A stretch of DNA of 63,915 bases from Candidatus Aminicenantota bacterium (GTDB lineage: Bacteria > Acidobacteriota > Aminicenantia > JAMOAD01). The position numbers and the translations under genes were made by a program. Below, in pieces: positions 1-63,915 of the stretch; the stretch's first letter is position 1; every line of letters starts with the position of its first letter. A model generated the notes under the pieces. The model saw only the letters and a list, made by a program, of their open reading frames with translations. It searched no databases and was not told the origin of the DNA. The DNA lies in NCBI GenBank assembly GCA_027067555.1, contig JAMOVU010000009.1, positions 1 through 63,915 on the forward strand, read 5' to 3'.

Positions 1-568
1 CTCTTCTTTCCCTTATTTTTAATCCGTAAAAATCAACTTGCTCACTCCATCCTTCATAAACAGTTCTATTCCTTTCTCCTCTTCTTAATAATAAGCTCTT
101 ATTCTTCAGTGTTTTATTATAATTTAAAAGGTAATTTATGTAAAGATTGTCAATCCCCGCTGCAAAAGAATCAAATAACCTTCTCTTCTCTCTTCTCTCC
201 TTAAAAAAACTAAAAATCCTCTCACTATTTACAAAAATAACAAAAAAAAGATCCAGAATTTCCGAAAATTTTACCCTTTTACCATCTAACAATTTTCTAA
301 CCTTCCCTTTTTCAAATACTGCTTCCATAAGAAAATCACTCCCCTCATAAATCTTAATTACAGCAGAAAAACTTTCTCCCCGCGCCAGATCCCAAATCCT
401 CTTTGTTCTGAAAGACTTTCCAAAATTCAAATAATATATAGCCTCCAACAGCGTGGTCTTTCCTTTCCCATTCCCCCCATATATAATATTTATACCATCT
501 TTAAAATAAAACTTTCTCTCTTTAAAAATCCTAAAATTATTTAGATATACCTCTTTTATTTCCGACAA
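1..568 (-). CDS. recF: DNA replication and repair protein RecF (N-terminal part, cut by window edge)
   Basis: This SMC-like ATPase loads RecA at single-strand gaps with RecO and RecR. About 189 codons are present and the reading frame stays open to the window edge. The N-terminal region has a P-loop GGNGKGKTT at residues 31-39, followed by the RecF hallmark FGKSFRT near residue 50. The start is a TTG three bases after the dnaN stop; no good ribosome binding site is visible, so translation is probably coupled to dnaN. The order dnaA-dnaN-recF is the classical origin-side order, which supports the call. Confidence 0.88.
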   Translation of the reverse strand, partial: MSEIKEVYLNNFRIFKERKFYFKDGINIIYGGNGKGKTTLLEAIYYLNFGKSFRTKRIWDLARGESFSAVIKIYEGSDFLMEAVFEKGKVRKLLDGKRVKFSEILDLFFVIFVNSERIFSFFKERREKRRLFDSFAAGIDNLYINYLLNYNKTLKNKSLLLRRGERNRTVYEGWSEQVDFYGLKIRERR

Positions 569-571
569 AAC

Positions 572-1684
572 TTATTGAAAGGGGATTACCATATATGTAT
601 AATCAAATTTCTGATCTCCCTCTTTAACTCCGTCTTCAGGCTTGAATCTTACTATTGTTTTCTCATCGGAAAACTCCATAATAACCTTTTCACTTTCTAT
701 ATTTTCCAGAAACTCCTTTATAAAAATGGCATTAAAGGAGATAATAATATCATCCCCTTTATACCCTTCCGCTCGAAGTTCCTCTTCTCCTCTTCCACTA
801 TCAACACTATCATAACTAAGTATAATCTTATCCTCTTTTATCACCATGTTCACCTGTTTTATTTTAGAAGATATTATATTTAATATCCTTCTAAGAGCCT
901 TATTCGTTTCCTCTCTATAAAATATAACCTTTTTCTCCCTCTCCATATTCACATAATCATAAAACTCAGGGAATTTTTTTTCTATAACTCTTGAAGTTAA
1001 AATCCTGTTACCATAAACAAAAAAATAATTATTAACTCCTTTAATAACTTCAATCTTCCCCTCATCTTCAAACTTTAGTATTTCATTTAAAGCTTTTCTA
1101 TAAATAAGAAAATCTATTTCTCCAAAATTTTCACCAACCTCTGTCTTTACATAAGCCAATCTATTATAATCAGAAGAGACCGCCTCTATCGTCTTTCCCT
1201 TAAAAATAAAATATCCTCCTCCCATCGCCGTATAATGTTCCTCTGAGATAGCATATTTAATCATTTTTATTAGTTTCTTAAAGATTTTTATATCAATAAT
1301 TACCTTTTCTTCATTTTCCGGAAGAGGAATAGTTGGAAAATTATCAGGGGAAAGACCATAAAGAGTATAAAAACTATTTCCTCCCCTTAATTCAACAACT
1401 GAATCCTCTTTCTCTTCTATCTCAATATATTCTGTTTCCATTTCCTTTATAAGATTATACAGTAAAGAAAAAGCAACTGTAATACTCCCTTCCCTCTCAA
1501 TTTCCGCGTTGATTTCAATCACTATTCCTATTTCCAGATCTGTTCCTGAAATTTCTATCTTTCCACCTTCTTTTGATTTCAGAAGAATATAATTAAGAAT
1601 TGGCATTGTACTTCTCTTTTCAACAATACCATTCATGAGATCAAGCTCTTTTAATAAAAGGGTTCTCTCAATTTTTACCTTCAT
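572..1684 (-). CDS. dnaN: DNA polymerase III beta sliding clamp
   Basis: The beta clamp forms the ring that tethers the replicative polymerase to DNA. The protein is 370 residues, the usual length, with three clamp repeats and a typical N-terminus (MKVKIERTLLL, then STMPILNYILL). An ATG 18 bases further upstream is open, but the chosen ATG follows an AAAGGTGG ribosome binding site and fits the family N-terminus. It lies downstream of dnaA across an AT-rich spacer, and recF follows after three bases, so dnaN and recF are probably one transcript. Confidence 0.95.
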   Translation of the reverse strand: MKVKIERTLLLKELDLMNGIVEKRSTMPILNYILLKSKEGGKIEISGTDLEIGIVIEINAEIEREGSITVAFSLLYNLIKEMETEYIEIEEKEDSVVELRGGNSFYTLYGLSPDNFPTIPLPENEEKVIIDIKIFKKLIKMIKYAISEEHYTAMGGGYFIFKGKTIEAVSSDYNRLAYVKTEVGENFGEIDFLIYRKALNEILKFEDEGKIEVIKGVNNYFFVYGNRILTSRVIEKKFPEFYDYVNMEREKKVIFYREETNKALRRILNIISSKIKQVNMVIKEDKIILSYDSVDSGRGEEELRAEGYKGDDIIISFNAIFIKEFLENIESEKVIMEFSDEKTIVRFKPEDGVKEGDQKFDYTYMVIPFQ

Positions 1685-1834
1685 TTTTCCACCTTTCCTC
1701 ATAATTTATTGTACTATTAATCTTATAATATATTATTTATAAAATCAATATTATAATAACCGTTCAAAAGTTGAAAAATACGAAAAGCATCTTTTCTTCT
1801 ATCTCTTTGAAAAAAAAAAGTGTTGAAATTTTTA
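1685..1834. other. AT-rich dnaA-dnaN spacer, possible DNA unwinding element
   Basis: The 150-base gap between the dnaA stop and the dnaN start is almost entirely A and T, especially around 1715-1765. It must carry any separate dnaN promoter; several TATAAT-like and TTGAAC/TTGATT hexamers occur on the minus strand, too many to choose from. I see no consensus TTATCCACA box in it. Its composition would suit an unwinding element of a replication origin, but this is inference from position only. Confidence 0.3.
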
Positions 1835-3130
1835 CTAAATATCTTTAAATCTCCTAATGTAAGATTCTATCTCTTTTTCAAAAGCACTATCACTTTCCAT
1901 TTTGCTTTGAATCTTATTTATTGAGTGGAGAACAGTTGAATGATGTTTGTTTCCGAACTCTTTTCCTATTTTATTTAGGGGCATATCAATAATTACTTTC
2001 AGGAGATACATAGCTATTTGTCTTGGAAAAGAAACTCTCGGAGAATTGTTTTTTGAGCTTAATTCATTTACTTTTACTCCATATTTTTCAGCTATAAAAT
2101 TCTTTATTCTTTCGGGTGTTACTTCTTCTTTGTTTTCATCAACATAATCTTTTATCTCTTCTCTAACAAGCCCTATTGTTATGGGAATACCTCTTATAGA
2201 GGCAATAGCTCCTATTCTTGAAAGCGCTCCCTCAAGTGTTCTGACATTTCTCTTTATTTTTGATGCTATATATTCAGCTATATCTTTTGTTATAGGGATA
2301 TTTTTTTCTCTTGCTTTTTCCATAAGAATTGCAATCCTGTTTTCAAGATCAGGAGGTTCTATCTGAGCTATTATTCCCCATTCAAAACGGGATCTTAATC
2401 TTTCCTCCAATTTTTTTAAATCTTTTGGTGGGCAATCGCTTGAAATTATTATTTGTTTATTTGCTTCGTAAAGTTCATTAAAAATAAAGAAAAGTTCTTT
2501 TTTAGTAGCTTCCCATGTAGACATAAGTTGTATATCATCAATTATCAAGATATCAGCATTTTTATATTTATTTTTGAATTCCGTATATTTTTTGTTTTGA
2601 AGATGATAAACCATTTCATCCATAAAATCCTTTGAGCTTTTAAACATTACATTTTTACTTTTGTCGTTTTTTAAAATATAGTTTGCTATTGCTGTTAAAA
2701 GGTGTGTTTTTCCGAGGCCGACATCTCCGTAAATATATACAGGGTTATAGTTAGATTCTCCCTTTGCAACGCTATAGGCGACAGCGAATGCAAATTTGCT
2801 TCCCTCCCCCGGAATAAAATTGTCGAAAGTATAATTTTCATTTATATTTGGATATTTGGTTGAAGAAACTTTTTTTCTCTTACCTTTTTTTGCTTCGGGA
2901 TAAATAAATCTTATTTTCAGGTTTGGGTCATAGCTTATGAGCAGGGAGTTAATGAGGTCTATGTATTTTCCTTCTATAAAGGAAAAGAAATTTGAGTCGG
3001 GAACTTTTAGATAGAGCTCATTTTCATCAGTTCCTATGAATTTTATTGGTGAAATCCAGAGATTATATTCTCTTTCATCTTTAATTGTTTTCTTTAGCTC
3101 TTCTTTAATTTTAGTCCATATAGATTCCAT
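1835..3130 (-). CDS. dnaA: Chromosomal replication initiator DnaA
   Basis: DnaA binds DnaA boxes at oriC and opens the duplex as an ATP-bound filament. The protein is 431 residues: an N-terminal DnaB/DnaA-interaction domain (about 1-80), a short linker, an AAA+ domain with Walker A GDVGLGKT (135-142) and Walker B ILIIDD (194-199), and a C-terminal helix-turn-helix with the signature NKHHSTVLHS near residue 394. The start has a GGTGG ribosome binding site seven bases upstream. A strong promoter and a DnaA-box-like palindrome lie directly upstream, suggesting autoregulation. Confidence 0.97.
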   Translation of the reverse strand: MESIWTKIKEELKKTIKDEREYNLWISPIKFIGTDENELYLKVPDSNFFSFIEGKYIDLINSLLISYDPNLKIRFIYPEAKKGKRKKVSSTKYPNINENYTFDNFIPGEGSKFAFAVAYSVAKGESNYNPVYIYGDVGLGKTHLLTAIANYILKNDKSKNVMFKSSKDFMDEMVYHLQNKKYTEFKNKYKNADILIIDDIQLMSTWEATKKELFFIFNELYEANKQIIISSDCPPKDLKKLEERLRSRFEWGIIAQIEPPDLENRIAILMEKAREKNIPITKDIAEYIASKIKRNVRTLEGALSRIGAIASIRGIPITIGLVREEIKDYVDENKEEVTPERIKNFIAEKYGVKVNELSSKNNSPRVSFPRQIAMYLLKVIIDMPLNKIGKEFGNKHHSTVLHSINKIQSKMESDSAFEKEIESYIRRFKDI

Positions 3131-3146
3131 TAGATTTCCACCTTTT

Positions 3147-3164
3147 TTTCCACAATTGTGGAAA
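3147..3164. promoter_or_regulatory. 18-bp palindrome of two DnaA-box-like halves
   Basis: The site TTTCCACAATTGTGGAAA is a perfect 18-bp palindrome. With one flanking T (3146-3154) the left arm reads TTTTCCACA, one base from TTATCCACA and a match to the relaxed box TTWTNCACA. The right arm is its mirror image with a mismatch at the outer base. It sits just downstream of the dnaA -10, across the expected start of transcription, where bound DnaA would repress its own gene. It may also be part of oriC. Confidence 0.55.
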
Positions 3165-3168
3165 TCTT

Positions 3169-3197
3169 ATTTTATATATTGAAAGCTATGTTGTCAA
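3169..3197 (-). promoter_or_regulatory. dnaA promoter
   Basis: On the minus strand the region reads TTGACA (3192-3197), a 17-base spacer, then TAAAAT (3169-3174). That is a perfect -35 and a 5/6 -10 at optimal spacing. The predicted start is near 3162, inside the DnaA-box-like palindrome, with a leader of about 30 bases carrying a GGTGG ribosome binding site. Confidence 0.75.
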
Positions 3198-3261
3198 GGA
3201 GTTATTAGTTTTGATAAAAAAGCATTTATTTGAAAAATATATTTCTTAGTATAAAATTTTT

Positions 3262-3271
3262 TTGCTATAAT
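3262..3271 (+). promoter_or_regulatory. dsbD promoter (extended -10)
   Basis: TTGCTATAAT contains a consensus TATAAT (3266-3271) with an upstream TGC extension. The -35 at 17-base spacing is weak (TTCTTA). It is divergent from the dnaA promoter in the same 171-base gap and gives a leader of about 24 bases that includes an AGGAG site. Confidence 0.55.
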
Positions 3272-3301
3272 AGAACTTCAAAAAGTTTAGGAGATTTAAA
3301 G

Positions 3302-4927
3302 ATGATAAAAAGGATTTTAATGGTACTATTTTTGTCTCTTTTTTCGGTAACCCTTCTGGCTGAAGGTATGAAGACTGTTTCTAAAAAGATTTACAGGGAA
3401 AAAGAGAAGGTTAAGTTCCTTCTTGAGTTCGAAATTCCACCAGGTCTTGATATTTCAGATGTAGATAAAGATCTAAAAGTAAAAGTGAAGGAGAAAGTAT
3501 TTTCAATTGAGAATATCAAAAAGGATAAAGTAGATTTTGGACATATAAAAAATATTGAAATTAAGGGAGACATTCAGATAAATGATAAAGAGGGGTTTAA
3601 TAAAAGGAGCATAACATTTATTATAGATTATGAGCTTTGTGACCCAATAACTAAAGCGTGTATGGTTTCTGAGAAAAAGGAGATAGAGGTCAGGTACGAC
3701 TTTTCCAAGTTGAAGAAGAAGTCATTCAATTTTTTGTCTCTTGTTTTACTGTTTCTTTCGGGAATAGCGACATCTTTTACACCTTGTGTTTTTCCACTTA
3801 TCCCTCTTGTTTTCGGTTTTATAGGTGCGACGGGAAAAAACCCTAAAAGAGCACTTGCCCTTTCTTCAACAATGGTGCTCTCGATGGGAGTTGTTTATTC
3901 TGCTCTTGGTGTTTTTGCCGCTCTTTCCGGGAAAGTGTTCGGTTCATTAACTAAAAGCCCTGGTTTTCTTGTGGGAGCAGGCATGATAATGGTTTTGATG
4001 GGGGTTTCTCTGATGGGATACTTACCATTTAAAACACCCTCTTTTGTTTCAAAGGGAATGAGAACATATAAGGGGAAAGGTTTTCTTTCAGCTATAACGA
4101 TGGGACTTTTCCTTGGAGCTATCGGTGCTCCATGTGTTGGTCCTGTTCTTGTTTCAGTTTTAACATATGTTTCAACAACTCAGAATGCTCTGGTGGGTGC
4201 TCTCATGTTGTTTTCATACTCAATGGGAATAGGATTAATTTTTGTAATTATAGGAACACTTTCTCAAAGCCTTGGAAAGAGTTTTTCTCAGGGAAGATGG
4301 ATGGAGTCTTTAAAGAATTTTTTCTCTCTCTTAATTATAGGAGGGGGTTTTTATTTTATGGGTATGGGACTCAAGACAAACCTCTTAATTTACGTTTTTC
4401 TTCTATTTGTGGGCTTGTGGATAATAAAAGAGTCTTTTAAGGTTGAGGGAAAAGTTGTGAAAGGCAGTCTGATTCTGATTGCAATTCTTACGATTGCTGT
4501 TCCCTCTTACAAATTATATAATGTAATACACCATCACGGAGGCAAAATTTTCGGGGGTAAGGGTGTAGTTGGATGGGAGAGTTCTTACAAAGGGGCTTTA
4601 GAGAAGGCAAGTAAAGAGAAGAAAATTGTTTTTATAGATTTTTACGCTGATTGGTGTGAGAATTGCCATAAGCTTGAGAAGTCGGTGGAGAAGGTCTATC
4701 CGGAGGTGAAGAATAAGGTAGTATTTTTGAGAATAAACATGGAGTCTCAGGATAAGGTAAAAGAGAGTTTAGTTAAGAAATACAATATAGTCGGCCTTCC
4801 GGGAGTTGTTATGGAGTGCCCTGAGGGACAGGAAATAGGCTCGTTTTTTGGATATAAGGATGAGAGTTCTTTAAAAGAGATTATAAGAAAAGCTATAGAA
4901 GATAGTAGTAAAAGGTGTGGAGGTTAA
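3302..4927 (+). CDS. dsbD: Thiol:disulfide interchange protein DsbD
   Basis: DsbD carries electrons from cytoplasmic thioredoxin across the inner membrane to periplasmic thiol proteins. The 541-residue protein has a signal peptide (1-20), an N-terminal alpha domain with a cysteine pair (C113, C120), an eight-helix beta domain with the two redox cysteines in TPCVFP (C162) and GAPCVGP (C278), and a C-terminal thioredoxin-like gamma domain with CENC (C452, C455). An open frame continues 24 codons upstream, but the chosen ATG has an AGGAG site and begins the signal peptide. A thioredoxin gene follows after one base, its natural electron donor. Confidence 0.93.
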   Translation: MIKRILMVLFLSLFSVTLLAEGMKTVSKKIYREKEKVKFLLEFEIPPGLDISDVDKDLKVKVKEKVFSIENIKKDKVDFGHIKNIEIKGDIQINDKEGFNKRSITFIIDYELCDPITKACMVSEKKEIEVRYDFSKLKKKSFNFLSLVLLFLSGIATSFTPCVFPLIPLVFGFIGATGKNPKRALALSSTMVLSMGVVYSALGVFAALSGKVFGSLTKSPGFLVGAGMIMVLMGVSLMGYLPFKTPSFVSKGMRTYKGKGFLSAITMGLFLGAIGAPCVGPVLVSVLTYVSTTQNALVGALMLFSYSMGIGLIFVIIGTLSQSLGKSFSQGRWMESLKNFFSLLIIGGGFYFMGMGLKTNLLIYVFLLFVGLWIIKESFKVEGKVVKGSLILIAILTIAVPSYKLYNVIHHHGGKIFGGKGVVGWESSYKGALEKASKEKKIVFIDFYADWCENCHKLEKSVEKVYPEVKNKVVFLRINMESQDKVKESLVKKYNIVGLPGVVMECPEGQEIGSFFGYKDESSLKEIIRKAIEDSSKRCGG

Positions 4928-4928
4928 A

Positions 4929-5249
4929 ATGAGCAAATATTTAATTAAGGGTGATGAGTTAAAGAAATATCTTGAAGAGGAAGAAGTTGTGCTTGTGGAT
5001 TTTTCAAGCCCTTTTTGCGCTCCCTGTAAAAAAGTCCCACCTATTTTTGAGGAGTTGGAGGGGGATTTTGGAGAGAGAGTGAGCTTCTTAGAGATAAATG
5101 TGGCTGAGGACAATGATCTTGCTCTAAATTATGATGTGTTTTCAGTTCCCACGATCATTGTTTTTAAAAAAGGAGAGGAGAAAGAAAGAATCTCCGGTGT
5201 TCCCAATAGAAAAAAGTTGTCTTCTGTTTTAAATAAGCTTATTTCCTGA
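4929..5249 (+). CDS. trxA: Thioredoxin
   Basis: This small cytoplasmic dithiol protein is 106 residues with one thioredoxin fold. The active site is CAPC (C30, C33) in a SSPFCAPCKK context, against the usual WCGPC; the Trp is replaced by Phe and Gly by Ala. A cis-Pro region (SVPTIIVFKKG) follows. GGAGG overlapping the dsbD stop is its ribosome binding site. Being next to dsbD suggests it is the cytoplasmic donor for that membrane protein. The altered active site may shift its redox potential, which is inference. Confidence 0.88.
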   Translation: MSKYLIKGDELKKYLEEEEVVLVDFSSPFCAPCKKVPPIFEELEGDFGERVSFLEINVAEDNDLALNYDVFSVPTIIVFKKGEEKERISGVPNRKKLSSVLNKLIS

Positions 5250-5260
5250 TATTCTTTTAT

Positions 5261-6445
5261 ATGGATGAGTTTTTAAAGGCAACTCTTCTTATAGTCTTTT
5301 TCATTCTCTTCTCTTTTGCCGCTTCTAAGCTTTTTGTAAGAAGAGAAAAGGAAAGTTTTTTATACTTTTTGGGGGTGACAGGGGAGCCTTTCGTGATTAT
5401 AGGAATTCTTTTCTCTTTTCTGATAAAGAGAATCTTTCCCCCTGGTAAAGCTCTGGAAATCTTTGCTCCCTTCATGATAGTGATAATAGCGTTTGTTGGT
5501 TTCTTGTATGCGAGTAATTTTGTCGTAAAGTATATCAGGGGATTGGAGGTTAAAAACCTGATTTATGTCTTTCTATTTTTTGCTCTCTCCTATTATGGAG
5601 CCTTCTTTATGCTTGATGCAGGACTTAAGGCCTTTTTTGGAGGATGTACAATAGTTGTGGGTGACTTAAAGGTTTTGGCTCTGTCGGTTACTTTATTTTC
5701 TCCTTTTTTCCTTTATATGGAGAAAAAGGAAGGGGATGGAAAGAAAGAGCATTCTCTGACGCTTTTCATCTCATATTTTTCATCCTTTTTTGCGATAATT
5801 TTTTTCGGGTTTCTCTTCTATAGAGAGAGGGTAATAAGGATAGAAACTTTCTCTATAAAGCTCTCCTTTCTGCTTTTTGGTATAATTCTTTTATTATCAG
5901 TAAGTCTTTTCTCCCTTTTGTCTTCGAAATTAAAAAGGGAGGAAGTTATGACTTTAAGTATTGGCATCCTTGCTATAGCGGGAGGAATGGCTGTTTTCAC
6001 CACGACGAGCATTATCACTATTGCTGCGGTTTTGTCCTTTTTGTATGTAAATATGCCTTATAGAATAAAGGAATTTAAACTTATCCCGCACCTTCTTATG
6101 TTTGAAAAACCTGTTTTTATTCTTCTTTTACTTCTTACCCCTATGTTTTTGTTTAAAGTAGAGGGATTTCAGATTTTTAAAATAGGGATACTTCTTGTTT
6201 TTATAAGATTTTTCCTGAGAGCGATTTTTATTCTGTTTTTAAGAGTATTAAAAAGAGATATAAGTTTTGGAGCTCTTCTCCCTTATGGGCCTTTACCTCT
6301 TGCAATCGCTGTTTCATATTTTTTCATTGTGGGAGAGGGTAGCTCAGTTGTGGTGGGGAGCTTGATTATCTCTCAATTGTTAGGGGATTTTTTAAGTTCG
6401 CTTTACTTTTTTTATAGCAGGAAAAGAGGTGCGGTGGAAAAATGA
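5261..6445 (+). CDS. Polytopic membrane protein, degenerate CPA-type antiporter-like
   Basis: The 394-residue protein has about ten to twelve hydrophobic segments. Late segments resemble the second half of CPA antiporters: a stretch ending VNMPYRIKEF recalls the 'agl.lsn.pyr' motif, followed by a 'pifFi.vG'-like helix and a GALLPYGPLPLAIA stretch. I find no acidic pair or Asp in the transport core, so it may be inactive alone. It overlaps the next gene, a fuller antiporter, by four bases, suggesting a two-subunit transporter. No ribosome binding site precedes the ATG; TGATATTCT six bases upstream could be an extended -10 for a leaderless start. Function is not established. Confidence 0.6.
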   Translation: MDEFLKATLLIVFFILFSFAASKLFVRREKESFLYFLGVTGEPFVIIGILFSFLIKRIFPPGKALEIFAPFMIVIIAFVGFLYASNFVVKYIRGLEVKNLIYVFLFFALSYYGAFFMLDAGLKAFFGGCTIVVGDLKVLALSVTLFSPFFLYMEKKEGDGKKEHSLTLFISYFSSFFAIIFFGFLFYRERVIRIETFSIKLSFLLFGIILLLSVSLFSLLSSKLKREEVMTLSIGILAIAGGMAVFTTTSIITIAAVLSFLYVNMPYRIKEFKLIPHLLMFEKPVFILLLLLTPMFLFKVEGFQIFKIGILLVFIRFFLRAIFILFLRVLKRDISFGALLPYGPLPLAIAVSYFFIVGEGSSVVVGSLIISQLLGDFLSSLYFFYSRKRGAVEK

Positions 6446-7749
6446 TAGTTTCAATTTCTCTAATTCTTTTCGCTCTTTTGTTAAGCAGAGTTTCGTTTCA
6501 GAGTATTCTTCCTCCTTCAGGCGAACTCACTTTTTTACTGGGGCTAATTCTTATTGTATCCTTTCTTGTTGGAAAGCTTTCTCTTAAAATAAAAATACCT
6601 ATGATAACCGGATTTTTGCTGACCGGAATCTTTCTGGGTCCATATCTTTTGAACATTATAACAAGAGAGGGGGTGAAGAATTTTGCTCTTATAAATGAAA
6701 TAGCTCTTTCAATAATAGCTCTTTCTGCAGGTGGGGAGTTGGATTTGAGGGAGCTTGCAAAGAAAATAGGATCTCTTTCAACGATTATTTTTTTTCAGGT
6801 TTTTATGGCTTTTATAGGGGTTGGCCTTATCTTTCTTTTATTGTTTAAGTATATTATTCTTCCTCCGATTGTAAAGGAATCAGCTGTAGCTTCTCTTTCA
6901 GTAGCATTTGCCCTTTTAATGGGTACTATAGCAACAGCCAAGTCACCATCAACTACAATTGCTATAATAATGGAAACGGGTGCTGAAGGAAACCTGACAG
7001 ATACTGTTCTTGCAATTACTGTCTTAAAGGATGTTGTTATAATAGTTCTCTTTACACTTTCAATGGCCTTGGCCTCAGAGATAGCTCTTGGAAGGGGAGG
7101 GCTTGATATTTCTCTTTTTTATGAACTTTTCCTTGAGATTATAGTGGCGATTCTTATTGGTCTTTTTATAGGGCTTTTGCTTGCTCTCTATTACAAGTTT
7201 GTAAACAGATACAATCTCCTTTTTCTTATAGCCCTGAGTTTCCTTATTTCAGCCTTTTATTTTCAGTTCCACTTTCACTTTTTGCTAAGTTGTATGTTTG
7301 CGGGGGCTTTCGCAACAAACTTTTTTAAGGAAATCAGGGAAGATTTTCATTCCTCTGTTAAGGAAGCATCATTGCCCATTTTTATTATCTTTTTTACAAT
7401 AACGGGGGCAGACTTGAATCTCTCTATCTTTAAAAAGTATTGGATATTTGCCCTGTTATATGTTTTTATAAGAGCCTTAATGACTTTTTTGGGAACTTAT
7501 ACAGGTGCAGCTCTTAAGAAGGAAAGCAGGGAGGTAAAGCATCTGAGCTGGTTGGGTTTTCTGGGGCAGGCAGGACTAACCATTGGTTTTCTTACGATAA
7601 TAGAAAGACAATTTCCTTCAGGTGGGGGGATCTTAAAGGATATTGCTCTTGGAGGGATTATTTTAAATCAAATCTTTGGGCCAATAGGTTTTAAGTGGGC
7701 TCTTGTAAAAGCAGGTGAGGCAAGGGAGAAGTTGAAGGTCTCCCTTTGA
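6442..7749 (+). CDS. Cation:proton antiporter, CPA2 (Kef-like) family
   Basis: A 435-residue inner-membrane protein with about 12-13 helices and no cytoplasmic TrkA domain. Recognisable CPA2 parts are the early 'GFLLTGIFLGP' motif, the unwound region KSPSTTIAI, the transport-site helix with VLKDVV, and late segments FFTITGADLNL and GFLGQAGLTIG. The residue before the transport Asp is Lys, where other branches have Gln, Asn, Asp or Glu. It most likely exchanges Na+ or K+ for protons. It overlaps the degenerate partner upstream by four bases, so the two are translationally coupled. Confidence 0.82.
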   Translation: MIVSISLILFALLLSRVSFQSILPPSGELTFLLGLILIVSFLVGKLSLKIKIPMITGFLLTGIFLGPYLLNIITREGVKNFALINEIALSIIALSAGGELDLRELAKKIGSLSTIIFFQVFMAFIGVGLIFLLLFKYIILPPIVKESAVASLSVAFALLMGTIATAKSPSTTIAIIMETGAEGNLTDTVLAITVLKDVVIIVLFTLSMALASEIALGRGGLDISLFYELFLEIIVAILIGLFIGLLLALYYKFVNRYNLLFLIALSFLISAFYFQFHFHFLLSCMFAGAFATNFFKEIREDFHSSVKEASLPIFIIFFTITGADLNLSIFKKYWIFALLYVFIRALMTFLGTYTGAALKKESREVKHLSWLGFLGQAGLTIGFLTIIERQFPSGGGILKDIALGGIILNQIFGPIGFKWALVKAGEAREKLKVSL

Positions 7750-7803
7750 AAGCTTTAAAGAAGAGCTCTTTTATGTTATATTTTTATGGTAATAGGAGGA
7801 AAA

Positions 7804-8055
7804 ATGAGCGCTGCAGATAAAATAATAAGTGTTGGGTTTAATAATTATGTAATGGTGGATAAAATAGTGGCTATAACTTCTGTTAACACCATACCTATAA
7901 AAAAAATAATTAAAAAAGCAAAAGAAGAGGAGAAATTAATAGATGCTTCAATGGGAAAAAAGGTAAAAGCGGCAATATTTTTTGTTTCAGGACAGATTGT
8001 TCTCTCTGCTCTTGCTCCCCAGACGATTTATCAAAGGCTTTCAGGAGAAGAATGA
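7804..8055 (+). CDS. remA: RemA/DUF370 family DNA-binding regulator
   Basis: The 83-residue protein matches the RemA family: an N-terminal ISVGFNNYVMVDKIVAI, a middle PIKKIIKKAKEEEKLIDAS, and a C-terminal ILSALAPQTIYQRL, the same pattern as in Bacillus RemA, which activates matrix genes. The chosen ATG follows AGGAGG; an upstream ATG six codons earlier has no such site. It overlaps gmk by four bases; remA beside gmk is a conserved arrangement in many bacteria. Its target here is unknown. Confidence 0.88.
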   Translation: MSAADKIISVGFNNYVMVDKIVAITSVNTIPIKKIIKKAKEEEKLIDASMGKKVKAAIFFVSGQIVLSALAPQTIYQRLSGEE

Positions 8056-8648
8056 GAAAAAATCTTTTTTTTGTACTAACAGGACCTTCTGGAGCTGGTA
8101 AGTCAACTTTGATAAAAGGTATAAAGGAAAAGTTTGATCTTGCATTTTCTGTTTCACATACAACAAGAGCTCCCAGGGAAGGAGAGATAGAGGGAAGGGA
8201 TTATTATTTTGTGGAAGAAAGTGTTTTCGAGAAGATGTTAAAGAGAGGAGAATTTATTGAATGGACGGAAGTTTATGGCAATAAATATGGAACCACGAAG
8301 AAAGAAGTAGAAAGGCTTTTAAGAGGGGAAAAGGATATTGTTCTTGATCTTGATTTGAGAGGTGCTTTAAGAGCAAAGACGGTTTTTAAGGATGCTATTG
8401 TTATCTTTATTGGCACAAAATCTTTCGAGGATTTAAAAGAGCGCTTGAGGAAGAGGGGAGAAAAGGATATTGAGAAAAGAATCTCCCTTGCGAAGGAGGC
8501 TATAGATCTTATAGCAAATTTTGATTATCTTGTCATAAACGGAGAGCTTGAGAGTTCTTTAAGAGAAGTGGAAAGTATTTTTGTTTCTGAGCACCTGAGG
8601 ACAAGAAACATAAATTTGTCGAAATATAAAGAGGATTTTTTCAAATGA
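8052..8648 (+). CDS. gmk: Guanylate kinase
   Basis: Guanylate kinase phosphorylates GMP to GDP with ATP. The 198-residue protein starts with the P-loop GPSGAGKST (11-19), followed by the GMP-binding VSHTTRAPREGE and DYYFV segments. Length is normal. It overlaps remA and coaBC by four bases each, so all are coupled. rpoZ (RNA polymerase omega), often found between gmk and coaBC, is absent here. Confidence 0.95.
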   Translation: MRKNLFFVLTGPSGAGKSTLIKGIKEKFDLAFSVSHTTRAPREGEIEGRDYYFVEESVFEKMLKRGEFIEWTEVYGNKYGTTKKEVERLLRGEKDIVLDLDLRGALRAKTVFKDAIVIFIGTKSFEDLKERLRKRGEKDIEKRISLAKEAIDLIANFDYLVINGELESSLREVESIFVSEHLRTRNINLSKYKEDFFK

Positions 8649-9847
8649 AAAAAATTGTTTTAGGTGTGAGTGCCTCTATCTCTGCATACAAAGCGGTGGA
8701 GATTGTGAGACTTTTGAAAAAAAAGGGGGTATGGGTTAAAGTTCTGATGACAAAGGATGCCACAAGATTTGTATCTCCCCTAACTTTTGAGGTTGTTTCA
8801 GAGGAAAAAGTAATAGTTGACCAATTTGAGGATGCTAATAACAGAGAAGTGGAACATATAAAACTTGCAAGGGAGGCGGACCTTTTTCTAATAGCGCCGG
8901 CTTCTCTTGATTTGATAGGAAAACTATCTACAGGTATAGCTGATTCTTTTCTTTCTCTGTTTTTCTTTGCTTTTGAGAAAAAAGTTTTGATTGCCCCTGC
9001 TATGAATAGTTCAATGTTTAAGCATCCGGTTAACCAGAGGAACATTGAGTCTTTAAAGGAAATCGGAGTGGAGTTTTTGGAGCCTGATAGTGGTTCTCTT
9101 GCCTGCGGGGAAGAAGGAATCGGGAGGCTTCCTGAGCCGGAGTTTATTGTTGAGAGGGTGATTTTTGAGACAGAAGAAAAGTTTTTTTCAGGAAAAAAAA
9201 TCATAGTGACGGGTGGCCCAACGAGGGAAAAACTTGATGATTTTAGATTTATAAGCAACCCGTCCTCTGGTAAAACCGGTTATTACCTCGCAAAAAAAGC
9301 AAGGGATTTTGGAGGAGAGGTTCTTTTTATATCGGGAAAAACTTGTTTTAATAGTTTGTGGGGAGTGAATTATGTTGAGATAGAGTCTGCAGAAGAGATG
9401 AAGAGAGAAGTTAAAAAAGGTATCTCAAATGCTGATATTTTAATTATGAGTGCAGCTGTTGCGGACTTTAAGCCTTCTGAATACAGGAGAGGAAAGATAA
9501 AAAAGGATGAGGTTTCTTCTTCTATGGAGATAAAACTTGAAAGAACACCTGATATTCTTAAGGAGATTTCCGGGGATAAAAAGAAAGGTCAAATTTTTGT
9601 TGGTTTTTCTGCTCAGGACAATAAAAAAGTGGAAGAGGCTGAGAGAAAACTTAAGGAGAAAAAACTTGATTTGATTGTTTTAAACAATATTATGGAAAAG
9701 AGAGGGGGCTTTGAGTCAGAAGAGAATAGAGTTATTTTAATTTTTAATGACGGAGAAGTAAGAAAAACGGATTTTATATTGAAAGAGGAGTTAGCAGAGA
9801 TAATTTTAAGAGCGATTTATGAAAAATGGATAAAAGGGATAAAATAG
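8645..9847 (+). CDS. coaBC: Bifunctional phosphopantothenoylcysteine decarboxylase/synthetase
   Basis: CoaBC performs two steps of coenzyme A synthesis: joining cysteine to 4'-phosphopantothenate (CoaB), then FMN-dependent decarboxylation (CoaC). The 400-residue protein has an N-terminal CoaC flavoprotein (about 1-185) with GVSASISAYK, the PAMNSSMFKHP segment and a substrate-clamp region with LACGEEGIGRL. The C-terminal CoaB part (186-400) begins IIVTGGPTREKLDDFR and has the SNPSSGKTGY nucleotide loop. Length is typical. The udg start lies within its 3' end. Confidence 0.94.
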   Translation: MKKIVLGVSASISAYKAVEIVRLLKKKGVWVKVLMTKDATRFVSPLTFEVVSEEKVIVDQFEDANNREVEHIKLAREADLFLIAPASLDLIGKLSTGIADSFLSLFFFAFEKKVLIAPAMNSSMFKHPVNQRNIESLKEIGVEFLEPDSGSLACGEEGIGRLPEPEFIVERVIFETEEKFFSGKKIIVTGGPTREKLDDFRFISNPSSGKTGYYLAKKARDFGGEVLFISGKTCFNSLWGVNYVEIESAEEMKREVKKGISNADILIMSAAVADFKPSEYRRGKIKKDEVSSSMEIKLERTPDILKEISGDKKKGQIFVGFSAQDNKKVEEAERKLKEKKLDLIVLNNIMEKRGGFESEENRVILIFNDGEVRKTDFILKEELAEIILRAIYEKWIKGIK

Positions 9848-10569
9848 AGAAGTTTTTTTTTCTTAAAGAGATAGGGGTGAATATGCTTTCTCCGGAAGAG
9901 GCTGAGAAAATGAGAAGGGTTCTTCTTATAAAACCTCCTTCGGAAAGATTCAAAAAGGAAGAGGAAAATAAACAAAAAGAAGTTCTTTCATCCGGTCTTT
10001 CTTTAAAGGAAAAATTTTTGTCAGAAATAGAAAAAGAGATTGCTCAGTGCAAAAAATGCCCTCTTTTTAGCACGAGAAAAAACTATGTTTTCGGGGAAGG
10101 GAGTATGGATGCTGAAATAATGTTTATCGGGGAAGCTCCCGGCGAAGAGGAGGATAATCAGGGAAGGCCATTTGTGGGAAAGGCCGGAAAAAAGCTCACA
10201 GAGATGATAAAGGCTATGGGGTTTGAAAGAGAGGATGTTTTTATTGCAAACATAGTTAAATGTAGACCTCCCGGAAATGCTACTCCTACACCTCAAATCA
10301 GAAGAACATGCTTTCCATATCTTCAGAAGCAAATAGCTATTATTAAACCAAAAGTTTTAATTGCTTTGGGGAATGTTGCTGCTCAGACACTTCTTGATAC
10401 AAAAGAAACAATTACAAGGCTCAGAGGAAAATTCGGAAAATATCAGGGAATCCCCGTAATGCCAACTTATCATCCCTCCTATGTAATAAGAAATTATACT
10501 GTTGCAGTTAGAAAAGCTGTCTGGGAAGATTTGAAAAAAGTTTTGGCTCTTCTTAATGAAAATCGCTGA
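9826..10569 (+). CDS. Family 4 uracil-DNA glycosylase (iron-sulfur type)
   Basis: This enzyme removes uracil arising by cytosine deamination. The 247-residue protein has four cysteines for a 4Fe-4S cluster (C75, C78, C146, C162), the active-site motif GEAPGEEED (102-110) and a late HPSYVIRN motif, all typical of family 4. An N-terminal extension of about 70 residues precedes the first cysteine. A second in-frame ATG at residue 20 has a GGGGTG site, so that start is possible; I kept the first because residues 1-20 fit the family. It overlaps coaBC by 22 bases and priA by 14. Family 4 enzymes are common in thermophiles. Confidence 0.9.
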   Translation: MDKRDKIEKFFFLKEIGVNMLSPEEAEKMRRVLLIKPPSERFKKEEENKQKEVLSSGLSLKEKFLSEIEKEIAQCKKCPLFSTRKNYVFGEGSMDAEIMFIGEAPGEEEDNQGRPFVGKAGKKLTEMIKAMGFEREDVFIANIVKCRPPGNATPTPQIRRTCFPYLQKQIAIIKPKVLIALGNVAAQTLLDTKETITRLRGKFGKYQGIPVMPTYHPSYVIRNYTVAVRKAVWEDLKKVLALLNENR

Positions 10570-12364
10570 AGTCTTTGTAAATCTTCCTGTTTACAAAAGT
10601 TTTTCCTACCTTATAGAGGATGAGCAAGCTGAGGAAATTCTTTATAAAAGAGTTAAGGTCCCCTTCGGAAAGAGAATTTTGAATGGTTTTGTCTTCAATA
10701 TCAAGGATTATGAAGAGAGTAAAATAAAGTATAAGAGAATATCAACTGTTTCTGATGAACAAAGTTTTATTAGCAGAAAGGATGTTGCTTTTTTAAGTGC
10801 TCTTTCGGATTCTCTTTTGCTTCCAAAGGGAAAAGTCTTTTTTCTTTCTTTTCCCCCTTTCCATGGAACAGAAGAAAAATTTTCTTTATATGAGGAGGAA
10901 GAAAAGGGAGAACTCTTTTTAAGAATTGGTGCCTTTGGTTTTCAAAATATCTTTCAGGAGATAAGCAAAGATATTAAAAAGGGAAAGGATCCTTTCTTGG
11001 TTTTTTCCGATTACTCTGTTCAGGATTATTTTTTAAAGGAGTTTTCCAAAAAAAGTGATTATAAGATTTTAAATTTCAGCAATTCCTCAAGATTAAAGAA
11101 AACATGGAGAGAGTTCCTGGAGGGAAAGGGAGATATTCTTTCTGGTATCCTCTATCCCTTTTTTCTTCCGAGAAGAAAGCCAACGATTTTTTATCTGATA
11201 GACGAAGGTCCTCAAAAATTTTACCTGACATACCCTTTTAGAATTGATTTGAGAGAAGTTGCTCTGTTTTCGTATAAGAGAGGGAGAGGAGATTTGAAAA
11301 TATTTTCATTTTCTCCTTCTTTAAGAATGTTTGATTTTGCAGAAAATTCAAAGGGTAAAATTGTTTATGAAAGAACAGAAAAAAAGAATGTTTTTCTTGC
11401 TCAGGTTAAAAGAAATGTTTTTAGCAAAGAGCTAAAAGAAAAAACAGAGGAGAAACTCTCAAAAGGGAAGATTCTTTTCTTTATCAATAGAAATGCAAGA
11501 AAAAAGTTTCTTTTTTGTCCTAAGTGCAAAACACTTGCTACCTGCGAAAAGGATGGGGCTGTTCTTCATCTTGATGAAGAGGGAAAAGCCTTTTGTCCCC
11601 TTTGTAAGCAGAAGTATGAGCTTCCTCTGAAGTGCCATATTTGCGGGACAGAGCTTATTAAAATAGGTGGAACGGGAATAAGCACCCTCGAAAAAAGTGT
11701 AAAAAAAGCTTTTCCGGGTATAAATTTATTAAAATTTTCAAGGGAAGCAGTAAAAAAAAGCAAAAAGGAAACAGAGTTAATAATGTCTTTTTTGAAAGGA
11801 GATTTTTCTCTCTTGATAGGTACGGAGGTTATTTTAAAACCCTTTCTTCTGAAAGATTTGTCTCTCGTTTTCTATTTCTTTCCAGAGCTCGATTTAAAAG
11901 ATGAAAATCCGGAGATTTCAGAGAAGATTTTTTACAATCTTACGGTTTTGTCTCAAATGGTAAGTGAGAAAGGTGAGCTAATTATAAAAAGTAAAAACCC
12001 GGATTTTTATGTGATAGAGGAGTTTTTAAGAGGGAATTATAAAAGTTTTGTGAAAAAGGAAAAAGAGATAAGAGAAAAGTTAAAGTACTTTCCTTTCTAC
12101 GATATGATAGTAATAAAAAATTTTTCACGAACAAAAGTTACAGCACTGAAAAAAGTTAGAAAATTTAGGGATATACTTGAGGATGTAAGGGAAAAAGAAG
12201 AAAAGCTATTCGGACCTTTTTATAAAAAGGGTGAAAACGGAGGACATATTTTTTATCTGATTTTCAGGGGAAAGAGCAGCTCTTCTCTAAAGAGGAAAAT
12301 AAAGAAACATATTTTTCCAATTTCAGACTCATCCACCTCTTTTTTGATAAATAGGTTTATTTGA
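10556..12364 (+). CDS. priA: PriA-like primosomal protein N', ATPase motifs lost
   Basis: PriA restarts stalled replication forks. This 602-residue homologue keeps the N-terminal DNA-binding region (VPFGKRILNGFVF) and the zinc region with C321, C324, C330, C347, C350, C360 and C363, followed by GGTGISTLEK. The Walker A stretch expected near residue 125 reads LFLRIGAFGF, with no GKT, and the DEEH box is DEGP (216-219). One zinc ligand of the usual eight is Asp (333). It therefore cannot be a normal helicase but may still bind forks and recruit proteins, as proposed for helicase-less actinobacterial PriA. Its 3' end overlaps metH on the other strand by eight bases. Confidence 0.8.
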   Translation: MKIAEVFVNLPVYKSFSYLIEDEQAEEILYKRVKVPFGKRILNGFVFNIKDYEESKIKYKRISTVSDEQSFISRKDVAFLSALSDSLLLPKGKVFFLSFPPFHGTEEKFSLYEEEEKGELFLRIGAFGFQNIFQEISKDIKKGKDPFLVFSDYSVQDYFLKEFSKKSDYKILNFSNSSRLKKTWREFLEGKGDILSGILYPFFLPRRKPTIFYLIDEGPQKFYLTYPFRIDLREVALFSYKRGRGDLKIFSFSPSLRMFDFAENSKGKIVYERTEKKNVFLAQVKRNVFSKELKEKTEEKLSKGKILFFINRNARKKFLFCPKCKTLATCEKDGAVLHLDEEGKAFCPLCKQKYELPLKCHICGTELIKIGGTGISTLEKSVKKAFPGINLLKFSREAVKKSKKETELIMSFLKGDFSLLIGTEVILKPFLLKDLSLVFYFFPELDLKDENPEISEKIFYNLTVLSQMVSEKGELIIKSKNPDFYVIEEFLRGNYKSFVKKEKEIREKLKYFPFYDMIVIKNFSRTKVTALKKVRKFRDILEDVREKEEKLFGPFYKKGENGGHIFYLIFRGKSSSSLKRKIKKHIFPISDSSTSFLINRFI

Positions 12365-14780
12365 TTTCTTCCAAAAACTTGTCAATTTTTCTTACGGTAT
12401 CCATAGCATCTTTGCAATAGGCATCAGCGCCTATTTCCCTTGCAAAAGAGGGAGAAACCGCGGCTCCTCCGATGAAAACTTTTGCCTTAAGCTTTTTTTC
12501 CCTTTTTAGATTTACAACAACACCCATTTCTTCCATAGTTGTTGTCATCAAAGCGGAAAGACCTATAAAGTCAGCTTTTTCTTTTTCAGCTGTTTCGATA
12601 ATTTTTTCAGAGGGAACATTTTTTCCAAGGTCAATAACTTCATATCCGTAATTTCTCAGCACTAAAGCCACTATGTTTTTTCCAATATCATGAAGATCCC
12701 CTTTAACAGTGGCAATTACTATTTTTGCCTTTTTATTTGTTTTACCTTCAACTTTTAAATTCTTTTCTATTATTTCCGATGCTGATTCCATAGCTTCAGC
12801 AGACAGGATTAACTGGGGAAGAAAATATATTTTTTGTTCATAGTAGTCTCCGACCTTTTTTAGAGCAGGAGATAAGATTTCTTCAAGAACATCAAGGGGT
12901 GCTCTTCCCTCTTTTATAATCTCCTCTGTAAGTTTTCTTGTTTCCTCTTTTTCCCCTTCTAAAACAGCCTCAAAGAGTCTTTCCTCTTTTGTTTTTTCTT
13001 TTTTTTCTTCCTTTTTCTCAACCTGTATTTCTATTTTTTTGTATGTATTCACATAATTTACGAGCCCCCTATCCCTTCCTGTTATTGCATCTGATGCTTT
13101 AATAATATTAATGATTTCCGGGTCAAGAGGGTTCAGGATAGCAGAATCAAGTCCATTATAGATAGCGTTTGCTAAAAAGGTCCTGTTTAAAATATCTCTT
13201 GCAGGAAGGCCAAAAGAGAAGTTTGAAAGACCGATTACAGTGTTAAGCCCCATTTCCTTTATCATCCTAATGGCTTTTATTGTTTCCTCTCCGTTTTTTT
13301 GAGAAGTAGAAATAGTTAAAACAATAGGGTCCACTAAAAGCTCTTCTCCTGTTAAACCATAATCAAGGGCTATTTTATAGAGTTTTTCTATTATCTTTAC
13401 CCTATCTTCGGCTTTTTCCGGGATTCCCTTTTCATTGAGAGCAAGGAGAATCACGCCGGCTCCATATTCTTTTGCTATGGGAAAGAGCTTTTCATAGGAT
13501 TCGGGATCTCCTGTTATTGAATTTATAAAGGCTTTTCCACTGTAAACTTTTAGCGCCTCTTCTATTGCTTCTTTTTTATTGTTATCAATGAAAAGGGGTA
13601 TTTTTGTTATGCTTTGAATCTGTTTTATGGCTTTTGCATAAAAAAGGGGCCTCTTTTCCCCTGTTCTTCCGAAATTTACATCAAGGGCATGGGCTCCCGC
13701 TTCTTCCTGCTTTCTTGCAAGCTTTCTTACTGTATCAAGTTTTTCCTCTTTTAATTCTTTTAAAAGTTTTTTCTTGCCGAAAGGATTTATATTTTCTCCT
13801 ATTATTTTAAAAGGAAGAAAAGAACCGCTTTCAAATATGGAGTTTCTGCTTGTTGCTATTGTAATTTTTTTGCTATCTTCTTTTATTTTTATGGGAGCTC
13901 TACCCTTATATTTTTTTGCGATTTTTTTTATATGTTCAGGCGTTGTCCCGCAGCATCCCCCTATTATATTTGCTCCATTTTCGTAGAAAACATCAACATA
14001 TTCAATATATTCCTCTGGTGTCATAGGAAATTCAATCTTTCCCTCTATTTTCTCGGGAATACCGGCATTTGCATAAATAATCATCGGTTTTTTCCAGTAA
14101 GCTCTTATTTCCTTTACAAAATTTACAAATTCATTAGGGTGTCCTCCACAATTTACACCGAAAATATCTAAATTTGTGGCATTAAAAGTTGCGGCTGAAA
14201 TGGAGGGAGAGGAGCCTGTTAAGGTAAGGCCACCTTCGAGAGGATAAGAAATTGAGACAGCAACAGGTTTTTTTGTTGCTTTGTTTGCAGCTCTTAGAGC
14301 TATTTTGGCTTCCAAAATATCTATTTGAGTTTCAATTAAGATAAAGTCAACACCACCTTCATCAAGAACCTTTACCTGCTCAAAGTAAACATCAAAAACA
14401 GTTTGCTCATCAAGCTCCCCCAATGGAGAGATTAGTTTTCCCAGGGGACCGACGGAGCCTGCTATGAAGATATTTTTTCCTGTGTCACGAATGGCTCTTT
14501 TAGCCAACTCAACACCTGCAATATTAAGCTCTCTTACCCTGTTTCCCAAACCATATTCTTCCAATTTTAGTCGGTTTCCTCCGAAGGTATTTGTTTCTAT
14601 AATATCTGCTCCCGCTTCTATGTAGCTTTTGTGAATATTGATTATAAGTTCTTTGTTTTCAATATTCATCAGTTCCGGACAACCAAGATTGGAGGAGCCT
14701 ATTTTTTTCATTATCTCTGTTCCCATTGCTCCGTCCAGAATCAAGATTCTTTTGTTTAACTCTTCTAATAAAAACTTCAT
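12357..14780 (-). CDS. metH: Cobalamin-dependent methionine synthase, catalytic part
   Basis: MetH moves a methyl group from methyltetrahydrofolate through cobalamin to homocysteine. The 807-residue protein contains a homocysteine domain (about 1-300) with zinc ligands C211, C276 and C277, a pterin-binding barrel (about 315-580), and a cobalamin cap and binding domain (about 600-807) with DLHDIG (H697 is the lower ligand). The C-terminal reactivation domain of long MetH proteins is missing; it is encoded by the gene just upstream, which overlaps by four bases. The same split is known from Thermotoga. The stop overlaps priA on the other strand. Confidence 0.93.
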   Translation of the reverse strand: MKFLLEELNKRILILDGAMGTEIMKKIGSSNLGCPELMNIENKELIINIHKSYIEAGADIIETNTFGGNRLKLEEYGLGNRVRELNIAGVELAKRAIRDTGKNIFIAGSVGPLGKLISPLGELDEQTVFDVYFEQVKVLDEGGVDFILIETQIDILEAKIALRAANKATKKPVAVSISYPLEGGLTLTGSSPSISAATFNATNLDIFGVNCGGHPNEFVNFVKEIRAYWKKPMIIYANAGIPEKIEGKIEFPMTPEEYIEYVDVFYENGANIIGGCCGTTPEHIKKIAKKYKGRAPIKIKEDSKKITIATSRNSIFESGSFLPFKIIGENINPFGKKKLLKELKEEKLDTVRKLARKQEEAGAHALDVNFGRTGEKRPLFYAKAIKQIQSITKIPLFIDNNKKEAIEEALKVYSGKAFINSITGDPESYEKLFPIAKEYGAGVILLALNEKGIPEKAEDRVKIIEKLYKIALDYGLTGEELLVDPIVLTISTSQKNGEETIKAIRMIKEMGLNTVIGLSNFSFGLPARDILNRTFLANAIYNGLDSAILNPLDPEIINIIKASDAITGRDRGLVNYVNTYKKIEIQVEKKEEKKEKTKEERLFEAVLEGEKEETRKLTEEIIKEGRAPLDVLEEILSPALKKVGDYYEQKIYFLPQLILSAEAMESASEIIEKNLKVEGKTNKKAKIVIATVKGDLHDIGKNIVALVLRNYGYEVIDLGKNVPSEKIIETAEKEKADFIGLSALMTTTMEEMGVVVNLKREKKLKAKVFIGGAAVSPSFAREIGADAYCKDAMDTVRKIDKFLEEIK

Positions 14781-15403
14781 TTTTCAACTCCTATGATGGC
14801 TGTTATTGTTTTTTGGGGTAAAAGAAGGTTTGTAGGAAGTATTTTTATGTCTAAATTTTCAAGAGAAAGCTCTTTGTAAAGCTCTCTCTGAAAGGAAATA
14901 TTTAAATCCCCATATCCGGGACTGAATCTTTTTGTTAGGGTAAATCTATTTTGCCTTGCTTCTATGTCAAGATGATGGTTAAGAGAATTTGCTGCTCCTT
15001 CAACAGCTTCACTTCCCACCGCATCATAGATTAAAGCTTCATTGTACTCCCTCTTTTCATTTAGTTCTGCTATCTTATTATCAATCCACCAGCCAATTGT
15101 TATTCCCATGAAAATGACGGCAAAAGATTCCGAGAGTAGGGAAGAGATATCTTTACTCTCTATCTTTATTTCAGAGTTAAAGAAAGAAATTGTGTTCTTT
15201 TCAATTTTTTCTATTTTTCTTATTATATACAGAGCCTTTGCTGGAGACTTTTGCTGGGTTTGCTCAAGTATTTTTTCAATTTTTTCCGCAAAAATTTTTG
15301 ATACTTTTGTTTTCTCTCTTTTATAACCTAAGATGGATAGAACATCCTTTTTGTTTATTATGTAGCTGATGTTTTCTTTTAAAACAATCTTATCAAATAT
15401 CAT
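14777..15403 (-). CDS. Stand-alone methionine synthase reactivation-domain protein
   Basis: The 208-residue protein matches the C-terminal activation domain of MetH, which uses S-adenosylmethionine and a reductant to rescue oxidised cobalamin. It has EAVEGAANSLNHHL in the middle, then the signature RFSPGYGDL near residue 160 and the ending LLPQKTITAIIGV. Upstream residues (1-90) are divergent. It is first in a two-gene operon with metH and has its own promoter. The Thermotoga counterpart is also a separate protein. Confidence 0.85.
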   Translation of the reverse strand: MIFDKIVLKENISYIINKKDVLSILGYKREKTKVSKIFAEKIEKILEQTQQKSPAKALYIIRKIEKIEKNTISFFNSEIKIESKDISSLLSESFAVIFMGITIGWWIDNKIAELNEKREYNEALIYDAVGSEAVEGAANSLNHHLDIEARQNRFTLTKRFSPGYGDLNISFQRELYKELSLENLDIKILPTNLLLPQKTITAIIGVEK

Positions 15404-15419
15404 CTTACTTTCCCAGAAG

Positions 15420-15425
15420 ATTATA
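15420..15425 (-). promoter_or_regulatory. -10 of the metH operon promoter
   Basis: On the minus strand TATAAT lies 16 bases before the ATG of the activation-domain gene. The -35 is poor. The leader is about 9 bases with GGGAAAG. It is divergent from the hrcA promoter. Confidence 0.5.
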
Positions 15426-15456
15426 CTATTGGATGAAAAAAAATGAAAGATGTATA

Positions 15457-15482
15457 GAAAACCTTATTTTTGTAGGGTTTTC
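15457..15482. repeat. Inverted repeat between the metH and hrcA promoters
   Basis: GAAAACC and GGTTTTC form 7-bp arms around a 12-base spacer. The repeat lies between two divergent promoters, 11 bases before the hrcA -35. It does not resemble CIRCE. It could be an operator for HrcA or for a methionine regulator; neither is shown. Confidence 0.35.
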
Positions 15483-15493
15483 AAAGATAAAGA

Positions 15494-15522
15494 TTGACAA
15501 AAGCTAACTAATTTGCTATTTT
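15494..15522 (+). promoter_or_regulatory. hrcA operon promoter, apparently leaderless
   Basis: TTGACA (15494-15499), a 17-base spacer and TATTTT (15517-15522). The hrcA ATG begins nine bases after the -10, so transcription should start within a few bases of the start codon. No CIRCE repeat is visible around it. Confidence 0.65.
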
Positions 15523-15531
15523 AAAAGAGAG

Positions 15532-16548
15532 ATGTGGTTAACAAAGAGAGAGAAAGAAATCCTAAGGATTGTTATTGAACTTTATATGGAGAAGGGAACC
15601 CCTGTCTCTTCCCGTATGGTTTCAAAAAAAAAGAGGGATTTTTTTAGTCCTGCGACAATAAGAAATGATATGCTTTCTTTGGAAGAAAAGGGTTATCTTT
15701 ATCAACCGCATTCTCAATCAGGGCGAATTCCAACAACAAAAGCTATTAACTATTATTTAAAAAATTTAATTGATGAATCAAAGATAGAGATACCAGAGCT
15801 TAATTTCAGAGACCTTTCTGGAGAATTTACCGATCTGACAAATTTCTGGAAAGCTGTTTCCCAGAACCTTTCATCTTTTTCTGAGAACATCGGTTTTATT
15901 GTTGCCCCTTCTTTCTTTTCTCTCTCTTTTACGAATGTAAAGTTTTTAAAAATAGGCAAAGGTAAGATTATAATCATAATAGAAACTCCGGGAGGTTTGG
16001 TAGCTACAAGAGTTGTTAAAGTTAAGGAGGAGCTTTTACAGAGAGATCTTGATGAGTTTTCTGTTTATATAAATACCCATTACAGGGGAAAAAGCCTGGA
16101 TTATGTTTTAAAAGATGTTTATATTAATGCGAAGAGGGAGCAGAAAAAGCTTTTGCTATTTATCTCTGTTTTAAAATCTTATGTGACAAACAGAGACTCA
16201 AAGTTTGAGTTTTATTTTGATGGTGAAGAGAAGATGTTAGAGAAGACCATAGATGATGATGTTAAAAGAATAAAAGAGCTCGTTCAGATTCTTGAGAACA
16301 GAGATAAGTTAATAAAACTTTTAAGCGAGGCAAAAAACCAGGAGGATGTGAGTGTTTTCTTCTCTCCTCTTATAGGGGAAGAAACATACGAAGATTTTAG
16401 TCTTTTTGTTTCGGATTATCAGTGTGGAGATGAGATGGAAGGTAAAGTTGGGATTTTGGGGTTTAGGAGGCTAAATTATCCCATTGTTTACAATCTTGTT
16501 AAAAAGACAGCAAAAAGTCTGTCAGGTATATTGGGAGAAAATTTATAG
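15532..16548 (+). CDS. hrcA: Heat-inducible transcription repressor HrcA
   Basis: HrcA represses chaperone operons by binding CIRCE sites and loses activity on heat shock. The 338-residue protein has the N-terminal winged helix (LTKREKEILRIVIELY, then FSPATIRNDMLSLEEKGYL) and a GAF-like dimer domain. The N-terminal match supports this start, although the promoter leaves almost no leader. It heads hrcA-grpE-dnaK-dnaJ, a standard order. No CIRCE element (TTAGCACTC and its mirror) is visible upstream, so its operator may be divergent. Confidence 0.92.
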   Translation: MWLTKREKEILRIVIELYMEKGTPVSSRMVSKKKRDFFSPATIRNDMLSLEEKGYLYQPHSQSGRIPTTKAINYYLKNLIDESKIEIPELNFRDLSGEFTDLTNFWKAVSQNLSSFSENIGFIVAPSFFSLSFTNVKFLKIGKGKIIIIIETPGGLVATRVVKVKEELLQRDLDEFSVYINTHYRGKSLDYVLKDVYINAKREQKKLLLFISVLKSYVTNRDSKFEFYFDGEEKMLEKTIDDDVKRIKELVQILENRDKLIKLLSEAKNQEDVSVFFSPLIGEETYEDFSLFVSDYQCGDEMEGKVGILGFRRLNYPIVYNLVKKTAKSLSGILGENL

Positions 16549-16559
16549 GAGAGGGAAGA

Positions 16560-17219
16560 ATGAGTGAAGACAAAAAAAAGGTAAATGATAATGCAGTTAG
16601 CGTGGAGATTTCAGAAGAGGGCAAAGAGAAAGCCCATTTTGAAAAAAAGAATGGAGAGCATAAAAAGGAGGATTCTGAAAAAAAGAAGAAGAGAGAAAAA
16701 GCTAAGAAACTTCTTTTGGAGTTGGAAAAGTATAAAAGGGAGAATAAAGAGCTGAATGAGAGACTTCTGAGAAGGTTGGCGGATTTTGAAAATTACAAGA
16801 AAAGAGTTCAGCAGGAAAAGGAGCAGTACCTTAAAGAGAAGATGGGGGTTTTTATTTTAGATCTTTTAACTGTTGTTGATAATTTTGAAAGGGCGATTCA
16901 ACATTTGACAGAAGAGGAAAAGAAAACGCCTCTTGCCCAGGGGATTCAACTCACTTACAAACAATTAAAGGATCTTTTAAATAAATATGAAGTTTATGAA
17001 ATAGATACCTCAGATGGGGTTTTTAATCCTCACTTTCATCAGCCTTTGGATAAGGAAGAAGTGGATGAAGAATTAGAACAGCCTATGATTTCACAAGTAT
17101 ATCAAAAGGGATACCTTTTCAAGGGAAATGTCTTGAGACCTGCTCTTGTAAAGGTTAAGGTGAAAAGAGAGGAGGAAAAAGAAAACAATGAGGAGGTGGG
17201 GAATGAAGAGAAAGATTAA
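16560..17219 (+). CDS. grpE: Nucleotide exchange factor GrpE
   Basis: GrpE releases ADP from DnaK. The 219-residue protein has a long, highly charged N-terminus (about 1-50), a coiled coil with LLRRLADFENYKKR, and the C-terminal head with GVFNPHFHQPL and a late GYLFKGNVLRPALVKV. The last 15 residues are acidic. It is 11 bases after hrcA, with a GGAGAGGG-type site, and dnaK follows. Confidence 0.94.
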   Translation: MSEDKKKVNDNAVSVEISEEGKEKAHFEKKNGEHKKEDSEKKKKREKAKKLLLELEKYKRENKELNERLLRRLADFENYKKRVQQEKEQYLKEKMGVFILDLLTVVDNFERAIQHLTEEEKKTPLAQGIQLTYKQLKDLLNKYEVYEIDTSDGVFNPHFHQPLDKEEVDEELEQPMISQVYQKGYLFKGNVLRPALVKVKVKREEEKENNEEVGNEEKD

Positions 17220-17230
17220 AGGGGGTAAAG

Positions 17231-19123
17231 ATGGGAAAAACCATAGGAATTGACTTAGGCACAACGAATTCTTGCGTTGCTTATATGGAAGGAGCTGAGT
17301 CTAAGATAGTTCCATCTTCTGAAGGAAGCAGAACAGTTCCCTCTGTTGTCGGTTTTTCTTCAGACGACACTAAAATAGTAGGAAATATTGCTAAGAGACA
17401 AATTCTCACAAATCCAAAGAGAAGCTTTTATTCAATAAAGAGATTAATAGGAAGAAAGTATGACTCAAAGGTCGTCCAGGAGCTCAAGAAAAGAGTGACT
17501 TATGAGATAATTCCCGCTGAAAATGGTGATGTTAGATTAAAAATGGGTGATAAAATACTGAGTCCGCAGGAAATTTCAGCATATATCCTAATGTATCTCA
17601 GGGATAATGCAGAAGAGTTTTTAGGAGAGGAAATAAACAAAGCAATAATCACTGTTCCTGCAAACTTTGATGATTCTCAAAGACAGGCAACAAAGGATGC
17701 AGCAACTATTGCGGGCATAGAGGTTTTGAGAATAATAAATGAGCCTACAGCAGCATGTCTTGCATACGGTTTTCACAAGAAGAGGGAGGGAAAGTTTTTT
17801 ATATATGACCTTGGAGGTGGAACCTTTGATGTTTCAATTTTGGAGATAAATGAAGGTGTTTTCAGAGTTTTGTCAACAAGGGGAGATTCCTTTTTAGGTG
17901 GGGATGATTTTGATAGAAGAATTGTTGATTGGATTCTGGATGAGTTTAAAAGGGAAAATGGGGTTGATATTTCCAATGACCCCTTTGTTTTTCAGAGAGT
18001 TTTGGAAGTCTCTGAGAAAGCAAAAATGGAATTATCCTATGCAACTGAGACAGAGATAAACCTTCCATATGTTTATATTGATGACAGTGGACCAAAACAC
18101 ATAATAAAAACTCTCACGAGAAAAAAATTAGAAGAACTGACGGAGGACCTTGTTGATAGAACCATACCATATATGAAAGAGGCCTTGAGCAAAGCGAATC
18201 TTACAATAAATGATGTAGATGATATTATTTTAGTGGGGGGACAGACAAGAATGCCTCTTGTTAAAAGAAAAATAGAGGAATTTTTCGGAAAGGCACCGAG
18301 AGCTGATATAAATCCGGATGAAGTTGTTGCAATGGGAGCGGCTGTCCAGAGTGCAATTTTAGCAGGGGAAATTAAGGATATAGTTCTTCTTGATGTTACG
18401 CCCTTATCTCTCGGCATTGAAACAAAAGGAGATGTTTTTACAAGGATTATCCCTATGAACACAACAATTCCTGTGAAAAAGCAGAAAATATTTACAACGG
18501 TTACAGATAACCAGTCGGTAGTTAAAATTCATGTTTTACAGGGGGAGAGAGAGATTGCATCTGAAAACAGATCTTTGGGATGGTTTGAATTGGTAGATAT
18601 CCCTCCTGCACCTAAAGGTGTTCCTCAAATAGTTGTTACCTTTGAAATTAATGCTGATGGTATAGTTCAGGTTTCCGCAAAGGACAAAGCTTCGGGGTTT
18701 GAACAGAAAATAAAGATTAATCCATCGTCAGGGCTATCCCCTGAGGAAATTAAGAGAATGAAGGAAGAGGCAGAAAAGTATAAAGAAAAAGATATGCTGA
18801 AAAAATTGTTGAATAAAGAGAAAAATGCGCTTGCGTCTATTGTAGAAGCAATCTCTCACTCATATAATAATCTTAAGGATAGAATGAAAAATGAGCACAG
18901 GGTAGAAATAGAGGGGTTTATAAATAGAGCAAAAACAGCTCTTGAAGGAGAAGATTTAAAAACTTTAGAGAAGGTGAGAGAGGAAGGAGAATATTTTCAG
19001 GATAAGATTTATGATATAATAAATGAAATTTATAATAAAGGCATTTTAGGAAATATTGGTTCTGAGGTGAAAAAGGAGGAAGAAGACAAAAGTAAGGAAG
19101 TAGAAGAAAAAGATGAGAAATAA
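17231..19123 (+). CDS. dnaK: Chaperone DnaK (Hsp70)
   Basis: ATP-dependent Hsp70. The 630-residue protein begins with phosphate-binding [11 protein letters not shown], has the [14 protein letters not shown] motif near residue 195 and a [11 protein letters not shown] linker before the substrate domain. It ends in a Lys/Glu-rich tail. GGGGG before the ATG is the ribosome binding site. dnaJ starts 11 bases before its stop. Confidence 0.97.
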
Positions 19124-20243
19124 AGATTTGTATGTCATCTTGGGCATATCAAGAAATGCTACTCAGGAAGAGATAAAAAGAGCCTATCGGAAGAAAGCTC
19201 TTGAATATCATCCGGATAGAAATCCTGATGATCCGGAGGCTGAAGAAAAATTTAAGGAAGCTTCAGAGGCTTACTCTATATTGTCGGATCCTCAGAAAAG
19301 GGAAATTTACGATAGATATGGTTATGATGCTCTAAAAAATAATGGGGGTTTTAGCGGATATACGGATTTTTCATCAATTTTTGATGATTTTGGTGATATT
19401 TTTGGTGATATATTCGGAGATTTCTTTGGCTTCGGACATTCTTCAAGAAGACGAAAGAGAGGACCTAAAAAGGGAGAAGATCTTTGGATTGAACTTAATC
19501 TTGAATTTGAAGAAGCTATTTTAGGGACAGAAAAAGAGGTTGAGATTCCGAGAAAAGAAGTTTGTGATGTATGTAATGGCAGCGGGGTTGAGCCCGGCCA
19601 TAAAAAAGATATTTGCCCTACCTGTAAAGGAAGGGGTACAATAAGAATATCTCAAGGCTTTTTTTCAATAACTCAGACCTGTCCCACCTGTAATGGTTAT
19701 GGTGAGATAAACAGGCATCCCTGCAAAAAGTGTAATGGAAAGGGCTATGTTTATAAAAACAAAAAGTTAAAAGTTAAAATACCTGCTGGAGTTGATACTG
19801 GAACCAAAATTAGAATAGAAGGGGAAGGAGAAGCAAGTGTAAATGGTGGAAAAAGAGGGGATCTCTATATTTCAATAAATGTTTCTCCCCACAAATTTTT
19901 CAGAAGAGAGGGAGATGATCTTTATATTGATGTAAATATAAGTTTTTCACAGGCAGCCTTGGGAACAATTGTTTCTTTGCCAACTGTTGATGGGAAAAGC
20001 TTTGATTTTAAGATTCCTGCGGGAACACAAAGTGGAACAACCTTCAAGATAAAAGGAAAAGGAATAAAATCATTAAGAGGATATGGAACTGGAAATATGA
20101 TAGTTAAGGTAAATGTTGTTACCCCTACAAAGCTCAGCGAAGAGGAGAAGGAAATTTTCAGAAAACTTGCGAAAATAAGGGGAGAATCCTTTTTGGAAAA
20201 TAAGGGAACTTTGTTTAATAGAGTAAAAGATTTCTTCAATTGA
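19113..20243 (+). CDS. dnaJ: Chaperone DnaJ (Hsp40)
   Basis: DnaJ delivers substrates to DnaK and stimulates its ATPase. The 376-residue protein has a J domain with HPD (around residue 32), a Gly/Phe-rich linker with repeated DDFGDIFGD units, four CxxCxGxG-type zinc repeats (about 150-215) and the C-terminal substrate domains. It overlaps dnaK by 11 bases and rsmE by four. Confidence 0.97.
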
Positions 20244-20953
20244 GCAGGTTTTTCTCTTTTTTTATAAAAGATGATAATAATTTCATTGTAGAGGGAGAGG
20301 AGTTTCATCATTTATATAAGGTATTAAGGTTAAAAGAGGGGGAAGATGTTCGTTTGTTAAATGGGAAAGGGAAAATATTTTTGGGAAAAATAAGAAAAAT
20401 AGAGAAGGACAAGGCCTTTGTTTATGTTGAAAAAGAATTTTTATTTGAGAGAAAAAAACCTTTTTTAAGCTTTTTTGTTTCTCTTGTTCCTCAGGATAAG
20501 AGAGCTATTATAGTACAAAAACTAACGGAATTGGGTGCTTTTTCTATATCTTTTTTTCCTTCGGAATTTTCTAAAGTAAACATAAAGGGTGAGCTTTCGA
20601 AAAAAGAGGAGAAATTAAGAAAAGTAGCTATTGGAGCTATTAAACAATCGGGAAATCCCTATCTTCCGAATATAAAAATATTGAAGTCCTTTAAAGAAAT
20701 TTTTGATTTTAAAGGAGATAATTTTTTACTTTCTCAAAATGGCTCTTTTTTGATAAAATCAAATATGAAAAAGAAAAAAAATATAAATATTTTTATAGGG
20801 CCGGAAGGAGGCTTTAGTGAAAAGGAATTGAATGAGTTTAGAAAAAGAGATATAGAAGAAATTAAAATTTCTGAGAATGTTCTTAGAACAGAAACTGCTG
20901 CTATTTCTTCTGCTGCTATTTTTTCTTACTTAAAGGAGACAGAATGTTTTTAA
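20240..20953 (+). CDS. rsmE: 16S rRNA (uracil1498-N3)-methyltransferase
   Basis: RsmE methylates U1498 of 16S rRNA. The 237-residue protein has an N-terminal PUA-like region and a SPOUT domain with [11 protein letters not shown] and the C-terminal LRTETAA motif. The start is TTG in a TTGA overlap with the dnaJ stop. rsmE beside dnaJ is seen in many bacteria. Confidence 0.9.
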
Positions 20954-21885
20954 AGGGAGAAAGAGTAGGAAAATATGAGATTATCGATGCTATTGGAAAT
21001 GGTGGGTTCGGGGCAGTCTATCTTGCTATAGATACATGGCTTCAGCAAAAAGTAGCATTAAAAGTCCCCCATCAGCAGAGTGAAGAATTTTTTGAATTGG
21101 TTAAGGAAGCGAGGCTTCAGGCCTCTTTAAATCATAAAAACATAGTGAGGCTTTTAACAGTTGAGAGGATAGATGGTGTTTTTTTTATGGTAATGGAGTA
21201 CATTGACGGGGAGACATTGGAAAGTATAATAAAAAGAAAGGGAAGACTCCCTGTTTACAAAGCTCTGGTTTATTTTGAGCAAATTCTTGATGGCGTAAAT
21301 TTTGCCCATAAGAAAAATGTTTTACATAGAGATCTCAGATCATCAAATATAATGATAGATAAAGAGGATAATGTTAAAATTACGGATTTTGGAACATCAA
21401 GAATTCTTCAGACCCAGCAATATGCTTCAACAAAGATAGGAACACCTCCCTATATGGCTCCTGAGCAATTTGACGGAAGGGCGACTTTTGCTTCGGATAT
21501 TTATTCTGTAGGATGTATCTTTTATGAAATGGTAACAGGAGCCCCTCCTATCATTGATAATAATCCTTATAAAATAAAAGAAAGGGTTTTAAGAAGAGAA
21601 ATTAAATCCTTAAGCTCTTTAAACGCTGATATAACCCCTGAACTTAATAGAATCATTATGAAAATGTTAGAGCCTCAGGTTGAAAAGAGGTACAAGGAAG
21701 TGGAGGAAATACTTTACCATCTTAAGATTTACTTAAAGGATGGAGAGAGAAAGGAATTTGTTGATAAAATAAGGGAAAGAATAAAAGTTAACGAAACACC
21801 GGGGGTGAGAACTTTTTGCTGGAATTGCAAAAGAGAAATTCCTCCCTTTTCAAAGGTTTGCCCTTTCTGTGGTGTTGAGCAATAG
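20944..21885 (+). CDS. Serine/threonine protein kinase with C-terminal zinc ribbon
   Basis: The 313-residue soluble protein is a Hanks-type kinase (about 10-270) with glycine loop GNGGFGAVY, Lys40 (VALK), Glu55, HRD (128-130), DFG (148-150) and APE (172-174). The catalytic loop reads HRDLRSSN; the usual Lys after HRDL is Arg. There is no transmembrane segment or PASTA repeat. Residues 290-312 form a zinc ribbon with CWNC and CPFC. It lies inside the hrcA chaperone operon, overlapping rsmE by 10 bases, with radC three bases downstream. Its substrate is unknown. Confidence 0.88.
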   Translation: MFLKGERVGKYEIIDAIGNGGFGAVYLAIDTWLQQKVALKVPHQQSEEFFELVKEARLQASLNHKNIVRLLTVERIDGVFFMVMEYIDGETLESIIKRKGRLPVYKALVYFEQILDGVNFAHKKNVLHRDLRSSNIMIDKEDNVKITDFGTSRILQTQQYASTKIGTPPYMAPEQFDGRATFASDIYSVGCIFYEMVTGAPPIIDNNPYKIKERVLRREIKSLSSLNADITPELNRIIMKMLEPQVEKRYKEVEEILYHLKIYLKDGERKEFVDKIRERIKVNETPGVRTFCWNCKREIPPFSKVCPFCGVEQ

Positions 21886-21888
21886 AGG

Positions 21889-22536
21889 ATGAAAAAATTT
21901 AAGGAACTTGATAAGCTCGATAAACCGAGGGAAAAACTTCTTAAAAGGGGAGAGAAAGCTTTAAATGAAATAGAGCTTATTTCAATTATAATAGGGAGCG
22001 GGACAAAAGGTAAAGATCTTTTTAAAATATCAGAGAAAATTTTGAATTTGATAAAAGATAAAAGGGATGTGAATGTTAAGGAACTTATGAAAATAGATGG
22101 TCTTGGCCTTGCAAAAGCTTCCAAAATAATAGCTTCAATGGAATTATTTAGAAGAATTTTTATGGAATCAGAAGAGTTGAAGATAAGAAGGCCTGAGGAT
22201 ATATATACTCTTGTTTATGATATAAAAGATAAAAAACAGGAGCATTTTATTCTTTTTACCCTTGATGGTTCCAACAGGGTTATAAAGAGGAGGATTCTTT
22301 TTATAGGAACTCTTACCCACAGCATAGTTCATCCGCGTGAAATTTTTGCCCATGCTCTTAATGACAGAGCAGCTTCCATAATTATAGTTCACAATCATCC
22401 TTCAGGAAATCTTGAGCCCAGTGAAGATGATTTGAGAATAACCGAAAGGATAAAAGAGGCCGGAGAGATAATGGGAATAGAACTTTTGGACCATATAATT
22501 ATTTCAAAAAAAGGATTTAAAAGTTTATTTCAATAG
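21889..22536 (+). CDS. radC: RadC family JAMM-domain protein
   Basis: The 215-residue protein has an N-terminal helix-hairpin-helix region (about 1-85) and a C-terminal JAB1/MPN metalloprotease-like domain with the motif HNHPSGNLEPSEDD, giving the HxH and Asp metal ligands. The in vivo role of RadC is unclear despite its name. It ends the chaperone operon; a hairpin follows before the convergent arsC. Confidence 0.92.
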   Translation: MKKFKELDKLDKPREKLLKRGEKALNEIELISIIIGSGTKGKDLFKISEKILNLIKDKRDVNVKELMKIDGLGLAKASKIIASMELFRRIFMESEELKIRRPEDIYTLVYDIKDKKQEHFILFTLDGSNRVIKRRILFIGTLTHSIVHPREIFAHALNDRAASIIIVHNHPSGNLEPSEDDLRITERIKEAGEIMGIELLDHIIISKKGFKSLFQ

Positions 22537-22560
22537 AAAGAAAAAGTCTTCTTTAAGGAG

Positions 22561-22577
22561 AAGAGAATTGTTCTCTT
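22561..22577. terminator. Hairpin between convergent radC and arsC
   Basis: AAGAGAA and TTCTCTT form a 7-bp stem with a TTG loop in the 58-base gap between two convergent operons. The T-run after it is imperfect (gagaatttt). It could stop transcripts from one or both sides. Confidence 0.4.
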
Positions 22578-22594
22578 TGAGAATTTTGTGGTTT

Positions 22595-23011
22595 TCAGTA
22601 AGCTTTTTTCATAAGTTTGAAAATCTTATCTTTTAAAATATCTCTTACCTCTCTGAATTTTTCAATTGGTTGTCCCACAGGGTCTTCTATTTCCCACTCA
22701 ACAAGCTCTTTGTGAGGGAACCAAGGACAACTAACCCCGCATCCCAAAGTGATTAAAAAATCGGTTTCTTTTATTGGTAGCTCATCAAGATGTTTTGAGT
22801 ATTGAGATGATATATCTATACCGACCTCTGCCATTGAAAGCACAGCTCCTTCTGCTACCCATCCTGCAGGATGGGTTCCCGCACTATATATTTTAAACTC
22901 ATTGTTAAAAATTTTTTCATTAAAGTATTTTCCCCAACCTTCGGATATTTGGGATCTACAAGAATTTCCGATACAAACAAAAAGAAGTGTTCTCATTTTT
23001 TTATCATCCAT
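22595..23011 (-). CDS. arsC: Thioredoxin-coupled arsenate reductase (LMW phosphatase fold)
   Basis: Reduces arsenate to arsenite; relatives are low-molecular-weight tyrosine phosphatases. The 138-residue protein has the CIGNSCRS P-loop (C13, C18), the second redox pair in GCGVSCPWFP (C91, C95) and the catalytic Asp in EDPVGQP. These cysteines favour an arsenate reductase over a phosphatase. It starts four bases before... the lpxB stop region, with AAGGAG as ribosome site. No arsenite pump or ArsR gene is nearby, so it may serve another role. Confidence 0.82.
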   Translation of the reverse strand: MDDKKMRTLLFVCIGNSCRSQISEGWGKYFNEKIFNNEFKIYSAGTHPAGWVAEGAVLSMAEVGIDISSQYSKHLDELPIKETDFLITLGCGVSCPWFPHKELVEWEIEDPVGQPIEKFREVRDILKDKIFKLMKKAY

Positions 23012-24152
23012 CTTTTTTCTCCTTTAATTCTTCCCAGATAGATAAAGCTAATTTTTCTGATGCTTTGAAATTTACATTATTATAAAGAGATAGTATTTTT
23101 TTATATTCTTTTATAAGGGTTTCTCTTCTTTCTTTATTTTCGAGGAAAGAAAAACTCTCTTTGAAAATATTTTCTCCTGTTAGCTTATCCTGAATAAGCT
23201 CAGGTATGATTTCTTTTCCGGCAAGGATGTTTACTATTGAAAATTTTCTTATTTTAACAAAATGTTTTCCCAAAAGATAACTTAATTTACTGAGTTTATA
23301 GATTACGATAACGGGCTTTTTTAATATCATTGCTTCAAAGTTAGATGTTCCACTTGTTGAAATTATTAAATCCGCGGAATTCATCACTGAGTATTTTTCT
23401 TTTTCTATAATTAAAATTTTTTCTTTTTCATAAGGTTTGTAAAAGTTTTCTTTTATATGGGGAGCCTTGATTAGAGAAATAAAAAGCCTTTTACCATATC
23501 TGTTTTTTAATTTTTTTATGGCATCAAGAAGGGCCGGAGTGTGAAATTTTAGTTCTGTATTTCTGCTTCCCGGCATAAGCACAATGTGAAGTTTATCTTT
23601 TATTCCGTGTTTTTCTCTTATCTCTTCCGGTGTTTTTTCAGGTTTTACTATTTCAAAAAGAGGATGTCCAACAAATTCATAGTTTATTCCCTCTTTTTCA
23701 TAAATTTCTTTTTCAAAGGGAAAAATAAGAAAAATCTTATCAATATATTTTTTTATTTTCTTTACCCTCCCATACCTCCATGCCCAGACAGTGGGAGAGA
23801 TATAGTGAAACTTTAATGTCTTTTCATTTTTCAATTTTTTTGCAAGACTAAGGTTAAAATCGGGAAAATCCACGAATAAAATAGCCAAAGGTTTTCTTTT
23901 TTTTATTTCCTTAAGAAGCTCTTTTCTTATTTTTATAATTCTTCTGAGATGAAAGACTATTTCAAAAAGCCCTATTAAAGAGAGTTCTCTTATATGATAA
24001 AGAGCTTCAAAGCCTTCTTCCTCCATTTTCTCTCCGCCAGTTCCCCAGAGGTTTGTAAATGGGTCAAGCTTTTTAAATTCTTTTATAAAGAGGGAAGCAT
24101 AAAGATCAGCAGAGCTTTCACCTACAATTATCATAATATTATCTTTAATCAT
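23004..24152 (-). CDS. lpxB: Lipid-A-disaccharide synthase
   Basis: LpxB joins UDP-diacylglucosamine and lipid X into the lipid A disaccharide at the inner membrane. The 382-residue protein shows the family pattern: GESSADLYAS at the N-terminus, the YISPTVWAWRYGRVKKI motif, and the C-terminal PGSRNTEL and TSGTSNFEA motifs. It overlaps the pseudopilin gene upstream by four bases and arsC downstream by eight. Its presence implies a lipopolysaccharide outer membrane; other lpx genes are not in this window. Confidence 0.94.
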   Translation of the reverse strand: MIKDNIMIIVGESSADLYASLFIKEFKKLDPFTNLWGTGGEKMEEEGFEALYHIRELSLIGLFEIVFHLRRIIKIRKELLKEIKKRKPLAILFVDFPDFNLSLAKKLKNEKTLKFHYISPTVWAWRYGRVKKIKKYIDKIFLIFPFEKEIYEKEGINYEFVGHPLFEIVKPEKTPEEIREKHGIKDKLHIVLMPGSRNTELKFHTPALLDAIKKLKNRYGKRLFISLIKAPHIKENFYKPYEKEKILIIEKEKYSVMNSADLIISTSGTSNFEAMILKKPVIVIYKLSKLSYLLGKHFVKIRKFSIVNILAGKEIIPELIQDKLTGENIFKESFSFLENKERRETLIKEYKKILSLYNNVNFKASEKLALSIWEELKEKKDG

Positions 24153-24649
24153 TTTTCTTTTCCCAGAACCGTGAAAGGTGGTATTTTATCCTTTATCCCA
24201 TATGCAAAGAGCCATTCATCATAGTATTCCTTTTCCTTATAAACTTTATAACCCTTTTTATGAACAGAGCTTACCACACCCACAATTCTATAGCTTCCCT
24301 TAAGACTTTTCCATAGGGAATGAGGTATTACCACATATTTTTCCTTTCCAGTCATTTTTGGAAAGCTTACTATATTCCATTCTCCGTTTTCAGAAACAGG
24401 ATCTTTATAAAGTTTTCTTAGATATTTGTTTTTGTATAATTCTTCAAGTGTTTTCGGAAAAGCACCCTTTTTTCTATTGTATTGTGTTATTGCGTTCACG
24501 ATTTGTTCACCTCTAAATATAAGCTCTGCTTCTTTGTCTCTATCAAGCAGGTATTCCCAGCTTTCAAAGGTTTTTAGCATCATTATGGAAATTACAACAA
24601 TTGCAAAAAGAACCATTATATATAAAAAACCCTTGTTTTTCTTAAGCAT
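24149..24649 (-). CDS. Type II secretion/type IV pilus-like pseudopilin
   Basis: The 166-residue protein begins with a short Lys-rich leader ending KNKG, then a hydrophobic helix, as in prepilins. The conserved Glu at mature position 5 is absent (Met), as in GspK-type minor pseudopilins. Next comes DKEAELIFRGEQIVNAITQYNRK and a YPxSL-like 'FPKTLEEL...RKLYKDP' block known from a proteobacterial pseudopilin-like family. It is likely cleaved by prepilin peptidase and anchored in the inner membrane. No other secretion genes are near. It appears leaderless. Confidence 0.65.
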   Translation of the reverse strand: MLKKNKGFLYIMVLFAIVVISIMMLKTFESWEYLLDRDKEAELIFRGEQIVNAITQYNRKKGAFPKTLEELYKNKYLRKLYKDPVSENGEWNIVSFPKMTGKEKYVVIPHSLWKSLKGSYRIVGVVSSVHKKGYKVYKEKEYYDEWLFAYGIKDKIPPFTVLGKEK

Positions 24650-24654
24650 TTGAA

Positions 24655-24683
24655 ATTATAGCATTTTAAGAAAATTTTGTAAT
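24655..24683 (-). promoter_or_regulatory. Pseudopilin-lpxB-arsC promoter, apparently leaderless
   Basis: On the minus strand: ATTACA (-35, 4/6), 17-base spacer, then TGCTATAAT with TATAAT at 24655-24660. Only five bases separate the -10 from the ATG, so transcription would begin about at the start codon. Confidence 0.55.
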
Positions 24684-24781
24684 TATCAGTAAATATTAAA
24701 AATTCCCCACCCCAGAATAAAATTATTTTTATAAGGATTGAGAAATATTTAATGATCATTTAAATTTATGGAAATAGAGTA

Positions 24782-24810
24782 TTGACAAAGGAGGTTATTT
24801 TTATTATTAT
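24782..24810 (+). promoter_or_regulatory. rpmH promoter
   Basis: TTGACA (24782-24787), 17-base spacer and TATTAT (24805-24810). The leader is about 26 bases with GAGGGAGAG before the ATG. This is probably the main promoter of the 20-gene array that follows. Confidence 0.75.
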
Positions 24811-24843
24811 ACGACATAATTAGAAAAGAAGAGGGAGAGAAAA

Positions 24844-24978
24844 ATGAAAAGAACCTTTCAACCGAACAATAGAAAGAGAAAAAAGACTCATGGTTTTTTG
24901 GTAAGAATGAGAACAAGAGCGGGAAGAGCAGTTATCAGAAGAAGAAGGAGAAAGGGAAGAAAGAGATTAGCTGCTTAA
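24844..24978 (+). CDS. rpmH: 50S ribosomal protein L34
   Basis: The 44-residue, very basic protein starts [18 protein letters not shown] and continues [11 protein letters not shown], the L34 pattern with an [10 protein letters not shown] tail. It is too short for common ORF cut-offs. A strong promoter and GAGGGAGAG site precede it, and rnpA follows six bases later, the near-universal order. Confidence 0.97.
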
Positions 24979-24984
24979 TCTTTA

Positions 24985-25335
24985 ATGGACTATAGATTAA
25001 GAAAGAGAGATAGGATAAGAAGTCGAAAAGAGATTATATTATTGCTGAAGAGTGGAAAAAGAATTGAAAACAAAGAGTTTAAAATCATATTGAGAGAAAG
25101 AGAAGAGAATTCAAGAATAGGTGTTTCTGTAAAAAAAAACATAGTTAATTCTGTAAAAAGAAATAGAATAAGAAGAGTGCTAAAGGAAATTTTTAGAAAG
25201 AACAGGGAAAAATTGAAAAAGGATTATGATCTTTTTATTATTGTTAAGAAGGATATAAGTTCAAAAACTTATCATGAAATAGAAAGTGCTTTTTTTGCTC
25301 TTTTGGCAAAGGGAAAGGCTCTTAAGGAATGTTAA
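24985..25335 (+). CDS. rnpA: Ribonuclease P protein component
   Basis: RnpA assists the catalytic RNA in removing 5' leaders from pre-tRNAs. The 116-residue protein has the signature [15 protein letters not shown] (about 57-71) and a typical N-terminus with [12 protein letters not shown]. No ribosome site precedes its ATG, so it is probably coupled to rpmH. yidD overlaps its end by seven bases. Confidence 0.93.
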
Positions 25336-25577
25336 AAAAGATTGAGATTTTATTAATCAAATTTTATAAAATTTTTATCTCTCCTGTTTTAGGACAGAGA
25401 TGCAGGTTTTATCCGACGTGCTCTTCTTATTATATGGAAGCTCTTGAAAAGCACGGTTTTTTATATGGAAATTATTTGGGAATAAAAAGAGTTTTAAGGT
25501 GTCATCCTCTTAATCCAGGAGGGTATGATCCTGTTCCCGACCCAAGAAAAAAGGAGAAAAAATGGAAAGAAACTTAA
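25329..25577 (+). CDS. yidD: Membrane protein insertion efficiency factor YidD
   Basis: The 82-residue protein matches YidD: a short amphipathic start with [11 protein letters not shown], then [10 protein letters not shown] and a C-terminal [14 protein letters not shown]. YidD aids YidC-dependent membrane insertion. It overlaps rnpA and yidC, the standard rpmH-rnpA-yidD-yidC set. Confidence 0.93.
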
Positions 25578-27235
25578 CCATTGCAATCATTTTAACCATT
25601 ATTTTTCTATTTTTTTATCAGCAAGTTATTTTAAAGAAGTACACACCACAGAAACCTGTTCAAAAAGTAGAGAGAATTGACTTAAAAAAAAGTGAAAAAG
25701 CCAAAGAGGTTAAAACAAAGGAAAAAGAGGTAACAGCTGAAAACAACCAGGTTTTGAAAAAAGAAGAGGCAAAAATAGAAGTAAATAATGAAAAGGTAAT
25801 AAGAGCACAAAAAGAAATTAAGGAAATTGTTGAGACAGATCTATTCAAAGCTGTTTTTTCAAACAGAGGTGCTTCTTTAATTAGCTTTAAATTAAAAAAA
25901 CACTTAGGTTCGGATAAAAAACCTCTTGAACTTGTTTCCGATCTTTCTAAAAAACAAGATCTTTTCCCTTTTATGGTTTATGGGGAGGGTGCAAAAATCT
26001 TTAATTCCACTCTTTACAAAGTTGAAAGGAGAGAAGAAGGCTCTAATATTGTAATATCTTTTGAATACAATGATGGAAATGGAGATTATTCAAAAAAAGA
26101 ATTTATTATCCCCAAATCAGGAAGATATTTGATGAATTTAAAAACAGAGTTTGAAATAAAGGGAGTTAAAACAGAACCATATTTAATCTGGGGACCTGGA
26201 TTAGGTGAAATTCAACAGGAAGATAAGAACAAAGCTGCTTTTGAATTTGATCAAAAAATAGGAACTTTTGATGGGGCAAAGGTTCATAAAAAGAATGTTG
26301 CTAAAATTGAGAACAATGAAAGATTTGTGAGCAGAAAATGGATAGATCTTGATATAAAATACTTTGCAGTAATAATGTTTTCGAAAGGAATAGATGTTGA
26401 TGCAAAGGTTTTTATTGTAAACACCGATAATAAGATAAAGAAACTTAGAAAGAATGCTGTTTTGGCAGTCAAAAATATTTCAAAGGTTTATATTGGTCCT
26501 AAAGAGTATAAGAGATTAAAAGCTTTAGGTTATAAGATTGAAAATATAATAGATTACGGATTTTTTGGCTTTATAGCAAAAATATTACTTTATCTTTTAC
26601 TTTATGCCTACAAAATATTCCCTAACTATGGTGTTGCCATTATTCTTGTGACCCTTTTCTTAAAATTAGCTCTTTTACCTCTCACATATTCCAGTACTAT
26701 TTCAATGGCTAAAATGCAGGAGCTTCAGCCCCAGATAAAGAAAATTCAGGCAAAATACAAGAAGTTTCCCAAAAAGGATCTGGAAGCAAGAAAGAGGATG
26801 AATCAGGAGATAATGGATTTGTACAAAGAGAAAAAAGTAAATCCAGCCGGAGGTTGTTTGCCTCTTTTCATTCAGATTCCTTTTCTTTGGGGGTTTTACA
26901 GATTGCTCTGGGTTGGAATTGAGATAAGACATCAACCCTTTATATTGTGGATAACTGATTTATCACAAAAAGACCCATACTATATATTACCAATACTGAT
27001 GGGACTTTCTCAGATAATAATTCAAAAGATGACCCCCTCTTCAGGCTCGGACAAAAGTCAAAAATTTATGAGTTATGGAATGGCTTTCTTTTTTACCTTC
27101 CTTTTTGCAAACTTCCCGAGCGGACTTGTTCTTTACTGGCTTACAAACAATGTTTTGCAAGCAGCACAGCAGTTTTTTGTTAATAAGAGCTTAAAAAAGA
27201 AGAAATTGGCAATAGCAACAAAAGGTAAAAAATGA
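25562..27235 (+). CDS. yidC: Membrane protein insertase YidC
   Basis: YidC inserts proteins into the inner membrane alone or with Sec. The 557-residue protein has an N-terminal transmembrane segment (about 6-22), a Lys/Glu-rich linker, a large periplasmic beta domain (about 75-325) and a C-terminal five-helix insertase core with [22 protein letters not shown] and [15 protein letters not shown]. The periplasmic domain is typical of diderm YidC. khpB overlaps by four bases. Confidence 0.95.
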
Positions 27236-27846
27236 TTGAGATAGAGGCAAAGAATATAGACCTTGCAATAAAAAAGGCGGAAAAGGAGTTGGGCTTGAGC
27301 AGAAAATTCATAAAGTATGAGATTGATACGGAAAAAAGTTCTCTTTTTTCTGCTAAAGAGAAGAAAATAGTGATAAGAGCTTTTCCGAATGAAGAGTATT
27401 ACAATAAGGATCTTTCCCCTTTTCTTGAAGAATTTAAGAAAAGGACGAGATTTAATGTTAATTTTAAATTTGAGAAAAAAGAAGATAATTTAATAGATGT
27501 GATAATAACCGGAAAAGATGTAAGATGGTTTGAAAAAAATGATGGAGAATTATTAATAGCTTTTCAATACCTTTTAAATAAAGTTATAGGGGAGAGAATC
27601 GGTATAGTTATAAGAATAGAAACAGAAAACAATTTCAGAAAGAGAAAAGAAATCAGAATAAATCGTTTACTTGAGAAAGCGGAAAAGGAACTTGATGGAA
27701 AGGAAGAATTTATAACAAACAGATTAAATCCTTATGATAGAAAATACCTTCACATAAAAGCTTCTGAAAAGGGGTTTACAACAGAAAGTATTGGGGAAGG
27801 ATATTATAAAAAGGTCAAAATAAAAAGAGATGTTTCCGCAGGATGA
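27232..27846 (+). CDS. khpB: KhpB/Jag family RNA-binding protein
   Basis: Jag/KhpB proteins bind RNA and affect envelope growth. The 204-residue protein has an N-terminal Jag-like domain (1-50), a KH-like middle with DGELLIAFQYLLNKVI, and a C-terminal R3H domain with NPYDRKYLH and a TTESIGEG ending. The KH GxxG loop looks degenerate (FEKNDG), so RNA binding may rely on R3H. Order yidC-jag-mnmE is standard. It overlaps mnmE by 17 bases. Confidence 0.87.
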   Translation: MIEIEAKNIDLAIKKAEKELGLSRKFIKYEIDTEKSSLFSAKEKKIVIRAFPNEEYYNKDLSPFLEEFKKRTRFNVNFKFEKKEDNLIDVIITGKDVRWFEKNDGELLIAFQYLLNKVIGERIGIVIRIETENNFRKRKEIRINRLLEKAEKELDGKEEFITNRLNPYDRKYLHIKASEKGFTTESIGEGYYKKVKIKRDVSAG

Positions 27847-29191
27847 AGATACAATCATTGCGCTTTCAACCCCCCCCGGAAGTTCTGCAATAGCAGTTAT
27901 TAGAATTTCGGGAGATAAGGCCCTTTCCTCTGTAAAGGAAATTTTTAAGGGAAAAATATATCCGAAAAAAATAAACCACGGTATGATAGAGATAGAGAAG
28001 AAGATAAAGGATGATGTTCTGCTTCTCTATTTCAAGAAACCACATTCTTACACAGGAGAGGATCTTATAGAAATTCACACTCATGGAAATATGTTAATTG
28101 TTGAAAGCATAATCCATCAGCTTAATAAAAAAGGTGTAAGGACAGCTCTTCCAGGAGAATTTACTAAAAGAGCTTTTTTTAATGGGAAATTGGATTTAAT
28201 ACAAGCAGAGGCACTGGAGAAACTTATAAATAGTTCCACCTATGAAGGGTTAAGGCTTTCCTTTTCAAACCTTGAAGGCAAACTTTCAAAAAAGGTGAAA
28301 GAACTAAGAAATTCAATAATAGAGATTCTCTCTCAATTAGAGGCAAACATAGATTTCCCTGATTATGAAGTGGATGTTGATTGGTCTCTTTTTGACAGAA
28401 CTCTTTCAATGATTTCCTCTTGGACTGAGAAAATTTTAAGTTCAAGCAAATTTTCAGATACAATTTTCAGAGGGCAAAATATAATTGTTGCAGGAAAGGC
28501 AAATGTTGGAAAATCTTCTTTGTTAAATGCAATTATTCAAGAAGAGAGAGCTCTTGTAAGTGAATATCCGGGAACAACGAGAGATTTTTTAAGAGAAAGA
28601 ATAGTTTACAAGGAAAAAGCTTTTAATATAATAGATATTGCAGGTATAGAAGAGAACGAAAAGCGGGAGATTGAGGAAAAGGGGATAAAGAGAGCCTTAA
28701 AAATAGTGAAAGAAAATGAAAATATATTATTTTTAGTGGATGCTTCACAAGAACCCGATGAAAAGGATTTTAATGTCTTTGAAAAGATAAAGGGAAAGAG
28801 GATAATTCTTGTTTTAAATAAGATAGATAAAAAGAGAAAACTAAAAAAGGAAAAGGCAAAAAAATTATTTAAGGGAATTTTGGATATTGTTGAAATTTCT
28901 GCAAAGTATGAGAAAAACATAGAAAAATTACTTGATAAGGTGCTATACTATTTTGGTGAAAACAAAAGGGAAGATGAGGAAATTGCTTTCACGCAAAGAC
29001 AGAAAGAGCTTTTATTGGAATTAAAGGAAGAGGCAGGGAAAGTAAAAGAAAAAAGAGAAAATGGCTTTGGAGAGGAGATTTTGGCGGAGCATGTGAGAAA
29101 AATGTTGGAAATTATCGGAAAATTAACTGGAAAAGTTCACACTGAAGATATTCTTGAAAAAATTTTTTCATCCTTTTGTATAGGGAAATGA
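27830..29191 (+). CDS. mnmE: tRNA uridine-5-carboxymethylaminomethyl modification GTPase MnmE
   Basis: MnmE with MnmG modifies U34 of certain tRNAs. The 453-residue protein has an N-terminal tetrahydrofolate-binding domain (1-115) with [15 protein letters not shown], helical parts, a G domain with [22 protein letters not shown] and NKID, and the C-terminal CIGK motif carrying the active Cys. Length is normal. mnmG follows with an overlap. Confidence 0.96.
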
Positions 29192-31005
29192 TAATAAAAG
29201 AAGCTGATGTTGTTGTTGTTGGAGCCGGTCATGCAGGTATAGAGGCTGCCTATGCTTCTCAGAAAATAGGTGCACACACTATTTTGGTAACAATGAACCT
29301 AGAAACTATAGGGCAGATGTCCTGTAATCCTGCAATAGGAGGGCAGGCAAAGGGGCAGGTTGTTAAAGAAATTGATGCAATGGGCGGAGTGATGGGTTTT
29401 ATGGCAGACAGAGCGGGGATTCATTTTAAAATTTTAAATAGAAGCAAAGGGGTTGCAGTAAGAGCTCCGAGAGCACAACAGGATAAAGGACTTTACAGAG
29501 AGTTAATGAAAAACTTTCTCGAAAAGCAGAAAAATCTTGAAATTTATCAGGGAATAGTTACAGGAGTGGAGATAAAAGAGGGTAAGGTTTTTGGTGTAAG
29601 ATTGAAAGATGATTCAATTATAAAGGCAAAGGCAGTTGTTTTGACAACAGGGACTTTTTTGAATGGTTTGATACACATTGGTATGAGCTCTTACCCTTCG
29701 GGAAGAGCGAATGAGCCGGCTTCTATTGAGCTTTCCAAAAATTTAAAAGCATTGGGTTTTGAAATGATAAGGCTTAAAACAGGAACTCCAATGAGATTGA
29801 AGAAAGATACTATAGATTGGAGTAAGTTCGAGGAGCAGCCTGGAGATAAAAAACCAAGACCATTTTCATGGAGAACAGAAAAAGTTAAAAATAAGATAAT
29901 TTGTTATATTGGTAGGACAAATAAAAAGGTTCATGAGATAATAGAAAGGAATCTCACACTTGCACCCCTTTATGCGGGAAAAATTGAAGGAATTGGAATA
30001 AGGTATTGTCCTTCTATTGAAGATAAAATAGTGAAGTTTAAAGATAAGGACAGTCATGTGTTTTATCTTGAACCTGAAGGTCTTAATACAGAGGAAATAT
30101 ATGTAAACGGACTTTCCACTTCTTTGCCTGTTGAAGTTCAAAGGCAGATGTTGGATGCAATCCCGGGTCTTGAAAACTCTGAGATAATGAGGCCTGCCTA
30201 TGCCATAGAATACGATGCAATAAGACCCCATCAGATAAAGGAAACACTTGAGACAAGGAAAATAGAGGGGCTTTATACAGCCGGTCAGATAAACGGCACT
30301 TCAGGTTATGAAGAGGCTGCAGGACAGGGTTTGGTTGCAGGTCTAAATGCAGCTTTGAAGATTATGAAAAAAAAGCCTTTTATATTAACAAGAAGAGAAT
30401 CTTTAATTGGGGTTATGATAGATGATTTAATCAAAAGATCCATTGATGAGCCATACAGACTTTTTACATCAAGAGCAGAATACAGGCTTCTTTTAAGAGC
30501 TGATAATGCCAAACAGAGGCTTAGCGAGAAGGCTTTTTCAGTGGGGATGTTAAATGAAGAGGAGATAAAAGAAATAAGAGAGAGAATAAAAAAGGCTGAA
30601 AAGCTTGTCTTTCTGATGAATGAAAAAAAATTTAAATACAAGGGAAGGAGAATAACTTATTCAAAATATGTAAAAATGCCAAAATCTTCTTTTAGTCGGG
30701 TGGTAAAGGATTTTAAAGAATTTTTTAAAATATTAAAGGAAGATGAAAAAGATTATATTGAGGCTGAAACAAAATACGAAGGTTATATAAAAAAGATGTT
30801 AAATGAAATAGAAAGGGTTGAAAGGGAGGAAAAAACAAGAATTCCAAAGAATTTTGATATTAATAGAATTAATGGAATATCAATTGAGATAAGAGAGAAA
30901 TTTACAAAGTACAAGCCTAAAACAATCGGGGATTTGAAAAAGATTCCGGGAATAACCCCGGCAGCAATATCTTTAATTCTTTTGCACATAAAGAGGAAAA
31001 AATGA
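29188..31005 (+). CDS. mnmG: tRNA uridine-5-carboxymethylaminomethyl modification enzyme MnmG
   Basis: The FAD-dependent partner of MnmE. The 605-residue protein starts with the FAD fold [14 protein letters not shown], then [24 protein letters not shown], and has a middle [16 protein letters not shown] motif and a helical C-terminus. I chose the ATG that overlaps the mnmE stop (ATGA); a TTG four codons upstream is also open. rsmG overlaps by four bases. Confidence 0.96.
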
Positions 31006-31604
31006 AAGAGAGAATTTTTGAAATAGTGGAAGACAGAGAAAAGGGAGAAAAGCTCTTTCTTTATTATAATGAAATAAGGAATTGGTCCGAGAAGATAAAC
31101 CTTATTTCAAGAAAAGATATTGAAGGAAATTTTTTAAATCTTTTAAAAACATCCATTTTTCTTTATAAAAAATTTTCTGAATTTAATTCTTTTGTGGACA
31201 TAGGGGCAGGAGCGGGTTTCCCTTCCGTTCCCGGGAAAATTCTTTATCCTGAAAAAACATTTGTTTTAATAGAGCCTGGGAAAAGATACTCTTTTTTAAA
31301 GCATTTAATAAAAACCCTATCTTTAAAAAATATAGAGGTTGAGAAAAAAAGTTTCATGGAATATTTCTCAAAAAAAAGGCAGAAAAGCTTTGATTTAGGG
31401 GTTTCCTGGGGAGTGAAGGACAAAGTTTCTATGTTGAAGACAGGGAGAAATTTTGTTAAGATAGGATATGTTTTTATTACAGGTCCCAAGGAGATTGAGA
31501 AGATGAAAAAATTAAAAAGGTTATATGATGTTAAAGCTGAAAAGATAGAGGGTAAAAGCAAGCTATTTATTGCTTTTGCAAAAAAAGTTCCACGTGGAAC
31601 ATAA
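31002..31604 (+). CDS. rsmG: 16S rRNA (guanine527-N7)-methyltransferase
   Basis: RsmG methylates G527 of 16S rRNA. The 200-residue protein has the N-terminal [12 protein letters not shown] pattern and the S-adenosylmethionine loop [15 protein letters not shown]. Its last codons (VPRGT, stop) also form a parS palindrome, so this sequence does two jobs. parA starts just after its stop. Confidence 0.94.
31587..31600. promoter_or_regulatory. parS centromere site
   Basis: GTTCCACGTGGAAC is a perfect 14-bp palindrome with the CACGTG core of bacterial parS; the flanks are A and A, giving half of the TGTT...AACA consensus. It lies in the last codons of rsmG, six bases before parA. ParB should bind and spread from here. 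Confidence 0.85.
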
Positions 31605-31605
31605 A

Positions 31606-32361
31606 ATGGGAAGAGTAATAGTAGTTGCCAACCAAAAGGGAGGGGTTGGTAAAACAACCACTGTTGTTAATTTAGGAGCTGCTCTTTCACTTGCAGAAAA
31701 AAAAGTTTTAGTAATAGATATGGATCCTCAGAAAAACAGTACATCCGGAATAGGAGCAAAGGTTGATGGTTCTACCTCGGTTTATAATGTTTTAATGGAG
31801 GTTTCCTCTGTAGCTGATAACATAATTGAAACAGAGCTTCCATTTTTAAAGCTCTTGCCATCAACAGATGAGATGCAGGGTTTTGAAGTGGAGGTTCTTG
31901 AAAAAGAAAACAGAGCTTTTCTTTTAAAAAAGGCTGTCGATAAAATAAAAGATGAATATGATTTTATTTTAATCGATACTCCTCCATCTTTAAGTTTTAT
32001 AACAGTTAATTCCCTTGTAGCCGCCGAAGAGGTTTTAATTCCTTTGCAGGCGGAATATTATGCGCTTGAAGGACTTTCCCAGCTTCTTAAAACTATAAAT
32101 GAGGTCCAGCAGGCATATAATCCTGAACTTGAGATTTTGGGGGTTGTTATTACTATGTTTGATGAGAGAACAAACCTTTCAAAGCAGGTGGAGGATGATG
32201 CAAGAGCTTTTTTCGGAGAAAAGGTTTTTCAAACAAGAATTCCAAGAAATGTAAGATTGTCAGAGGCTCCCAGTTTTGGAAAACCAATATTTTTGTATGA
32301 TGTTAAATCAAGGGGAGCTATTTCATATTTAAATTTAGCGAAGGAGATTATAAGTGGTTAA
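31606..32361 (+). CDS. parA: Chromosome partitioning ATPase ParA
   Basis: ParA drives ParB-parS complexes apart on the nucleoid. The 251-residue protein starts with the deviant Walker A NQKGGVGKTT, then VLVIDMDPQKN and the switch region LIDTPPSL. An open frame runs 12 codons upstream, but it would lie inside rsmG and the parS site, and the chosen start fits the family. parB overlaps by eight bases. Confidence 0.94.
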   Translation: MGRVIVVANQKGGVGKTTTVVNLGAALSLAEKKVLVIDMDPQKNSTSGIGAKVDGSTSVYNVLMEVSSVADNIIETELPFLKLLPSTDEMQGFEVEVLEKENRAFLLKKAVDKIKDEYDFILIDTPPSLSFITVNSLVAAEEVLIPLQAEYYALEGLSQLLKTINEVQQAYNPELEILGVVITMFDERTNLSKQVEDDARAFFGEKVFQTRIPRNVRLSEAPSFGKPIFLYDVKSRGAISYLNLAKEIISG

Positions 32362-33190
32362 AAAGAAAGCATTGGGCAAGGGTTTAAAAGCATTGATTGA
32401 TGATGATTTTTTGATGAAAAAGGAGAGGTATGCACTTATTGATATAGATAGAATTAAGGAAAATCCTCTTCAGCCGAGAAAAAAGTTTGATGAAGAAAAA
32501 ATAAAGGAGTTGGCTTCTTCAATAAAGGAAAGAGGTGTTTTGCAGCCTATAGTTGTTGTTAAAAGTAATGATGATTTTCTTCTTGTTGTTGGCGAAAGAA
32601 GATTAAGGGCCTCTAAACTTGCGGGCTTAAAAAAGATCCCGGCAATTATAAGGGAATTTGAGGAAAAAGATCTTTTAATAAATGCTGTGCTTGAAAACCT
32701 TCAGAGGGAAAATTTGAATCCGGTGGAGATTTCCGATGCTCTCTTTGAAATGAATAAAAAAATGAATATGACGCAGGAAGAAATAGGTAAACTTCTCGGA
32801 ATAGACAGGGCAACGGTTTCAAATTTTATTAGACTCCAGAACCTTGCCAAAGAAGCGAAAGAGGCTTTAATTGCTGGAAAGATTACATTAGGACATGCAA
32901 AAGTTTTGCTTCAACTTGAAAATAAAGATAAAGAACCCTCTATCGTTAAAGAGATAATAAGCAGGAAATTAAGTGTTCGAGAGCTTGAAAAATTGATAAA
33001 GGGTGAAAAGAAGCGAAAGAAGGGTGAAAAAGAAGAGGATCTCTATTTTAAAGCTCTTGAAGATGAATTAAAAACCTATGTTGGAACAGGGGTAAAAATT
33101 AAAAAGAAGAGAAAAGGTGGGGAAATTGTTTTTATTTTTAAAAATGATGATGATTTAATTTCTTTTATAAATAAACTTAAGGAGAAGTGA
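32354..33190 (+). CDS. parB: Chromosome partitioning protein ParB
   Basis: ParB is a CTP-dependent clamp that loads at parS. The 278-residue protein has a basic N-terminus (KKKALGKGLKALI, ParA contact), the CTP-binding GERRLRASKLAGL motif, a helix-turn-helix (TQEEIGKLLGIDRATVSNF) and a C-terminal dimer domain. The start is GTG. It lies right after parA and parS. Confidence 0.95.
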   Translation: MVKKKALGKGLKALIDDDFLMKKERYALIDIDRIKENPLQPRKKFDEEKIKELASSIKERGVLQPIVVVKSNDDFLLVVGERRLRASKLAGLKKIPAIIREFEEKDLLINAVLENLQRENLNPVEISDALFEMNKKMNMTQEEIGKLLGIDRATVSNFIRLQNLAKEAKEALIAGKITLGHAKVLLQLENKDKEPSIVKEIISRKLSVRELEKLIKGEKKRKKGEKEEDLYFKALEDELKTYVGTGVKIKKKRKGGEIVFIFKNDDDLISFINKLKEK

Positions 33191-33191
33191 A

Positions 33192-33601
33192 ATGCCAAAA
33201 AACATTGGGAGTGAAAGATTATCAGGATTTCTTGACAAGGATACCTCTTTTGTAGGGGAAATCAAGTTTAACAATACCTTAAGAATTGATGGGAATTTTG
33301 AAGGCAAAATAATGTCCTCTTCAACTCTTCTTATCGGAGAAACGGGGAGGGTGAAAGCAGATATTGAAGTTGGTGTGATTTCCATTAATGGTTATGTTGA
33401 AGGAAAGATAAAAGCTAAAACAAAAGTTGAAATTTTTAGCAAAGGTAAAGTTTCAGGAACAATTATAACTCCCAAATTGATGATAGAAGAAGGTGCATAT
33501 TTTCAGGGTGAGTGTAAAATGGAAGAAGGAAAAAAACCAGAGCTCAAACCCTCTGTTCCTCCTTTGGAGAGTAAAGGGGAAGAGGAGAATAAAAAGAATA
33601 A

Positions 33602-33605
<4 letters not shown>
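33192..33605 (+). CDS. Bactofilin
   Basis: Bactofilins polymerise without nucleotides and scaffold envelope or chromosome machines. The 137-residue protein has a short N-tail, then a right-handed beta-helix core with repeated G-x-[IV] turns (LRIDGNFEGKI, GYVEGKIKAKTKVE, GKVSGTI), and a Pro/Glu/Lys-rich C-tail. It sits one base after parB and overlaps kdsB by four. In Myxococcus, bactofilins help ParABS, so the position is suggestive. Confidence 0.9.
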
Positions 33606-36732
<3,127 letters not shown>

Positions 36733-36736
<4 letters not shown>

Positions 36737-37686
36737 GGGAAATAGGTAAAAAAGTCCTTGAGATAGAAGGAAAAGCTCTTTTAAAACTTTCGGAGATTTT
36801 GGATGATTCTTTTGACAAAGCTGTCGAAATAATTTATAAAGCAAAAGGAAGGATAATTCTTACCGGTATAGGAAAAAGCGGGCTTATTGCCCAGAAAATA
36901 GCGGCAACTCTTACCTCAACCGGAACCCCCGCAATTTTTCTTCACGCGGCAGAGGCTGTTCACGGGGAATTGGGTTCGATCTTGCCTGATGATATTGTTA
37001 TAGCCTTATCATATTCAGGGGAAACAGCTGAAATCAAAAACCTTTTGGAATTTATTAAGAGGAATGGGAATGTTTTAATTTCCTTAACAGGAAGCAAAGA
37101 CTCAACACTTGCAAGGTATTCTGATATTGTTATTCCAATTACAATTGAAAAGGAAGCTTGCCCCATAGGTCTTGTTCCGACAACCTCGACTACAGCCACT
37201 CTTGCCATGGGAGATGCCATTGCGGTGGCTTTAATGGAAAAAAGAGGTTTTACGAGGGATGATTTTGCTTATTTTCATCCTGGTGGAAAAATAGGAAAAA
37301 AAATTGTAAAGGTAAAACATCTGATGCACAGAGGAGAGGATTTACCTCTTGTTGAAGAGAAAATGAAAATGCTTGATGTTGTAAAAATTGTAAGTGAAAA
37401 AAGACTCGGTGTTGCAATTGTAGTAAAAGAGAATAATGTTTTATCAGGGATAATCACGGATGGTGATATAAGGAGAGCTCTTGTAAAGTACGGAAGCATT
37501 GAGGACAAGAAAGCTGCTGACTGTATGCATCCTGATCCTCTCACAATTTCGCCTGAAGAGATAAGTGTTAAAGCTTTAAATATTATGGAGAAAAAGAAGA
37601 TAACATCATTGATTGTTGTAGATAAAGATAAAAAAGTCATGGGTCTTATTCACCTTCACGACCTCTGGCGGACGCAGATGTTTTAG
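36733..37686 (+). CDS. kdsD: Arabinose-5-phosphate isomerase (KpsF/KdsD)
   Basis: Converts ribulose 5-phosphate to arabinose 5-phosphate for KdsA. The 317-residue protein has a SIS domain (about 35-180) with GIGKSGLIAQKIAATLTSTG and HAAEAVHGELG, then two CBS domains (about 200-317). It follows kdsA in the array. kdsC (Kdo 8-phosphate phosphatase) is not present. Confidence 0.94.
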
Positions 37687-37687
37687 G

Positions 37688-38653
37688 ATGAAGAAGGAAC
37701 TTATTGATAAATTTGGAAGAAGGGTTACCTATTTAAGACTTTCGATTACTGATAGATGTAATTTCAGATGCTTTTATTGTAAACCTATCAAGGATTTTAA
37801 GTATATTCCCCACGAGCAGATATTAAGATATGAAGATTTACTCTTTATGGCAAGAGTTTTAAGAGAATATGGAATTGAGAAAATAAGACTTACCGGCGGA
37901 GAGCCTTTTATTAGAAAAGGCTTTCTTTCTTTTTTGGAAAAATTAAGAGAAATTTTTGAAAATATTTACATAACAACAAATGGTTATTTTTTAAAAGAAA
38001 GTGCAAAGGAGCTTAAAAGAATAGGAGTGAAAGGGCTTAACATTAGCCTTGATACGCTTGATAGAAATCTCTTTGAAAGAATTACAAAAGTTGATGCTCT
38101 TGATAAAGTTTTGGAGGGGATAGAAGAATCCGTAAATGCAGGCCTGAATGTTAAACTTAACTCTGTTTTAATGAAGTCAAATATTGAGGGTATAATTCCT
38201 TTGATTGAGTATGGAGCTAAAAAGAATATTCCTGTGAGATTTATTGAGCTTATGCCGATAAGTTCTGAAGTCAGAAAGGAGTTTTTATCTGAGGACAGTG
38301 CTAAGGCTCACATAAGAAAAAGATATGGATTTATTCCTGTAAAGGAAAAATTCGGAGTTGGCCCTTCAAAATATTATAAAATAGAGGAGATTAATGCTAT
38401 TGTTGGCTTTATATCTGCCCTTACCCATAATTTTTGTGAAACCTGCGATAAGATAAGAATAACATCGGACGGAAAACTTAGAGTTTGCCTTGCACTTGAT
38501 GATGAAGTTTCCGTAAAAGAGGCTATTTTGAAAAGAGATGAAAATGCTCTTATTTTTGTTGTAAAAAAAGCCCTTGAGAAAAAGCCTCTCTCACACAATA
38601 TGTCTCTTGAAAGCATAATTTCAGGTAAAAATATGTATCAGATAGGAGGATAA
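37688..38653 (+). CDS. moaA: GTP 3',8-cyclase MoaA
   Basis: Radical-SAM enzyme for the first step of molybdenum cofactor synthesis. The 321-residue protein has CNFRCFYC (C24, C28, C31) for the SAM cluster, a C-terminal cluster with CETCDKIRIT and a further Cys in RVCLA, and ends in the catalytically needed Gly-Gly. It starts one base after the kdsD stop; moaC follows immediately. Confidence 0.94.
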   Translation: MKKELIDKFGRRVTYLRLSITDRCNFRCFYCKPIKDFKYIPHEQILRYEDLLFMARVLREYGIEKIRLTGGEPFIRKGFLSFLEKLREIFENIYITTNGYFLKESAKELKRIGVKGLNISLDTLDRNLFERITKVDALDKVLEGIEESVNAGLNVKLNSVLMKSNIEGIIPLIEYGAKKNIPVRFIELMPISSEVRKEFLSEDSAKAHIRKRYGFIPVKEKFGVGPSKYYKIEEINAIVGFISALTHNFCETCDKIRITSDGKLRVCLALDDEVSVKEAILKRDENALIFVVKKALEKKPLSHNMSLESIISGKNMYQIGG

Positions 38654-39196
38654 ATGTCTTTAACTCATATTGATAAAAAGGGAAATGTGAATATGGTTGA
38701 TGTGGGAGATAAGGAAATTAGCGAGAGGGTAGCAATAGCCTATGGTAGGATAAAGCTTTCAGAGAAAGTTATTTCTCTGATAAAAGAAGATGGGTTAAAA
38801 AAGGGAAATGTTCTTGAGATTGCAAAGGTTGGAGGAATTTTCGGGGCAAAAAACACTTCCAATATAATCCCTTTGACACATCCTATTCCGATAGAAAAAA
38901 TAGCAATAGAATTTTTTGTAGAAGAAAATTTGATTCATTGTTTTTCTTTTGCAAAAACACATTATAAAACCGGGATTGAGATGGAAGCCATTTTTTCTGT
39001 TTTATCTGCTCTTTCAACTGTTTATGATATGGTGAAAGCTGAGGAAAGAGGTGCTATTATTGAAAGCGTAACTCTTCTTTATAAAAGCGGAGGAAAGAGT
39101 GGAACTTTTCTCAACAATTCCAATCTTGATTTTGAGATAAAAAAGGGAGAAAATAATAGCTTTATTTTTAAAGGAAAAACAATTTTTATTTTTTAA
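38654..39196 (+). CDS. moaC: Cyclic pyranopterin monophosphate synthase MoaC
   Basis: MoaC turns the MoaA product into cyclic pyranopterin monophosphate. The 180-residue protein has THIDKKGNVNMVDVGDKE, the PLTHPIPI motif (usually PLCHP), and KTGIEMEAIFSVLSAL, all family marks. The start codon abuts the moaA stop; GGAGG lies inside moaA. The tail of about 30 residues is longer than usual. Confidence 0.92.
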   Translation: MSLTHIDKKGNVNMVDVGDKEISERVAIAYGRIKLSEKVISLIKEDGLKKGNVLEIAKVGGIFGAKNTSNIIPLTHPIPIEKIAIEFFVEENLIHCFSFAKTHYKTGIEMEAIFSVLSALSTVYDMVKAEERGAIIESVTLLYKSGGKSGTFLNNSNLDFEIKKGENNSFIFKGKTIFIF

Positions 39197-39205
39197 GGAG
39201 AAAAG

Positions 39206-40624
39206 ATGACACATGTTAGATTATACTCTTACGGAGCTGTTCAGGAAGTAACAGGTTCAAAACACATACTTGAAGTGGATGGGAAAAAGATTCTTGTTGA
39301 TTGTGGTATGTTTCAGGGAAGAAGAGAGGAAACTTACAATAAAAACAAAAATCTGCCGTTTGACCCCAAAGAAATAGAGGTTGCTTTTTTAACCCACGGT
39401 CACTTTGATCATACCGGAAATTTTCCATCTCTTATAAAGGGTGGCTATGAAGGTGTTATTTACTCAACTCCTGCTACCTATGATCTTGCATCCTTGGTGC
39501 TTTATGATAGTGCTCATATACAGAAAAGAGATGCAGAGTTTATTAAAAAATTAATTAGAAAAGGAAGAAAAGATTTAAAAGTATATGGTCCTATTTATGA
39601 TGAGGAAGATGTTACAGAAACTCTCTCTCATTTTGTAACATATCCTTATAACAGGAGATTTAAGGTTTTTGATAAGGTGGAAGCAGAATTTTATGATGCG
39701 GGACATATTCTTGGCTCATCAATGATTCTCTTTAATATAGAGCTCGATCATTACAAAACCTTAAAAGTTGGTTTTTCAGGTGATCTCGGAAGAAAGGGGC
39801 TCCCCTTTTTAAGGAATCCTCAAAAACTCCCTGATCTTGATTATTTTGTACTTGAAAGCACTTATGGAAACAGACTCCACGATGATCTTTCAACAGTAAA
39901 GGAAGAGTTATCTGAAGTTATAAATTCAACATACAAAAAGGGAGGAAAAATTATAATACCTGCCTTTGCGATAGAAAGAACCCAGGAGATTATCTATCAT
40001 ATTCATGAGCTTTTACTTGAGAACAAAATACCCAAACTACCGGTTTACATTGACAGCCCCATGGCTGTTCATGCCACTTCTATTTTTAAAAGTCATCCCG
40101 AGTGTTTTGATAGAGAGACATTTAAGACCTTTTATGATAAAAAGGAAAGCCCCTTTGATTTTGATGGGGTTAATTATATTGTTAATGTTGAAGATAGTAA
40201 AAAGCTTAATTACTTAAAACACCCTGCCATTATTATTTCCGCAAGCGGGATGTGCGAACACGGAAGAATAGTTCATCATTTGAGGAATAATATTGAAAAT
40301 CCTGCTAATACAATTTTAATAGTTGGCTTTATGGCACAGCATACTTTGGGAAGAAGATTGGCAGACAGAGAGCCTGAGGTTAAAATTTTCGGTGAAAAGC
40401 TAAAAGTTAATGCAAGGATAAAAATTATTAATGCTTTCAGTGCTCATGCAGATTACAATGAAATGAAAGAGTATGTTTCCCAATTTGATCTTAGTAAATT
40501 AAAGAGAATTTTCCTTGTTCATGGTGAGCCAGATGCTCAGGAGCATCTTGAAAAAGTTCTTGAAGGTGTAGGTGTAAAGGATGTTAAGAGGGTTTTTTAT
40601 AATGAAAAATATAAATTGGCTTAA
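39206..40624 (+). CDS. Beta-CASP metallo-beta-lactamase RNase-like protein
   Basis: The 472-residue protein resembles CPSF73/RNase J-like nucleases. It has a metallo-beta-lactamase fold with THGHFDHTG (HxHxDH, about 64-72), a beta-CASP insert with GMCEHGRIVHHLRNN, and the C-terminal FSAHADYNEM and VHGEPDAQEHL motifs of the RNA-specificity domain. AAGGAG precedes the ATG. Its target is unknown; a role in RNA processing is inferred from the family. Confidence 0.87.
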   Translation: MTHVRLYSYGAVQEVTGSKHILEVDGKKILVDCGMFQGRREETYNKNKNLPFDPKEIEVAFLTHGHFDHTGNFPSLIKGGYEGVIYSTPATYDLASLVLYDSAHIQKRDAEFIKKLIRKGRKDLKVYGPIYDEEDVTETLSHFVTYPYNRRFKVFDKVEAEFYDAGHILGSSMILFNIELDHYKTLKVGFSGDLGRKGLPFLRNPQKLPDLDYFVLESTYGNRLHDDLSTVKEELSEVINSTYKKGGKIIIPAFAIERTQEIIYHIHELLLENKIPKLPVYIDSPMAVHATSIFKSHPECFDRETFKTFYDKKESPFDFDGVNYIVNVEDSKKLNYLKHPAIIISASGMCEHGRIVHHLRNNIENPANTILIVGFMAQHTLGRRLADREPEVKIFGEKLKVNARIKIINAFSAHADYNEMKEYVSQFDLSKLKRIFLVHGEPDAQEHLEKVLEGVGVKDVKRVFYNEKYKLA

Positions 40625-40635
40625 AGGAGAAAAAA

Positions 40636-41652
40636 ATGGCAATTTCATATAGGGATTCCGGTGTAAATATTGATGAAGGAAACAGAACAGTTGCTCTTAT
40701 AAAAAAAGTTCTTTCAAAATACAAGGGGAAGGAACAGATAGGAAGATTCGGTGGAATGTACAAAATCCCCGAAAACTTTAGCTCACCCTATCTTATTTCA
40801 AGTGCTGACGGTGTTGGAACAAAGATTAAGGTTGCAATAATGGCCGGGATTTATGATACTGTGGGGCAGGATTTAGTAAATCATTGTGTTGATGATATTC
40901 TTGTTATGGGAGCAAAGCCGCTTTATTTTCTTGACTATTTTGCAACAGGGAAGCTCAAAGCGGAGATAGCAGCCTCCGTGGTCGAAGGTCTTGCCAAAGC
41001 CTGTAGTGAAAACAATTGTCTTCTTTTGGGAGGGGAGACCGCTGAAATGCCCGGTTTTTATGCTGAAGGGGATTTTGATCTTGCGGGATTTATAACAGGT
41101 ATTGTTGAGGAAAATGGAGTGATTGACGGGAGTAAAATAGAAAAGGGAGATATTCTTATAGGTTTTCCCTCTACCGGACTTCACACAAATGGCTACTCTC
41201 TTGCGAGAAAGATTTTTTTTGATAAACTAAAGATGGATATTAACGATATATTTACACCCACCGGAAGAACAGTCGGAGAGGAACTTCTATCAATTCACAA
41301 GAGCTATCTTAATGAACTTTTCCCCCTTGTAGAGCAAGGATTTATAAAAGGTCTTGCTCATGTAACCGGGGGAGGCTTTTATGAGAATATTCCGAGAATT
41401 CTTCCTAAAAACAGAGGAGTTAAAATAAAAATTATATGGGATATCCCCCCTCTTTTTGATTTTCTCGTAAAGGAGAGTGGAATTTCAATGAGAGAAGCAT
41501 TCAGAACTTTTAATATGGGAATAGGAATGATTGCCATTGTTTCAAAGGGAAAGGAAGAGCTTTTCAGCTCTCAATTAAAAGAAAAAAAAGCTTTTTTAAT
41601 CGGGGAGATTACAGAGGGAGATGGAAAAGTTTTAATAGATGGGATAGATTAG
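40636..41652 (+). CDS. purM: Phosphoribosylformylglycinamidine cyclo-ligase
   Basis: PurM closes the imidazole ring in purine synthesis. The 338-residue protein starts YRDSGVNIDEGNR and has ISSADGVGTKIKVA, LGGETAEMPGFY and FPSTGLHTNGYSLAR. Length fits. AAAGGAG is the ribosome site. No other pur gene is near. Confidence 0.95.
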   Translation: MAISYRDSGVNIDEGNRTVALIKKVLSKYKGKEQIGRFGGMYKIPENFSSPYLISSADGVGTKIKVAIMAGIYDTVGQDLVNHCVDDILVMGAKPLYFLDYFATGKLKAEIAASVVEGLAKACSENNCLLLGGETAEMPGFYAEGDFDLAGFITGIVEENGVIDGSKIEKGDILIGFPSTGLHTNGYSLARKIFFDKLKMDINDIFTPTGRTVGEELLSIHKSYLNELFPLVEQGFIKGLAHVTGGGFYENIPRILPKNRGVKIKIIWDIPPLFDFLVKESGISMREAFRTFNMGIGMIAIVSKGKEELFSSQLKEKKAFLIGEITEGDGKVLIDGID

Positions 41653-41655
41653 TAA

Positions 41656-42807
41656 ATGCTTTTTTCCGAATTTAAAGAGAGAACAGATTTTTTTGAGATA
41701 AAAATTGCCAAAGGGCTCAGAAACTATATTAACAGAAGAACTGAAGGAAAATCCCAAACCCATTATTCTAAAAATGGAGACAAAAAGCTTGAGGTACTTG
41801 AAGAAAAAGATCTCAGAGGACCATTCAGTTTTCTTTTTCCGGAGAGGGATAAAATAGAAGCTTTTTTAAAAAGATGGCCTGACTCAACAGCAGTGTTCAG
41901 AATAATTTCAAGTGAAAAGGAGATTCTTTCCCCTTCCGGAGAGAGAGTGGAAAAAAGCGAGTATTTGGAAACTTTTAAAGTTTCTGTTAAAAAAGGTAAT
42001 AATATTTTTGAAGATAGTGATTTTAGCTTTGAAAAAGGGGGGATTGATTTTAGCAAAGTTGAAAAAACCTTTTCCCTTTATCTTGAAAAATCAAAAAATT
42101 GTTTAAAAGTTAAAAATGGGAAATACCCTGTTTTATTCAGAGGACAGGCGGCAGGCCTGATTATTCATGAGTTTTTCGGCCATCTACTTGAGGCTGATCT
42201 TGCTGAAAAATCAAAATCTCCATTTAAAAAGGAAAACTTTGGAAAGCTCATAGTAAATAAGAATATTTCCATTGAAGATTACTCCTCTTTACCCGATGAT
42301 GAAGGCTTTTTTGAGGAAAAGATGGTGTTAATAGAAGAGGGTGTATTAAAAGGTTTTCTCTCTGATTTTTCCTTTTCATTAAAGGATTTTGGAAAAGCAG
42401 GGAGAGGAAGAAGGGAGAGTTTTAGGACAGTGCCTCTTCCAAGACAAAATCTTCTTATTTTGAAAGCTTTGAAGACAAAAGAGGAAAAAACTCTTTTGAA
42501 TGAAATAAAAGAGGGTTTTTTTGTTGAAAGAATTAAATCCGGTGCTTTGAATTTTGAAACATTGGATTATGAATTTTTAGTCACAGCAGCCTATTATATT
42601 AGGGATGGAGAAATAGCAGGTTTTACGGATAATTTTTTAATAAAGGGTAACTTTCTTTCTGATTTTCTTAAAATTTCGGAGTTTTCCTCTTCTGTTTATT
42701 GCAATGGTTATGAAGGTGTTTGTACCAAGAATGGACAGACTGTAAGGGTTGGATATAAAACTCCCTCTTTTATTGCTGAAAATATTTTAATTAAATCAAT
42801 CGTTTGA
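41656..42807 (+). CDS. TldD/PmbA family metalloprotease-like protein
   Basis: TldD-TldE complexes degrade modified peptides. This 383-residue protein has the zinc motif HEFFGH (171-176) and the C-terminal Cys in GVCTKNGQ, which supports a TldD-type active subunit. It is about 100 residues shorter than TldD, with a reduced N-terminal domain, and no TldE-like partner lies beside it. It follows purM by three bases and its 3' end overlaps the AIM24 gene on the other strand by 12 bases. Confidence 0.8.
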   Translation: MLFSEFKERTDFFEIKIAKGLRNYINRRTEGKSQTHYSKNGDKKLEVLEEKDLRGPFSFLFPERDKIEAFLKRWPDSTAVFRIISSEKEILSPSGERVEKSEYLETFKVSVKKGNNIFEDSDFSFEKGGIDFSKVEKTFSLYLEKSKNCLKVKNGKYPVLFRGQAAGLIIHEFFGHLLEADLAEKSKSPFKKENFGKLIVNKNISIEDYSSLPDDEGFFEEKMVLIEEGVLKGFLSDFSFSLKDFGKAGRGRRESFRTVPLPRQNLLILKALKTKEEKTLLNEIKEGFFVERIKSGALNFETLDYEFLVTAAYYIRDGEIAGFTDNFLIKGNFLSDFLKISEFSSSVYCNGYEGVCTKNGQTVRVGYKTPSFIAENILIKSIV

Positions 42808-43548
42808 ACCGGATAGAATGTCTATAACTGCTCCCAATCCTGTTGCTTTTCCACCACCTGGCTTTGCAGCATAAAGCCCTAACTCTCTTCTGAGTTTTGA
42901 AAGAGTCATTGATTGAAGAATTACCTTTCCCGGCCCTTTTACAGTTGTTAGAAAGAGCCCTTCTCCTCCGAAAAGAGCAGTTTTAATTCCACCCACAAAC
43001 TGAATATCATAATTTACGCTCTCTTCAAAACCTACCACAGACCCTGTGTCTATTTGCATTGTTTCTCCGGGCTGAAGCTCAAAAGTGATAAAGTCTCCAC
43101 CTGCATGGATAAAAACAATTCCCTCTCCTGAGAATTTTTCTAAAATGAAACCTTCTCCTCCGAAAAGACCTGCTCCAATCTTTTTTTGGAATGCGATGGA
43201 AAAATTAACATTTTTTTCTGCTGCTATAAAGGCATCTTTTTGAGCTAAGAAAGCTGTTTTGCTAACATCTATTGCTTGAATTCTTCCGGGGTAATCCCCT
43301 GCAAAGCCCACTTCTCCCTCTGTTCCTGAGTTTAAGGTAAAGTGTGTTGTAAAAAGAGATTCCCCTGCTATTTTTCTCTTTACAGCTCCCCAGATTTTTT
43401 CTCCCAGAGAGCCTCCCTGCATTTTTGTGTCCATATTAACATTATCTGTTTTATAGACCATCTTTCCCGCTTCAGCATAAACTTCCTCGCCGGGCTTTAG
43501 AAAAATTCTTAAAACCTGTAAATTGTCTCCTTCAATTTTGTAATCCAT
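42796..43548 (-). CDS. TIGR00266/AIM24 family protein
   Basis: The 250-residue protein belongs to a widespread family of unknown role. It shows the repeated beta-rich pattern with paired FGGEG loops (AGLFGGEGFILEKFSGEG and TALFGGEGLFLTTVKGPG) and a middle ELQPGETMQIDTGSVVGF. It has no signal peptide. It is last of three genes with DUF763 and mscS. Its end overlaps the tldD-like gene on the opposite strand. Confidence 0.82.
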   Translation of the reverse strand: MDYKIEGDNLQVLRIFLKPGEEVYAEAGKMVYKTDNVNMDTKMQGGSLGEKIWGAVKRKIAGESLFTTHFTLNSGTEGEVGFAGDYPGRIQAIDVSKTAFLAQKDAFIAAEKNVNFSIAFQKKIGAGLFGGEGFILEKFSGEGIVFIHAGGDFITFELQPGETMQIDTGSVVGFEESVNYDIQFVGGIKTALFGGEGLFLTTVKGPGKVILQSMTLSKLRRELGLYAAKPGGGKATGLGAVIDILSGSND

Positions 43549-43557
43549 TATAGCCTC

Positions 43558-44616
43558 CTAAAAAATATTGTTTAATTTTCTTAAAGCTTCCATTTTTTCT
43601 CTATTACCCAATTTTGCTTTTTTTATAGCCTTTTCAATTATTTCTATTGTTTCATCATAGCCTTTCCTGTTTACCGGATAAGGTGTTCCGTCTTTACCTC
43701 CATGGGCATAGCTAAAGACAACAGGATCTTCAAAACTCGGTTTTTCACCGTAGATTACAGCTGAGGTAAGTGATAGTGCTCTTAATGCTTTGGCTCCCGT
43801 GCCCTTTATTTCAAGGAGCTCTTCAAATTTTTTTACCTGTTTTTCATAGGCTTTCTCCGATATTCTTTTTAAATTTTTCAGATTCATATCCGAAAGCTTA
43901 ATCCAGTGATGCTCTGGCATTATGATTTTTTTTATGTTTTTTTCAAATTTTTCAGGTTTTTCTTTAATTATTTCCAGAATTCCATCCTTGTTTTTTTTAG
44001 AGTTTTTTGAAACAAGGTTTAGCACATTTTTTTCTCTTTTTCCGTCTATTCCAGAATGGGGTTCTTCTGTCATATCCTCTATTTTTTCTGAAAACCAGTG
44101 ATATCTTCTTGCCCTTCTTATCTCCTCTTTTATTCCCTGCTGGACCACTGTCCACTTTCCCGTATCAGTAAAAAAAATCGTATGATGGTAAATTGAGTAG
44201 CCATCCTGAATGCAGGAGCTGTCAACCTTTGCCGAAATTTTACTTGCTTTTATAAGATAATTGTAATCAAATGAGTATTGCTCTCCCAAAACCTCTATTG
44301 TTTTAGGTGTTCTTAAAGCGGCTTTTCCCTTTCCCCCGGCAGCAAATATTTTAGCTTCCTTTGAAATTTTATTTATTGCCTCTTTTACAGCACCTGCTGT
44401 TACTGTTGAAAGCCCTGAAGAATGCCAATCAAAACCCAAAACATTTCCAAGAGACTGAAACCAGATAGGATCTGATAATCTTTCAAGTAAAGTTTCCCTT
44501 GAAAATTCGGTTAAAATTGCCTCCACTATTACAGTTGAAAGTCTTACCATTCTGTTGAAAAGCCACCGGGGAGCTTTCCCATAGTGGAGAGGAGAGTCAA
44601 CATAACCGGTTTTCAT
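43558..44616 (-). CDS. DUF763 family protein
   Basis: The 352-residue protein matches DUF763, a family found in archaea and thermophilic bacteria. It has the N-terminal GYVDSPLHYGKAPRWLFNRM, a middle helical Lys/Glu-rich part (about 200-270) and a C-terminal SYAHGGKDGTPYPVNR. No catalytic motif of a known enzyme is recognised, and the function is unknown. It lies between mscS (one-base overlap) and an AIM24 gene. Confidence 0.78.
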   Translation of the reverse strand: MKTGYVDSPLHYGKAPRWLFNRMVRLSTVIVEAILTEFSRETLLERLSDPIWFQSLGNVLGFDWHSSGLSTVTAGAVKEAINKISKEAKIFAAGGKGKAALRTPKTIEVLGEQYSFDYNYLIKASKISAKVDSSCIQDGYSIYHHTIFFTDTGKWTVVQQGIKEEIRRARRYHWFSEKIEDMTEEPHSGIDGKREKNVLNLVSKNSKKNKDGILEIIKEKPEKFEKNIKKIIMPEHHWIKLSDMNLKNLKRISEKAYEKQVKKFEELLEIKGTGAKALRALSLTSAVIYGEKPSFEDPVVFSYAHGGKDGTPYPVNRKGYDETIEIIEKAIKKAKLGNREKMEALRKLNNIF

Positions 44617-46310
44617 TATTCCTCTTTTTTGGTTATTATGTTCAGGTAAGGATATGGAATTTCAATTCCTGCTTTTTCAAATTTTTCTTTTAACCTTTTT
44701 CTCATTTCTCTTGCAAGTGCCCACTGATTACCTGCCTTTACTCTCCCTATTACAGTATAAACTACCGCAGAATCTCCGAATGAATCTATCCCGAGGCAGG
44801 AAGGGGCTTCAAGAAGCTTTCTTTTCCACTCTTTCTCTTCATAAAGCTCTTTTCCTGTTTCATTTATAATTTTTTCAACTTGTTCCGGGTTTGCATCATA
44901 GGAAAGCCCTACTTTTAAGACTGTTCTTGCCCAATCATAGGTTAAATTTGATACATTGCCAATACTTCCATTGGGAATAATATGAACAGTTCCATCAAAT
45001 GCCCTTATTGATATTGTTCTAAGAGAGATTTTTTCAACTGTTCCCACTTTTCCGTTTATGTCAACCACATCTCCTATAGCAAGCTGCTCTTCCATGAGAA
45101 TGAAAAAACCTGAAATTATATCCTTTACCAGAGATTGGGCTCCGAAGCCAACAGCAAAGGATAATCCTCCTGCGGCCACTAAAAGTGGTTTATAGTCAAG
45201 ACCAAGCTCCCCCAGGACCCAGAGTATTGCAAAAACCCATAAACTTATCTTTATTGCCAAAAGCACAACGGAAAATAAGGTTTTATATCTTTTTTTCCTG
45301 TCCTCTGAAATTTCAGAACCTTCTAATTTTTTCAAAATTCTGTTTCCCATATTTTTTGTCAGTTTTATAAGAAAGATAACAATTAAAAGAGCTGCAAAAA
45401 GAACAATTAATCCTCTAATGATTTTCTTTCTTAAAAGTTCTCTCTTTTTTTTGTTTATCAACCTTATCTCTTTGTCAATTAGTTTTATCTTCTCATTAAT
45501 TTCCTCTACTTTGTTTTTTGAAAGATAGATAAAAGCTCTTATCGTGTTTAACTTTGGTATTTCAAGACCCAATACTCTAAGCTTTCTTACCTTTGCGAAA
45601 TTTTTGTATATTTTTTTTTGAACTATGTTTTTTGCTTTCTTTGCTTTTTTATCGTACTCTTCAGCTTCACCCTCTTTTTCCTTGATTTTTGAAACCTGCT
45701 TTTTCTCTTTTTTTATTAAATCTTCAAGATTCTTTTTCTCTATTTCAAGAACCTTTTTTAATTCCTCTCTTTCACTTAAAAGAGAATCTTTTTTTTCAGA
45801 TAGAGTTTCTCCTTTACTCTCAGCCTTTTCTTTCATCAAATCCTTTTTTCTTGAAAGAGCTTTATATCTGTTAATTTCATTCTCAAGCCTTTCAATTAAA
45901 AGACCGATTCCATTTATTCTCTTCTGGACGGATAAAATGCTTAAAGGAGCATTGTCCGTATAATTCTTGATTTTTTCATAGATAAATTGAATTTTTGAAG
46001 GCTTTTCATTTGAGAGTTTTAAAGCTTCGGGAAAAATAATATCTTCCAGAATATTGTACTGTTTTATAAGTAAGTTAAACTTTCTTTTGTTAAAATCAAC
46101 CTTTTCAACTAACTGATTAATTTTATCGAGCTCTTTAAAACCCGGCATCTTTTCCGGAGAAAAATCATCAAGAGCATTGTATTGGGCGTAAATGTCAGCA
46201 AGCTCTTTTTCTGCCTTTAAGAATTTTTTCGAAAGAATGTTATTATTTTGAGCTGATAGAAGCCCTGAAAGTATGATAAAAACTATTATTAATATTAATC
46301 TCTTTTTCAT
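44616..46310 (-). CDS. Mechanosensitive channel, MscS family, with long coiled coil
   Basis: The 564-residue protein has a signal peptide ending near SAQ (residues 1-20), a long periplasmic coiled coil (about 20-300), three or so transmembrane helices, then the pore helix GLSFAVGFGAQSLVKDI and the beta domain with GDVVDINGKVGTVEKISLRT and IPNG. It opens under membrane tension. GAGGAGGG is the ribosome site. The large periplasmic part differs from short MscS and recalls MscK or YbiO types. It heads a three-gene operon. Confidence 0.9.
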   Translation of the reverse strand: MKKRLILIIVFIILSGLLSAQNNNILSKKFLKAEKELADIYAQYNALDDFSPEKMPGFKELDKINQLVEKVDFNKRKFNLLIKQYNILEDIIFPEALKLSNEKPSKIQFIYEKIKNYTDNAPLSILSVQKRINGIGLLIERLENEINRYKALSRKKDLMKEKAESKGETLSEKKDSLLSEREELKKVLEIEKKNLEDLIKKEKKQVSKIKEKEGEAEEYDKKAKKAKNIVQKKIYKNFAKVRKLRVLGLEIPKLNTIRAFIYLSKNKVEEINEKIKLIDKEIRLINKKKRELLRKKIIRGLIVLFAALLIVIFLIKLTKNMGNRILKKLEGSEISEDRKKRYKTLFSVVLLAIKISLWVFAILWVLGELGLDYKPLLVAAGGLSFAVGFGAQSLVKDIISGFFILMEEQLAIGDVVDINGKVGTVEKISLRTISIRAFDGTVHIIPNGSIGNVSNLTYDWARTVLKVGLSYDANPEQVEKIINETGKELYEEKEWKRKLLEAPSCLGIDSFGDSAVVYTVIGRVKAGNQWALAREMRKRLKEKFEKAGIEIPYPYLNIITKKEE

Positions 46311-46326
46311 CTTTCCCTCCTCTCAA

Positions 46327-46335
46327 ATTATACCA
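46327..46335 (-). promoter_or_regulatory. mscS promoter (extended -10)
   Basis: On the minus strand TGGTATAAT, with TATAAT at 46327-46332. The -35 is poor. The ATG is 16 bases after the -10, with GAGGAGGG in a leader of about 10 bases. Confidence 0.55.
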
Positions 46336-46378
46336 AAATGAAAGATAGATTTATAGTAAAAAAAGGTAAGACTTTTCT

Positions 46379-48487
46379 TTAAAAATGCAAATTAAGTGGT
46401 GATGTTTTCGGATAAAGCTCTAATTTTTTAATAAGGTTTTGGTTTTTATCCCAGATGAGAAGACCATACTTTCCATAATGGACTATTCTCGGGAGGATTG
46501 AAGAGGGGAAGCTAAAGTTTGATGTTGATATTAGCATATAGAAACCATTTGCCTCTTTAGTTGTTAAAATAATACTGAGCTCTTTTATATTATATTCCAA
46601 ACCATCAATATTTACCTTTTCCCCTTTTGTGGAAAGACCCAGTTCCTTTAATTTTTCAAGGACTATCTCTTTTTTGGGATTTATTATAATAATTCTATTT
46701 GATGCATTGTCTATTTTTTTATTGGGAAAAGCATCTGCTATTTCCTTGTCAAATCTATTTTTCTCCCCTGTTATCTCAACACTATTTTTTCCCAAAAAGA
46801 GAGATATTGAAGGAGGAACCTCTTCTTCATAAAGTTTTCTGAATATTTCATAATCCGGATCAAGGTAAAAACCAACAGCTTTTTTGTTAAGTTGAAGTGA
46901 TATTTCCTGTTCTTTGCTATAAATTGATAGCGTGTGTTTTATATTGCTGCCGTCCTCCGCAAGTATTAATGCCGGAATCTCCAGAATATAGGGATCACCT
47001 TCCTGGAGTTGAGAAATTTTTATCTTTAAAATAAAAAAGTTTCCACTTTTATACTGTTTTATAAAATCCACTTTAAATTTTGGAGCTCCCTTTCTATCTA
47101 TCCACTGCTCAAAAAAGTAAGCAAGGTTTTTGTCCGAAACACCTTCCATAATTTCTCTTATATTATCAAATGAGGCTTTTTTAAATTTGTAAAGAATTGC
47201 CAGTCTTCTTAATCCCTTTTCAAAAGTATCCTTTCCAATTAAATTTCTGAACATATAAAAAAACATCATTGATTTTCCGTATCCGATTGTTCTTGTTGCC
47301 GGGTTTGTTCTTGATTTAAACTCTTTTATACTTATTTCATTTTCAGGGGTTACATAGGAGTAATAATCCTTTAGGATTTGAAATCTGTAAGATCTTCCCT
47401 TTCCTTTCATATCAGAGTAAAGGTAATCTGCATAGAAGACTGTTAACCCTTCACACCAATTTCCACCTGAATAGTCAACATAGACAGAGTTTCCCCACCA
47501 ATTGTGTAGAATTTCGTGCCCCAAAGAGGTATCAACTATAAAGGGAAGTCTGATTACTTTGTTTCCTAACAGTGTAAAGGATGGCATTCCGTATCCTGTT
47601 TGAAGAAAGTTTTCCACCGTAAGGAACTTAGAAAAGGGGTACTTTGTAAAGATTCTTTCGTAAAGGTCTATATATGATTTTGTTTTTTCAAGGTAAAGTG
47701 GGGAGAGTTTTGATTCTCTTAAAAAGAAGTATGTTCCTATCTTTATTCCATTGTGAATCTCCTCGGAAATCATGTAATCACTTCCTGCAAGATCAACTCC
47801 TTCTGCAGGATAGTTTACATCAAAGAAAAAAGTATTGTTAAAAGTATCTGAAATTTTTCTCATCTTTCCCTCTGAGACAACTTTGTAAGGTCTGGGGACA
47901 TTAACTTCCAGATTATATGTCGCAAGATGCCCCGGTACAAAGGGATACCATAAATTTCCGTATGTAAGAAAAATACCTCTTTTATCAATAACGCCTTTGG
48001 GTTCACCTTCTTTTTTTAGATGGGAAAAGGAGATATTTCCTTCCTCAGCTCTCTCTTTCATAAGAATTTTATAAGAAATATCCAGGTGGGAAAATTTGTC
48101 TTTTTCTTCATCCAAAGTTATCTGATACACTTTTGCATTTTGGAGGGTTTCTTTATCTATCTCTTCATAATTCAGGTTTAGTTTATTTATACTCTCTTCA
48201 TCTGTTAAAACAGTAATTCTTGTTCCTCTGGTTCCTGTTGAAATTTTGGAAATCAGGGCTCTTTTGTCAAGAAGCAGGATGATTTTGTTTATAGGACTGA
48301 AGTTAATATTTACCTCTCCCTGTAAAAAGCTCATTTTTGGAATGATTTTGATCTTCATTGAGTACTTTAAAACTTCCTCTTTTGGGAGCAAGTATTCCTT
48401 TTTCTTTTCCTGATTTGCCTCTGAAAACAAAATCGTATTTATAAGAAAAAATAAGCCTGCAACTAAAAATAATCTTTTCCCTTTCAT
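46379..48487 (-). CDS. Exported M1-like metallopeptidase
   Basis: The 702-residue protein has a signal peptide (1-23) and a gluzincin core with HEILH (324-328), Asn333 and the third ligand Glu346 in NWCEGLT. The exopeptidase motif GAMEN is replaced by a GYGMPS stretch (299-304), so it may not be a true aminopeptidase. A C-terminal region of about 200 residues has no recognised domain. It lies 19 bases after a glycosyltransferase gene and ends the tlyA operon. Location is periplasm or cell surface. Confidence 0.78.
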   Translation of the reverse strand: MKGKRLFLVAGLFFLINTILFSEANQEKKKEYLLPKEEVLKYSMKIKIIPKMSFLQGEVNINFSPINKIILLLDKRALISKISTGTRGTRITVLTDEESINKLNLNYEEIDKETLQNAKVYQITLDEEKDKFSHLDISYKILMKERAEEGNISFSHLKKEGEPKGVIDKRGIFLTYGNLWYPFVPGHLATYNLEVNVPRPYKVVSEGKMRKISDTFNNTFFFDVNYPAEGVDLAGSDYMISEEIHNGIKIGTYFFLRESKLSPLYLEKTKSYIDLYERIFTKYPFSKFLTVENFLQTGYGMPSFTLLGNKVIRLPFIVDTSLGHEILHNWWGNSVYVDYSGGNWCEGLTVFYADYLYSDMKGKGRSYRFQILKDYYSYVTPENEISIKEFKSRTNPATRTIGYGKSMMFFYMFRNLIGKDTFEKGLRRLAILYKFKKASFDNIREIMEGVSDKNLAYFFEQWIDRKGAPKFKVDFIKQYKSGNFFILKIKISQLQEGDPYILEIPALILAEDGSNIKHTLSIYSKEQEISLQLNKKAVGFYLDPDYEIFRKLYEEEVPPSISLFLGKNSVEITGEKNRFDKEIADAFPNKKIDNASNRIIIINPKKEIVLEKLKELGLSTKGEKVNIDGLEYNIKELSIILTTKEANGFYMLISTSNFSFPSSILPRIVHYGKYGLLIWDKNQNLIKKLELYPKTSPLNLHF

Positions 48488-48506
48488 TTTTTCCTCCCTC
48501 TATTTT

Positions 48507-49679
48507 TTACCTTTTTTTAGCATTTTCAAAAATTTTAAAATATTTTCCCGTTATTTTGTCCCATGTATAATTTTGTTCATAAAATTTTCTCCCGTTTTCC
48601 CCCATCTTATTGTAGATTTCTTTGTTTGTTAATATGTACTCCAGAGCCTCTTTAAATTCAAAATAATTTTCATAATAAAGACCACCTTTTGATCTGATTA
48701 CCTGGTCTTTTAGGACAGGACAACCTCCGTTTACTATTACAGGTTTTTTAAGAGCCCAGCTCTCTATTGTTACCATTGATAGGGATTCATAAAAAGATGG
48801 CATGATAAGAAGCTCTGCTGCTGCAAGGGCATTGTATTTATCCTCATCTGATACAGCTCCCACATAGATAATATCCTCATGCTCAGGAATGGGATAGACA
48901 TCTTTTCCTATTAAAACAAGTTTTAATTCTCCTTTGTTTTCTTTTTTATACTTTATGAAAAAATCAAAAAGGTGATCCACTCCCTTGTTTTTATCTATTC
49001 TTCCAATGTACAGTATAAACTTTTCTTTTATTCCATACTTTTTCCTGAAATCCGAAGCACTGTATTTATAAGGAATTTCTGAACCAACACCCACCACTTC
49101 TCCGTAAGTTTCGTGATTTCCTGAATAGATATTAATTATTCTTTTTTCTTCCCATGAGTTATAAGCTATACCCCTTGGAAGATTGAAAATAGGTCTGAAG
49201 ATTTTCAGATAAAGGGTTGGATCCGGCTCTGCAGTTGGGACTAAAATCGCTTTATTGGGGAATTTTTTTATCCCAAAATATGAATGATAGTATCTGAATG
49301 AGAAAAATACGAAAAAATCAAATTCTTCCTCCCTCTTTTCTAAAGTTTTTATAAGAGAGGGAAGATTTGGTCCTTCCTCATCAAGCCATTTAAGCTCATC
49401 TTTTTCTGTATGCTCTCTGTTAAAAACCTTTTCCTGAATTTTTCCGAATTTCACAGGGTTCCTCTTTTTTTTAACTGAAAATCTGTTTACTTTTATTCCA
49501 TCAACATAGGAAACCTTTTCTTTGTAATAATCTTTCCATGTTATATAATCATTTGCCTTTGATGTGAACACCTCTATGTCAAAGTAAGGGCTTAGTTTTT
49601 TTACAATTAAACGGCAGTGATATTCTGCTCCTCCTATTATATCTTCTCCATACCTCTGAACCACAAAACCTATTTTCAT
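48507..49679 (-). CDS. Glycosyltransferase family 4
   Basis: The 390-residue GT-B protein starts KIGFVVQRYGEDIIGGAEYHCRL and has the C-terminal nucleotide-sugar motif YESLSMVTIESWALKKPV, with both Glu of the E-x7-E pattern, and YIGRIDKNKGVD. It transfers an unknown sugar, probably to a surface polysaccharide or LPS core. It is third in a run of three glycosyltransferases, overlapping the next by four bases. Confidence 0.85.
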   Translation of the reverse strand: MKIGFVVQRYGEDIIGGAEYHCRLIVKKLSPYFDIEVFTSKANDYITWKDYYKEKVSYVDGIKVNRFSVKKKRNPVKFGKIQEKVFNREHTEKDELKWLDEEGPNLPSLIKTLEKREEEFDFFVFFSFRYYHSYFGIKKFPNKAILVPTAEPDPTLYLKIFRPIFNLPRGIAYNSWEEKRIINIYSGNHETYGEVVGVGSEIPYKYSASDFRKKYGIKEKFILYIGRIDKNKGVDHLFDFFIKYKKENKGELKLVLIGKDVYPIPEHEDIIYVGAVSDEDKYNALAAAELLIMPSFYESLSMVTIESWALKKPVIVNGGCPVLKDQVIRSKGGLYYENYFEFKEALEYILTNKEIYNKMGENGRKFYEQNYTWDKITGKYFKIFENAKKR

Positions 49680-50854
49680 AAGAGGCTCTCCAGGAAATTT
49701 AAAAAGCCTTCCAGTATTATTTCTTCTCTGTATCTATTTCTGTATAAATTGTAAGCTCTCCTGTTTAATTTTTGTCTTATCTCTTTGTTATTAAGAAGAT
49801 AATTTATTCCTTCCTGAAACTCAAAATAGCTTGAATATCCTATTCCTGCTTTTGTTCTATCAATAAAATCCTTGTAATTATGATTTCTTACATCTGCGAT
49901 AAATGTTTTTCCGGCTTTTAAAGAGAGCATCATATCATAAGAGAGAACATCTTTTAACGAAGGATGGACACTGAAAAGAGCTCCTTTAAGAGCAGTGAAA
50001 ACAGCTTTATCATCATAAATTTCAAGTATTGTTATGGACGAATCTTCCAAAAGTGGCATTTCTCTTTTTCCCATTAAGAGGAGATCAAGGGATGCAAAAT
50101 TAAGCTTTTTGTAATAGAGAAAGTACTTCAAAAGTCTTCCCACACCCGAAGTTTCATTCAAAGGACCATAGTAAAATAAATATGGGTTATTTATTCTATG
50201 TTTGAATTTGAAATTGGCAATATCATCACTTCTTACCTTTTCCTCTGTTATTGGGTATATAATATAATTTTTTTTATCCTTTATTGAATCAAAAATCCTG
50301 AAATAAAGCTCTTTTTGGGCTTGAGAGTAAAAAACTAAAACATCGCTGTTTTCAAGAGTCTCTCTGAACATATCGAGCCTGAGAACTTCACTTTTATCTT
50401 CCAAAACAAATAGAATTTTTGGCTTTTTTATCTTTTTTACTATGTTTACATTTAAAAATGAATGCTCTCCATAAATAAAAAAATAATCAAAATTATCTTC
50501 AAGTTCCTGTATTCTATTTAATAACTCGGGCACTACAGGGCCTGCCTGCCTGTGCCAATTGTTTTCATCCCTTCGCGAATGAAGACCTGAAAAAAGCCAT
50601 TTTGTGAACAGTTGAAAGCTGCTGTACTGTTTTTTTATCTTTGAATCAAATCTCAGAATATCTATTCCTTTGTAAATAAATTCTCCCTTTTTAAAGTAAG
50701 GTTTATAAGTTCTTGTGCTCAAAGCTGTTGTTGTAAATACTGTTACCCTGCATCCGAGATGAAAAAGTTTGTTTGATAGATTTACGATATTTCTTATCTT
50801 TCTATCTTCACTTTCAGGATCAAAAACAGGGGTAACAATTGCTATCCTTTTCAT
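49676..50854 (-). CDS. Divergent family 4 glycosyltransferase, active-site glutamates missing
   Basis: The 392-residue protein has a GT-B shape, starting IAIVTPVFDPESEDRKIRN. The E-x7-E motif of active GT4 enzymes is replaced by a SLKDVLSYDMMLSLKAGK stretch, without Glu at either position. It may be inactive, structural, or use another mechanism. It overlaps both neighbouring glycosyltransferase genes by four bases. Confidence 0.7.
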   Translation of the reverse strand: MKRIAIVTPVFDPESEDRKIRNIVNLSNKLFHLGCRVTVFTTTALSTRTYKPYFKKGEFIYKGIDILRFDSKIKKQYSSFQLFTKWLFSGLHSRRDENNWHRQAGPVVPELLNRIQELEDNFDYFFIYGEHSFLNVNIVKKIKKPKILFVLEDKSEVLRLDMFRETLENSDVLVFYSQAQKELYFRIFDSIKDKKNYIIYPITEEKVRSDDIANFKFKHRINNPYLFYYGPLNETSGVGRLLKYFLYYKKLNFASLDLLLMGKREMPLLEDSSITILEIYDDKAVFTALKGALFSVHPSLKDVLSYDMMLSLKAGKTFIADVRNHNYKDFIDRTKAGIGYSSYFEFQEGINYLLNNKEIRQKLNRRAYNLYRNRYREEIILEGFLNFLESLL

Positions 50855-51918
50855 AAAATATCCTCAATTAATTTTAAAAACTTTTCAGGAGAGCTCTCCT
50901 CTTTTATTCTTGTAAGTCTTTTCTTTTGTAATGAGACTATTTTAGCATTTAATTCCCTGTTTTTCCATATTTCATAAATCAGCTCTCCCACAAGGGCAGG
51001 GTTTTTTGTTTTTACTTTAACACCGGCCTCTCCGAGAGTATAGGGAATAGCAGTGCTTTTATATGCAACAACAGGAAGTTCGTAAACCATGCTTTCCACA
51101 AGTGGAAGACAAAAACCTTCATGTTCACTGGCGCTTATAAAGATGTCCGAGACTTGATAGTATGTTAAGAGCTCATCGTATGGAATGTGTCCTGTAAAGA
51201 AAACATCTTTTGTTGTAAGAAAAAAGAAGTTTATGTAATCTAAAAGAGCATAGTAGTATTTTTTATCCGCTGAAGTGTTTCCCACTATAATTAATCTTGA
51301 GTCTTGGTGTACATATTTTTTTAAGTAAAAAAAGATTTTTATTATATCTTCGTATTTTTTGTTTGCAACAATTCTTCCCACTGTCAAAAGATTTAATTTT
51401 CCATCATTAAAGATTTTTTTTAGCAAAGGCACAGGTTCTTTTTTGTATTTTGAAAAATCTACCATAAGGGGAAAAACAGCTGTTTTTTTAAACCCTATCT
51501 CTTCAAGCTCTTTTCTGTTGTATTCAGAATCACCGATAGCCAATGAAATAACTGATTTTAAATAATTCAGTTCTTTCCTTCCGTAATAACCTATCCTGAA
51601 TAAATCTTTTCTGAATTTATAAAAAAAATTATGAGGGGTGATGTTATGGTGAATCAGGATTTTTTTTCCTTTTGAATTTAAGAAAAAATCAGTAAGAGAG
51701 GATGGAATTGCAAAATGGTATATTTTCACATCTTTTTTATCCTCATACTCTTCAAAGTATTTTGCTTCCGAACTTACAGCAGAATCAATATGATAAGCAT
51801 ATATTTGTGATTTAATTCCTTTTGATTGGAAATATTTTTTTAGACTTAAAGCTTCAAATCCGATGGCATCTCCATAATGGAAAGCTGGCAAAAATTGATT
51901 TATCTCAACTATCCCCAT
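50851..51918 (-). CDS. Glycosyltransferase family 4
   Basis: The 355-residue GT-B protein has a middle LLTVGRIVANKKYED and a C-terminal SEHEGFCLPLVESMVYELPVV with the E-x7-E pair. The N-terminal part (VEINQFLPAFHYGDAIGFE) resembles mannosyl-type transferases of surface polysaccharides. The sugar is unknown. It is first of three glycosyltransferases and overlaps nadK by 10 bases. Confidence 0.85.
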   Translation of the reverse strand: MGIVEINQFLPAFHYGDAIGFEALSLKKYFQSKGIKSQIYAYHIDSAVSSEAKYFEEYEDKKDVKIYHFAIPSSLTDFFLNSKGKKILIHHNITPHNFFYKFRKDLFRIGYYGRKELNYLKSVISLAIGDSEYNRKELEEIGFKKTAVFPLMVDFSKYKKEPVPLLKKIFNDGKLNLLTVGRIVANKKYEDIIKIFFYLKKYVHQDSRLIIVGNTSADKKYYYALLDYINFFFLTTKDVFFTGHIPYDELLTYYQVSDIFISASEHEGFCLPLVESMVYELPVVAYKSTAIPYTLGEAGVKVKTKNPALVGELIYEIWKNRELNAKIVSLQKKRLTRIKEESSPEKFLKLIEDIL

Positions 51919-52745
51919 TTTAATTTTTCCCTTAGTATACTGAAATAATCTCTTTCAGGATTACTTATTACTTTCAGCTTTTTTTCATCCTCTTTAACCT
52001 CAACTATATCACCTTCTCTTACAGTTATTCCCTTTTGCCCATCTATTGTTATGAAGGTATCATCTCCTTTCAAAACTTCAACTTTTATTTTGCAGCCTGA
52101 AGAAACAATGACCGGTTTTAAAGTTAAAGAGTGGGGACAGATAGGAGTAATAATAAGATTTTTGCTGATTGGAGTTACAATGGGTCCTCCTGCTGAAAGA
52201 TTGTAGGCAGTGGAGCCTGTGGGCGTTGATATTATTAATCCATCCGCTCGTATATTTGAAAAAAATGTATCATTTACTGTTACTTTTAGAAAGATCATTC
52301 TGGCAATTTTTTCTTTGCTGAAAACAACATCATTTAAAGCTATGTATTTTTTTGAGTTAAGCTGAACACTTAACAGGGATCTTGTGCCAATTTTTATTTT
52401 ATTCTTTTTTAAACGTGGAATAAAGTTGAGAAACTCCTCTTTTGTGAACTCTGTTAGAAAACCTAAAAAGCCCATATTTATGCCGAGAATGGGTATCTCC
52501 TTTTCAGCTGCTTTTGTGGCCGCACTTAAAAAGGTACCATCCCCTCCGAGAACTATTATTATATCTGAGTTTTCAAAAATTAAATCTTCCGAAGCCGTTG
52601 GAATCTTTTTTATATTATCTTTTATCTTATCAGGGAAAACATACTTTATTTCATTTTTCTCAAGTTCTTTTGTAACCTTTCTTACATATTCAACCAAACC
52701 CTTTGCATGGGGTTTTACAATAAAACCCAGTCTTTTATATCCCAA
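51909..52745 (-). CDS. nadK: NAD kinase
   Basis: NAD kinase makes NADP. The 278-residue protein has GGDGTFLSAA, then INMGFLGFLTEF and RADGLIISTPTGSTAYNLSAGGP. The start is a TTG six bases after GGAGG; another TTG two codons upstream directly abuts that site and is less likely. It overlaps the tlyA end by 11 bases. Confidence 0.92.
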   Translation of the reverse strand: MGYKRLGFIVKPHAKGLVEYVRKVTKELEKNEIKYVFPDKIKDNIKKIPTASEDLIFENSDIIIVLGGDGTFLSAATKAAEKEIPILGINMGFLGFLTEFTKEEFLNFIPRLKKNKIKIGTRSLLSVQLNSKKYIALNDVVFSKEKIARMIFLKVTVNDTFFSNIRADGLIISTPTGSTAYNLSAGGPIVTPISKNLIITPICPHSLTLKPVIVSSGCKIKVEVLKGDDTFITIDGQKGITVREGDIVEVKEDEKKLKVISNPERDYFSILREKLKWG

Positions 52746-53517
52746 AGACAACCTCCTCTATCCTTTTTTCTATATTCTTATTAAAAGATTCGGTTTCTGT
52801 ATTAAGAAGAAAGAGAAACTCTGTGTTTCCTTTTTGTCCTTTTATAGGCGAAATTTCAATATCTTTAAGAAATAGCCCCAATTCAAGTAATTTTTTATAA
52901 ACAGTGAATATTATTTCAAACAGATGCTTTTTGTCTTTAACAATTCCCTTTTTTAAAAACTCCCTCTTTCCTTCAAATTGTGGTTTTATCAGTGATATAA
53001 AGATAGCATCAGAGTTTATTTTTAAGAGAGCCGGAAAAATTTTGAGTACAGAAATAAAGGATACATCCATAGTAAAAAGCTCCGGTTTTCCGAATTTAAA
53101 ATCTTCGGGTAAAAGATATCTTGCATTTTTTTCTATTTTTATTATTTTTTCATTATTTTGAAGTTTATAGTGTAATTGTTTTGTGTTTACATCAACTGCA
53201 TATACCCTTTTTGCCCCCTCTTTTAATAAAACCTCGGAAAACCCACCTGTTGAGGAACCTATATCTGCGACAATCTTGTTTTTAACGTTTATTTTAAAAA
53301 TTTCCAGAGCTTTTTTTATCTTTAATGCACCCCTGCTAACATAGGGAAAAGGCTCCTCTATTTCTATTTCAGAATCTGTTTTTACTAAAGTGCCGGGTTT
53401 ATCTATAATTTCTCCTTTTAGCCGGACCCTTCTCTCTCTGATGTATGCCTGAGCTCTTGCTCTGCTCTCCACCATTCCTTTTTTTACAAGAAGCAGATCT
53501 AACCTCTCTTTCTCCAT
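52735..53517 (-). CDS. tlyA: TlyA family rRNA methyltransferase/hemolysin-like protein
   Basis: The 260-residue protein has an N-terminal S4 RNA-binding domain (RLDLLLVKKGMVESRARAQ) and an FtsJ-like methyltransferase domain with VADIGSSTGGFSEVLL. In mycobacteria TlyA methylates 16S and 23S rRNA ribose. It is first of a minus-strand operon with nadK, glycosyltransferases and an M1-like peptidase. Confidence 0.9.
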   Translation of the reverse strand: MEKERLDLLLVKKGMVESRARAQAYIRERRVRLKGEIIDKPGTLVKTDSEIEIEEPFPYVSRGALKIKKALEIFKINVKNKIVADIGSSTGGFSEVLLKEGAKRVYAVDVNTKQLHYKLQNNEKIIKIEKNARYLLPEDFKFGKPELFTMDVSFISVLKIFPALLKINSDAIFISLIKPQFEGKREFLKKGIVKDKKHLFEIIFTVYKKLLELGLFLKDIEISPIKGQKGNTEFLFLLNTETESFNKNIEKRIEEVVFGI

Positions 53518-53522
53518 AATTT

Positions 53523-53531
53523 ATAATATCA
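53523..53531 (-). promoter_or_regulatory. Possible tlyA promoter, leaderless
   Basis: On the minus strand TGATATTAT, with TATTAT at 53523-53528, five bases before the ATG. The -35 is weak. A second TATTAT lies eight bases further upstream, so the exact site is uncertain. Confidence 0.35.
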
Positions 53532-53575
53532 TAATAGAGTTTTTAATAAAATTATGGAAATTAGTTGGTTTTTGC

Positions 53576-54487
53576 TTATAAAGAGGTTATAAGTCTCATT
53601 TTATTTGCTATATAGCCAGGGGTTGAGACTATTTTCATAAAAGTTCCCATGGATAAATCGGGAAAAGAAAGAGCAATTCTGTATCTTCCGTGTAGCATTA
53701 CTACTTTGTTTTCCATTACCAATAATTCATAAGGGAGGAAAGTTATGTGTTTGGGGTTTTGTATATCTATTTTTGGTAAAAATAGTTTTTCTCCCTTTTC
53801 CCCAAGGAGTCCTATCCCAAATAGAGTTAGATGTTTTGCTGGATAATCTATCTGATATACCTTTTTTATTCCTCCTATTTCTCTTTTCAGGTTTTTGTTT
53901 ATTTTTTTTATTATGGTTTGATAATCAGTCTTTTTCTTTATTATTACAACATCATCGAAATAGGGCATTCCAAACATATAGTGATAGTTTCTTAGTTTTT
54001 TGACCGATAATCCTTTTTTGGAACCATAAGGTGTGAATTTTCCATTTTTAAGCCATCTAAGGGAAGCTCTTATTAGAGTGTCTATTTTTTCATAATTTTT
54101 TGAAACAACGGGATAATTTTTCCTGAAATAAGCATTTCCCCAGTAAAATGGATTTGTGTAGGATATTTCTATATTTCCTTCTCTGTTTTTATATAATCCT
54201 ATTCTTAGAACGGAAGCGAATGCTGTTAAGCCTCCTATTTTCTTTACGGTCTGCTTGATTAGGTCATGTGTTATGCAAATTATAAGTCGGTTTTTATCAT
54301 TCATTGGCGAATATTTTCCTGCTATAACAAAATTTTCTTCTATTAACTTTTTAGTTAATGTTTTCTCTACATTTTCTATTTCTCCTTTTTCTATTCCTGC
54401 TAAAATATAGGGTTTTAACAGGTTTTGCCCATTTAAAAATATTGCAAAAATGATGATAATAGTAAATAAGATAACAAATTTTTTCAT
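53576..54487 (-). CDS. Exported protein of unknown function
   Basis: The 303-residue protein has a signal peptide (1-20, ending near NGQN). The rest is a mix of helices and strands with TAFASVLRIGLYKN, ISYTNPFYWGNAYF and a basic patch near residue 155. From memory it resembles exported proteins in some Bacteroidota that share the ASVL-GL and SYTNP patterns and look DUF302-like, but I cannot confirm this. AAGGAGG precedes the ATG, and a 7-bp hairpin overlaps its stop codon. Confidence 0.6.
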   Translation of the reverse strand: MKKFVILFTIIIIFAIFLNGQNLLKPYILAGIEKGEIENVEKTLTKKLIEENFVIAGKYSPMNDKNRLIICITHDLIKQTVKKIGGLTAFASVLRIGLYKNREGNIEISYTNPFYWGNAYFRKNYPVVSKNYEKIDTLIRASLRWLKNGKFTPYGSKKGLSVKKLRNYHYMFGMPYFDDVVIIKKKTDYQTIIKKINKNLKREIGGIKKVYQIDYPAKHLTLFGIGLLGEKGEKLFLPKIDIQNPKHITFLPYELLVMENKVVMLHGRYRIALSFPDLSMGTFMKIVSTPGYIANKMRLITSL

Positions 54488-54509
54488 TAAAACCTCCTTT
54501 CTTTTTTAT

Positions 54510-54537
54510 ATTATAAAGGAAAAAAATTAATATTCAA
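54510..54537 (-). promoter_or_regulatory. Promoter of the exported-protein gene
   Basis: On the minus strand TTGAAT (54532-54537), 16-base spacer, TATAAT (54510-54515). The leader is about 15 bases and holds AAGGAGG. The rest of this 249-base divergent gap, up to the other promoter, is AT-rich with no clear riboswitch or gene. Confidence 0.6.
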
Positions 54538-54702
54538 AAAAATTATTAAAATGAAAAGATTTCTTTATATAAAGTATTAAGTAGATATTGTTTAAAAAGG
54601 TTTTATGTATGTACTTTTTGCTTTTTAAGGAAAAATTATTTTAAACATTTGGTTTTTGGCAGATTTTCCAAAGTGAAAGGTTTCGGATTAATTAATATAT
54701 GG

Positions 54703-54731
54703 TTGCAAGCCTGAGGTTTTTCCTATAAAAT
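54703..54731 (+). promoter_or_regulatory. Promoter of the DHH-like gene, leaderless
   Basis: TTGCAA (54703-54708), 17-base spacer, TAAAAT (54726-54731). Only five bases separate the -10 from the ATG and no ribosome site is present, so translation would be leaderless. Confidence 0.5.
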
Positions 54732-54736
54732 AATTA

Positions 54737-55786
54737 ATGCCTATTGAAAAATTTGAGTTTGTGGATTATGGAGAAGAGCTTTTTCCTCAGGAAGGTACAA
54801 TAATTGTTGATGTAGGGAAAAAACTTGAAGAGGGGATTTTAGATCACCATCAGCCTGATGCAGAAAATGAGTGTGCTGCCACCTTGGTAGTAAAACATCC
54901 CGAACTTATTCTAAATCACCTGAAAGGGGGAAAAAGTTTCAGACTGATAACCCATCGTTATCCTGATTTTGATGCTGTTTCATCTGCGTTTTTAGTTGAA
55001 AAAGTTGTGGAAAGAGGAAAAGTGACAAATTCAATGAAAAAAATTGCGGAATACGCCAAGGTTGTTGACTCCTCCAACCTTCCTCCCTCCATTCCTCTTG
55101 AAGATACTCCCTACGCTGTTCTATACTCGATGTTTCATCAGATAAATTATGACAGGGGAACCAATCAAAAGAATAAGGTAGATTTTATAGGAGAAAAGAG
55201 AATGAAAATAGGGTTTGAGCTTTTAACAAGACTTGAAGAGCTTGCTGAAAGAGGAGAGGATATTTTTACTGCAATGAGATTAATGTCCGGATACAGAGAT
55301 TATGAAAGAGCAAGGAAAAATATTTTTGAAGATTATAAAAATTATTTAACAGATACTATGAGGGCTTCTACAGGAGAGATAGAGCTTTTAACAAATGATG
55401 GAAAAGCTCTTAAAAAGGTTGACTATTTTTTTATTATAAACCCCTCTTCTTATCTTTTAAAGGACTGGATAAAAAGAGATTATACAAATTCACCTTCAAA
55501 AAGAGGTTTTTCTCTTTTAATGAGTTCTCTTTATCCGGGAAATTTCATAATTGCAACATCACCTTCTTCAGGTACCTATTTAAAAGGCCTGGGTGAAATT
55601 TTAAACAGAGTGGAGAGAGAGAAGAGAGAAGAAGCGAAGAAGCCAGTGGCAGAGTGGTACAAGGGGGATTCTCCTTTTTTTAATTACAGAATAGTTGCAA
55701 GTCCGAGTGATGGAACCGTGCTTACGAAAGAGGAAGTCATATCCTGTTTTAAAGAATACCTTGAAGCAATTAAGAAACTTGTTTAA
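54737..55786 (+). CDS. DHH-family-like phosphoesterase with motifs in swapped order
   Basis: The 349-residue soluble protein has IIVDVGKKLEEGILDHHQPD (DHH at 36-38) first and then ITHRYPDFDAVSSAFL (73-80 for the HxxPDxDA motif). In ordinary DHH phosphoesterases the second motif comes first. The DVG...DHHQ pattern also recalls MYG1/UPF0160 proteins. Residues 230-350 have no recognised domain, with a SPSSGTYLKGLGEI stretch. It overlaps a YgjP-like peptidase gene by one base. A phosphoesterase or nuclease role is plausible, not shown. Confidence 0.6.
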   Translation: MPIEKFEFVDYGEELFPQEGTIIVDVGKKLEEGILDHHQPDAENECAATLVVKHPELILNHLKGGKSFRLITHRYPDFDAVSSAFLVEKVVERGKVTNSMKKIAEYAKVVDSSNLPPSIPLEDTPYAVLYSMFHQINYDRGTNQKNKVDFIGEKRMKIGFELLTRLEELAERGEDIFTAMRLMSGYRDYERARKNIFEDYKNYLTDTMRASTGEIELLTNDGKALKKVDYFFIINPSSYLLKDWIKRDYTNSPSKRGFSLLMSSLYPGNFIIATSPSSGTYLKGLGEILNRVEREKREEAKKPVAEWYKGDSPFFNYRIVASPSDGTVLTKEEVISCFKEYLEAIKKLV

Positions 55787-56349
55787 TGAAAAAAGTAAAA
55801 ATAGAGGGGATTGAATTTAATATTCTTTTTAAAAATGTTAGATATTATAGGCTGAGTTTTGAAGAAGGTCTCTTTTATCTCACGCTTCCGAAAACTTTTC
55901 CTGAAGGAAAAATAAAAAATTTGATAATAAAACACAAAAGATGGGCAAAAAACAGATTATTGGAGTATAAAAAGATTAAGGAATTAGAAAAAGGAGAGGT
56001 TATTTATCACAGAGATGTTTTTGATTTTGAGAATATGGTTTTATCTATTTTAAAAGAGGGAAGCAAAAAAATGGGCGTACATTTTAATAATATTAAATTC
56101 AGATATATGAAATCAAGATGGGGTAGCTGCTCTTCTAAGGGAAACATAAGTATTAATAGGTATTTAATGTTTTTTCCCTATGAATTAATTGAATATGTTG
56201 TTTACCATGAGCTTGCTCATCTTAAGTATAAAAATCATGGAAATGGGTTTAAAAATTTTTTGTCAAAGTATCTTCACGATTGGGAAAGGAGAAAAAAGGA
56301 ACTTAAACTTTGGGGGCTTCTTCTAAAAGAGAGAAAGTTTATCCCTTGA
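55786..56349 (+). CDS. YgjP/DUF45 family zinc metallopeptidase
   Basis: The 187-residue protein has the central KSRWGSCSSKGNISINRYLMF block and YHELAHLKYKNHGNGF with the HExxH zinc motif and third His, as in YgjP and SprT-like proteins. Its substrate is unknown. It starts one base before the stop of the DHH-like gene and its stop overlaps the nnr promoter. Confidence 0.88.
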   Translation: MKKVKIEGIEFNILFKNVRYYRLSFEEGLFYLTLPKTFPEGKIKNLIIKHKRWAKNRLLEYKKIKELEKGEVIYHRDVFDFENMVLSILKEGSKKMGVHFNNIKFRYMKSRWGSCSSKGNISINRYLMFFPYELIEYVVYHELAHLKYKNHGNGFKNFLSKYLHDWERRKKELKLWGLLLKERKFIP

Positions 56350-56374
56350 AAGGGGTGATACAATAATTTATAAT
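56346..56374 (+). promoter_or_regulatory. nnr promoter
   Basis: TTGAAA (56346-56351), 17-base spacer, TATAAT (56369-56374), near consensus. Its -35 overlaps the stop of the YgjP-like gene. AAGGAGGTG at 56387-56395 is the ribosome site. Confidence 0.75.
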
Positions 56375-56399
56375 CTTTTAAATTATAAGGAGGTGAAAA

Positions 56400-57974
56400 A
56401 TGTATGTTTTAACCGTAAAAGATTCAAGGGCTGTTGATAGTATTGCAATGGGTGATTATAGATTTCCAAGTGAGCTTTTAATGGAAAATGCCGGAAGATC
56501 GGTGGTTGATGCAATAGAAAATAGCTTCGGAGAGGTTGAAGGAAAGTTAATAACAATTGTTTCGGGAAAAGGAAACAATGGAGGGGATGGAATTGTTGTG
56601 GCAAGACATCTTTACAATAGAGGGGCTATTGTTTACCTTATTCTTTTAACTTCTCCTTCAAAGCTTAACAGGGATCCCCGGATAAATTATAAGATTCTGA
56701 AAAATTATAATGTTGATATTTTTATTGTTAAGGATGAAAAAAAATGGAAAAAGTATCTGGATTTGATAGAAGAATCCGATATTGTTGTTGATGCTATCTT
56801 TGGAACCGGATTTAAGGGTAGTGTGAAAGGCTTTTATAATGCTGTTATAAGAGATATTAATGATAAAGCAAAAGCGATAGTTTCCATTGATATTCCTTCG
56901 GGTATCAATGGGGATACTTTGATTCCTGAGGGGAATCATATATATGCGGATCTTACGGTAAGCATGGCAAGTTTTAAACCCGCCCATGTATTGCCTCATT
57001 CGGAGGAATATTGCGGACACACTGTTGTAGGAGATATAGGAATCCCACCTGAAATCATACAGGAAAGAGCTCTTTTTAAAATTCTTTCCCCCGAGGATTT
57101 TCCATTTTTTCCGATTGAGAGAGATTTAAATTCTCACAAAGGTGATTTTGGGCATCTTGTTATTTTGGGAGGAAGCAGAGATAAGAGCGGAGCTGTTATA
57201 ATGGCTGCAAAAGCAGCACTGCGAGCAGGGGCCGGTTTGGTAACTGTTGCCTCTGTACCATCTGTAATTGAGAGAGTGGCAAATAGTGTACCTGAAGCTA
57301 TGTTTTATCCTTTGGAAGAAAGGGATGGCCTTATTTATTGTAAAGATCAGAAAGAATTTTTGAATTTTTTAAAGGATAAAACAGCTCTTGTAATAGGACC
57401 GGGAATGGGTGTAAGCGATGAACTTAAGAAACTTATTTTAAAACTTACCAAGGAGCTTTCCATTCCAATAATAATAGATGCAGATGGTCTCAATAATTTG
57501 AAAGAAGGTGTGAAAAAAATAAAAAAGAGAAACATAGTTTTTACACCGCATCCCGGAGAATTTGAAAGAATTTCGGGAATAAAAAAAGAGAAAATAAAAA
57601 ATAACAGATGGGTTGAGGGAATAGAGTTTTCAAAGAAATACGGAACAAATCTTGTATTGAAAGGATATAAAACACTGATATGTTTCGGGGATGGGGATTG
57701 TTATGTAAATCCTGCCGGAAACCCGGGAATGGCAACAGGAGGAAGCGGAGATGTGCTTTCAGGAATTTTGGGAGGTATTTTGGCTCAGAAAGAGGCATCA
57801 TCTCTTTTTGAATCCTCTGTCCTCTTTTCTGTTTTTATTCACTCTTTGGCTGCTGATCTTGCAGTGGGTGAAAAAGGGGAAGATTCTCTTATTGCAACAG
57901 ATATAATCGATTATCTTCCTAAAGCTTTTGGATATTTAAGAGAGGACTATGAAGGTTATGATGAAGAAGTTTAA
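56400..57974 (+). CDS. nnr: Bifunctional NAD(P)H-hydrate repair enzyme (epimerase/dehydratase)
   Basis: Repairs damaged NAD(P)H hydrates. The 524-residue protein has an N-terminal epimerase domain (about 1-215) with MENAGRSVVDAI and GKGNNGGDGIVVARHL, and a C-terminal ADP-dependent dehydratase (about 230-524) with NAGxGLV-like and GNPGMATGGSGDVLSG. It precedes tsaE with a 26-base overlap at the first ATG. The order nnr-tsaE is common. Confidence 0.93.
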   Translation: MYVLTVKDSRAVDSIAMGDYRFPSELLMENAGRSVVDAIENSFGEVEGKLITIVSGKGNNGGDGIVVARHLYNRGAIVYLILLTSPSKLNRDPRINYKILKNYNVDIFIVKDEKKWKKYLDLIEESDIVVDAIFGTGFKGSVKGFYNAVIRDINDKAKAIVSIDIPSGINGDTLIPEGNHIYADLTVSMASFKPAHVLPHSEEYCGHTVVGDIGIPPEIIQERALFKILSPEDFPFFPIERDLNSHKGDFGHLVILGGSRDKSGAVIMAAKAALRAGAGLVTVASVPSVIERVANSVPEAMFYPLEERDGLIYCKDQKEFLNFLKDKTALVIGPGMGVSDELKKLILKLTKELSIPIIIDADGLNNLKEGVKKIKKRNIVFTPHPGEFERISGIKKEKIKNNRWVEGIEFSKKYGTNLVLKGYKTLICFGDGDCYVNPAGNPGMATGGSGDVLSGILGGILAQKEASSLFESSVLFSVFIHSLAADLAVGEKGEDSLIATDIIDYLPKAFGYLREDYEGYDEEV

Positions 57975-58380
57975 AAGTTTTTCTCCTGATAATACAAAAA
58001 GAATAGCGGAAGAATTTGCTAAGGAGTTAAAAGGGAATGAAATTGTATATTTAAGCGGAGAGCTTGGAGCAGGAAAAACACTTTTTATAAAAGGAATGGC
58101 AAAGGTTTTTGGGGTGGATGAGATAGAGGTTAATTCTCCAACTTTTACTTTAATGAATGTTTACAAAGGCAAAGTTGAGATATATCATCTTGATCTTTAC
58201 AGGCTTTCTCCGGAGGAAGCAGAGGAGATGATAACTGACTTTGTGGGTAAAGGCCTTATTATTCTTGAATGGGGGGATAGGCTTAAGGATGATATCTTTG
58301 ATCTTCCCGGTTTTTTTATTGAGATAGATATAATTAATGAAAATGAAAGGGATATTAAAATAGAGAAAATTGAAAAATAG
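57949..58380 (+). CDS. tsaE: tRNA threonylcarbamoyladenosine ATPase TsaE
   Basis: TsaE powers the TsaBD complex that makes t6A37 in tRNA. The 143-residue protein has the P-loop GELGAGKT and VNSPTFTLMNVYKG, then HLDLYRLSPEEAEE. Three in-frame ATGs (57949, 57958, 57961) are possible; an AAGG suits the third, so the true start may be four codons downstream. lepB overlaps by 11 bases. Confidence 0.92.
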   Translation: MKVMMKKFKSFSPDNTKRIAEEFAKELKGNEIVYLSGELGAGKTLFIKGMAKVFGVDEIEVNSPTFTLMNVYKGKVEIYHLDLYRLSPEEAEEMITDFVGKGLIILEWGDRLKDDIFDLPGFFIEIDIINENERDIKIEKIEK

Positions 58381-58843
58381 ATTTTTGTTTTTTCTTTTAA
58401 TCTTTATTTTTGTAATTCTTTTTTTGACTGTTGAGAATTTTTTTGTCTTCAGAGTATCCGGAAGCTCTATGTATCCCACTTTTAAGGATGGAGACTACAT
58501 TCTTGTGATGAAAAGCAAAAATTTTAAAATTGGAGATATTATTGTATTTTTCAGTGGGGAAAATGGAAGCAGTGAAAAATTGGTTAAAAGAGTGGTGGCT
58601 GAGAAAGGGATGGCCCTTGAGTATGTAAAGGATGGGAAATACATAAAAATATCAAGCGGAAAGGAATTTAATAAAGATTCTTATATAATACCCGATGGTT
58701 TTCTCTTTGTTATGGGAGATAATCTGCAAACTTCTTATGATAGCAGGGAGGGATGGCTTATTAACAGGAATCTTGTTATTGGAAAAGTGATCTGTCGCCT
58801 TTTTCCACCGAAACTATTTTTTGTTAATTTCTTGAAAAAATGA
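58370..58843 (+). CDS. lepB: Signal peptidase I
   Basis: Removes signal peptides on the outer face of the inner membrane. The 157-residue protein has one N-terminal transmembrane segment (5-25), the catalytic SGSSMYPT (Ser33), LVKRVV (Lys73) and a GDN...SYDSREGW box. It is short for a diderm enzyme (E. coli 324) and closer to minimal versions. The start is TTG inside tsaE. The nuo promoter overlaps its end. Confidence 0.9.
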   Translation: MKNRFLFFLLIFIFVILFLTVENFFVFRVSGSSMYPTFKDGDYILVMKSKNFKIGDIIVFFSGENGSSEKLVKRVVAEKGMALEYVKDGKYIKISSGKEFNKDSYIIPDGFLFVMGDNLQTSYDSREGWLINRNLVIGKVICRLFPPKLFFVNFLKK

Positions 58844-58860
58844 GAAAAAATTGCTATAGT
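58832..58860 (+). promoter_or_regulatory. nuo operon promoter, apparently leaderless
   Basis: TTGAAA (58832-58837), 17-base spacer, TATAGT (58855-58860) with an upstream TGC. The nuoA ATG is eight bases after the -10, and no ribosome site is seen. Confidence 0.6.
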
Positions 58861-58868
58861 TTAAAACA

Positions 58869-59219
58869 ATGATCGAGATTTTAGTGGCAATAACTTTTTT
58901 CGGAATAATTGCTTTTATATCTGCTAATATCTCGGGTGTTTTAGGTCCGAAAAGTGATAATCCAACAAAGGAAACTCCTTTTGAGTGTGGCTCTCCCCTT
59001 ATTGAAAAATTCAATGTTTCCTACACACCCATCTATTTTTTTGTGGCAATTGCATTCCTGATTTTTGATGTTGAAGCTTCATATCTTTTGATGTGGGCAT
59101 TAATATTGAGGGGAGTAACGGATAAACTAACACTATTAATTGTTGGCGGACTCTTTTTTCTTGTGATAATAATAGCTTTTGCCTATATCTGGAAAAAGGG
59201 AGGCTTTGAGTGGGAGTAG
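58869..59219 (+). CDS. nuoA: NADH-quinone oxidoreductase subunit A
   Basis: Membrane subunit of complex I. The 116-residue protein has three helices, the conserved loop KETPFECGSP and the second-helix IFDVEASYLLMWA. It heads nuoABCDEFG. The start has no ribosome site, in line with the promoter position. nuoB overlaps by ten bases. Confidence 0.94.
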   Translation: MIEILVAITFFGIIAFISANISGVLGPKSDNPTKETPFECGSPLIEKFNVSYTPIYFFVAIAFLIFDVEASYLLMWALILRGVTDKLTLLIVGGLFFLVIIIAFAYIWKKGGFEWE

Positions 59220-59686
59220 AGAGCGGCAATTTTATAACCACCAAATTTGACAGTATCCTTGGTTGGGCAAGAAAATACTCTATGTTTGTTTATCCATTCG
59301 TTACAGCTTGCTGTGGAATGGAGTACATTGCTGCAGCTTGCTCCCATTTTGATATAGATAGATTTGGTGCCGGGCTTACACGATTTTCCCCGAGGCAGTC
59401 TGATGTTTTAATGATTGTAGGTACCATTTCCCAAAAGATAGCTCCTGTTTTAAGAAAGATTTATGATCAGATGGCAGAGCCAAAGTGGGTTGTGGCATTC
59501 GGGACCTGTGCTGTCAGCGGGGGTATTTATGATAATTATTCAACCGTTCAGGGAGCTGATAAGATTGTTCCTGTTGATGTTTATATCCCGGGATGTCCTC
59601 CGAGACCCGAGACTGTTTTTGAAGGAATTATGAAGCTTCAGGAAAAGATTCAAAACCAACCGCAGGATTGGAGATGGAAGAAATAA
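59210..59686 (+). CDS. nuoB: NADH-quinone oxidoreductase subunit B
   Basis: Carries cluster N2, which passes electrons to quinone. The 158-residue protein has the adjacent Cys pair in TACCGMEY, then a Cys in GTCAVSGG and one in PGCPPRPE. The start is GTG. Length is normal; it lies between nuoA and nuoC. Confidence 0.95.
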   Translation: MGVESGNFITTKFDSILGWARKYSMFVYPFVTACCGMEYIAAACSHFDIDRFGAGLTRFSPRQSDVLMIVGTISQKIAPVLRKIYDQMAEPKWVVAFGTCAVSGGIYDNYSTVQGADKIVPVDVYIPGCPPRPETVFEGIMKLQEKIQNQPQDWRWKK

Positions 59687-60153
59687 TAGATAAGATTAAA
59701 TCTGCATTTAAGGAGACCATTCTCTTTTTTGAAGAGAGAGAGATGCCGGTTTTTATAATAAAAAAGGAAGATGTTTTAAGTTTTGTTAGTTTTCTTAAGG
59801 AAAGCAGTTTTTCAATCCTGTTGGATATAACAGCGGTAGATTATTTGAAATGGCCCGAGCAAAAAGAGAAAAGGTTTGAAATTGTTTATCACTTTTTCTC
59901 ACTTGAATACAATCTTAGAATAAGAGTTAAATTTTCAATAGATGAAAAGGAGAAATCTCCGTCTCTTACAAGCTTTTACAAAAATGCAAACTGGCTTGAG
60001 AGAGAAGTTTATGATATGTATGGAATTAAATTCGATGGTCACCCTGATCTCAGGAGAATTTTGATGTATGATGAATTTAAAGGCCACCCTCTGAGAAAAG
60101 ATTATCCGCTGAAAAAAAGACAGCCGAGACTTGAAGGTTTGAAAGATGATTAA
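59674..60153 (+). CDS. nuoC: NADH-quinone oxidoreductase subunit C
   Basis: Peripheral-arm subunit of complex I. The 159-residue protein has the central ITAVDYL block and the C-terminal EREVYDMYGIKFDGHPDLRR with HPLRKDYPL. A TTG two codons earlier is open, but AGGA fits the chosen ATG better. nuoD overlaps by eight bases. Confidence 0.92.
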   Translation: MEEIIDKIKSAFKETILFFEEREMPVFIIKKEDVLSFVSFLKESSFSILLDITAVDYLKWPEQKEKRFEIVYHFFSLEYNLRIRVKFSIDEKEKSPSLTSFYKNANWLEREVYDMYGIKFDGHPDLRRILMYDEFKGHPLRKDYPLKKRQPRLEGLKDD

Positions 60154-61474
60154 GATAAAAAAAGAGTCTGATAATAGTTTTATTCTGAATATTGGACCTT
60201 CTCACCCTGCAATGCACGGTACCATAAGAATAGTTGTTGAGACAGAGGGAGAAAAGGTTATAAATTCGGATGTTGAGATAGGCTATCTCCACAGAGGATT
60301 TGAAAAAACCGCAGAGCATAAGTCTTATCCGAAGATAATTCCATATACTGACAGATTAAACTATACCTCCCCTCTTATAAATAATCATGGATTTGCCCTT
60401 GCTGTTGAAACTCTTTTGGGTATTGAAGTTCCCGAAAGGGCAAAAATCATAAGAGTTGCAATGGATGAAATTGCAAGAATTACGGATCATCTGATTGATG
60501 TTGCTGCAATGATAAATGAAACCGGAGCAATTACTGTTTTGCTTTATATGATGGAAGCAAGAGAATACTTCTGGGATGTAATAGACAGCACCACAGGAGC
60601 AAGGGTTACTACCTCTTATATTAGAATAGGAGGTGTTAAGGCTGATGTTCCCGAAAATTTCAGAGAGCTTACGGAAAAAGCCATTAAAGAGACAAGGAGG
60701 ATACTGAGGGAAGTTGATGGCCTTATTTCAAAAAATTCCATATTTTTAAAGAGGACAAAGGGAATAGGAGTGCTTTCAAAAGAGGATGCTCTATCCTATG
60801 GCTTTACAGGTCCTCTTTTAAGGGCAACCGGTATTTTCTATGATGTTAGAAAGTTTTCCCCTTATGCTGTTTATCCTAAAGTTGAGTTTGAGGTGCCTTT
60901 GGGTGAAAACGGAGATGTTTATGATAGATATAAGGTCAGAATGCAGGAGATGGAACAGAGTATGAAAATAATTGAACAGTGTCTTGATCTTCTTGATGAG
61001 ACAGCACCGGAAAGAGTGAGCAATAGGGATGTGGATGCTGCTGAGGCTCTTTCAAAAAGCAAATTTGATAAAGGGGTTAAAACTGAAAGGATTAAACTTT
61101 CCCCCAATCTTGAGGGAATGGAGAGGGAAAGTTACGATGGAATTTATTCAAAAAACAGAAGATTTGTTCCCCCTCCGAAGCAAACGGTTTACAATAGTAT
61201 AGAAGGTATAATACATCAATTTTTATATGTTATGGATGGATACGGTATAAGACCGCCTAAGGGAGAGGTTTATGCTGCTGTTGAAGGGGGAAACGGAGAA
61301 CTCGGGTTTTACCTTGTATCGGATGGGTCGGATATTCCCTATAAACTCCATGTGAGAGCCCCTTCTTTTCACCTTATGAGTTCTCTTTCTGAAATGATTA
61401 AGGGGCACTACATTGCTGACATAATACCGATCTTCGGTTCAATAAATATGATCGGAGGAGAGACTGACAGATGA
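60146..61474 (+). CDS. nuoD: NADH-quinone oxidoreductase subunit D
   Basis: Forms the quinone pocket with NuoB. The 442-residue protein has NIGPSHPAMHGTIRI, YLHRGFEKTAE, a middle TTGARVTTSYIRIGG, and the C-terminal VEGGNGELGFYLVSDGS and APSFHLMSSL. It is a separate gene, not fused to nuoC. nuoE overlaps by four bases. Confidence 0.95.
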   Translation: MIKIKKESDNSFILNIGPSHPAMHGTIRIVVETEGEKVINSDVEIGYLHRGFEKTAEHKSYPKIIPYTDRLNYTSPLINNHGFALAVETLLGIEVPERAKIIRVAMDEIARITDHLIDVAAMINETGAITVLLYMMEAREYFWDVIDSTTGARVTTSYIRIGGVKADVPENFRELTEKAIKETRRILREVDGLISKNSIFLKRTKGIGVLSKEDALSYGFTGPLLRATGIFYDVRKFSPYAVYPKVEFEVPLGENGDVYDRYKVRMQEMEQSMKIIEQCLDLLDETAPERVSNRDVDAAEALSKSKFDKGVKTERIKLSPNLEGMERESYDGIYSKNRRFVPPPKQTVYNSIEGIIHQFLYVMDGYGIRPPKGEVYAAVEGGNGELGFYLVSDGSDIPYKLHVRAPSFHLMSSLSEMIKGHYIADIIPIFGSINMIGGETDR

Positions 61475-61944
61475 AATTTTTAACAGGTGAAACAGAAAAA
61501 ACAATTAAAGAGTTGATGGGAAAATACGAAGATCCGAGATCAGCTCTTCTTCCGATTTTGCACACTGTTCAGAGAGATTACGGATATATTTCAAAAGAAG
61601 CAATAGAGGAAATTTCAGAAATTTTGGATATACCCAAAGTTGAAATAAAAGGTGTTATAACATTTTATTCAATGCTGAGAGAAAAACCTGCAGGCAAATA
61701 TCACATTCAGCTCTGCAGAAATGTAGCCTGTTATCTTAATGGTGGAAAAGAATTGGTTGAATTTTTGGAAAAGGAGTATGGTCTTAAACCGGGAACTTTT
61801 ACGGATAATATGAAATTTTCGCTTTCTTTGGTTGAATGTATCGGTCAGTGTGAAATAGCTCCGGCTGTTCAGATTAATGATAAATTTTACGGGAATCTTA
61901 CTCCGAAAAAGCTGAAAGAAATTTTAAGCAAGTTGGAAGGATGA
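61471..61944 (+). CDS. nuoE: NADH-quinone oxidoreductase subunit E
   Basis: Carries a 2Fe-2S cluster (N1a) of the NADH module. The 157-residue protein has ALLPILHTVQRDYGYI, the first ligands in CRNVAC and the second pair in CIGQCEIAP. The length is normal. nuoF overlaps by four bases. Confidence 0.94.
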   Translation: MKFLTGETEKTIKELMGKYEDPRSALLPILHTVQRDYGYISKEAIEEISEILDIPKVEIKGVITFYSMLREKPAGKYHIQLCRNVACYLNGGKELVEFLEKEYGLKPGTFTDNMKFSLSLVECIGQCEIAPAVQINDKFYGNLTPKKLKEILSKLEG

Positions 61945-63212
61945 CAGAAAAGCTTGAGAATAAAATATTTGAGCCCCTTTTTAGTATTGAAGGTATAGAG
62001 AATATAGAAGTTTACGAAGAACACGGAGGCTATAAGGCTTTAAGAGAAGCCCTTAAAATGAAAAGGGATGAAATAATAGAAGAGGTTAAAAATTCCAATC
62101 TCAGAGGTAGAGGAGGAGCGGGCTTTCCTGCTGGTATGAAGTGGAGCTTTATGCCTATGGATGATAAGATTGAAAAATTTCTTATTGTGAATGCTGATGA
62201 AGGTGAGCCGGGAACCTTTAAAGATAAATACATATTGAGCAGATTACCCCATCTTTTGATAGAGGGAATGGCAATAACAGCGTATGCCGTGGGAATAAAA
62301 AAAGGCTATATTTATATAAGAGGGGAATACGAAGAGTATGCTCGAATTCTTGAAAAAGCCATAGAGGAAGCAAGAAGAAAGAAATACATAGGTAAAAATA
62401 TACTTGGGGAAAAGTTCACATTTAATATTGTTGTTCACAGAGGGGCGGGAGCATATATATGCGGAGAGGAAACAGCCCTTATTGAATCTCTTGAAGGAAA
62501 AAGAGGTCATCCGAGATTAAAACCTCCTTTTCCTGCCAATGCGGGACTTTACGGAAAACCAACCTTAATAAACAATGTTGAAACAATAGCCTCAATTCCC
62601 GCAATAATTAAAAACAAAGGTTTTTGGTTTGCTTCCCTTGGTAGTCAAAAAAATGGAGGTACAAGGCTTTTCGGTGTTTCGGGAAAGGTTAACTCTCCGG
62701 GAATTTATGAGCTTCCGATGGGAACAAATTTGAAAGAAATCATTTATAATTATGCAGGTGGTATTAAGAAAGATAAAAAGCTTAAAGCGGTTATTCCCGG
62801 GGGAATTTCAGCGCCGATTTTAAAAGCTGATGAGATAGATATTCCTATGGATTTTGATTCATTGATGAAAGCAGGCTCAATGTTGGGTTCAGGCGCTATA
62901 ATGGTCTTTGATGAAGATGATTCAATGTTGGAAGTTTTGAGAATTATGATAAACTTTTATCATCACGAAAGCTGCGGTCAATGTGCTCCCTGCAGATATG
63001 GGACGGATGTGATTAAAAAACTTGTTGATAAAATTTTAAATAAAGAGGCAACAGAAGAGGATATTGATTTGATCATCCAAACAGCTCAGTCGATTATTGG
63101 AAAAACAATTTGTCCTTTCGGAGATGCGGTGGGAATGGCAGTTGGAACGCTTGTTAGAAAGTTTAAGGATGAAATCCTTGATTTTTTGAGAGAGGAAAAT
63201 GCCGAAAGTTAA
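61941..63212 (+). CDS. nuoF: NADH-quinone oxidoreductase subunit F
   Basis: Binds NADH, FMN and 4Fe-4S cluster N3. The 423-residue protein has NLRGRGGAGFPAGMKW (NADH/FMN), NADEGEPGTFKDKY, GAGAYICGEETALIESLEGKR (written in the family as GAGxYICGEETAL) and CGQCAPCRYG with a fourth Cys in TICPFG. nuoG overlaps by 14 bases. Confidence 0.95.
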   Translation: MTEKLENKIFEPLFSIEGIENIEVYEEHGGYKALREALKMKRDEIIEEVKNSNLRGRGGAGFPAGMKWSFMPMDDKIEKFLIVNADEGEPGTFKDKYILSRLPHLLIEGMAITAYAVGIKKGYIYIRGEYEEYARILEKAIEEARRKKYIGKNILGEKFTFNIVVHRGAGAYICGEETALIESLEGKRGHPRLKPPFPANAGLYGKPTLINNVETIASIPAIIKNKGFWFASLGSQKNGGTRLFGVSGKVNSPGIYELPMGTNLKEIIYNYAGGIKKDKKLKAVIPGGISAPILKADEIDIPMDFDSLMKAGSMLGSGAIMVFDEDDSMLEVLRIMINFYHHESCGQCAPCRYGTDVIKKLVDKILNKEATEEDIDLIIQTAQSIIGKTICPFGDAVGMAVGTLVRKFKDEILDFLREENAES

Positions 63213-63915
63213 GATAAAGATTAATGACAGAGAGTATGAGGTAGAGCAAGGATTAACAGTCCTTGAAGCTGCCGGAAGAGTGGGTATAGAGATTCCGCAC
63301 TTTTGTGCTCATAAATACCTTAAACCTGCCGGTCTTTGCAGAATGTGTCTTGTAGAGATAAAGGGTGCAAGAAAACTTCAGACATCCTGTACAACGCCGG
63401 TGAAAGAGGGAATGGAAGTTTATACTGAGAGTGAAGCTGTTGTCAAAGCAAGAAAGGAGATTTTGGAACTTCACCTTGCAAATCATCCGCTTGACTGCCC
63501 TGAATGTGATCAGGCAGGTGATTGTTATCTGCAGAAGTATTATGATAAATACGGGCTTTACGAAAGAAGATTTTACATAGAAAGAACCCATTTTGAAAAG
63601 GATATTATTTTATCCGATAATTTAATTCTTGACAGGGAAAGATGTATTCTCTGTCAGAGATGCGTAAGGTTTGCAGAGGAGATTTTGGGAGAAAAACTTT
63701 TAGCTGTTTTTGAAAGGGGAAGCAAAAGCTATATATCCACATATGATAATGAAAAAATTGATACTCCATATTCCGGAAACTTTGCTGAAATCTGTCCTGT
63801 GGGAGCCATTACTGACAGAAGATTCAGGTTTAAAATAAGAAACTGGTTTCTTGAAAAGAGAGAAAGTATCTGTCCTCTTTGTGAAAGAGGTTGTAATATC
63901 TATGTTGAAACACCA
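63199..63915 (+). CDS. nuoG: NADH-quinone oxidoreductase subunit G (cut by window edge)
   Basis: The electron-wire subunit. The 239 codons present include the 2Fe-2S ligands C36, C47, C50 and C64, the His-Cys cluster H96, C100, C103, C109, the next 4Fe-4S ligands C149, C152, C155 and C199, and the start of the molybdopterin-like domain with C225, C228 and C232, which suggests the extra N7-type cluster. The frame is open to the edge. The start ATG lies in the nuoF end. Membrane subunits are expected beyond the window. Confidence 0.93.
   Translation, partial: MPKVKIKINDREYEVEQGLTVLEAAGRVGIEIPHFCAHKYLKPAGLCRMCLVEIKGARKLQTSCTTPVKEGMEVYTESEAVVKARKEILELHLANHPLDCPECDQAGDCYLQKYYDKYGLYERRFYIERTHFEKDIILSDNLILDRERCILCQRCVRFAEEILGEKLLAVFERGSKSYISTYDNEKIDTPYSGNFAEICPVGAITDRRFRFKIRNWFLEKRESICPLCERGCNIYVETP

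Follow-up and report, generated by a model that had tools for sequence, protein, structure and literature searches.

The window analyzed here, by which we mean the whole stretch of 63,915 nucleotides, carries on its forward strand the gene of a 349-residue protein in which the DHH triplet comes ahead of an HxxPDxDA motif, the reverse of the order usual in DHH phosphoesterases. The locus thereby raises the question of whether such a protein may represent a permuted branch of the DHH fold, as a preliminary description of the sequence had supposed, and, if so, what reaction it might serve. In the following we argue that the permuted architecture of the family is well supported, and we lean towards regarding the protein as a permuted DHH/DHHA1-like phosphoesterase with a frequent link to base excision repair. 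These are the features on which the argument draws.

54703..54731, + strand: promoter-like TTGCAA-17-TAAAAT, from a consensus scan; TTGCA and TATAAAATAAT are kept in 3 of 3 aligned congeners
54737..55786, + strand: gene of the predicted permuted DHH/DHHA1-like phosphoesterase, 349 aa
54806..54817, + strand: motif II, VDVG, residues 24-27, MYG1-like, with D25 invariant
54842..54850, + strand: motif III, DHH, residues 36-38
54953..54976, + strand: motif I, HRYPDFDA, residues 73-80, shifted to after DHH; sub-cut-off Pfam DHH match and NrnA profile match
55067..55069, + strand: candidate motif IV, D111 in YAKVVDS, invariant in 47 of 47 sequences and assigned by its position
55322..55771, + strand: putative DHHA1-like C-terminal domain, about residues 196-345, from VIA-align of the AlphaFold model
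55786..56349, + strand: gene of a YgjP-like metallopeptidase, 187 aa, PF01863, translationally coupled

Motif order and conservation of the putative metal site

The reversed order, with DHH at residue 36 and HxxPDxDA at residue 73, is borne out both by the open reading frame itself and by a comparison with the canonical NrnA proteins of the host class, which put HxxPDxD approximately 84 residues before DHH. The linear order II(25)-III(36)-I(73)-IV(111) is found in all aligned members of the family. In the alignment from which conservation was read, comprising 47 distinct family sequences (two matches shorter than 300 residues were retained, and one sequence is without some of the N-terminal columns), D25, G27, D36, H37 and H38 are identical in the 46 members that cover those columns, and H73, P76, D77, D79, Y106 and D111 are identical in all 47. 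Judged by these residues, the ligand set of the DHH two-metal site, motifs I to IV, is complete in the rearranged family, with D25 as the presumptive motif II and D111 as the presumptive motif IV, both assigned from position and context. For comparison, the site of Bacillus subtilis NrnA is given as H20, D24 and D26, D80, H103/H104 of DHH, and D156 (PMC5593865), residues whose allotment to motifs I, II, III and IV, respectively, is partly our own, and that of Deinococcus radiodurans RecJ as D79/D81/D83, D135, D158-H159-H160 and D223 (PMC4846377).

The same invariance bears on the idea that the protein might be a dead enzyme of the DHH superfamily, Cdc45-like or regulatory in nature. Cdc45 chains do stand among the top rows of the VIA-align comparison described below, but Cdc45 is reported to have lost three ligands (PMC4846377), whereas all of them are invariant here, and we regard a dead enzyme as very improbable. 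The gene is under purifying selection, with a dN/dS of 0.06 against locus L022 of the same genus.

As to its expression, the mRNA of the DHH-like gene is probably leaderless, to judge from the sequence ahead of the start codon. The spacing from the -10-like element to the ATG is about 5 nt, and a TTGCA...TATAAAAT...ATG block is kept upstream of the gene in 3 of 3 aligned congeners; the promoter consensus scan taken alone, on the other hand, barely exceeds shuffles (11 found against a mean of 6.4, s.d. 2.9). The leaderless start proposed in the preliminary description is plausible.

Profile comparisons and predicted fold

The search for an already described family, which the preliminary description had suggested, gave none: neither in Pfam nor in NCBIfam does any family exceed its cut-off for the 349-aa protein. 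The best NCBIfam score is 13.6 bits, for a Mn-pyrophosphatase model, the PHROGs search gives 13.2 bits and PADLOC gives none, and a sequence search of the PDB arrives at DhhP without significance (E 0.28 with the single sequence, 0.87 with the profile). Positions 4-29 of the Pfam DHH model PF01368 align with residues 70-102 (E 0.0032; 18.2 bits, below the cut-off of 28.1 bits); at E<=1 PF01368 matches 14 of 17 family members, with a best E of 1.7e-4.

Taken block by block, residues 1-62 pair with the region around DHH in both the NrnA and the RecJ profile, while the counterpart of residues 63-118 is the motif I region of NrnA; in each case none of 60 column shuffles reaches the score. Against the RecJ profile residues 63-118 show no excess over shuffles (20 of 60 reach the score), nor does the score of the C-terminal segment exceed shuffles with either profile. 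The permutation was also undone artificially, by placing columns 64-97 or 63-94 in front and comparing local profile scores: with NrnA there was no gain (29.7 in the natural order, 26.2 after the move), with RecJ the scores were equal (26.8 and 26.8), the moved order giving a longer alignment in which motifs I, II and III are all included, and with the pair of MYG1-like proteins introduced below there was no gain (38.9 natural, 38.3 moved), 57 of 60 shuffled-segment controls reaching the moved score. One block dominates local profile scores, and this test speaks neither for nor against a permutation.

The remark in the preliminary description that the first motif recalls MYG1 proved apt, since the block VDVG...DHH(Q/H)...CA.SLV.(K/R)H finds a match in L131, a protein of MYG1 type from another Acidobacteriota genome: over motifs II-III, segment 19-54 is identical to it at 14 of 36 positions (BLASTP E 0.006 for that single comparison), and hhalign of the II-III block yields a probability of 55%. 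L131 itself scores 40.9 bits with PF03690 over the first 64 profile positions, and in both L131 and a second such protein, L132, a separate motif I stands towards the N-terminus, as is usual. MYG1-like proteins of this kind are rare, being present in 2 of 396 genomes (L131 at 1471-2358, + strand; L132 at 874-2163, - strand); they match PF03690 over the first 65 or so positions only, with normal motif order and a differing C-terminal part. MYG1 has been described as a 3'-5' RNA exonuclease, and the shared block might suggest that the protein, too, is an RNA exonuclease, a rearranged relative of MYG1 with RNA 3' ends as its target. Such a reading is improbable, however, in view of the facts that PF03690 has no match to the 349-aa protein at E<=10 and that motif I has the form HxxPDxD, as against HPGGAHKDD or HGGPAHRDE in MYG1-like proteins. 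In the window's genome no protein scores above the PF03690 cut-off.

Towards the C-terminus the family alignment contains no GGGH motif. Where DHHA1 proteins carry it, as judged by eye, there is a G-x-x-L-[RK]-G-L-G stretch, and position 283, whose equivalence to GGGH was likewise judged by eye, is R or K in 43 of 46 members, H in two and E in one. The conserved C-terminal end, WYxGxxxxF...RI..SP.DG, is particular to the family.

AlphaFold2 models of the DHH-like protein were built from four sequences, with a pLDDT of 68 and a pTM of 0.57 for the whole protein and of 75 and 0.78 for residues 1-212 alone. The modelled chain begins with a strand (3-9) and a second strand (21-24) that holds motif II, passes over a short bridge to DHH at 36-38 and through two short helices, and continues with a strand (68-73) at motif I, a helix (78-93) and a helix (98-110) ending at D111, past which there are helices only, up to a strand at 211-219. 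Since no strand lies between motif I and residue 211, a canonical DHH domain cannot be finished downstream, which leaves the N-terminal part as the source of motifs II and III.

With the whole model, the best Foldseek matches are GdpP structures with 5'-pApA or c-di-GMP (E 0.012-0.020). The domain-only model finds nothing significant (best E 1.0, to an unrelated protein), an outcome that could be expected if a sequential aligner is faced with a rearranged domain. Among the 50 VIA-align rows listed for the whole model, 43 belong by title to the DHH superfamily (RecJ, Cdc45, NrnA, PDE, GdpP, DhhP, exopolyphosphatase, PPase and DHH proteins), with a best Z of 8.7, and residues 196-345 superimpose on the C-terminal domains of NrnA-type proteins, GdpP and PPase with Z 5-7 and an rmsd of about 3-4 A over 95-110 residues. 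For the domain alone, 1 of 999 aligned chains reaches Z 5 (6mtz, Z 5.8) and the RecJ/Cdc45 rows give Z 3.2-4.2 over 128-145 residues; the D. radiodurans RecJ alignments start at chain residue 99, which lies behind motif I (79-83) and ahead of motif II (135), as would be expected if the domain is permuted. These Z values support a DHH fold and do not prove it, since they lie within the range that the tool calls common.

On the evidence taken together, a DHH fold with all motifs gathered in one two-metal site is probable. The notion that the motifs share no common site, their resemblance being fortuitous and the fold another one, would sit well with the lack of any curated family above cut-off and with a domain-only Foldseek search devoid of significant matches; it is hard to reconcile with a full and invariant four-motif ligand set, with profile matches reached by 0 of 60 shuffles and with VIA rows dominated by the DHH superfamily, and we hold it to be quite unlikely. 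The supposed permuted branch of the DHH fold is made probable by four-motif conservation, by the block-by-block profile matches, by the MYG1-like match of the II-III block and by the DHH-superfamily matches of the model. As for the structure prediction that the preliminary description had recommended, DHH proteins are prominent in the VIA rows, and from a model of moderate confidence, with Z values in the common range, we infer that the motifs meet.

Distribution of the family and its genomic neighbors

A search with the single sequence detects the DHH-like protein in 20 of 60 relatives and in 10 of 199 genomes of the host phylum, and a profile of 17 sequences finds more: of 396 genomes in the phylum 21 have the family, and of 142 in the host class 51. 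A genome-contig scan for which the window protein was the only query, and which distant relatives in other phyla could escape, returned three loci, all from Aminicenantes, the nearest MAGs being 79% identical in this protein, in keeping with the window's origin from a Candidatus Aminicenantes bacterium; sequence searches of plasmids, phages and viral contigs gave no match to the family. One genome outside the host class contains it (G116; E 2.2e-17, 28% identity), and there the DHH-like part lies inside a 910-aa protein, flanked by a Ser/Thr kinase, PF00069 (E 3.2e-43), and a TIR domain, PF13676 (E 1.2e-9), a fusion that looks like a signalling or defence protein. The gene of this protein, from another Acidobacteriota class, is at 2960-5692 on the - strand of locus L026 (G116:C138) and has a hybrid histidine kinase and a TonB-type outer-membrane protein as its neighbors.

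The recurrent neighbor of the DHH-like gene is a cluster with the HhH-GPD and NUDIX_4 domains of MutY, for which TIGR01084 gave 291.9 and 307.5 bits against a cut-off of 286.5 (2 of 19 members scanned). In 16 of 33 neighborhoods a gene of this cluster directly precedes the DHH-like gene in the same orientation, with an overlap or a gap of up to 227 nt (several of these genes overlap the DHH-like gene by 4 nt), and the 16 span five families of the host class; three more neighborhoods have MutY on the same strand at a distance of up to 2.2 kb, and it is absent near the gene in the other 14. A co-occurrence table was moreover compiled by hand, MutY being defined as a NUDIX_4 match within an open frame of 250 aa or more. 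Both genes are present in 23 genomes, and in 21 of these they share one contig and strand within about 2.5 kb; in the two exceptions the DHH-like gene is close to a contig end, which lies 473 bp (G472) and 328 bp (G476) upstream of it. A 24th genome (G415) has MutY in the neighborhood comparison and is missing from the NUDIX_4 rows. No such MutY is found in 27 of the 51 genomes bearing the DHH-like gene, and many MutY-bearing genomes are without the latter. The window's own genus has no clear MutY, and the best Nth/MutY-like match in the window's genome is 28% identical with two stops in the alignment, so that the DHH-like protein works without MutY there. This match (L137; G000:C87:7007-7579), the only sizeable one, is possibly a broken gene or else an alignment running past the frame.

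The coupling to a YgjP peptidase, on which the preliminary description had laid weight, involves an overlapping reading frame that is real: it shares 1 nt with the DHH-like frame (TAATG) and matches PF01863 (E 8.8e-37; 127.6 bits, cut-off 26). The emphasis itself is unsupported, as YgjP lies downstream of the DHH-like gene in 2 of 33 fetched neighborhoods (L022 and L023) and in the window, all of one genus, while MutY recurs in five families; YgjP was accordingly rejected as the main functional partner, and its link to the DHH-like gene is incidental, that of an ordinary neighbor. The YgjP-like gene evolves faster, with a dN/dS of 0.26 versus 0.06 between the window and L022.

Other neighbors may be mentioned for completeness. 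A cluster of DUF4340, ABC_transp_aux and ABC-2 membrane genes, which we take to be a gliding-type ABC transporter, lies upstream of MutY and the DHH-like gene in many genomes (L053, L056, L120, L121, L127 and others); common as they are there, these genes have no obvious link to it and were set aside as partners. In one genus, a gene for O6-methylguanine-DNA methyltransferase, another repair neighbor, is convergent to the DHH-like gene (L056, 8915-9403, - strand, where it was identified; L127, 6159-6677, - strand, of the same cluster).

The main rival to the processing of repair ends is the hydrolysis of signalling nucleotides, in which a permuted DHH phosphodiesterase would act on c-di-NMP, pApA, pGpG, pAp or other short nucleotides in the manner of GdpP, DhhP and NrnA, and would have no direct role in repair. 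GdpP provides the best Foldseek matches of the full model, the distant homologue has a protein kinase fused to one side and a TIR domain to the other, and in 4 of 33 neighborhoods a GAF-GGDEF gene is immediately upstream on the same strand. All four, however, belong to one genus, as opposed to the five families in which MutY is the neighbor, and an NrnA-type protein is already present in the genome; we therefore consider this alternative possible and, on balance, doubtful.

Proposed function and relation to known DHH proteins

The mechanism that we favor for the permuted phosphoesterase supposes that the strand-helix unit of motif I has moved from the N-terminus to after DHH, thereby giving the order II-III-I-IV, and that H73, D77 and D79 (motif I), D25 (II), D36-H37-H38 (III) and D111 (IV) would form the usual two-metal (Mn/Mg) site; the DHHA1-like domain at the C-terminus, which has a conserved end of its own, would hold the substrate. 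Catalysis on phosphodiesters would be likely for such a protein. RecJ, itself a DHH enzyme, is reported to serve long-patch base excision repair, with a preference for ends resembling 5'-dRP (PMC7515722); taken together with the MutY linkage, this makes repair-end processing our first hypothesis. MutY would take out the A opposite 8-oxoG, the abasic site left behind would then be cut, and the DHH-like enzyme might trim the 5' end at the cut site, as RecJ does in long-patch repair, its most likely role thus being phosphodiester hydrolysis at DNA ends downstream of the glycosylase. The assignment to repair is a tentative guess from gene order. Since the window's genome also encodes RecJ-, NrnA- and pyrophosphatase-type DHH proteins, named by size and Pfam match, the substrate is likely to be a special one. 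We may also conjecture, with similar reserve, that the family combines a II-III block of MYG1 type with a motif I block of NrnA type, the motif I strand being inserted after that of DHH. It would then be the first rearranged enzyme of the DHH superfamily, one that joined MutY in an operon as a dedicated nuclease for end-processing in the excision repair of oxidized bases and that was, on a separate occasion, taken up into the kinase-TIR protein of signalling or defence.

The strand order 21345, of five parallel strands, is stated to be common to all DHH family proteins (PMC4846377), and a conserved family with another motif order would break this rule and show the two-metal site to survive the move of a strand. 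Searches of open-licence PMC papers on permuted DHH, on MYG1/UPF0160, on MutY with DHH, on DHHA1/RecJ/NrnA and on RecJ with abasic sites turned up no report of a rearranged DHH domain. Profile searches miss the rearranged family because it falls below the Pfam DHH cut-off, and other members of this sort could have escaped notice in the same way. Linkage to MutY, for its part, gives a direct and testable class of substrates in an uncultured lineage.

With the NrnA/DHH-DHHA1 nanoRNases (B. subtilis NrnA, TM1595 and DhhP) the family shares the HxxPDxD motif I, DHH, the Asp of motif II and the Asp of motif IV, a size of about 320-350 aa and, by predicted fold, a putative DHHA1-like C-terminal domain; it differs from them in its II-III-I-IV order, in having no GGGH by eye, in its own C-terminal end and in a Pfam DHH match that stays below the cut-off. 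MYG1/UPF0160 (PF03690), together with L131 and L132, has the VDVG...DHH..(C)A.(S)LV block of motifs II-III in common with it, but here motif I is of another form and follows DHH, and PF03690 does not match. RecJ, with archaeal RecJ and Cdc45, has the same two-metal ligand set, save that a His stands here for the first Asp of motif I, and, by predicted fold, a similar helical linker and C-terminal domain; motif order and size are different, and the window's genome has a separate RecJ-type protein. The catalytic domain of GdpP (DHH-DHHA1), which has the canonical motif order, is the best Foldseek match of the full model, at E 0.012. We do not file the protein under canonical DHH-DHHA1, NrnA, RecJ or MYG1, because it departs from all of them in motif order and from MYG1 also in the Pfam match; the best-supported reading is rather that it is predicted to work like the DHH enzymes, with their motifs in a rearranged order.
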